Below are positions 1-27,714 of a DNA stretch of 27,714 bases, one piece after another. Within the stretch, counting starts at the first letter, position 1, and every line of letters starts with the position of its first letter. Source of the DNA: Chloroflexota bacterium (GTDB lineage Bacteria; Chloroflexota; Dehalococcoidia; Dehalococcoidales; RBG-16-60-22). Below the pieces are notes generated by a model that was not told the DNA's origin, ran no database searches, and was given only the letters and a program-made list of their open reading frames with translations. The translations under genes were made by a program, and so were the position numbers. Location of the stretch: contig JACPQH010000055.1 in the NCBI GenBank assembly GCA_016190585.1, positions 1 to 27,714 on the forward strand, in the 5' to 3' direction.

Positions 1-310
1 GGATGTTCCTCACGGCGTAGGGGGCGAGGTACTGTAGATACGGCTGGCTCTGCCCGCCCCCCTGAATCTGCAGCGTCCTGATGAAATAGGCCATGTCATA
101 GGTAGTGTCGTTGACCCTGATGACCGTCTGGCGCATGGGCAGGAAGCTGTTAAGCAGCCAGCCGGCCGAGATGAGGACTACCACGGCGAAGATAATGGCG
201 GCTCCCGAGAGGAAGATAAGCCGCTGTCTTCTTTTCTGCCGCTGGAAATGCGAGAGCTGGCGCCGGCTCATCTCCCGCGGTGGCTTAATGTGTCTGCCCT
301 TTTTCGCCAA
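1..310 (-). CDS. Membrane-anchored SurA/PpiC-like protein, N-terminal part only
   Basis: The first 103 codons lie in the window; the rest runs off the left edge. The start is a TTG at 310-308, chosen because a good ribosome binding site sits 8 nt upstream at 319-327. The predicted N-terminus is basic (AKKGRHIKPPREMSRRQLSH). It is followed by one hydrophobic segment at about residues 31-53 and then a VNDTTYDMAYFIRTL stretch typical of the SurA N-terminal chaperone domain that precedes PpiC/parvulin prolyl isomerase domains. By family knowledge it would be an extracytoplasmic, membrane-tethered folding factor or isomerase; the catalytic parvulin domain, if present, is outside the window. It is divergent from the polysaccharide operon and is probably a housekeeping gene at its border. 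The resemblance to Dehalococcoidia (Chloroflexota) proteins is from memory and not verified. Confidence 0.72.
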   Translation of the reverse strand, partial: MAKKGRHIKPPREMSRRQLSHFQRQKRRQRLIFLSGAAIIFAVVVLISAGWLLNSFLPMRQTVIRVNDTTYDMAYFIRTLQIQGGGQSQPYLQYLAPYAVRNI

Positions 311-318
311 GTTTCAAG

Positions 319-327
319 CTCCTTTCT
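319..327 (-). promoter_or_regulatory. Ribosome binding site that fixes a TTG start
   Basis: Read on the minus strand this is AGAAAGGAG, a strong Shine-Dalgarno match, 8 nt before TTG at 310-308. It is the main reason for preferring TTG over the internal ATG about 13 codons further in. Confidence 0.6.
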
Positions 328-343
328 AATACAAACCGTTCTA

Positions 344-373
344 ATATTAATGCATGGGCACGGCCTATTTCAA
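344..373 (-). promoter_or_regulatory. Candidate promoter of the SurA/PpiC-like gene
   Basis: On the minus strand TTGAAA (373-368) and TAATAT (349-344) are separated by 18 nt, upstream of the ribosome binding site at 319-327. The -35 element is a fair match to a sigma70-type box and the -10 matches at 4 of 6 positions. This is pattern matching only. Confidence 0.25.
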
Positions 374-437
374 CTCAAAGGGGGTTTCCCCCGGAGCGAG
401 CCTTTAAGCCGCCTTTCTTCCTTCACGCTTCACGCTT

Positions 438-459
438 AATGTCATCATACTGTGACATT
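438..459. repeat. Operator-like inverted repeat
   Basis: The arms AATGTCA (438-444) and TGACATT (453-459) are perfect 7-bp inverted copies around an 8-nt spacer. They lie between the two candidate divergent promoters, about 62 bp upstream of the wecB -35 box. This suits a dimeric regulator site but could be chance; no regulator gene is in the window. Confidence 0.25.
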
Positions 460-520
460 TTCTCAGAACACCTGACCAGCGACATAACCATGGAACATCT
501 ATAAGAGCCCGCCGGGAACC

Positions 521-549
521 TTGCGCCGCCGGACAGCCCGTACTATAAT
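521..549 (+). promoter_or_regulatory. Candidate sigma70-type promoter of the wecB operon
   Basis: TTGCGC at 521-526 and a perfect TATAAT at 544-549 are 17 nt apart. Transcription would start near 556, leaving a leader of about 30 nt before the wecB ATG at 587. The reading frame stays open upstream to a TTG at 521, but that TTG would be the -35 box itself, which argues for ATG 587. The -35 matches the consensus only in its first three bases. Confidence 0.4.
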
Positions 550-586
550 AAGACAATTTGGACAATACCCGGTTAGCTCTCGAAAA

Positions 587-1711
587 ATGGTGAAGATAGC
601 CGTTATCCTTGGCACCCGGCCGGAAATCATCAAGATGTCGCCGGTCATCCGGGAACTCCAGGCCGCAAATGCCTCGTTTTGTATCGTGCACACCGGTCAG
701 CACTATGCCAAAGAGCTTGACCTGGTTTTCTTCGAGCAGCTACGCCTGCCCCCGCCGTCATACAACCTGGAAGTCGGCTCCGGCTCCCACGCCGAGCAGA
801 CGGCGCGCATCCTCGCCCGCTGCGAGCGTGCTCTTGTGAAGGAGCGGCCGGACATCGTGCTCGTCGAAGGGGACACCAACTCGGTATTGGCCGGGGCGCT
901 GGCGGCGGCCAAGCTCCACATCCCCGTGGGCCACGTTGAGGCCGGCCTGCGCAGCTACGACCGCCGGATGCCGGAGGAGATAAACCGCGTCCTTACCGAT
1001 CACTGCTCGGACTTCCTGTTCGCGCCGACCGCCCGGTCGCGGGCGATACTGCGGGGCGAAGGCATTCCCGAAGAAAAGATATTCATCACCGGCAATACCA
1101 TTGTCGACGCCGTCCGCCAGAACCTGGAGCTGTCCCGCGGGCGGCACGGGATACTGGGTAGCCTCGGCACCCGCCCGCAAGGGTTCTTCCTGGCAACCGT
1201 GCACCGCCAGGAGAATGTGGATGACCGGCGGCGGTTCGCCTCTATATTGCAGGGATTACGGGACATCGCCGCGGAATACGGCTGCCCGGTGGTCTACCCG
1301 GTGCATCCCCGCTCGCGGAAGAGGCTTGCCGAATCCGGGTATACGGCCGACGATGGCCTCAGGCTCATCGACCCGGTCGATTACCTGGATTTCCTCAAGC
1401 TTGAGGCTAGCGCCCGGCTCATCCTGACGGACTCCGGCGGCGTCCAGGAAGAGGCCTGTATCCTGGGGATACCCTGCGTTACCCTCCGGGACAACACCGA
1501 GAGGCCGGAGACGATAGAGGCCGGCGCGAATATGCTGGCCGGGGTTTCCCCGGGCGAAATCCGTCTGGCCGCCGCCGCGATGCTCCGCAAGGATAGCCGC
1601 TGGGAGAACCCCTTTGGCGCGGGCGACGCGGCGCAGCGGATTCTGCGCATCTGTAACGCCGCGACGGGACGGGCGCTGGCTCCTTCGGGGGTCCGGCAGA
1701 GTCCGGGTTAA
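587..1711 (+). CDS. wecB: UDP-N-acetylglucosamine 2-epimerase (non-hydrolysing)
   Basis: The 374-residue product has the family's usual length and motifs. These are GTRPEIIKMSPVI at 9-21, HTGQHY at 35-40, EGDTNS at 94-99, HVEAGLRS at 116-123, MPEEINR at 128-134, the TVHRQEN block at 204-210, YPVHPR at 237-242, TDSGGVQEEA at 281-290 and RDNTERPE at 301-308. The enzyme interconverts UDP-GlcNAc and UDP-ManNAc in the cytoplasm, feeding ManNAc or ManNAcA into surface polysaccharide. No UDP-ManNAc dehydrogenase (WecC) is visible, so ManNAc itself, or a dehydrogenase encoded elsewhere, is implied. ATG 587 was preferred to an open 22-codon extension because the candidate promoter lies inside that extension and the conserved first beta strand begins right after ATG. 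No strong ribosome binding site is seen. It is the first gene of the plus-strand operon. Confidence 0.93.
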   Translation: MVKIAVILGTRPEIIKMSPVIRELQAANASFCIVHTGQHYAKELDLVFFEQLRLPPPSYNLEVGSGSHAEQTARILARCERALVKERPDIVLVEGDTNSVLAGALAAAKLHIPVGHVEAGLRSYDRRMPEEINRVLTDHCSDFLFAPTARSRAILRGEGIPEEKIFITGNTIVDAVRQNLELSRGRHGILGSLGTRPQGFFLATVHRQENVDDRRRFASILQGLRDIAAEYGCPVVYPVHPRSRKRLAESGYTADDGLRLIDPVDYLDFLKLEASARLILTDSGGVQEEACILGIPCVTLRDNTERPETIEAGANMLAGVSPGEIRLAAAAMLRKDSRWENPFGAGDAAQRILRICNAATGRALAPSGVRQSPG

Positions 1712-1735
1712 ACAAATACTTCACCGAGGTTTAGC

Positions 1736-2662
1736 ATGGCCAGGATATTCGTAACGGGCGGCCTGGGATTTATCGGCTCCAACCTGGTCCCCGAACTGCG
1801 CCGCCGCGGCCACGAGGTCTGGCTCTGCGACCTGGGCCAGTCAGGCGTGAAGAACTACGTGCGCTGCGACGTCTCGGAGTCCCGCCAGACCGAGCGGGTT
1901 TTTAATCAGCATGACTTCGATTATGTTTACCACCTGGCTGCCGAGTACGGGCGCTGGAACGGCGAGGACTATTATGAAAACCTCTGGCGCACTAACGTTA
2001 TCGGCACCAAGAATATGCTCCGGATTCAGGAGAAAAAGAAGTTCCGGCTGGTATTCTTCAGTAGCGCCGAGGTCTACGGCGACTACGAAGGCGTCATGAG
2101 CGAGAGTGTCATGGACACCGTGCCTATCAAACAGATGAACGACTACGCCATGACCAAATGGGTGGGCGAGCTGCAGGTCTTGAACTCGGCGGCCATGTTC
2201 GGGACCGAGAGCGTCAGGGTGCGCCCGGTCAACGCCTATGGCCCCCACGAGCACTACAGCCCCTACCGCGGTGTGATACCCATGACCATCTACAAAGCGC
2301 TGGCCGGCGAGCCCTACATCATCTACCTGGGACACAAGCGCATCTTCGACTACGTCGAGGACACCTGCCGCACCTTTGCCAATATCGCGGACAACTTCAA
2401 GCCGGGCGAGGTCTACAATATCGGCGGCCGTGAGGAGTGGGAGCACGATATCAAGTACGTCTCCGACGTCATCCTCAAGACCCTGGGCAAGGACGATTCC
2501 GGTGTCACTTATAAACCGGCCGAACCCTTCACCACGAAAACGAAGCACATGGACTTCGCCAAAGCCCGGCGGGACCTAGGCCACAACCCGGTGGTGGCGC
2601 TGGAAGAGGGTATCGGCAGAACGGTTGCCTGGATGCGGCAGGCATACGGTTTTGGCGCATGA
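1736..2662 (+). CDS. NAD-dependent sugar epimerase/dehydratase (extended SDR)
   Basis: The 308-residue product has the glycine-rich cofactor motif VTGGLGFIGSN (6-16), the HLAAEYG segment (66-72), SSAEVYG (109-115) and the catalytic Y137-x3-K141 pair in DYAMTKWVGE, followed by RPVNAYGPHEHY. It is an extended short-chain dehydrogenase acting on a nucleotide sugar as a 4-epimerase or 4,6-dehydratase. The sequence alone does not fix the substrate. A GAGG at 1726-1729 lies 6 nt before the ATG. It is 24 nt after wecB and in the same operon. It differs clearly from the second SDR at 3927-4925, so the two are unlikely to be redundant. The short C-terminal domain agrees with a nucleotide-sugar rather than a small-molecule SDR. 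Confidence 0.85.
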   Translation: MARIFVTGGLGFIGSNLVPELRRRGHEVWLCDLGQSGVKNYVRCDVSESRQTERVFNQHDFDYVYHLAAEYGRWNGEDYYENLWRTNVIGTKNMLRIQEKKKFRLVFFSSAEVYGDYEGVMSESVMDTVPIKQMNDYAMTKWVGELQVLNSAAMFGTESVRVRPVNAYGPHEHYSPYRGVIPMTIYKALAGEPYIIYLGHKRIFDYVEDTCRTFANIADNFKPGEVYNIGGREEWEHDIKYVSDVILKTLGKDDSGVTYKPAEPFTTKTKHMDFAKARRDLGHNPVVALEEGIGRTVAWMRQAYGFGA

Positions 2663-2689
2663 ACGAAAACCCGGCGACAGCGCGGTGAC

Positions 2690-3910
2690 ATGAACATCTG
2701 CACCGTAATCCCCTGGTTCCCCTCTCGGGTTACCGGGGACAACACCGGCATCTACCAGTACTATCAGTCCCGGAAGCTCGTCGAGATGGGGCACAAGGTC
2801 GTTGTTTTGGCCGTCCGGAGGCGGGGAATGCCGGAAACCGAGCTCGTCGACGGTGTCGAGGTAAGGCGCTTCCCCGCCTGGCGGCTGCCTGTGATTCGCT
2901 ATGACGTCCCTGACCTCCCCCGGCTGAACCAGCTCATCCGCGATGTCCACAGGCAGTACGGCCTTGACGTAATCGAGTTCTTCAGCTCGGATTTCCTGAC
3001 CTCGCTGCCGGCGCTCTATATCAGGCGCAAGACCGGCGTCCCGGCGGTGATGGTCGTCAACGGCCTGCCGGGCATATCCTGGCACACCGGCAGCCGGTTG
3101 CTGGACCTCCTGAGCCGTCTCTATACGCAAACCATCGGCCTGAGCCTCATCAGGCGCGCCGCTGGCGTCCGGCTGCTTCACGGGGGACTGGCCGGGGAGC
3201 TGGCGCGGCTGGGCGTGCCGCGCCACCGGATGCGCGCCATCCACCAGGGCGTGGATACCGCTGTCTTCTCACCGGATAAGGACCGGCGGCGGCTGCGGGC
3301 CGAACTCGCTCTGGAACAGTATGACTTCGTGGTCCTTTTCGTCGGCCGGCTGGTGCATCCCGTGGCGATGAAGGGCGCTCCGGACCTCATCCGGGCCGTG
3401 TCCGGGCTCCGGGCGGCTTACCCGCAGCTCAAGCTGGTGATGGTCGGCGACGGGGACGCGCGGGCAAAGCACGAAGCGATGGCCGCTGGCCTGGGAGACC
3501 GCGTGCTTTTTACCGGATGGCGGGAGGACGTGCCGCGATACCTGAACGCCGCCGACGTGCTGGTGCTGCCCAGCCTCAGCGAGGGCTGTCCCGGCGTCGT
3601 CCTGGAGGCGAGCAGTTGCGGCGTCCCGGTGGTCGCCAGCCGGGTGGGGGCGGTGCCGGCCATCGTTGACGACGGTGCAACAGGTATCATCATCGAACCC
3701 CGGAGCGTGACCGGGATACAGCGAGCCCTGAAGACACTGCTGGACTCCCCGCAACGGCGACTCGAAATGGGGAGGAAAGGCCGGGAAAAGGCCGAGCGCG
3801 AGCTCGGCTGGGATATCACCTGCCGGGACCTGGAGCGGCTCTACGGGGAGGTCGCCGGCCTGGCGCGGGCAGCCCCCTCGCCGCGCGTAAAAGTGGCCGC
3901 TAAATTGTGA
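2690..3910 (+). CDS. GT4-family glycosyltransferase
   Basis: The 406-residue protein has a GT-B fold pattern. The N-terminal Rossmann domain starts MNICTVIPWFPS with a glycine/asparagine-containing loop. The C-terminal donor domain has LFVGRL (216-221), MVGDG (251-255), FTGW and the EX7E motif E298...E306 within SEGCPGVVLEA, followed by CGVPVVAS. Family knowledge says it transfers a sugar from a nucleotide donor with retention of configuration, at the cytoplasmic membrane face. The ATG at 2690 is the only start near the end of the preceding gene (27-nt gap), and its ribosome binding site is weak. A 10-base string GGCGACAGCG precedes both this start (2673-2682) and the next gene's start (3916-3925). 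Sugar specificity cannot be read from sequence. Confidence 0.88.
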   Translation: MNICTVIPWFPSRVTGDNTGIYQYYQSRKLVEMGHKVVVLAVRRRGMPETELVDGVEVRRFPAWRLPVIRYDVPDLPRLNQLIRDVHRQYGLDVIEFFSSDFLTSLPALYIRRKTGVPAVMVVNGLPGISWHTGSRLLDLLSRLYTQTIGLSLIRRAAGVRLLHGGLAGELARLGVPRHRMRAIHQGVDTAVFSPDKDRRRLRAELALEQYDFVVLFVGRLVHPVAMKGAPDLIRAVSGLRAAYPQLKLVMVGDGDARAKHEAMAAGLGDRVLFTGWREDVPRYLNAADVLVLPSLSEGCPGVVLEASSCGVPVVASRVGAVPAIVDDGATGIIIEPRSVTGIQRALKTLLDSPQRRLEMGRKGREKAERELGWDITCRDLERLYGEVAGLARAAPSPRVKVAAKL

Positions 3911-3926
3911 AGGATGGCGACAGCGA

Positions 3927-4925
3927 ATGAAGGCTGATTTTACAAAATACCAGGGAAGCCGCGTGCTGGTTACCGGCGGCGCGGGCTGTATCGGCTCCAA
4001 TCTGACCAAAGCCCTGATCGAGCTGGGCGCCGCCCGTATCCTGGTCCTGGATGACCTGTCCGCGGCGGAGAAGTGGAACGTTCCCCAGGACCCCGGCGTG
4101 GTCTTCATCGAGGGCAGCGTGCTCGACGAAGAGGTGCTCAAAAGGGCTTTCTCACAAAAGCTTGACTTCGTTTTCCACCTGGCGGCGCACTTCGCCAACC
4201 AGAACTCGGTGGACAACCCGGAGACCGATATGCTGGTCAACGGCCTGGGGACGCTCAAGACGCTGCAATATTCGCACCTCACCGGCGTCTCGCGCTTCGT
4301 TTTCGCCTCCTCCGGCTGCTCGGTCTACGGCAGCCAGGCGCCCCTGCCGCTCAAGGAGGATTTCGTATCCCTGCACCTGGACACGCCCTACCAGATAACC
4401 AAGCTCCTCGGCGAGCTGTACTGCAACTTCTTCCACGCCCAGTACCGCCTGCCGGTTGCTATCGCGCGCTACTTCAATGTTTACGGGCCCGGCGAGGTGC
4501 CGGGCAAATACCGCAACGTCATCCCGAACTTTACCTGGTGGGCGCTGCACGGCGAATCCCTCCCCATTACCGGCACCGGCGAGGAGACCAGGGACTTCAC
4601 CTTCGTCGAGGACATCGTCGACGGCACCCTGCGACTCGGCGTTGTGCCGGAGGCGGTCGGCGACGCTTTTAACCTGGCATCGGAGACCGAGACGCGGGTT
4701 ATCGACATCTCCACCATGATCAACGGGCTTACGGATAACCAGGCCGGGGTCAAGTTCCACGGCCGGCGGGACTGGGACAAGATAATCCGCCGCCGGGCTT
4801 CGATAGAGAAGGCCCGCAAGGTGCTCGGCTACGAGCCGCGGACCCGCATCGCCGACGGCATTAAAAAAGTCCACGAGTGGATTTTGGCCAACCAAGGCCG
4901 GATAGAAATGAAAGACAGGCTATAA
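3927..4925 (+). CDS. NAD-dependent nucleotide-sugar epimerase (GalE-like SDR)
   Basis: This 332-residue extended SDR has VTGGAGCIGSN (15-25), the acidic strand end VLDDLS (40-45), HLAAHFAN (84-91), SSGCSVYGS (128-136) and the catalytic Y155-x3-K159 in TPYQITKLLGE. ARYFNVYGPGE and a DFTFVEDIVDG segment, typical of UDP-glucose/UDP-GlcNAc 4-epimerases, follow. It probably makes a galacto- or other epimer for the glycan. Two polypeptides separate it from the first SDR, and the sequences share only family motifs. A GAAGGA at 3909-3914 is 12 nt from the ATG, rather far. The gap to the preceding gene is 16 nt. Whether it is a 4-epimerase or a dehydratase remains open. Confidence 0.85.
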   Translation: MKADFTKYQGSRVLVTGGAGCIGSNLTKALIELGAARILVLDDLSAAEKWNVPQDPGVVFIEGSVLDEEVLKRAFSQKLDFVFHLAAHFANQNSVDNPETDMLVNGLGTLKTLQYSHLTGVSRFVFASSGCSVYGSQAPLPLKEDFVSLHLDTPYQITKLLGELYCNFFHAQYRLPVAIARYFNVYGPGEVPGKYRNVIPNFTWWALHGESLPITGTGEETRDFTFVEDIVDGTLRLGVVPEAVGDAFNLASETETRVIDISTMINGLTDNQAGVKFHGRRDWDKIIRRRASIEKARKVLGYEPRTRIADGIKKVHEWILANQGRIEMKDRL

Positions 4926-4951
4926 GCCAGCCGGCTCGTGAAAAAAAACTA

Positions 4952-5776
4952 ATGAGCGTCTCACCGGACATAAAGAGTGGTCATAAAACCGGCAAGATTT
5001 GCCTGGTTTCCGTTGATGTCGAGGAGGACCTCGGGACAAAAACCTTCCGGGGCGTGGAAAATCTCGACAACATCCTGGACGTCTTCGATGACTTCGGTAT
5101 CAGGGCGACACTCTTTGTCACCGGCGAAGTTATCGAGAAATTTCCCGTGATGGTGCAGAGGTGGTCGCGGAAACACGAAATCGGCTCGCACGGCTATTAT
5201 CACACCAATCTCCGCGAACTGTCACACGCCGCGCGGGAACAACAGTTGGCCGGGTTCTGCGCCCTGTATGAAAAAATCCTGGGTCAATCGCCCCGGGGGT
5301 TCCGGGCTGTCCAGCATTCCATCGATGAAGCCCAGCTGAAGATTATCGAGCGCCTCGGTTTCGCCTACGACAGCAGCGTCATCCCCGGCTATGTTCCGCT
5401 GCGCCGGTACGCGGGCTTCCGGGGGAAAGCGCCCGTGGTACCTTACCACCCCAGCTATGATGATTGCCGGAAAGAAGGCAATATGAGAGTTCTGGAGGTC
5501 CCGTGCGCCCCCGTGGCCTTCGGCGTGCCGCTGTACGGTACCTGGATAAGGGTGTTAACGCCCCGGATTTTTGATATCCTGTTAATCAGAAAACCGGGGT
5601 TCATCAGCCTGGCGATGCACTCCTGGGACGGCATCGGTTATACCGGGCCGTTCTCGCGGAACAGCGGGAAAATGTTTCTAAAGTACCTGCCGGAGATGCT
5701 GGCAAAGCTGCGCCGGGACTACCGGTTCCTGCCGGCGGAAACCATCTCCCGGCAGCAAGGCCGGCAGGCCGGTTAG
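4952..5776 (+). CDS. NodB-type polysaccharide deacetylase
   Basis: The 274-residue product has the NodB homology fold: SVDVEED at 20-26 with the catalytic and metal-binding aspartates, RATLFVTGEV (51-60), and the metal site SHGYYH with H80 and H84. RGFRAVQHSID (116 onward) takes the place of the RxPxG motif, and a late AMHSWD contributes the last histidine. This variant is the SxDxE type found in deacetylases of exopolysaccharide loci. The expected reaction is removal of N-acetyl groups from a sugar on a lipid-linked or polymeric glycan. There is no signal peptide, so it probably acts on the cytoplasmic side. ATG 4952 was chosen over an open upstream extension into the SDR gene because homology starts just after it; the ribosome binding site is poor. 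Confidence 0.87.
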   Translation: MSVSPDIKSGHKTGKICLVSVDVEEDLGTKTFRGVENLDNILDVFDDFGIRATLFVTGEVIEKFPVMVQRWSRKHEIGSHGYYHTNLRELSHAAREQQLAGFCALYEKILGQSPRGFRAVQHSIDEAQLKIIERLGFAYDSSVIPGYVPLRRYAGFRGKAPVVPYHPSYDDCRKEGNMRVLEVPCAPVAFGVPLYGTWIRVLTPRIFDILLIRKPGFISLAMHSWDGIGYTGPFSRNSGKMFLKYLPEMLAKLRRDYRFLPAETISRQQGRQAG

Positions 5777-5784
5777 GCAAGAAC

Positions 5785-6552
5785 ATGGGAACTAAACTCA
5801 GCATTGAAATTATTTCCGCGGACCAGTTAGAAAAGCACCTGGGGATGCTTAATCTGAGCTTCGATCCGTGGGGTACCCCCGTCGAGTGGCGCTACAAGTA
5901 TCTCCGGCCCGGCTTCGACGCCGGAGCGATGCTGGTCGTTAAGGAAGACGGGAACTGGGTGGGCGGGGCTACCCTCTGGCCGGCGAGTGTGCTCGTGAAC
6001 GGGCAAAAGGTAAAAGCCTTCGTGCCGGGCGACCTGTACACCCACCCGGACCACACCGGCAAGGGGGTGTACTCCGCAGCCATGAAATGTGCTAACCAGC
6101 GGGCCCGGCAAGATGGCGCCGCGCTTGGTATAGCGTTCGTTTCCCGCCACGAGCTGCCTTTCGTCGCGCTACCCGGATATGGCTATCGCCCCGTCTTTTC
6201 CCCCGAAACCAGGATCAAAATCCTTAACCCCGAAAAAATAATAACAGTGTTGGAAAACAAGCGTATAAATTTGTTGGGGATGTTCGAAAACAAAAAGATA
6301 AAGATGACTGTCGGGAAAAAGGATTTTGTTTTTGTCGTTAAAGATAGCCGGCTTCGACCTACAGGCGATAATGAGGCCGACACAACGGTAAAAGCCGATT
6401 GGCAGACGTTGTTTGGGCTCTTTTTTGGCTTGTCCCGGGGTAAGCCGGCGTTGATTCTGACCGTGTTAAGGATGGTATTAAGCCGGAAACTGGTGATTAA
6501 AATGCCGTTTAAGGGCTGGTGGGGCGTGGTCCGGGGCATTGTTCATGCTTGA
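5785..6552 (+). CDS. GNAT acetyltransferase with C-terminal SCP2-like domain
   Basis: The product has 255 residues. Residues about 1-140 form a GNAT domain: the core strand FVPGDLYTHPDH leads into the acetyl-CoA loop with G92-K-G94, and LPGYGYRPVF (129-138) is the usual end of a GNAT fold. Residues about 170-250 resemble the SCP2-like domain that closes Eis-type acetyltransferases. It has alternating strands around VFVVKDSRL, then ADWQTLFGLFFGL. The order GNAT then SCP2 recalls Eis without its middle domain. In this operon an O- or N-acetyltransferase for the glycan is a sensible inference. The linker around 6220-6320 is noticeably AT-rich. It begins 8 nt after the deacetylase stop. Confidence 0.7.
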   Translation: MGTKLSIEIISADQLEKHLGMLNLSFDPWGTPVEWRYKYLRPGFDAGAMLVVKEDGNWVGGATLWPASVLVNGQKVKAFVPGDLYTHPDHTGKGVYSAAMKCANQRARQDGAALGIAFVSRHELPFVALPGYGYRPVFSPETRIKILNPEKIITVLENKRINLLGMFENKKIKMTVGKKDFVFVVKDSRLRPTGDNEADTTVKADWQTLFGLFFGLSRGKPALILTVLRMVLSRKLVIKMPFKGWWGVVRGIVHA

Positions 6553-7261
6553 CGAGTGTCTCGCTCTGAGAAACAAGCTTCATAAGGATGACTTCCGGTT
6601 TGATCTTGACCCGGCTCAATGGAAGTATGCCTATCTCGACCGGCCGGGGCTGGAGGAGGGCGACCTGGTCAGGATTGAGGAAAACGGCGTCCTGAAAGGC
6701 TACGCCATCGGCACCCTGTGCGACTATGAGCACGGCGCCAAAATGTACCGGGTACTGGAGATATGCGCCGCCGAACGTGATACCTTGCAGGGGTTGCTGG
6801 AGTCAATCACCCGGCGCGCCGGCGACAGGGGTGCTGATTTCATCGTCATCCGGCGGTGCGATGAGCCTGACGATGATCTTTTCCGCCGGGACGGCTATCT
6901 GAGCGCCAGCGAGAACTCGATTATGGTTGTCCTGCTCAACCCGAGAGACCTGCTGGCGCCCTTTTCACACAGCAATACCAGGGGAAACGTTATTAACATC
7001 AAAATCACCGGCTTTGAAAGCCTCAGCATAGCTGTCGGTGAAAACAGTATCGCCGTTTGCGATGGCGTAAGGGAACAAGCGCCTTCTCTGGCACTGAGCG
7101 CCGAGAGCTTCCTGGGGCTGTTTTTTGGCAAGACGAACCTCCTGAAAGAGGTGTTTAAAGGTAATGTGAAAGTCAACTGGAGATACCTCCCGGTGGTCGC
7201 CCGTCTTTTCAATATTATCCGCCAGAAGAGATGGTATGTTCCCTTTGGGGAATGGGCCTGA
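6545..7261 (+). CDS. Degenerate GNAT plus SCP2-like protein, paralogue of the preceding gene
   Basis: The 238-residue product overlaps the preceding gene by 8 nt, which suggests coupled translation; ATG 6545 was preferred to TTG 6539. Residues about 1-130 look like a GNAT domain: it opens with a DPAQWKYAYLDRPG segment like the PVEWRYKYLRPG of the previous protein and ends with FRRDGYL. It lacks a recognisable R/Q-x-x-G-x-G/A acetyl-CoA loop, so it may not be catalytic. Residues 150-238 look SCP2-like and share SFLGLFFGK with TLFGLFFGL of the neighbour. The two proteins may form a heteromer, one catalytic and one structural. Function is inferred only from this resemblance. Confidence 0.55.
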   Translation: MLDECLALRNKLHKDDFRFDLDPAQWKYAYLDRPGLEEGDLVRIEENGVLKGYAIGTLCDYEHGAKMYRVLEICAAERDTLQGLLESITRRAGDRGADFIVIRRCDEPDDDLFRRDGYLSASENSIMVVLLNPRDLLAPFSHSNTRGNVINIKITGFESLSIAVGENSIAVCDGVREQAPSLALSAESFLGLFFGKTNLLKEVFKGNVKVNWRYLPVVARLFNIIRQKRWYVPFGEWA

Positions 7262-7262
7262 T

Positions 7263-8393
7263 ATGCGCCCGGATAACCCGCGGGTTGTTATCATAGGCAC
7301 CCATACCCTCCCCCAAAGCACGAGAATTACCAAAGAAGCCAGGGTGCTGGCCGGTAAGGGCCACGCTGTCACCTTCCTGGGCTGGGACCGGGGAAGGGGC
7401 GCGCCCTCGGTGGAGGAAGTCGGCGGGGTGAAGGTGCGGGAGGTCAGGTGCCGTATCAGGGCGCCGCTGGGGGGCGGGGTGTTCTTTTTCTATCCGTTAT
7501 GGTGGCTCTTCGTTCTGGCCTGGCTGCTCCGGAACCGGTGGGATATCGTGCACGCGGAAAACCTGGACTGCCTGCCCCCGGCCGTCCTCGCGGCCAGGCT
7601 CAAGAGGAAGCCGGTTATCTACGAGATACTGGATACCTACGAAGACTCCCTGCGCCTGCCGCGCCTCGTCAGGAACATCCTGGTCATTTTCGACAAGCTT
7701 CTGATACGTCTGGTCAGCGGGGTCATCCTGGCCGATGACGCGCAAAAAGAAGAATTGGGCGGCATTCCCAATAAACGAGTGGTAACAATCTACGATTCCC
7801 CGGCAGACGGCATCCCCAGCGGCGCGCGCCAGGCGAACGGCGCGCTCACCCTGTTTTACGGCGGCGTACTCACCCGCGAGAAGGCGCTGAACCTGGACAG
7901 GCTCTTCGCCGCCCTTGATGGTATCGATGGTGTTACGCTGGCAATCGCCGGGTGGGGCAACCTGACCGGGGAAGTCGAGGCGTGGTCCCGCCGGAAGCCC
8001 CGCCAGGTGCGGTTTCTGGGAGCCATCGGCCATCAGGAGGTACTGCGCCGGAGCGCCGAGGCCGATCTCCTGTTCGTCCTGCGCGGCGCGGTGTTACCGG
8101 TCAACAGGTATATCTGCGGCAGCAAGCTCTTCGAGGCCATGATGTGCGGAACGCCCCTGCTGGTAAACCAGGGGACATCGACCGCCATCAAGGTATCGGA
8201 GGCCGGGTGCGGCATCGTGGTGGACGCCCGGGACATCACCGCGGTACGGGCGGCCCTGGTCAGGCTGCGTGACGACCGGGGTCTGCGGGAGCGCATGGGC
8301 CGGAACGCCCGCCGGGCTTACGAGGAGCAATATAGCTGGAGCCTGATGCAGCAGCGGCTGCTTGACCTGTACGAGCAGGTCGGCGGCGGATGA
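7263..8393 (+). CDS. GT-B (GT4-like) glycosyltransferase
   Basis: From ATG 7263 the product has 376 residues. Its N-terminal domain begins PRVVIIGTHTLPQSTRITKE, a common start in GT4-like transferases. A strongly hydrophobic patch at 72-89 suggests membrane contact. The donor domain has LFYGGVL, AIAGWG, VRFLG and SKLFEAMMCGTPLL (287-300), where E291 is the second glutamate of EX7E; the first is replaced by a tyrosine, so the motif is incomplete. An in-frame ATG at 7236 would overlap the previous gene by 26 nt; 7263 lies one base after that gene's stop and was preferred, though not with certainty. The donor and acceptor are unknown. Confidence 0.8.
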   Translation: MRPDNPRVVIIGTHTLPQSTRITKEARVLAGKGHAVTFLGWDRGRGAPSVEEVGGVKVREVRCRIRAPLGGGVFFFYPLWWLFVLAWLLRNRWDIVHAENLDCLPPAVLAARLKRKPVIYEILDTYEDSLRLPRLVRNILVIFDKLLIRLVSGVILADDAQKEELGGIPNKRVVTIYDSPADGIPSGARQANGALTLFYGGVLTREKALNLDRLFAALDGIDGVTLAIAGWGNLTGEVEAWSRRKPRQVRFLGAIGHQEVLRRSAEADLLFVLRGAVLPVNRYICGSKLFEAMMCGTPLLVNQGTSTAIKVSEAGCGIVVDARDITAVRAALVRLRDDRGLRERMGRNARRAYEEQYSWSLMQQRLLDLYEQVGGG

Positions 8394-8412
8394 ACAAGTT
8401 GCGGGGCGGAGC

Positions 8413-9504
8413 GTGGCGAGGCACGTCGGTATCGTAGGACTGGGCGCTTATCCCCTTCTCGCCGGGGCCAGTCCCAGCGCGGTTCTCGGCCCCGACGTCT
8501 ATCACAGCCTGTTAGCCAGAGGGCTGCAAGCCCGGGATTTCCAGGTTTCCGTCATTACTTATGAGGACGGTTCCGGAGGGGCGGGGAATTTATCCGGCAT
8601 CCGGGTCATCAAAGCCTGCGCCGTGAAATCGCCGGCCGTAAGGGTCTGTTTGAGCCTGGGCGGGGCCCTGCGGCGGGCCGGCGCCGACGTTTATATTCAG
8701 CAGGGTACGGCCGGGCTGAACCCGGTGGTGTGCCGGCTGATGCGGCGGCCGTTTGTTTTCAGCGTCGGCTCGGACTGGTATGTCGACCGGACAAGTCCGA
8801 TTCCCGGCTTTGGCCGCGTGAGCCGGCTCGTCTCCGACCTCACCATCCGGCTGGCGGATGCCATAATCGTCCAGACCGGGACCCAGCAGCAAGCGCTGTC
8901 AAAGAACTATCACCGGGAGAGCACCCTCATCCGGCCCTGCTTCCCTCTCACCGAAAGGGGTATGCCGGATAAGGCCGAGCCGCCGGTGGCGCTGTGGGTG
9001 GGCTCGATGGCGGCGGTGAAGCAGCCTGCGCTCTTCGCCCGGCTGGCGGAGGAAATGCCCGAAGTCCGGTTCCGCATGGTCGCCGGGCCGGGCAGCCGGG
9101 AGGTCCAGGAGGACGTCAAACGGCGCGCCCGGCGGTGCCCCAACCTGGAGCTGCGCGATACTATCCCCCTGGACGAAATCGGTGCGCAGTTCCGCCAGGC
9201 AGCGGTGCTGGTGAACACCTCATTGTTTGAGGGGTTTCCCTACGCCTTTCTCCAGGCTTGGATGAGCTATACACCGGTTGTTTCCCTGAACGCCGACCCG
9301 GACGGTATACTGCGCCGGCACGGCATCGGGTCCCGTTCCGGAAGCTTCGAGGACATGGTGAAGGACTTGCGGGGCCTTATCGGGGACAGCTCATTGCGCC
9401 GGGAGATGGGGCTGAAAGCCCGGGAATACGTCGAGCGTGAGCACGGGCTTGAACAGTTTATCGGGCGGCACGCCGAGCTGTTCGACCGTTTAACCAAAAA
9501 ATGA
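8413..9504 (+). CDS. GT4-like glycosyltransferase with variant EX7E motif
   Basis: The 363-residue product opens RHVGIVGLGAYPLLAGAS, followed by a GT-B pattern: GADVYIQQG (90-98), the linker FSVGSDWYVDR, and in the donor domain LWVGSMAAVKQP (194-205), VAGPGS and LFEGFPYAFLQAW (271-283). There the usual EX7E reads E273...Q281, a conservative loss of the second acidic residue. It starts at GTG 8413, 19 nt after the previous stop; the alternative TTG at 8362 would overlap that gene. Its stop overlaps the next start as ATGA (9501-9504). Still probably an active sugar transferase, as some GT4 enzymes tolerate this change, but activity is less certain than for its neighbours. Confidence 0.8.
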   Translation: MARHVGIVGLGAYPLLAGASPSAVLGPDVYHSLLARGLQARDFQVSVITYEDGSGGAGNLSGIRVIKACAVKSPAVRVCLSLGGALRRAGADVYIQQGTAGLNPVVCRLMRRPFVFSVGSDWYVDRTSPIPGFGRVSRLVSDLTIRLADAIIVQTGTQQQALSKNYHRESTLIRPCFPLTERGMPDKAEPPVALWVGSMAAVKQPALFARLAEEMPEVRFRMVAGPGSREVQEDVKRRARRCPNLELRDTIPLDEIGAQFRQAAVLVNTSLFEGFPYAFLQAWMSYTPVVSLNADPDGILRRHGIGSRSGSFEDMVKDLRGLIGDSSLRREMGLKAREYVEREHGLEQFIGRHAELFDRLTKK

Positions 9505-11711
9505 CCTTCAAAAAATATATAACGCCCCTGGCACTGGGGGCTCTTGTAGTCACATTCGATATATCGGTTGCCTTTGACGTTCCGGTAATCAGGCAGATCG
9601 CCGGTTTCATGGTGCTCACGTTCCTGCCCGGCGCCCTCGTCCTGCGCGTGCTGCGGGCCGGCTCTCTATGCAATATAAGCAGGATGCTCTACGCCGCCGG
9701 TTTGAGCGTCGCCGGGCTCATGCTTACCGGCTTTCTGCTCAACGCCTTCTTGCCCCTGGTCGGCGTTGCCGGGCCCCTCTCCGTGGCGCCCCTCCTGGCG
9801 GCGATAAATATCCTTATTTTCGCCCTGCTCGTCATTGCGCTTAAGCAAGGCTCGCTGCCCTCCGGCATTTTGGGTGTCATAAGCCGCCCCCGCGTCGCCG
9901 GGCTAGTCTCGCCGCCGGTGCTGTTCTCGCTTACTCTCCCCGTGGCGGGAGTAATCGCCCCGCTGGCGGATAACTCTACCGGCAGCAACCTGGGTTACAT
10001 CTTGCTGTTTGTCCTGATAGCTCTCGCCGTGGTTCTCGCGGCAACCGGCCGGATTCCCGTCAAGACCTTGCCCCTGACGGTTATGGCTATCTCGCTGGCC
10101 CTTATAGCCCATTTCGTCTTCCTGGCCTACCCCTTCCATACCTTCGGCGGCGGGGACCGGGGCTGGGAGTTTTACCTGAGCCAGCTTGTTATCACGAACT
10201 CATCGTGGCAGCCCTCGCTGTCCCACGCCATCAACGCCATGCTGGCCGTCACGCTCCTGCCGCCTGTCTATGCCAACCTGCTTGGTATCGGCCTTGATTG
10301 GGTATTCAAGATTATTATCTCCCTGGTTTATTCGCTGATCCCCCTGGCGCTTTACCAGATTTATCGAAGGCAGATCAGCGAAAAAGGCGCGTTCTTGGCG
10401 GTCTTCTTCTTCATGTCTTTGCCCGTATTCTTCACTCTTACCAGGTCGATCTCCCGGCAATCGGTAGCGGAGCTCTTCTTCGTCCTGCTGCTCCTGCTCC
10501 TGACCGATAAGGATATCAGCCGTGTGGCTAAATCGGTCCTCAGCCTGGTATTCGGCGCGGGGGTGGTCGTTTCCCATTACGGCATCACGTATATCCTTCT
10601 ATTTTACATGCTTTTCGCGCTTGCCGGCCTCCACGTAATCAGCAGGTTGCCGCTGGGCAGGTTCCGACCGGGCGGCGTCGACGACCTTGATGCTCAAGGG
10701 GACAGGCTACCGCGGACCGGCGGCCTTTCTTTCACCTTTGTCGCCTTCTTTGCCGTGTTCGCTCTTGGCTGGTACACCTACGTTTCGGGTTCGGTGAACC
10801 TGGCGACCGTGCTTAACCTGATAACGCAGGTATATTATGAATCTTTCGATCCCTCGGTCGCGCCGGGAGAGATTGTCCAGCTTGCCATCGGCGTTCAGCA
10901 GCCGCGGCCCTATTTCTGGGTTTACTTCAACGCCGTGGTGCAGCACGTTGCCCAGTTCCTCATCATCCTCGGGTTCCTCGGGGTAGCCCTGAAAAAAACC
11001 AGAGCCGGGTTCTCGCCGGATTTCGCCATGATGATCCTGGCGAGCTTCCTGGTCCTCGGTCTTTATATCGTCTTGCCGTATCTAAACTACCAGTTCCAGG
11101 TCTTTCGCGTATTCCACCTGACGCTCTTTTTCCTGTCGCCCCTCTGCATCCTCGGTGCCGAAAGCCTGGCCCGGTGGCTATCGGGCTTGTCCCGCCTGCC
11201 CCGGCGGATGAGAAGTCTCGCCTCGGCTAACCGATTACTGCTGCCCATGTTGATAATGTACTTCCTGTTCTATGTCGGCCTGGTCTACGAGCTGACGGAC
11301 ACGCCGCTGGCCTCGGTTGACACCCCGGTGCTATTCCACCGCTTCCGGGATAGCGGCGAGCCTTCTCAGAAGGAGATGTATTATGTTTCGCGCCTGTCGA
11401 CCGCCGATCACGCCGCCGTGATGTGGCTCGCCCGGTATAAAGAAGGGGCCACGCGGGTCTACTCGGACACGGGATTCTTCCGTTCTTTCCTGGCGCCGTA
11501 CCCGATGCCGGCGACCGAGCTCACGGCCAGCAGCGACCCGCGGGAGGTCGAGGGGGGTCTTATCTACCTGCGCGTGCTGAATCTAAAAGACGGCTATCTC
11601 GGAAACGGGGCGGATTATTACGATACAGGCGAAACAAGCCAAATCCTGAATGATATTCATCAGCGCCGGAGCCAGGTCTATACCAACGGCGGCAGCGCCG
11701 TCCTAAAATAG
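9501..11711 (+). CDS. Large polytopic membrane protein, DUF2206/GT-C-like
   Basis: The 736-residue protein has at least a dozen hydrophobic segments from residue 7 to about 620 and a C-terminal part of about 110 residues that looks soluble. The N-terminal FLPGALVLRVL stretch and the LSVAGLMLTGFLLN segment recall the DUF2206 family of predicted membrane proteins. The acidic loop FGGGDRGWEF after several helices, and ISRQSVAELFFVLL later, are arranged like the outer loops and helices of GT-C glycosyltransferases. I therefore infer a membrane enzyme using a polyprenyl-linked sugar, or a ligase/polymerase-like protein, but no catalytic residue can be named. It is the last gene of the plus operon, coupled to the preceding gene by an ATGA overlap. 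It ends 9 nt from the end of the opposing operon, with no intrinsic terminator visible. Confidence 0.7.
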   Translation: MTFKKYITPLALGALVVTFDISVAFDVPVIRQIAGFMVLTFLPGALVLRVLRAGSLCNISRMLYAAGLSVAGLMLTGFLLNAFLPLVGVAGPLSVAPLLAAINILIFALLVIALKQGSLPSGILGVISRPRVAGLVSPPVLFSLTLPVAGVIAPLADNSTGSNLGYILLFVLIALAVVLAATGRIPVKTLPLTVMAISLALIAHFVFLAYPFHTFGGGDRGWEFYLSQLVITNSSWQPSLSHAINAMLAVTLLPPVYANLLGIGLDWVFKIIISLVYSLIPLALYQIYRRQISEKGAFLAVFFFMSLPVFFTLTRSISRQSVAELFFVLLLLLLTDKDISRVAKSVLSLVFGAGVVVSHYGITYILLFYMLFALAGLHVISRLPLGRFRPGGVDDLDAQGDRLPRTGGLSFTFVAFFAVFALGWYTYVSGSVNLATVLNLITQVYYESFDPSVAPGEIVQLAIGVQQPRPYFWVYFNAVVQHVAQFLIILGFLGVALKKTRAGFSPDFAMMILASFLVLGLYIVLPYLNYQFQVFRVFHLTLFFLSPLCILGAESLARWLSGLSRLPRRMRSLASANRLLLPMLIMYFLFYVGLVYELTDTPLASVDTPVLFHRFRDSGEPSQKEMYYVSRLSTADHAAVMWLARYKEGATRVYSDTGFFRSFLAPYPMPATELTASSDPREVEGGLIYLRVLNLKDGYLGNGADYYDTGETSQILNDIHQRRSQVYTNGGSAVLK

Positions 11712-11720
11712 CGAGGGCGC

Positions 11721-12671
11721 TCAGCTCCGGATAAAGTCGTTAAGCCGGTAAAAACGGAGCATCAACCGGCGTGTCGAGAAGGTGAGCAGCCAGCCGGCGG
11801 CGCTCCGCAGGTCCCAGGGGCGGCTCTTCCAGGCTCGAGCATACTCCCGCCGCGCCGTTTTGAGGTCGCCGTTCCGGGCATGTACCTGTCCGACCGCCCG
11901 GTGAAACAGCGTCTTCTCCGAAGCGTCAAGCCGGTCATAAAGCCGGGAGATGTCGCCCCCGGTGAGGTCAGTACCGGCTCCCGGGGAACGACCGCCGGCC
12001 GTGCGCTGGGCGAGGAAGTGGTAGAGCATGGCGGCTTCCACCCGGGCCGCCCGGATACTTTCCCGGTGCAGCCGGAACACATAGAGCACGCGCCCCAGGT
12101 TGGCCACGCGGTGCTGCGCCGCAATCCTGAGCCAGAGCTCGTAGTCCTGGCCGTACCGGAAGAGCTCGTTATAGCCTCCTAGCCCGGCCACGACCCCTTT
12201 CCGGAACATGACCGAGCCGTGATAAAACTGGTTTTGCCGCCGGAGGCCCGGGGCGGGGTCCGCGGCGGCGGTGATGTCCCGGGTTTCGCCGGTGAGCTCG
12301 TCAATCACGCGCACTGAAGTACCGAGCAGCGCCACGTCGCGGTGGTTTTCCAGGTACTTCACCTGCTCTTCAAGTCGCTGCGGCAGGGAAAAATCATCAG
12401 CGTCCTGACGGGCGATATAACTGCCCCGGGCCAGCGCTATCGCCCGGTTGAGCGACCGGGTCAGTCCGATGTTCTCCGGGTTGCTTATCAGCCTGAAGCG
12501 GGGATCGGGGAAGGCGCGGATTATCTCCGGCGAGTCATCCGTGGAGCCATCGTTCACCACCAGGAACTCGAAGTCTTTAAAAGTCTGGCCGGCGACGCTT
12601 TCCAGGGCCTCGGGCAGGAACCTCGCCCCGTTATAGACGGACATGATAACGCTGACCAGGGGCGTGTTCAT
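11721..12671 (-). CDS. GT2-family glycosyltransferase
   Basis: The 316-residue protein has a classic GT-A, family 2 start: PLVSVIMSVYNGARFLPEAL, then VVNDGSTDDSP (38-48) with D41, and the metal-binding acidic motif RQDADD (88-93). A GQDYELWLRIA segment supplies the usual catalytic-base region. Such enzymes transfer with inversion from a nucleotide-sugar donor. The C-terminal 80 residues contain a helical-hairpin stretch (HARNGDLKTARREYARAW) that looks like a single TPR unit, not usual for minimal GT2 enzymes and perhaps a contact to partners. Its ATG overlaps the methyltransferase gene upstream by 4 nt. It is the last gene of the minus-strand operon. Confidence 0.9.
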   Translation of the reverse strand: MNTPLVSVIMSVYNGARFLPEALESVAGQTFKDFEFLVVNDGSTDDSPEIIRAFPDPRFRLISNPENIGLTRSLNRAIALARGSYIARQDADDFSLPQRLEEQVKYLENHRDVALLGTSVRVIDELTGETRDITAAADPAPGLRRQNQFYHGSVMFRKGVVAGLGGYNELFRYGQDYELWLRIAAQHRVANLGRVLYVFRLHRESIRAARVEAAMLYHFLAQRTAGGRSPGAGTDLTGGDISRLYDRLDASEKTLFHRAVGQVHARNGDLKTARREYARAWKSRPWDLRSAAGWLLTFSTRRLMLRFYRLNDFIRS

Positions 12672-13471
12672 TTCTTGGTACTGGTAAAAACCAGGAAAAC
12701 GGAGTGACCGGCCAGGCCGGCGAGCAGGCTACTGGATAACGCCCGGATGCCTGTCAGGAGCCGGCTGCCGCCCCGGTAGTCGTAAAGTCGCTGTAACGCC
12801 GGCTTAAGAAACGCCACCTCGTCCTTAACGCCTTTAAGACCGTCCAGGGGCTTCTTGGCGACCAGCCTGAAGCCGGCGGTCCGGAAGGAGTCGACAACGT
12901 CGGCGGTGTCGAGGATGAACTGGTAGAAATGCTCCGGTTCCTCCCCGCCATTCAGTTCCGGGTACCGGCCGAGCCTGGCCTTGATTTTTCGCAATGGCGA
13001 CATGTTGGGGAAAGATACAAAAGCATAGCCGCCGGGACACAGCACCCGCCGCATCTCCCGCAGAATAGCCTGGTAGCCTTGCCAGGAGTGTTCGATAACA
13101 CCCAGGGACCAGTACCCTGTAAAATGAGCGTCCGGGAACGGCAGGGCGGTGACATCCGCCACCCGCAGGTCGAGGTCGGGGAAGACCCGTCTGGCCTGCC
13201 GGATGGTGTGCTCGCCGAAGTCAACCCCGATGGCCCGGTATCCCCGGGCCTGCATGGTGTGAACAACCTGGCCCATGCCGCAACCGCCTTCGAGAATCAG
13301 CCCGTCCTTTCCGGGACAGTACTCGCGCAGTACCCTTAAAACAAAGCCGTTTAGCGGCGGGCGCGTCCCGGTTCCCGCGGCCTCTCTGGCCCACTGCCGG
13401 TCCCAGAAGGCAGGAGTCGCTTTTTGCTCGATACACACAAGCCGCCTGAGGCGGGCGTCATAAAGCTTCAT
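12668..13471 (-). CDS. SAM-dependent class I methyltransferase
   Basis: The 267-residue protein has motif I as LILEGGCGMGQ (58-68), an acidic motif II region in IGVDFGEHTIRQAR, and ADVTALPFPDAHF, then LREMRRVLCPGGYAFVSFPN, the typical motif of Methyltransf_11-type enzymes. An N-terminal lead of about 50 residues contains FWDRQW, frequent in this group. In this locus it would most likely methylate a sugar hydroxyl of the glycan or a lipid-linked intermediate. The C-terminal region, about 185-267, is not recognised. It lies 6 nt after the end of the next gene upstream and overlaps the GT2 gene downstream. Confidence 0.85.
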   Translation of the reverse strand: MKLYDARLRRLVCIEQKATPAFWDRQWAREAAGTGTRPPLNGFVLRVLREYCPGKDGLILEGGCGMGQVVHTMQARGYRAIGVDFGEHTIRQARRVFPDLDLRVADVTALPFPDAHFTGYWSLGVIEHSWQGYQAILREMRRVLCPGGYAFVSFPNMSPLRKIKARLGRYPELNGGEEPEHFYQFILDTADVVDSFRTAGFRLVAKKPLDGLKGVKDEVAFLKPALQRLYDYRGGSRLLTGIRALSSSLLAGLAGHSVFLVFTSTKK

Positions 13472-13477
13472 GGAATC

Positions 13478-14680
13478 TCAACTCAAGATGTCAGCCAGCT
13501 GGTGCAGCACCTGGGCCCGGGAAAAATCGCGTTCCATGTAGCTTAAGGCGTTAGCGCTCGTCCTGGCGCGCAGGTCGGCTTCCCTCAGGGCTGCCAGCTT
13601 TTCGATAAATTCCTCCGGTTCCTGGCAAACGAAGTAATCACGACCGTCGGCGCCGTTGAAGACGCTGAGCGCCCTCTTCGAGCCAACGACCGGGAAGCCC
13701 CGTCGCAGGCACTCGTAGCCCTTGACCTTGAATCCTGTCCCGTAGAACACCGGGACCACGGCGACATCCATGTCCGCCAGGAAACCGTTCAAATCATCAA
13801 CGAAGCCGTGCAAGGTCAGGAAAGGCAGCCCCGCATAACATTCCGGCGGGCTCTTGCCGAGCACGTGAAAATGAATGCCGTCAATCCGCTGCCTCTGGAG
13901 GCACGGCACGAGCTTCCGGGCGATGAAATCAACCCCCGACCGGTTGAGATTGTTCTTCAGATCGGCGCCCAGGTAAAAGACATCAAGCGTATCTTTGCCC
14001 CGGTTCGTCTGGTGGGCGGCGAGCGCGTCCGGAGGGAAATAGGGCAGGTAGCTCAATCTGTCCTGGCGACCGTACCGGACGCGGTAGCGGCGGATATCCT
14101 CACGGGATATGCCGGCGACCTTGCTGGCTACCTTAAACATCAGGCTTTCGCAGGCGTCTATGCCCAGGAGATTCAGCGACAGGTCGACAATCTTGCCCGG
14201 CATCCGGCGCGGAGTCGCCTCGATGGGCCAATCAACACGGAATTTCTCGAAATAGTGCCGGGATTCGTAATTGTGCGCCCGGAAGATGATTTGCGTCTCG
14301 TAGTCCCGGGCCAGCGCCCGCGCCAGGGGGGCGAACGATGAGTACTCGAACCACACGGCATCCGGCCGGCATCTTCCGATGAGCGCCCTCAGCTTTTCCA
14401 GGCTCGCCTGGCTGGTGAGCCCCCGGCACCGGTGCCATAGCCGGTGCACCGGGTACCCCTTGAAGGCCGGGGCACGGCTCCGGGGCATCAGCTCGATATC
14501 GATATCCCAGGCCTTCCCATCGGCTTCCGGGTGAGCCTCCTGCCAGGGCAGGGGAAAGGCGGCCACCATGACCCGGTATCCGAGTTCCTGGAATAGCTTA
14601 ATCCGGCCGGTTATATCCTTCTGGTTAGCCATGAAGGGCGGGAAGGGGTAGAGGGGCGTCATAACGAGGATATTTTTCAC
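13478..14680 (-). CDS. GT-B (GT4-like) glycosyltransferase
   Basis: The 400-residue product begins with GTG at 14680, which overlaps the stop of the upstream gene as GTGA; the reading frame is open further upstream to 14866, but that part is inside the neighbouring gene and has no homology. It starts VKNILVMTPLYPFPP, has RAHNYESRHY (134-143) in the inter-domain region, VFYLGAD (234-240), HGFVDD (291-296) and VPVFYGTGFKVKGYECLRRGFPVV (309-332). This last block is the donor-binding motif of a GT4-like group that uses a GTGxKxK segment before the glutamate E323 in place of the standard EX7E. Probably a capsule or exopolysaccharide sugar transferase; donor unknown. Confidence 0.85.
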   Translation of the reverse strand: MKNILVMTPLYPFPPFMANQKDITGRIKLFQELGYRVMVAAFPLPWQEAHPEADGKAWDIDIELMPRSRAPAFKGYPVHRLWHRCRGLTSQASLEKLRALIGRCRPDAVWFEYSSFAPLARALARDYETQIIFRAHNYESRHYFEKFRVDWPIEATPRRMPGKIVDLSLNLLGIDACESLMFKVASKVAGISREDIRRYRVRYGRQDRLSYLPYFPPDALAAHQTNRGKDTLDVFYLGADLKNNLNRSGVDFIARKLVPCLQRQRIDGIHFHVLGKSPPECYAGLPFLTLHGFVDDLNGFLADMDVAVVPVFYGTGFKVKGYECLRRGFPVVGSKRALSVFNGADGRDYFVCQEPEEFIEKLAALREADLRARTSANALSYMERDFSRAQVLHQLADILS

Positions 14681-15948
14681 CCTTCCCTCCTTTCCTTCAG
14701 CACTCTGTCGAACACCGCGGTGATACGGTCGGTGGTAATCCGCCAGTTGAAATCCCGGACAACTTTGTCTCGGCCGGCGGCGCCCATTTCCCGGGCGCTG
14801 TCCCAGATATCCTTGACCGCCTCGGCTATGGCTCGGGGGTCCTTCCTCGCGACAACTCGCCCGCAAGAATCGTCAACGCACTCGGCCGAGCCGCAGTTCC
14901 CGGTCAGGATTACCGGGGTGGCGCAGGCCAGCGACTCCAGCGTCACATAGCCAAAGGTCTCCAGCCACACCGAAGGTATCACGGTAGCCCTGGCCCCGGA
15001 GTAGGCCGCGGCCATCTCTCGCTGGTCGAGGAACCCGGTAAAGACCACGCGGCTCTGCCAGCCATTGTCTTCCACCAGCTTCCTGATCCTGGTCCCGTAC
15101 CATCCCAGGTCGTCCACCTTGCCGCTGAACAGGGAGGCGTTGCCGGCGATCACCAGCGAGATATCCGGGGGCAAATATTCCAGGGCTTTGATGGCGAACT
15201 CCTGTCCCTTGATGTAGTTCAGGCGGCCGGGGACTAAAAGATAGTCGCCGTGAATCCTGAACCTGCGAATGAATTCCCCGGAATCGACAGGTTGGTATTC
15301 CTCGCCATCGATACCCGGGGTGATGCCGAAAGTCATCTCCCTTTTCCGGAAAAGGCCGGCGCACAGGCCGGAGTTGCCGATTCGCGCGTCAGCCCCGGCT
15401 AGCCTCTCCTGGGCGCTGGTATACTGCCGCATACGGCCGACGTTTCTCAGCCAGCCGGCGCACCTCGCTGGAAATGGTAGTTTCTGCATGAAATAGCACC
15501 TGGTGCAGTTGATAAAGCCTGAGTCGTTATAGCACAACGAGTCGTCCGGCCTGAGGAAACGGAACCGGAAGGGGCACATCAGCCCTACCCCGTGGCAGCC
15601 GTAGATTACCGGAACGCCGGCATCTCGGGCCGCTTTGATCATCGCCAGGGAGTTGTGGTTATTGGCGAAGACCAGGTCGGCCCGGCTATCCCGGATGAAC
15701 GCCGCGATGTCCCGGTAACGCTTCATCACCCTGAAGGGCTCGCTGAGGGAGCCGGTCAGCAGGTCGGAGTAGTGTACCGTGGCCTCATCCATGTCCACGG
15801 TTCCCGGCTGGCCGTACGACTGGGTAAGGATTTCTACATGGCATCGCCGCCGGGTGAGCTCGCGCGCCAGCCCGCGGACGTACTGCTCGATGCCGCCGCC
15901 AACCGGGTAATAGTTTTCAGCGGCTATTAGAACTCTGCTCAGGCTCAA
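14677..15948 (-). CDS. GT4-family glycosyltransferase with a cysteine cluster
   Basis: The 423-residue product shows a GT4 pattern: VLIAAENYYPVGGGIEQYV (6-24), PGRLNYIKGQEFAIKAL (240-256) with K248, and E330...E338 of EX7E within WLETFGYVTLESLACATPV. The acceptor domain holds C118-H119, C125, C139, C148 and C151, an arrangement known from a GT4 subgroup. It may bind zinc or be structural. The start is TTG 15948, since no other start codon occurs before the conserved strand; a GAAGG 7 nt upstream supports it. It overlaps the upstream GT2 gene by 32 nt. Confidence 0.88.
   Translation of the reverse strand: MSLSRVLIAAENYYPVGGGIEQYVRGLARELTRRRCHVEILTQSYGQPGTVDMDEATVHYSDLLTGSLSEPFRVMKRYRDIAAFIRDSRADLVFANNHNSLAMIKAARDAGVPVIYGCHGVGLMCPFRFRFLRPDDSLCYNDSGFINCTRCYFMQKLPFPARCAGWLRNVGRMRQYTSAQERLAGADARIGNSGLCAGLFRKREMTFGITPGIDGEEYQPVDSGEFIRRFRIHGDYLLVPGRLNYIKGQEFAIKALEYLPPDISLVIAGNASLFSGKVDDLGWYGTRIRKLVEDNGWQSRVVFTGFLDQREMAAAYSGARATVIPSVWLETFGYVTLESLACATPVILTGNCGSAECVDDSCGRVVARKDPRAIAEAVKDIWDSAREMGAAGRDKVVRDFNWRITTDRITAVFDRVLKERREG
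14686..14690 (-). promoter_or_regulatory. GGAGG ribosome binding site deciding a GTG start
   Basis: A perfect GGAGG inside AAAGGAGGGAAGG lies 5 nt before GTG 14680-14678. It sits inside the end of the upstream gene and supports the 4-nt GTGA overlap and the short N-terminus. Confidence 0.7.
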
Positions 15949-16873
15949 TCAAGTACCTTCGATAACCCTCGATTTTCCCCGCGGCCGAGATAAAGGCGTA
16001 GCTCAGGAAAGACGCTTTTTTTTGCTGCCAGGCCCGCAGCAGGCAGAGGCCGATGCCGGGTGTCCGGAAGCTCCCCCAGGCGATATCCCGGAGCAGGCTG
16101 GCCGGGTTGCCGCGCCAGAAGAACCGGTTCATAAAAAAGACATGGTTGCGGTTGGCGTAAAAAAAGTAGCGCGCGCCGCGGCCCCGTTCCGGTCCGCCTG
16201 GCCGGGCGGCCGCTTTATGCCAGACCTTAATAGCCGGATTGACCACGACCTTGTGCCCCGCTTGCTTGACACGGAGGCATAAATCGCTTTCATAGCGGAA
16301 GCACCAGCTCTTGAGGTCGTAGACGGCGCCGTCAAAGCCGCCGACGCGCCGGAACACCTCCCCCCTTACACCCATGAAAGCCGTACGTACATGGTCTACC
16401 TCGGTAATTCCATGCCCTTCTATCAGCTTGAAGGCGGTGTTGAAGTCCCCCCGGGCGCTTATCCGGCCCGTGCCTGGCGGCAGTTGAACGGATTTTCCGA
16501 CGACCTCATCACGGCTTCTTAGCTCCATCCCGCCGGCGATGGCGATGTTCTCATCCAGCCGGAAAGTCTCGGCAAGCTCGGCGAGCTCGGTTCCCGAAAT
16601 CAGCTCGACGTCATCATCCAGCATCAGGAGGATATCTCCCCTCGCCGCCGCCGCGCCGGTATTGCAGGCGAGAAGCTGTCCCTTCATCTTGGTAGCTAAG
16701 TATCTCAGGCGGGCATCTCCCAAAGAGGCGACAGCCTCCCTTGTGCCGTCGGTTGACGGGCCGTTGTCCACGACCAGGACTTCATAGTCGGTGCAGCCCT
16801 GGCGCAGTATGGACGTCAGCGCCTGCTTCAGGTCGTCGGACCGGTTGTAAGTCGGGATTATAATCGATATCAC
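15917..16873 (-). CDS. GT2-family glycosyltransferase
   Basis: This 318-residue family 2 enzyme starts ISIIIPTYNRSDDL, then VVDNGPSTDGT with D36 (34-44), and has LMLDDDVEL (83-91) with D86-D88 as the metal/nucleotide site. GGFDGAVYDLKSWCFRYESDLCLRV (178-202) gives the aspartate/glutamate base region. HKAAARP and WRGNPASLL near the C-terminus are common in rhamnosyl- or abequosyl-type GT2 enzymes, but I would not name a sugar. It begins at GTG 16873, whose GTGA overlaps the stop of the gene upstream. The C-terminal 40 residues overlap the start of the following gene. Confidence 0.88.
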   Translation of the reverse strand: MISIIIPTYNRSDDLKQALTSILRQGCTDYEVLVVDNGPSTDGTREAVASLGDARLRYLATKMKGQLLACNTGAAAARGDILLMLDDDVELISGTELAELAETFRLDENIAIAGGMELRSRDEVVGKSVQLPPGTGRISARGDFNTAFKLIEGHGITEVDHVRTAFMGVRGEVFRRVGGFDGAVYDLKSWCFRYESDLCLRVKQAGHKVVVNPAIKVWHKAAARPGGPERGRGARYFFYANRNHVFFMNRFFWRGNPASLLRDIAWGSFRTPGIGLCLLRAWQQKKASFLSYAFISAAGKIEGYRRYLIEPEQSSNSR

Positions 16874-17985
16874 CGCAGGTACTCGAGTTCGTAGTTAAAC
16901 AATTCGGCCTGCTTTTCCCATCGTAGATTGCGGGCAAGCTCGTAGCCGTTTTCTTTAAGCTCCTCGCGCAGGTCGTTATTCTCGACCAACATGCGGACAG
17001 CTTTCTCGATGTCCGAGGTGTCATGGGGATCCACTAGGACCAGGTGCTTTTTATCTTTTACCATCTCCGTGACATCACAGTTCCGCGTCAGGATTACAGG
17101 GCAGCGCGCGGCCATGGCCTCGAATGGGGTTATAGGCCAGTGTTCAGAGAAGCTCGGCAACAGAAAAATGTGCGCGGACTTGTAAAAACGGTAGAGTTCC
17201 TCGTTGAACAGCGTCCCGGTAAAGTGGATGTCTTCTCCGCCCGTCCGGCGCGCATACTCCAGGTAGTACGGTTTGTCCGGCCCGCCGCCTATCAGCACCA
17301 ACTGATATTCAGGATGTCTTCTCTTGAAGCTGACAAAACAATCGATCACCGCCTCTGTGTTCTTAATTCTCCGCAGGAAATTGTGGACTGAGAGAATGAT
17401 CTTTTTGTCCGGGTCGACGCCGTATTTCTTCAGGAACCCAGGTGACTCAACTGTGGTATTCGAAATACGGTCGAAGTCGACGCCGTTGTGAATAACCTTG
17501 ATTCTATCTCTGTTGACGCCGGCTTCCGATAAACGATTTCCTGTCTTCTCTGAAATAGCGATGATTTTGCTCGCTTTTTCCAGTAGCAGCCGCTCCAGAG
17601 CCGGGGGATTTTTAATCCAGCGGTCGACGCCGTGGATCGTGGTAACCGCGGGCACGCCCAGGTTGATGCCGGGAATGGCGTTTATGCCCTGACCGTCGAC
17701 CACATCTAATTGTCCTCTTCGCTTTTTCAAATACCTGGTTGCCTTATTGATAAAAAATTCTTCCCAGAACCGCTTGTGATAAACCTTGTAGGGGTTGAAA
17801 TAGATCTGCAGTGGGGTGTATTTAAGACCATTTTGGTTCTGATAATGCCGGACCTTCCCCAGCGTTCCGGCGAACAGGAGCTCGACATCGGCGGACCGGG
17901 AGAGGCAGTCCGCTATACGGTGAGCCCTGGTTTCAACGCCGCCGTAGTTTATCTGGTGCAGCCAGGAAATGGATTTAACCCGCAT
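16870..17985 (-). CDS. GT4-family glycosyltransferase
   Basis: The 371-residue product has the GT4 signs HQINYGGVETRAHRIADCLS (10-29), TTIHGVDRW (115-123), KVIHNGVDFDR (163-173), ILSVHNFLRRIKN (197-209) and E281...E289 in FSEHWPITPFEAMAARCPVI. It contains no membrane segment. The gene has lower GC than its neighbours (one sampled 60-nt line near 17701 is 33%, another near 17341 is 45%), suggesting it entered by recombination. Its ATG at 17985 overlaps the stop of the upstream GT2 by 11 nt. The ribosome binding site is weak. Sugar specificity cannot be read. Confidence 0.88.
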   Translation of the reverse strand: MRVKSISWLHQINYGGVETRAHRIADCLSRSADVELLFAGTLGKVRHYQNQNGLKYTPLQIYFNPYKVYHKRFWEEFFINKATRYLKKRRGQLDVVDGQGINAIPGINLGVPAVTTIHGVDRWIKNPPALERLLLEKASKIIAISEKTGNRLSEAGVNRDRIKVIHNGVDFDRISNTTVESPGFLKKYGVDPDKKIILSVHNFLRRIKNTEAVIDCFVSFKRRHPEYQLVLIGGGPDKPYYLEYARRTGGEDIHFTGTLFNEELYRFYKSAHIFLLPSFSEHWPITPFEAMAARCPVILTRNCDVTEMVKDKKHLVLVDPHDTSDIEKAVRMLVENNDLREELKENGYELARNLRWEKQAELFNYELEYLR

Positions 17986-18943
17986 GTGTTTTTAACACCG
18001 GTCGTGCCACGCGTTTGATGATTTTTCCCGTATGGAAGCAAGCCTGCAGGGCTGGCAGGCGGCGGTTGATGGAAGCCGCAATTCGAGTCAGGCACTCCTC
18101 GTGAGTAAGCAAGCCTTTTTCGAATTTATTCAGCTCGCCAATTATAGTCCCGCCCAGTAAAACCCGAGCCGCGAGTGCGTTAATGGTCGAGAATCCTGGC
18201 TGTTTTTCTGTTACGGCTCGCGTAATGGCGTCTCGGGCCTGGCCACCGGTTATCAAACGGTGTTTGAGCCTGAGCAAGGGATCGGCAATTCTGATTTCAT
18301 ATGCCCTGGTGGCGGATAGTGACCTGTCATGCTTTCTAAACAGATATAGCGGTCTGGCCAGGTGTTTCATGCTGAACTTGCGGGAAATCCGTATCCAGTA
18401 GTCATAGTCTTCAACAAGTGATACGCCAGAATCATATTCACCGGTTTCTGCCGCGACTTCCCGCCTTAACATGAAGCACGCCCCGATGTAGTTGCCGCGC
18501 TCGAATGGCGGGAAGTCCGGGAATTTTATCGGCTTCTTCTCGGCCATTTCGTCGCTGACAGAAAAATAGTCGCAGTAAACGAAGGGGCAGTCCTGAACGG
18601 TCAAGAAGGCGACCATCTCCTCGATGGCTTGAGGTAAATACTCGTTATCGTCCGATGTCCATGTCAGAAACTCGCCCCTGGCGGCGGCGAAGCCGGTGTT
18701 CAGGGCGTGGGGGAGGCCCTTGTTTTTATCATGTTTCAGAGATTTGATTCGCGAATCTCGAAAAGAACCGATGATATCCGGCGTGTCATCGGTGGAGCCA
18801 TCGTCGACGATGATAAGCTCGATATTGGAGTACGTCTGGTTCAGGCAGCTTTCGATGGACTGGCGGAGATACCTCGCGCCGTTGTAGGTCGGCAGCACGA
18901 TGCTGACCAGCGCCTGTCCCCTTACTTCGCTATTTTTCGCCAT
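17975..18943 (-). CDS. GT2-family glycosyltransferase
   Basis: From ATG 18943 the product has 322 residues: VSIVLPTYNGARYLRQSI (13-30), VDDGSTDDTPD (46-56) and the acidic motif TSDDNEYLP (96-104) with D98-D99, followed by GVSLVEDYDYWIRISRKF, the usual catalytic-base segment. It is a typical inverting family 2 transferase. The frame is open further upstream, but that stretch lies inside the preceding gene's C-terminus; ATG 18943 gives a 14-nt overlap. The last 80 residues are helical and unassigned. GC is somewhat lower than the locus average. Confidence 0.88.
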   Translation of the reverse strand: MAKNSEVRGQALVSIVLPTYNGARYLRQSIESCLNQTYSNIELIIVDDGSTDDTPDIIGSFRDSRIKSLKHDKNKGLPHALNTGFAAARGEFLTWTSDDNEYLPQAIEEMVAFLTVQDCPFVYCDYFSVSDEMAEKKPIKFPDFPPFERGNYIGACFMLRREVAAETGEYDSGVSLVEDYDYWIRISRKFSMKHLARPLYLFRKHDRSLSATRAYEIRIADPLLRLKHRLITGGQARDAITRAVTEKQPGFSTINALAARVLLGGTIIGELNKFEKGLLTHEECLTRIAASINRRLPALQACFHTGKIIKRVARPVLKTHAG

Positions 18944-21125
18944 AGGTGAACAGCAGGTAGCCCTGGTTAAGTTTCTCGACCTCGGCCGCGTCCAGGCTGT
19001 CAAAGAAATCGCTCGCCTCCTTGCCCGGGCTCCAGAACTCCGCGGCGTGATGGAGCCCCACGGAGTACTCCACTATATTTTTCAGCCCGGCCTTCTCGAA
19101 GAGGTCCTTCATCGTGAATTTCGGGGCTTCTTTGCCGTAAGGCCACGAGCCTGCCTGCTCCCTCTTGAACTTGCCGATGCGGTAAAACAGGGAAGCGGCG
19201 TTCGGGACCAGCGCCATGACGCCCTTACGGCCGACCCGCGCCGACTCCTTTAAAACATGGATAATCTGCTCGTCGGTGAAGTGTTCGAGGAGGCCGCTGC
19301 TCCAGACCCAGGCCACCGCGCCGTCCGCGAGCGGTATGCTGTCCAGGACGTTTTGCCGGTAAAAGCTGGCCTTGATCTCCAGCTCCCGGAGGAGCTTCCC
19401 GGCGAAACCCAGGTTCTCCGCCGAGTAGTCGAGAAGGTGCGGCACGCGGCCGTATCGCCCGAGGATGGCCGAGAGCTCGCCGGTGCCGCTGCCCAGCTCC
19501 AGCATGGCGTCGCCGGAGGAGGAGTGCTGTAAAAGGGGTTTACACCAGGCCGGAAAGAGGTTGCTCTTTATTCTGTCGGTGACCGGCTTGACGTTACTGT
19601 CCCCGGTTAATACTGTGTGCCGTTCGCTAGCGTTAAGGACTGTCGCGCCCCGTATTCCCATCCAGGCCAGGAACAGGCCGTCGGCCTGATGCCCGTTGTA
19701 GCCGATCTCCTCGGCACGCACGTCATGGCAGTACTGGCCGAGCGTTGTGATAATATTCGACTTATCGAACCATTGCTCGAACTCGGTAATACCGGCATCT
19801 TTTATCTTCTCTATGTTCTTGTCAACGATGACAATTCTGCCGTTGTCCTTCAACACCCGGCACAGCTCTTCGATGGCCCGCTCGGTCCTGATGGTGTGCT
19901 CCAGCGCCTCGATACAGAACACGCCGTCGAAGGCGCCCCCGTCGTAAGGCAGGTTGAGGATGCTCCCCTGTTTAGTAATGATAGAAGCCGGGACTTCCTG
20001 GAGAAGCTCCTCAGAGATATCAAGGCCGTGCACCTCGGCGCCAGGGTAGCGCTCCTTGAGCTTCGCGGCGAACCGGCCTTTCCCGCAGCCGGCGTCAAGT
20101 ATTTTCTTCCCGGTCATGTCGCCGAGGTGTTCCGCCACCTTGCCCAATCTCCCGTCATCCGGCGCGACCTCTCTCGGGAAAATACCGGCGTTACGGTCGA
20201 AGGACGAGGCAATCATAAGGTGGACGGCGTCGAGAAAGAATTTGTTCGCCCAGCCAATCTCCTCGCGGGGGAAATAGGCCGCCTCGCGCCCGTAGCTCCC
20301 GTAGAAGCCGCCCGAGGGGTTCTGCATGGAGCACAGGTAACGCACCGCCCTGTCGGCTGCCCCATACATACCGAGCTTGTACCCGATAATGGCGAGCTGG
20401 GCGACGCCGGTGGAGCAGTCCCACTTTACGTTCGGGAAGGCGGGTATGCCGCCCTCTTTCGATTGGCGGGAAAAGATCTTCTTTACCAGGGGGCGGACAA
20501 ACTCCGCCTCGCCCATGTCGATAAGGCCGTCAATGATGTAAGCGAGAAAGTGGGTTAGAGGTTTATCTTCCAGGATGCCCGGCAGGTTTTTGTAGTGTGC
20601 CAGCGACCGCCCGGCGGCGGCCAGGTAGTCCGGCCGATCAAAGGCCCGGGCCGCCGCAATTAAAGCTGGCAGGGCAAAAACGTGTATCCCTTCAACAATG
20701 GATGCTCCATATGGGGAAGGAATTCCGCCGTCTTCGCTTATGAGAGACGCCAGATAATCGGCGGCCTTCAGGGCGAACGGTCTGAACCGGGGCCAGTGCC
20801 GGGAAGCCGCGAGCAGACCCCTGAGGGCCTGGCCGGTGTCAAAGGGGTATTTCCGACCATCCGGCCCGGCAAAGGCGCCGTCAGGCTGCTGCACCCAGGC
20901 AAGGTAGTCCGCGTACCGCTCCGCGAGCCGGGTTTCCCCGGCGTCAAGCAGGGTGGGGATAAGATAGCCGGTGACCTCCGGGTAGGGCGCGCGCTGCCGG
21001 GAGCTTATGACGACGCCCTGATCGGGAACCGTATTCTCCCTGAGCCAGTTGAGGGCGCGGTTGTAGGCGGAGATGATGCCAGACTTTGTCGAGTATTTTG
21101 GTGAATTGAAATTGAGCACCTTCAT
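18930..21125 (-). CDS. Three-domain fusion: alpha/alpha-toroid plus two SAM methyltransferases
   Basis: The 731-residue product has three regions. Residues about 17-310 contain repeated helical units with Q/E-x-D/S-G-G turns: QQPDGAF (79-85), SEDGGIPSP (130-138), SKEGGIPAF (222-230) and QNPSGGFYGSYG (268-279), resembling squalene-cyclase/prenyltransferase-type toroids. Residues about 325-490 are a class I methyltransferase with ILDAGCGKGRF (342-352) and FDGVFCIEALEHT (399-411). Residues about 525-731 hold a second one with MLELGSGTGEL (541-551) and WSSGLLEHF (608-616). No frameshift or internal start suggests separate genes. ATG 21125 overlaps the upstream stop as ATGA. It probably modifies sugars or a lipid carrier, perhaps by double methylation, but the toroid's role is unknown. 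The first 60-70 bases of the gene are AT-rich like the gene upstream, then GC rises. Confidence 0.8.
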   Translation of the reverse strand: MKVLNFNSPKYSTKSGIISAYNRALNWLRENTVPDQGVVISSRQRAPYPEVTGYLIPTLLDAGETRLAERYADYLAWVQQPDGAFAGPDGRKYPFDTGQALRGLLAASRHWPRFRPFALKAADYLASLISEDGGIPSPYGASIVEGIHVFALPALIAAARAFDRPDYLAAAGRSLAHYKNLPGILEDKPLTHFLAYIIDGLIDMGEAEFVRPLVKKIFSRQSKEGGIPAFPNVKWDCSTGVAQLAIIGYKLGMYGAADRAVRYLCSMQNPSGGFYGSYGREAAYFPREEIGWANKFFLDAVHLMIASSFDRNAGIFPREVAPDDGRLGKVAEHLGDMTGKKILDAGCGKGRFAAKLKERYPGAEVHGLDISEELLQEVPASIITKQGSILNLPYDGGAFDGVFCIEALEHTIRTERAIEELCRVLKDNGRIVIVDKNIEKIKDAGITEFEQWFDKSNIITTLGQYCHDVRAEEIGYNGHQADGLFLAWMGIRGATVLNASERHTVLTGDSNVKPVTDRIKSNLFPAWCKPLLQHSSSGDAMLELGSGTGELSAILGRYGRVPHLLDYSAENLGFAGKLLRELEIKASFYRQNVLDSIPLADGAVAWVWSSGLLEHFTDEQIIHVLKESARVGRKGVMALVPNAASLFYRIGKFKREQAGSWPYGKEAPKFTMKDLFEKAGLKNIVEYSVGLHHAAEFWSPGKEASDFFDSLDAAEVEKLNQGYLLFTYGEK

Positions 21126-22700
21126 TTTTTCTGGAGCAGCTCTTTCAACATTGATATCTGATTTCTCTTCTCCCGGCTGATAAGATCGAGGTCTGGTTTT
21201 ATCAACTCGCTGGTTATAGCTGAAGCGCCAATCCTGTCAAACAGCGCGGCGCGCGGGCTTTTAGAATACAACCTTGCGAGGTTGCCGAAAGCCAGAGTGG
21301 CTAAACAGGCATGGACTCTATCGGAATATGTCGCATAAGTATTCGCGTAGAGGTTGATATAATCATCTGGCAAATCCGAGACGAGGGTATCCTTATGGCC
21401 GGTCAAGGGTTTCACATTCTTTGACCTATTTAACATCAATTTAAGACCGGCGCGCAGGGCCCTTTCCCTTCTCGGTTTTACCAGTATCTGGTCACATGAA
21501 TGTTTAGTCCTGATGATTCTCCGTTGAGGATTCTCCGCCGGGGGCTCTTCAGATGAATCGAAATTAAAAACTATAAAATCTTTGATTCTTAACGGGGCCG
21601 GAATAAAAGCCTGCGGTAAAAAAAAAGCGCAGTCGATACCGTTAAACGATTTGGTGAAACAATCTTTATAATTGAGAAAACTCGCTTCATCCCTGGATAT
21701 AAAACCGACGACGTTAACGGAACCCAGGAAGTTTTTAAAGTTTTCGATCTCCTGGCTCGTGTAGCTCGCGCCCCCGCAGCCATTCAGGATTATCTTAACC
21801 CCCCGCCGGGACAGCTTTTCGATGACCGGGCCTTCAACCTCAATGAACTCGTCGCACAGGTTCATTCCGGAAACCACCACAAAGTCAACCTCGATCAGCT
21901 CGGCGAGGTCTATTGAAGCGTCCATGTCTATCTCATGGAGCTTGTATAGCCACCGGGGCAACTCACTCGCCATGAATACCCTGGCTCCGGGCGCCGCGGC
22001 CTTGATGGTGTACATCGACCCGTAATCAATGAAAGCGTTACCGATATTTGTCGGCCAGCAGGCGCCGTAGTACAGGATGTTCATTGCGTAACTTCCCAGG
22101 TCTGCCGTAGCTTCAAATAGCCCCTCGTGTGATCGGCTCTTTCGACAAGTATTTTCTGCTCAAGGTCCTTCCATTCAAGGACGTTAGCCTCGTCTTGCTC
22201 ACAAACGACGACCGCGCAGTGGTAGGAATCGACAGGGAGGTCCAGGGGGTCGACGATAACCCTGACAATCCCTCGACCCTTGATATCCGGCAGGCTGATC
22301 CCTTCATATGAATTCCAAAGGCCGGTGAATAGACCTGAATCGTTATAAAAACTAATACCGAATATGGGGCTCTTGATTGTCTGTTCTGAACTGTATTCGA
22401 AGTCAATTACTAGTTTTTGACCGCTCACTATCTTTTCGGCACGTTCGCCCTTGCCATTTTTGAAAGTGACCCCTTTTATGATACCGTTACCCAGGTAATT
22501 TATTGTCTCCGGGCGCGTCAGGGTCCTTTGCCGGAGCAGACCGTTCAGGTAAAACGAAATCCCGGTCTCGGTCGGGCCCCAATAAACATTCTTTCCCGTA
22601 TTTAGCACGAGGCATTGTCCCGTATATTCCCGGATAGCATATTCGTTATGGGAAATAAGCACGAGCGTTATCCCGTTCTCCCGGGTCAATTCGTGGAGCT
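21100..22700. other. AT-rich island: pyruvyl transferase gene plus 3' part of wzt
   Basis: Hand counts of sampled 60-nt lines: 40% at 21601, 47% at 22141, 40% at 22321 and 22381, 45% at 22621, then 57% at 22681, 70% at 22741 and 65% at 22921. The change is within wzt just after the Walker B region. The left limit is in the first codons of the fusion gene. Limits are approximate. Confidence 0.6.
21122..22084 (-). CDS. Polysaccharide pyruvyl transferase family protein
   Basis: The 320-residue product shows the PS_pyruv_trans pattern: YGACWPTNIGNAFIDYGSM (6-24), VDFVVVSGMNLCDEF (66-80), a glycine-rich ILNGCGGA (99-106), ISRDEASF (129-136), and SDRVHACLATLAFGN (254-268) with the conserved histidine H258. 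Family members transfer pyruvate from phosphoenolpyruvate to make ketals on surface glycans, giving them charge, though some members in this superfamily have other roles. It sits directly after wzt in transcription order, with ATGA overlaps at both ends. GC is clearly lower than the locus (about 40% in sampled lines), continuous with the 3' part of wzt. Confidence 0.78.
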   Translation of the reverse strand: MNILYYGACWPTNIGNAFIDYGSMYTIKAAAPGARVFMASELPRWLYKLHEIDMDASIDLAELIEVDFVVVSGMNLCDEFIEVEGPVIEKLSRRGVKIILNGCGGASYTSQEIENFKNFLGSVNVVGFISRDEASFLNYKDCFTKSFNGIDCAFFLPQAFIPAPLRIKDFIVFNFDSSEEPPAENPQRRIIRTKHSCDQILVKPRRERALRAGLKLMLNRSKNVKPLTGHKDTLVSDLPDDYINLYANTYATYSDRVHACLATLAFGNLARLYSKSPRAALFDRIGASAITSELIKPDLDLISREKRNQISMLKELLQKK

Positions 22701-23295
22701 TCCGAAAGCACTTTATCTGGAAATCCCTGTCCCCCACCGCCAGCACCTCGTCCACCAGCAGGACGTCCGGCTCGCAGTGGACGGCCACGGCAAAGCCCAG
22801 CCGCACGTACATGCCGGAGCTGTAGTTCTTCACCGGCATATCCAGGAAATCGCCGATATCGGCGAACGCCACGATGTCATCGAACTTGCGGTCGATTTCC
22901 TTCTTGCTCATGCCCAGGATGGCGCCGTTGATGTAGATATTCTCCCGGCCCGACAGCATCGGGTGGAAGCCGGCGCCGATCTCGATGAGCGCGCCCACCC
23001 GCCCGTTTATCCGTATCTCGCCCTTGTCCGGCAGGTAGATGCCGCTCAGCATCTTGAGGATGGTGCTCTTGCCCGAGCCGTTCGGCCCGATGAGACCCAG
23101 CGTCTCGCCGCGCCTTAGCTGGAAGGAGACGTCGTTGACCGCCCAGAACTCGTCCTTACGCAGGCGGTCGGAACCGGTGCCCATGCCGAGCAGGTTCCGG
23201 CTGACGTCCTTCAGGCCGTAGAGCATCGAGGCGCGGAAGGAGCGGCAGAACTTCTTCGAGACGTGGTCGACCGATATGGCGATCTCGCTGTCCAT
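22081..23295 (-). CDS. wzt: Polysaccharide ABC exporter ATPase with C-terminal glycan-recognition domain
   Basis: The 404-residue product has an ATPase domain at about 1-235 with Walker A GPNGSGKST (70-78), signature YSSGM (158-162), Walker B VLLVDE (178-183) and H-loop LISHN with H216. Residues about 240-404 form a Wzt_C-type beta-sandwich (FKNGKGERAEKIVSGQKLVI, then SPIFGISFYNDSG). By analogy with O-antigen Wzt proteins this domain recognises the terminal residue of the finished chain. It pairs with the permease gene just upstream. ATG 23295 was preferred to GTG 23298 because GGAGAGG is 5 nt from ATG; the start overlaps the permease stop (TGATG). Base composition changes abruptly near 22700, about residue 190-200, from about 65-70% to 40-47% GC. 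Confidence 0.92.
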   Translation of the reverse strand: MDSEIAISVDHVSKKFCRSFRASMLYGLKDVSRNLLGMGTGSDRLRKDEFWAVNDVSFQLRRGETLGLIGPNGSGKSTILKMLSGIYLPDKGEIRINGRVGALIEIGAGFHPMLSGRENIYINGAILGMSKKEIDRKFDDIVAFADIGDFLDMPVKNYSSGMYVRLGFAVAVHCEPDVLLVDEVLAVGDRDFQIKCFRKLHELTRENGITLVLISHNEYAIREYTGQCLVLNTGKNVYWGPTETGISFYLNGLLRQRTLTRPETINYLGNGIIKGVTFKNGKGERAEKIVSGQKLVIDFEYSSEQTIKSPIFGISFYNDSGLFTGLWNSYEGISLPDIKGRGIVRVIVDPLDLPVDSYHCAVVVCEQDEANVLEWKDLEQKILVERADHTRGYLKLRQTWEVTQ

Positions 23296-24140
23296 CACAG
23301 CCTCTCCGCCAGCCGCATCTCGGTCAGCTTGAATATCATCCAGGAACCGATAAAGACCGCGACGGCCAGCAGCGCCGACCAGGCAAAGCCGCGGATTTCC
23401 AGCTCGCCCGCCCCGATTAGCAGGTCCCGGGGCACGGCCACCAGGTAGTACAGCGGGTTATAGCGGGTGACATCGGCGATGACGCCCAGGGCCGGCTTGA
23501 CGTAGAGTACCGGCGTCAGGAACATGAGGAAGGTGACCAGGACGGAGATGCCGAAACCGACATCCCGGATAATCACGTTCAGCAGCGCGAGCAGGAGCCC
23601 GAGGCCGACTGTCATCAGCAGCAGCGGTATCATCGCCAGGGGCACCAGCAGGGCGGTCACCGGCGGCGCGGCCCGGTACAGGCCGAACAGGACGATGACC
23701 AGCGTGATTTGCAATAGCGACGGGATGATGCCCTGCGCCGCCGAGGAAAACACCAGCGCTTCCCGCGGGAACTTGATCTTGGTTATCATCGTGCCGCCGC
23801 CCACCAGTGAGCCGGCGCTCAGCGTCAGCCCCAGCGAGAAGACCTGCCAGCAGGCCGTCCCCGCCACGGCGAACACCGGGTAAGGCACCGTGGTCTCGCC
23901 GACATCCAGCACGCCGCCGCTGTTGAGGAAGATGAAGGTGCCGACGCCCATCAGCGGCACGATAAGCATCCAGAAGATCCCGAGCAGCGACTGCCGGTAG
24001 GTGCCGCGGAAGTTCCGGCGGAAGAGCTGCTGGATGAGCCAGCGGTTGTCGAAGGCCTCGGCGAACATGCCCCTGACCAGGAGCATGACGCCCTGCCTGA
24101 CCGGTTTATCGGGGAAGTACCTGGTCGAGGTCTTGTTCAT
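23295..24140 (-). CDS. wzm: Polysaccharide ABC exporter permease
   Basis: The 281-residue ABC-2 type permease has a polar N-terminal lead with LIQQLFRRNFRGTYRQSLLG (35-54), the amphipathic entry of the Wzm/TagG family, followed by about six membrane segments (for example 55-73, 92-113, 131-155, 165-190, 195-216 and 252-273). TRYNPLYYLVAVPRDLLIG (226-244) is the conserved re-entrant region before the last helix. It would form the membrane channel with the Wzt ATPase and export the finished, lipid-linked glycan. Its ATG overlaps the upstream gene as ATGA, and its stop overlaps wzt. High GC agrees with the conserved backbone of the locus. Confidence 0.93.
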   Translation of the reverse strand: MNKTSTRYFPDKPVRQGVMLLVRGMFAEAFDNRWLIQQLFRRNFRGTYRQSLLGIFWMLIVPLMGVGTFIFLNSGGVLDVGETTVPYPVFAVAGTACWQVFSLGLTLSAGSLVGGGTMITKIKFPREALVFSSAAQGIIPSLLQITLVIVLFGLYRAAPPVTALLVPLAMIPLLLMTVGLGLLLALLNVIIRDVGFGISVLVTFLMFLTPVLYVKPALGVIADVTRYNPLYYLVAVPRDLLIGAGELEIRGFAWSALLAVAVFIGSWMIFKLTEMRLAERL

Positions 24141-25222
24141 GACGCGGATTTCTCTTTTCCCCGCGTGCGAAACGGCCAGGCGCGACCGAGCTGTTGTCTC
24201 AAGGCAGACAGGCGGGATGTGCGCCTTATCATGTTTTGGAACGCCCGGCTTTCATCGGGGCTTAACGTTTTCGGGTGATACTCGCCTCTTGAGCAGGCCG
24301 CGGCTATATTCCGGGCGAAGGCGAGATAGGCGTTGCCCACCATCTCCAGGGAGGGGAGGTCAATCAGGGACTGGTAGCGCGCGTAGTCCCCGGCGACCTT
24401 GTCGATGGCGGCGATGGCTTCCCCGTCACTGCTGAAGAGTTCCCCGGCCTGGCCGGTAATCTCGGGGTGGCCGCCGTCATTCCTGGCCACGGCCGGCAGG
24501 CCGCAGTGGAGGGCCTCGATAAGGGAATTCGAGCAGGGGTCGCTCTCGCTGGCGGTGATGTATATATCGTGCTCCTTCAATATACCGGCCAGCTCATGGC
24601 TGGGGACCGGCTTCAACCGTTTAATGTTCCTGAACGCAACGGGCGAGTTCCCGACAAATGTCATCTCGTACCTGTTGAAATCAAGCCTTTCGTCGAGATA
24701 CCGGTAGAGCTCGAAGCCCTTCCTGGCGTTGCTCGACCAGGAGCTTGCGATGAGTCTCACCTTCCCCTTGAATTCCCTGCTCCCATCGCGATTGAATATT
24801 CTGGTGTCGGGCGCATTAATGATTGTCGTTTCAAACGGAGACCTGCTCATCCCGTCTTCGTAGTTCTTGAGCCGGCTCCAGCCGGACTGGAAAACCGTCC
24901 CGTCAACGAACAGGCGATTAAATTCAAAGATGGTCTTATCGATGGCGCCGTCCCTGCCTCTGATACGGGATACCGGGCCGTCCAGCCGGTGAACTACAAT
25001 AGTATCCTGTTTTACTTTGAGATCAATTGTTAATTCAAATAATCGCTCATTTCCAAAAGGATAGCTGTTGAACAGAATCACTCGGGCGTCTTCGGGAGCT
25101 TCTGAATAAACACATATCTTTCTGAGGTGCTCTCTGAGCGCCTTTAAGAACTGATTGCCCCCACCCCAGGGCCCGTCCACGAATTCATGCATTATATGGA
25201 GTGTAATTCCGTCTTCAATCAT
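24137..25222 (-). CDS. GT4-like glycosyltransferase, probable chimera
   Basis: The 361-residue product opens with HIMHEFVDGPWGGGNQFLKA (9-28), which is also the sequence type of the stub at 26331-26402. It has VVHRLDGPVSR (76-86), a donor domain start KVRLIASSWSSNARKGF (154-170), MTFVGN (187-192) and SESDPCSNSLIEALHCGLP (225-243), where the EX7E position reads D228...E236. The first 150 codons are AT-richer (32-60%, about 48% in hand-counted lines) than the rest (about 60%), so the N- and C-terminal halves may have different origins, with the break near the GT-B linker. The ATG starts 1 nt after the previous stop and has no good ribosome binding site; the downstream permease overlaps it as ATGA. 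Confidence 0.82.
   Translation of the reverse strand: MIEDGITLHIMHEFVDGPWGGGNQFLKALREHLRKICVYSEAPEDARVILFNSYPFGNERLFELTIDLKVKQDTIVVHRLDGPVSRIRGRDGAIDKTIFEFNRLFVDGTVFQSGWSRLKNYEDGMSRSPFETTIINAPDTRIFNRDGSREFKGKVRLIASSWSSNARKGFELYRYLDERLDFNRYEMTFVGNSPVAFRNIKRLKPVPSHELAGILKEHDIYITASESDPCSNSLIEALHCGLPAVARNDGGHPEITGQAGELFSSDGEAIAAIDKVAGDYARYQSLIDLPSLEMVGNAYLAFARNIAAACSRGEYHPKTLSPDESRAFQNMIRRTSRLSALRQQLGRAWPFRTRGKEKSAS
25142..25183 (-). repeat. Diverged direct repeat, copy in the full glycosyltransferase
   Basis: These 42 nt match 26337-26378 at 35 of 42 positions by hand alignment, same orientation, about 1.2 kb apart. Differences are all at third codon positions or in one leucine codon, so the copies are homologous coding sequence that diverged under selection and not a recent duplication. 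Confidence 0.75.
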
Positions 25223-25223
25223 T

Positions 25224-26327
25224 CTAAGGAACGAACTCTTTGAACTTCAATTCTTTGTCAATACCCAATAGTCGAGAGACGAGAGCTATGCCCCAGAGAA
25301 GCAGAACCGTGCCGTGAATATCAGGCTCGTTTAACCCTCGTGTAATTTTCGCGCCGTAATAGTATTGGTTCGCTCTTCCTGGGAAGAATGAAAATCCGCC
25401 TACGTCGCTGAAATAATGCCTTTTGGCGGTTTTTAACCATGTATAACAGAAATTCATAATATCATTATACCGATAACTTCGTCTTGTCAAGTAATTGGAA
25501 TAATGGAGTACATAAATCACGTCAAGAACGTTACAAGCTTGGTCATAAGTGTCTTGAGATAGACAAAGATCAATTAATAGTTCGGGGTATTTAAAATTCA
25601 ATTTATCAACTGTCTTTAGACCGGTGATAACTTTCATGGCACCATTTATTTTTTGAGTCTTAGACGTAACCTTCCCCTTGTACCAGCTGCCGTCTTCCGC
25701 CGATTGTAATTTGCTAATCCATTCAATGGCATAATTAATAAGCTCAACACTAGCTTTGGGACTGCAAAACATCTCATTGTTTACCCTAAGAAAGAATAGC
25801 AAATGGCTGAAATGGCTTGCGGCTCCGTAAGGTTCTCCCCAATTAAGCTTTTCTAAATATTGTCCGATCCCTTCCAGGGTATGAGGAAGTTTTACATATG
25901 GGAAATCCGGTCGGGACCGCAATAGTCGGAGCGTTGAAACAGATTGTCTGGTTTCAGCACGCCTAATCTTTTCACCGTTTGAGAAATCGAGATTCTTTAA
26001 TGCGTATAATTTGGCCAGCAAAGTGGTTTTTGGGGAGATGAGAGGATCGTAAATGCTGCCATCTCTTCTCTGAAAGCTTTTGATAAAGTTGATAATGTCC
26101 CCTAGTTCGTTCTCAGGTAAATTGTCGAGAAGATCCAAAGTATAATAAACCCGAGCAGCGAAGACCGTGTTACCCAAGCCCCAGTTCTGTTTTTCGGTAT
26201 AAAGGTCGCCTGTCAACGAGTACCTAGAATAGCCCCTCTTTTTAACGTTTCTAAGTCTATCGAGAAAAGCCGGCACTTTATTTTTTAACTCATAAATCCA
26301 GTCTATGTCATTGCTTTCTCGGTTCAT
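25224..26327 (-). CDS. AT-rich predicted alpha/alpha-toroid protein
   Basis: The 367-residue protein is not a known enzyme to me. It is mostly helical, with repeated turns FQRRDGSIYDP (85-95), LQSAEDGSWYKGK (207-219) and YFSDVGGFSFFPG (305-317), each between helix pairs, as in squalene-cyclase-like or other (alpha/alpha) toroids. RRAETRQSVSTL (122-133) and LNEPDIHGTVLLLWG (332-346) look conserved-type. There is no signal peptide or membrane segment. One 60-nt line at 25501 is 37% GC, far below the locus. Its ribosome binding site, AAGG 8 nt before ATG 26327, lies inside the 3' end of the upstream stub. It shares the toroid pattern with the N-terminal domain of the 731-residue fusion. Possibly a sugar-modifying enzyme; this is inference. 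Confidence 0.65.
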   Translation of the reverse strand: MNRESNDIDWIYELKNKVPAFLDRLRNVKKRGYSRYSLTGDLYTEKQNWGLGNTVFAARVYYTLDLLDNLPENELGDIINFIKSFQRRDGSIYDPLISPKTTLLAKLYALKNLDFSNGEKIRRAETRQSVSTLRLLRSRPDFPYVKLPHTLEGIGQYLEKLNWGEPYGAASHFSHLLFFLRVNNEMFCSPKASVELINYAIEWISKLQSAEDGSWYKGKVTSKTQKINGAMKVITGLKTVDKLNFKYPELLIDLCLSQDTYDQACNVLDVIYVLHYSNYLTRRSYRYNDIMNFCYTWLKTAKRHYFSDVGGFSFFPGRANQYYYGAKITRGLNEPDIHGTVLLLWGIALVSRLLGIDKELKFKEFVP

Positions 26328-26330
26328 ATT

Positions 26331-26402
26331 TTAAACCTTCAGGAACTGGTTGCCGCCGCCCCAGGGCCCTTCGACGAATTTATACGAGATATGTATCTTT
26401 AA
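26331..26402 (-). pseudogene. 5' stub of a glycosyltransferase gene
   Basis: Read on the minus strand, 23 codons then TAA encode LKIHISYKFVEGPWGGGNQF followed by LKV. Aligned with residues about 7-27 of the full gene at 24137-25222, 15 of 21 residues are identical, including FV-x-GPWGGGNQFLK. The stub has no ATG, GTG or TTG at its beginning (TTA stands where a start would be expected), and its first 23 bases overlap the end of the upstream glycosyltransferase gene. After the conserved LK it stops at once and the AT-rich gene begins 3 nt later. I read it as the left-over N-terminus of a transferase cut by recombination. Confidence 0.8.
26337..26378 (-). repeat. Diverged direct repeat, copy in the stub
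   Basis: Partner of the 25142-25183 copy. This one uses GC-ending codons (GGC GGC GGC AAC CAG TTC CTG), like the locus backbone, while the other uses GGT, AAT and TTA. Confidence 0.75.
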
Positions 26403-27432
26403 AGTGCTCGTAAATCTCCTTCCACCGGCGCAGCGCGGGCACGTAAGATGCGACGTCGTAAGCTTTGTCGAAGTTGGCGGCGATGACCTGGTTCAATGCC
26501 TTGCCCTTGATTATCTCCTCAATCTTGGCCGCCGCCTCTTCCGCGGAGCGGTACAAGCACCAGGGGTCCAGGAAGTCCGGGGCGAGCCCGACATCCGTGC
26601 TCAGAATCATCGTCCGGGCGAAGGCCGACTCCAGCACCGCTTTCGGCCCTCCCTCGCTCGTTGAGGACACCAGGTAGACATCAGTCAGGTTGTAGAGCCG
26701 GTTGATGGCCGGCTTATCCAGCGTGTTCGAGCCGATGTCGTCTTTCATGGCCTGGGGCGAAACCCCGTAGAAAAGGAACGGGATATTCAGCCGCTGGCAC
26801 TCATTGATTATCCAGTGGCGCCGCGGCCCGGCCAGCAGCAGGACGAATTTCTTCTTTGGCAGGAGCGCGCAGATCTTGACCAGAAGGTTGGGCCCCTTTT
26901 GCCACTTCGGCTGGCCCAGGTCCGCCCCGAGCGAGTCCCGCTGAAAAGAGCCCAGTATCAGCTTGTTATCGAGCAGGCGATAGTCGATGTCCAGCTCGCG
27001 GGCGAGCTCCCTTTTAGCGCGGCCGAGCCTGACAAAGAGGCTCTCATCAACGTAAAAGGGCTGGTACCTGACGTCAATACCGGCTTCCTGGAAAACCCGG
27101 CACTGGCGCTGGCTCGGGGCCAGCCAGAGATTTATGAGCCCCTTCACCCGCTGGAATTCCGGGCTGGCCGGATCGATTTCGTTGGTGGCGGCGGCCATTA
27201 TCTTCTTCCAGCGCAGCGGGTAGGCCCGGCGCTCCAGCAGCAGGTTCCACCACACCGAGTGGACCATGTCCGCCAGGGGGAAAAAACCGGTAATCTTCAC
27301 CTGCAATCTTCGCAAAAAGTCCTGGGTGTAATGCCGGTCGTAGTCGATTGACCAGCCTGTGCCGTCCCGCCCGTGCAGGAAAACCCGCAGCGGTCTCGCC
27401 TCCGGCCCTTTCACGGACTGTACCAGCCTCAT
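26380..27432 (-). CDS. GT4-family glycosyltransferase
   Basis: The 350-residue product starts MRLVQSVKGPEARPLRVFLH; the ATG at 27432 overlaps the upstream gene's stop as ATGA. The frame is open further upstream, but inside that gene. It has LINLWLAPSQRQ (99-110), YQPFYVDESLF (123-133), ILGSFQRDS (159-167), LLLAGPRRHW (198-207), VSSTSEGGPKAVLESAFA (255-272) with E260...E268 of EX7E, and the pattern VGLAPDFLDP. It has only a short N-terminal Rossmann-like domain, so it is smaller than a usual GT4. Its last codons overlap the glycosyltransferase stub, as successive operon genes do elsewhere here. Sugar specificity is unknown. Confidence 0.82.
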   Translation of the reverse strand: MRLVQSVKGPEARPLRVFLHGRDGTGWSIDYDRHYTQDFLRRLQVKITGFFPLADMVHSVWWNLLLERRAYPLRWKKIMAAATNEIDPASPEFQRVKGLINLWLAPSQRQCRVFQEAGIDVRYQPFYVDESLFVRLGRAKRELARELDIDYRLLDNKLILGSFQRDSLGADLGQPKWQKGPNLLVKICALLPKKKFVLLLAGPRRHWIINECQRLNIPFLFYGVSPQAMKDDIGSNTLDKPAINRLYNLTDVYLVSSTSEGGPKAVLESAFARTMILSTDVGLAPDFLDPWCLYRSAEEAAAKIEEIIKGKALNQVIAANFDKAYDVASYVPALRRWKEIYEHFKDTYLV

Positions 27433-27714
27433 CCCGCCAGCCTGGAATAAAGCTCCAGCTCCATGCCGACCACCCGGCTCAGGGAGAACCTTTCCTCGAC
27501 GGTCTTCCGGGCCTGGCATCCGAGCTTCTTTCTGAGCCCCGGGGACTGCATCAGCCTGATGATGGCCTCTCTCAGGGAAGCCGCATCGGCGTCGCACAGG
27601 ATGCCGTTGCGCCCGTCATCGATAATTTCCAGCGTCGCCTCTATCCGGGCGGCGACCACTGGCAACCCGCACGCCATGGCCTCGAGCAAGGCCTTGGGCA
27701 TTCCCTCCCACAAC
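27429..27714 (-). CDS. GT4-family glycosyltransferase, C-terminal part
   Basis: The gene enters from the right edge; the window shows the last 94-95 residues. It contains LWEGMPKALLEAMACGLPVV, the EX7E donor motif, then AARIEATLEIIDDGRNGILCD and a closing helix pair ERFSLSRVVGMELELYSRL, all standard for GT4 C-termini. Its TGA overlaps the next ATG as ATGA, so the minus-strand operon starts beyond the window. Confidence 0.88.
   Translation of the reverse strand, partial: LWEGMPKALLEAMACGLPVVAARIEATLEIIDDGRNGILCDADAASLREAIIRLMQSPGLRKKLGCQARKTVEERFSLSRVVGMELELYSRLAG

What the first reader, a model, noticed from the sequence alone, without database searches (positions are those of the whole stretch)
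24137..26402. Recombination scar: glycosyltransferase stub, AT-rich insert and a probable chimeric glycosyltransferase
Seen directly: a 23-codon stub (26331-26402) whose sequence matches the N-terminus of the full gene at 24137-25222 (15 of 21 residues, 35 of 42 nt in the core), lacks a start codon and stops right after the matching part. The AT-rich toroid gene lies between stub and full gene, using a ribosome binding site inside the stub's 3' end. The stub has GC-ending codons like the backbone, while the full gene's N-terminal third is AT-richer than its C-terminal half. Inference: incoming DNA carrying the toroid gene plus the 5' part of a related transferase recombined inside the resident transferase gene. 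The resident 5' end remains as the stub; the resident 3' end was kept in a hybrid enzyme. This would be a worked example of how such loci gain a modification gene while swapping the acceptor half of a GT-B enzyme.
Basis: partly seen in the sequence, partly recalled or inferred. Interest (0 to 1): 0.75.

Follow-up and report, generated by a model that had tools for sequence, protein, structure and literature searches.

The report
Hybrid sugar-transferase gene with leftover stub
In a cell-surface sugar gene cluster, a sugar-attaching enzyme looks stitched together from two related genes next to a 23-codon scrap of an older copy, and its relatives seem to have traded about the same stretch of their first half many times, one version of which tends to travel with a companion gene.

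Summary
The 23-codon stub (26331-26402, -) matches the N-terminus of the downstream transferase (GT, 24137-25222), has no start codon, and is separated from it by the AT-rich toroid gene (TOR, 25224-26327). GC3 in GT switches at codon 77 (0.42 to 0.76; 0 of 2000 shuffles), not near codon 150.

A hybrid GT is supported, not proven. Relatives have a LONG or SHORT segment around residues 31-77. By equal contig length LONG GTs are linked to TOR (18 of 60; SHORT 0 of 59). The window GT has the LONG insert, is somewhat nearer LONG over 31-77 and nearer SHORT over 78-306. The family seems to exchange this segment: the C-part tree needs 22 LONG/SHORT changes, the segment tree 3; AU rejects one LONG clade.

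The insertion model needs correcting. In 6 of 6 genome loci with a LONG GT and TOR, the GT lies upstream of TOR, 5 directly. The stub therefore sits where a full GT belongs. Best reading: donor GT-TOR DNA recombined into the resident GT, giving GT-TOR-GT; the first GT was then deleted to the stub. No close relative could be read as DNA, so straight insertion and misassembly stay open.

The parts
26380..27432 (-). Upstream glycosyltransferase gene (UPGT, GT4-like, 350 aa); its 3' end overlaps the stub
   Evidence: Pfam PF00534/PF13692; a homologue lies directly upstream of the GT in 11 of 21 GT-driven genome loci
26331..26402 (-). Stub: 23 sense codons and a stop, remnant of the N-terminus of a GT-family gene; no start codon
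   Evidence: 15/21 aa, 47/63 nt to the GT N-terminus; sits at the place of the full GT in UPGT-GT-TOR loci
26336..26339 (-). AAGG: last bases shared by stub and GT coding sequence, also the presumed TOR ribosome-binding site; proposed deletion join
   Evidence: Direct reading. L031 has ...AAAAGGTTAATTTATG at its GT/TOR junction against window ...GAAGGTTTAAAATATG; the other loci differ
25224..26327 (-). TOR: predicted all-helical, probably alpha/alpha toroid protein, 367 aa, AT-rich
   Evidence: GC3 0.43; model pLDDT 85; weak fold matches to prenyltransferase beta subunits and GH105
24137..25222 (-). GT: GT-B fold glycosyltransferase, 361 aa, probable hybrid
   Evidence: Pfam; model pLDDT 88, matches BshA, MshA and others; GC3 change point
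24992..25132 (-). Residues 31-77 of GT: segment that differs most between near-identical relatives of different class; LONG type here
   Evidence: incongruent trees
25049..25063 (-). Residues 54-58 (YPFGN), the five residues present in LONG and absent in SHORT relatives
24991..24992 (-). Composition break in GT, between codons 77 and 78, at the conserved HRLDGP motif

Best explanation
The stub is what remains of the GT gene that once stood between UPGT and TOR, and the downstream GT is a hybrid. Proposed history: (a) the resident locus was UPGT-GT (GC-rich, probably SHORT type) followed by the ABC transporter genes; (b) donor DNA carrying a LONG GT followed by TOR recombined with the resident GT at the conserved HRxDGP block near codon 77. 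If the donor molecule was circular or tandem, one crossover gives UPGT-[resident 5'/donor 3' GT]-TOR-[donor 5'/resident 3' GT]; (c) the first, redundant GT was deleted from its conserved GGNQFLK block to its own 3' end, joining at AAGG, which kept the TOR ribosome-binding site and left the 23-codon stub; (d) the hybrid GT now carries the LONG segment that goes with TOR on a backbone-type catalytic half. Shown here: the stub, the GC3 break, LONG/TOR linkage, the GT-then-TOR order in six loci, and family trees that disagree about the segment. Inferred: the donor, the single crossover, the deletion, the acceptor role of the segment, and any role of TOR.
For: GC3 and codon-usage switch at codon 77, 0 of 2000 shuffles. 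LONG GTs share contig lengths with TOR hits in 18 of 60, SHORT 0 of 59, Fisher 1.7e-6; shifted-length controls give a mean of 0.9 and at most 4 coincidences. In draws of 285 genomes of one class, 5 of 7 GT-bearing genomes are LONG and all five have TOR; the other two are not LONG and are not among the TOR-positive genomes. Window GT: it has the LONG insert; residues 31-77 without 53-59 are nearer all LONG (43.6 vs 37.8%), 78-306 nearer all SHORT (61.7 vs 59.2%). GT upstream of TOR in 6 of 6 LONG loci: L029, L031, L042, L072, L073, L076. Stop-to-ATG spacing at the stub/TOR join is 3 nt, as in L031. Segment exchange: C-part tree 22 changes, at least 11 on starred branches; segment tree 3; AU p 0.0028.
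Against: No GT-TOR-GT intermediate was seen and no close relative of the window could be read as DNA. Over 31-77 the window GT is no nearer the 18 TOR-linked LONG GTs (mean 39.4%) than the 13 UPGT-linked SHORT ones (38.7%). In the C-part tree it groups weakly (80/74) with one SHORT and two LONG rows. Three other window genes also have low GC3 (0.60-0.66). In cross-class pairs the diverged block ends at 70-76 in 4 of 12 and at 92-106 in 8 of 12, so codon 77 is not the main edge there. The one-base TOR/GT spacing (TAGAATG) is unexplained unless the donor was circular or tandem; plasmids gave no TOR and one 20%-coverage GT match. AAGG is only 4 bases, and only L031 of the loci read resembles the stub/TOR join closely. 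LONG/TOR linkage in metagenomes rests on equal contig lengths; 42 of 60 LONG hits share none with a listed TOR hit. In 11 supported LONG/SHORT sister pairs TOR linkage agreed in 3-5, disagreed in 0, was uninformative in the rest (median p 0.125).
Confidence: 0.5

Rival explanations
1. Straight insertion: a donor piece TOR + GT 5' end replaced the middle of the resident GT in one event, with an end-joined left side at the stub and homologous recombination on the right at codon 77.
For: Contiguous AT-rich block from about 26335 to 24992; UPGT-GT without TOR is common; one step fewer than the deletion model.
Against: Needs a donor with TOR directly upstream of a LONG GT; 6 of 6 readable loci have the opposite order. 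The TOR ribosome-binding site would come from the stub's coding sequence by luck.
Confidence: 0.25
2. No hybrid: a whole LONG GT was acquired with TOR, or rearranged in place, and the GC3 step reflects constraint or amelioration within one gene; the stub is a simple deletion remnant.
For: GT GC3 overall (0.69) is not extreme and three other window genes are at 0.60-0.66; the 31-76 region diverges fast even within a class; no special affinity of 31-77 to TOR-linked GTs.
Against: A sharp change point at 77 with 0 of 2000 shuffles; opposite LONG/SHORT affinity on its two sides; other near-identical GTs differ in about the same block and the trees conflict.
Confidence: 0.15
3. The stub is a functional leader or short gene controlling TOR translation.
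For: It contains the presumed TOR ribosome-binding site and stops 3 nt before the TOR start.
Against: No start codon; stub-query hits in the loci with TOR lie at GT starts, none as a separate short piece upstream of TOR.
Confidence: 0.03
4. Assembly chimera joining two strains at conserved GT sequence.
For: Each of the three window proteins is listed with one member on one contig; no independent copy of the junctions is held.
Against: The left join shares only AAGG with the GT sequence, short for an assembly overlap; TOR and GT frames are intact across the right break.
Confidence: 0.07

Closest known systems
GT4-type GT-B glycosyltransferases of polysaccharide loci (PF13692/PF00534; solved relatives by fold BshA, MshA, WbnH)
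   Same: Pfam hits and predicted GT-B fold
   Different: Family N-terminal block GPWGGGNQFLK, two segment types around residues 31-77, and linkage of one of them to TOR; no characterised member was met in these calls
Engineered GT-B domain swaps (PMC10937113, passages read)
   Same: Chimeras joining an acceptor-binding N-terminal part to a donor-binding C-terminal part
   Different: Here natural, and a part of the N-terminal domain is exchanged, not the whole domain
Recombination and pseudogene formation in bacterial glycosyltransferase genes, e.g. Neisseria pgl (PMC6959607, passages read)
   Same: Intragenic recombination and decay of protein-glycosylation (pgl) genes as a source of glycan diversity
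   Different: The passages seen describe mixtures of disrupting mutations and gene loss, not an exchangeable segment tied to a partner gene

Membership tests
GT-B (GT4-like) glycosyltransferase | Glycosyl transferases group 1 domain above Pfam cut-off | tested here: met
   PF13692 34.8 bits (cut-off 27), PF00534 32.3 (26.4)
GT-B (GT4-like) glycosyltransferase | Two Rossmann-like domains, GT-B fold | tested here: met
   Model pLDDT 87.8; PDB matches BshA, MshA, GlgM, TM up to 0.69
GT-B (GT4-like) glycosyltransferase | Sugar transfer activity | not testable with these tools
   No enzyme assay
Recombinant (hybrid) gene | Internal break in composition | tested here: met
   Codon 77, 0 of 2000 shuffles
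Recombinant (hybrid) gene | Different affinities on the two sides | tested here: inconclusive
   31-77 nearer all LONG, 78-306 nearer all SHORT, differences of 6 and 2.5 points, rows not independent; but 31-77 is equally far from TOR-linked LONG and UPGT-linked SHORT (39.4 vs 38.7%)
Recombinant (hybrid) gene | Identified parental sequences | tested here: inconclusive
   Best listed relatives are at most 64% identical; no parent found
Alpha/alpha toroid (prenyltransferase-like) protein, for TOR | PF00432 match | tested here: not met
   Window TOR has none; 10 of 27 family members match at E up to 1 (best 8.8e-6)
Alpha/alpha toroid (prenyltransferase-like) protein, for TOR | Toroid fold | tested here: inconclusive
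   Mostly helical model, pLDDT 85; best Foldseek E 8.2e-4, TM of the top 20 rows 0.33-0.48

The most novel reading that the evidence does not exclude
This glycosyltransferase family carries an exchangeable acceptor segment (about residues 31-77, in some swaps reaching 92-106) next to two near-invariant blocks (GPWGGGNQFLKALR and HRxDGP). It is swapped as a unit many times across bacteria and archaea, and one segment type works only together with the TOR protein, so segment and TOR gene are gained and lost together; the window caught one such exchange with its scars.
Probability: 0.35. Interest if true: 0.7.

Novelty: new variant of a known kind. Interest (0 to 1): 0.55.

Why it matters
Glycosyltransferase specificity is hard to predict. 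A natural, repeated exchange of one small segment, correlated with one partner gene, would point to the part of the enzyme that reads the acceptor, give ready-made natural swap pairs (for example P0005/P0046 or P0050/P0060) for assay, and suggest that the uncharacterised toroid protein acts on the same glycan as the LONG-type enzyme. The window also gives a possible order of steps by which a polysaccharide locus can change its product while keeping its backbone.

Tried and rejected
No whole genome is held for the window, so sister strains could not be read. TOR and UPGT in viral contigs: nothing; GT alignment in viral contigs: 17 loci, not used further. TOR on plasmids: none; GT on plasmids: one partial match. 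TOR in genomes: 4 of 379, 1 of 227 with two loci, 0 of 39, 2 of 294, one of them weak, 1 of 1, 4 of 239, 6 of 285; these draws overlap. UPGT in 198 genomes of the phylum of G013: 8, two strong, one intermediate, five weak. Homology of TOR to the toroid-like N-part of 18930-21125: not detectable. A lost TTG start: in 14 of 30 close UPGT relatives (P0242-P0271) the residue at this place is Glu, in 10 Lys; Glu would give TTG in the stub frame where the window has TTA; suggestive only, relatives' DNA not seen. Papers: eight searches listed nothing that I recognised as an exchangeable acceptor segment or a TOR partner; passages were read in PMC6436433 (not on point), PMC6959607 and PMC10937113.

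Full report
What is there. All genes discussed are on the - strand. In transcription order: UPGT (27432-26380), stub (26402-26331), TOR (26327-25224), GT (25222-24137), then an ABC-2 permease and an ABC ATPase with a Wzt-like C-terminal domain. The window is a polysaccharide synthesis and export cluster. The stub reads LKIHISYKFVEGPWGGGNQFLKV*, overlaps the end of UPGT by 23 nt, and matches GT codons 7-27 in 15 of 21 residues, 47 of 63 nt and 35 of 42 core nt, with no start codon. After its last AAGG it runs straight into TTTAAAATATG, the TOR start. One base separates the TOR stop from the GT start.

Composition. GC3 is 0.81 in UPGT, 0.91 in the permease, 0.43 in TOR, 0.42 in GT codons 1-77 and 0.76 in the rest of GT; the best change point is codon 77 (near-equal support 75-80 and 88), with 0 of 2000 shuffles as strong. 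A codon-usage contrast of TOR against nine window genes also switches after codon 77. The AT-rich block is therefore about 26335 to 24992. The stub is at GC3 0.70 and nearer the backbone, but is short. Three other window genes have GC3 of only 0.60-0.66, so low GC3 is not unique to this block.

Relatives. GT has 2349 hits, TOR 729 and UPGT 610; the best 120 of each were listed, window proteins included. Taking equal longest-contig lengths as a fingerprint, 18 of 119 GT hits share a contig length with a listed TOR hit and 16 with a listed UPGT hit; sliding the lengths by 1 to 25 gives a mean of 0.9 and at most 4 and 3. The one such UPGT/GT contig with names is called Chloroflexota (P0044/P0262); other named GT hits are Cloacimonadota and Patescibacteria. 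The organism of the window is not established.

LONG and SHORT. At GT residues 54-58 relatives either have five residues (NSYPFGxE, LONG) or lack most of them (NSH-HCL, SHORT). Of 119 relatives, 60 are LONG and 59 SHORT. TOR-linked: 18 LONG, 0 SHORT (Fisher 1.7e-6). UPGT-linked without TOR: 13 SHORT, 1 LONG; UPGT- and TOR-linked: 2 LONG. Among 22 GT-driven genome loci, 21 cover this region (L021 does not); one is LONG (L003) and it is the only one with TOR in the fetched DNA; in L007 the contig ends at the GT, so TOR could not have been seen. In draws of 285 genomes of one class, GT (E up to 1e-60) occurs in 7 and TOR in 6; five genomes have both and all five are LONG, the two with GT alone are not LONG, and the sixth TOR genome (G318, L030) has only a divergent GT. 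Corrected for kinship the LONG/TOR link is consistent but not significant: of 11 supported LONG/SHORT pairs, TOR agreed in 3-5, disagreed in none, median p 0.125.

Gene order. Loci with a LONG GT and TOR: L031 (same as L003), L029, L042, L072, L073, L076. In all six the GT is upstream of TOR on the same strand, directly in five; in L073 about 4.7 kb lie between. In L031, L029, L072 and L076 a UPGT homologue is directly upstream of the GT (matches in the first three are partial, 30-35%). TOR loci without a LONG GT: L028 and L030 (divergent GT, then one or two ORFs, then TOR), L043 (TOR-UPGT-GT), L047 (only partial GT matches, not next to TOR), and L048 (a 21-22% match only). UPGT is directly upstream of GT in 11 of 21 GT-driven loci, 10 of them without TOR. 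So UPGT-GT and UPGT-GT-TOR are both established arrangements, and in the window's UPGT-stub-TOR-GT the stub is where the GT belongs. At the L031 junction the DNA reads AAAAGGTTAATTTATG, closely like the window's GAAGGTTTAAAATATG; the other loci differ.

Segment exchange in the family. A tree of GT residues 81-306 (86 of the 120 rows) needs 22 changes of LONG/SHORT, at least 11 on starred branches (bootstrap not settled, correlation 0.970). A tree of residues 28-77 without the indel columns needs 3 (46 columns, poorly resolved). Holding LONG together on the C-part tree costs 563 log units, AU p 0.0028; the classes were defined before the tree. Pairs at least 78% identical over 90-306 but of different class (31 of 93 pairs) average 92% over residues 17-30, then 53, 44 and 34% over 31-76, then 76 and 70% over 77-90 and 91-110; same-class pairs (62) average 91, then 58, 79 and 63, then 82 and 78%. 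In pairs at 82% or more, the best-scoring diverged block ends at 70-76 in 4 of 12 cross-class pairs and at 92-106 in 8 of 12; in 10 of 29 same-class pairs, drawn largely from a few related proteins, it ends at 73-77. The window's break at 77 thus matches one of two recurrent edges. Rapid divergence without exchange may explain the same-class pairs. In the model, residues 31-77 run from the end of helix 1 through strand 2, the loop and helix 2 to strand 3 of the N-terminal domain. That GT-B N-terminal domains bind the acceptor is stated in PMC10937113 (passages); that this segment does so is inference.

The window GT in this frame. It has the LONG insert. Over 31-77 (insert region left out) it is nearer all LONG than all SHORT (43.6 against 37.8%), over 78-306 nearer all SHORT (61.7 against 59.2%); rows are related, so the p-values of about 1e-4 are nominal. 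Against this, over 31-77 it is no nearer the 18 TOR-linked LONG GTs (39.4%) than the 13 UPGT-linked SHORT ones (38.7%). In the C-part tree four of the five nearest by path are SHORT, but the window row groups, weakly (80/74), with one SHORT and two LONG rows.

How it probably works. Donor GT-TOR DNA entering a resident UPGT-GT locus and crossing over at HRxDGP near codon 77 would, if circular or tandem, give two hybrid GTs flanking TOR. Only the downstream one pairs the TOR-type segment with the resident catalytic part. The other was trimmed to a stub at AAGG, which left TOR its ribosome-binding site. A straight insertion of TOR plus GT 5' end explains the same final map with a donor order not seen in any locus that I read. 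Both share the hybrid GT, which I hold at about 0.75; the deletion route over the insertion route I hold at about two to one.

Limits.

Noticed in passing
L031 7361-7507 (G002:C16): A second copy of the TOR 3' end (121 of 137 nt identical to the full TOR, the first 44 identical) lies beyond a 395-aa ORF downstream of the full TOR: an independent scar in a GT-TOR locus.
   Followed up: partly
window 18930-21125: A 731-aa ORF joins a squalene-cyclase-like toroid stretch to methyltransferase domains; no detectable homology to TOR.
   Followed up: partly
window 16750-18750 and 21000-22750: Two further AT-richer stretches in the cluster (GC about 0.44-0.56), possible separate acquisitions.
   Followed up: no
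L028 8992-9621; L030 6369-7707; P0050: One or two ORFs lie between the divergent GT and TOR in two genomes, and one metagenome GT is fused to a methyltransferase domain, with a contig length shared with TOR.
   Followed up: no
L049-L065: Seventeen IMG/VR viral contigs encode GT-family relatives (31-43% identical), so phages may carry this family.
   Followed up: no
L042 and L043 (G765): In one genome of the phylum of G001 (whose locus L001 is named Candidatus Borrarchaeum) the three genes occur in two cyclic orders, GT-TOR-UPGT and TOR-UPGT-GT, at two loci.
   Followed up: no
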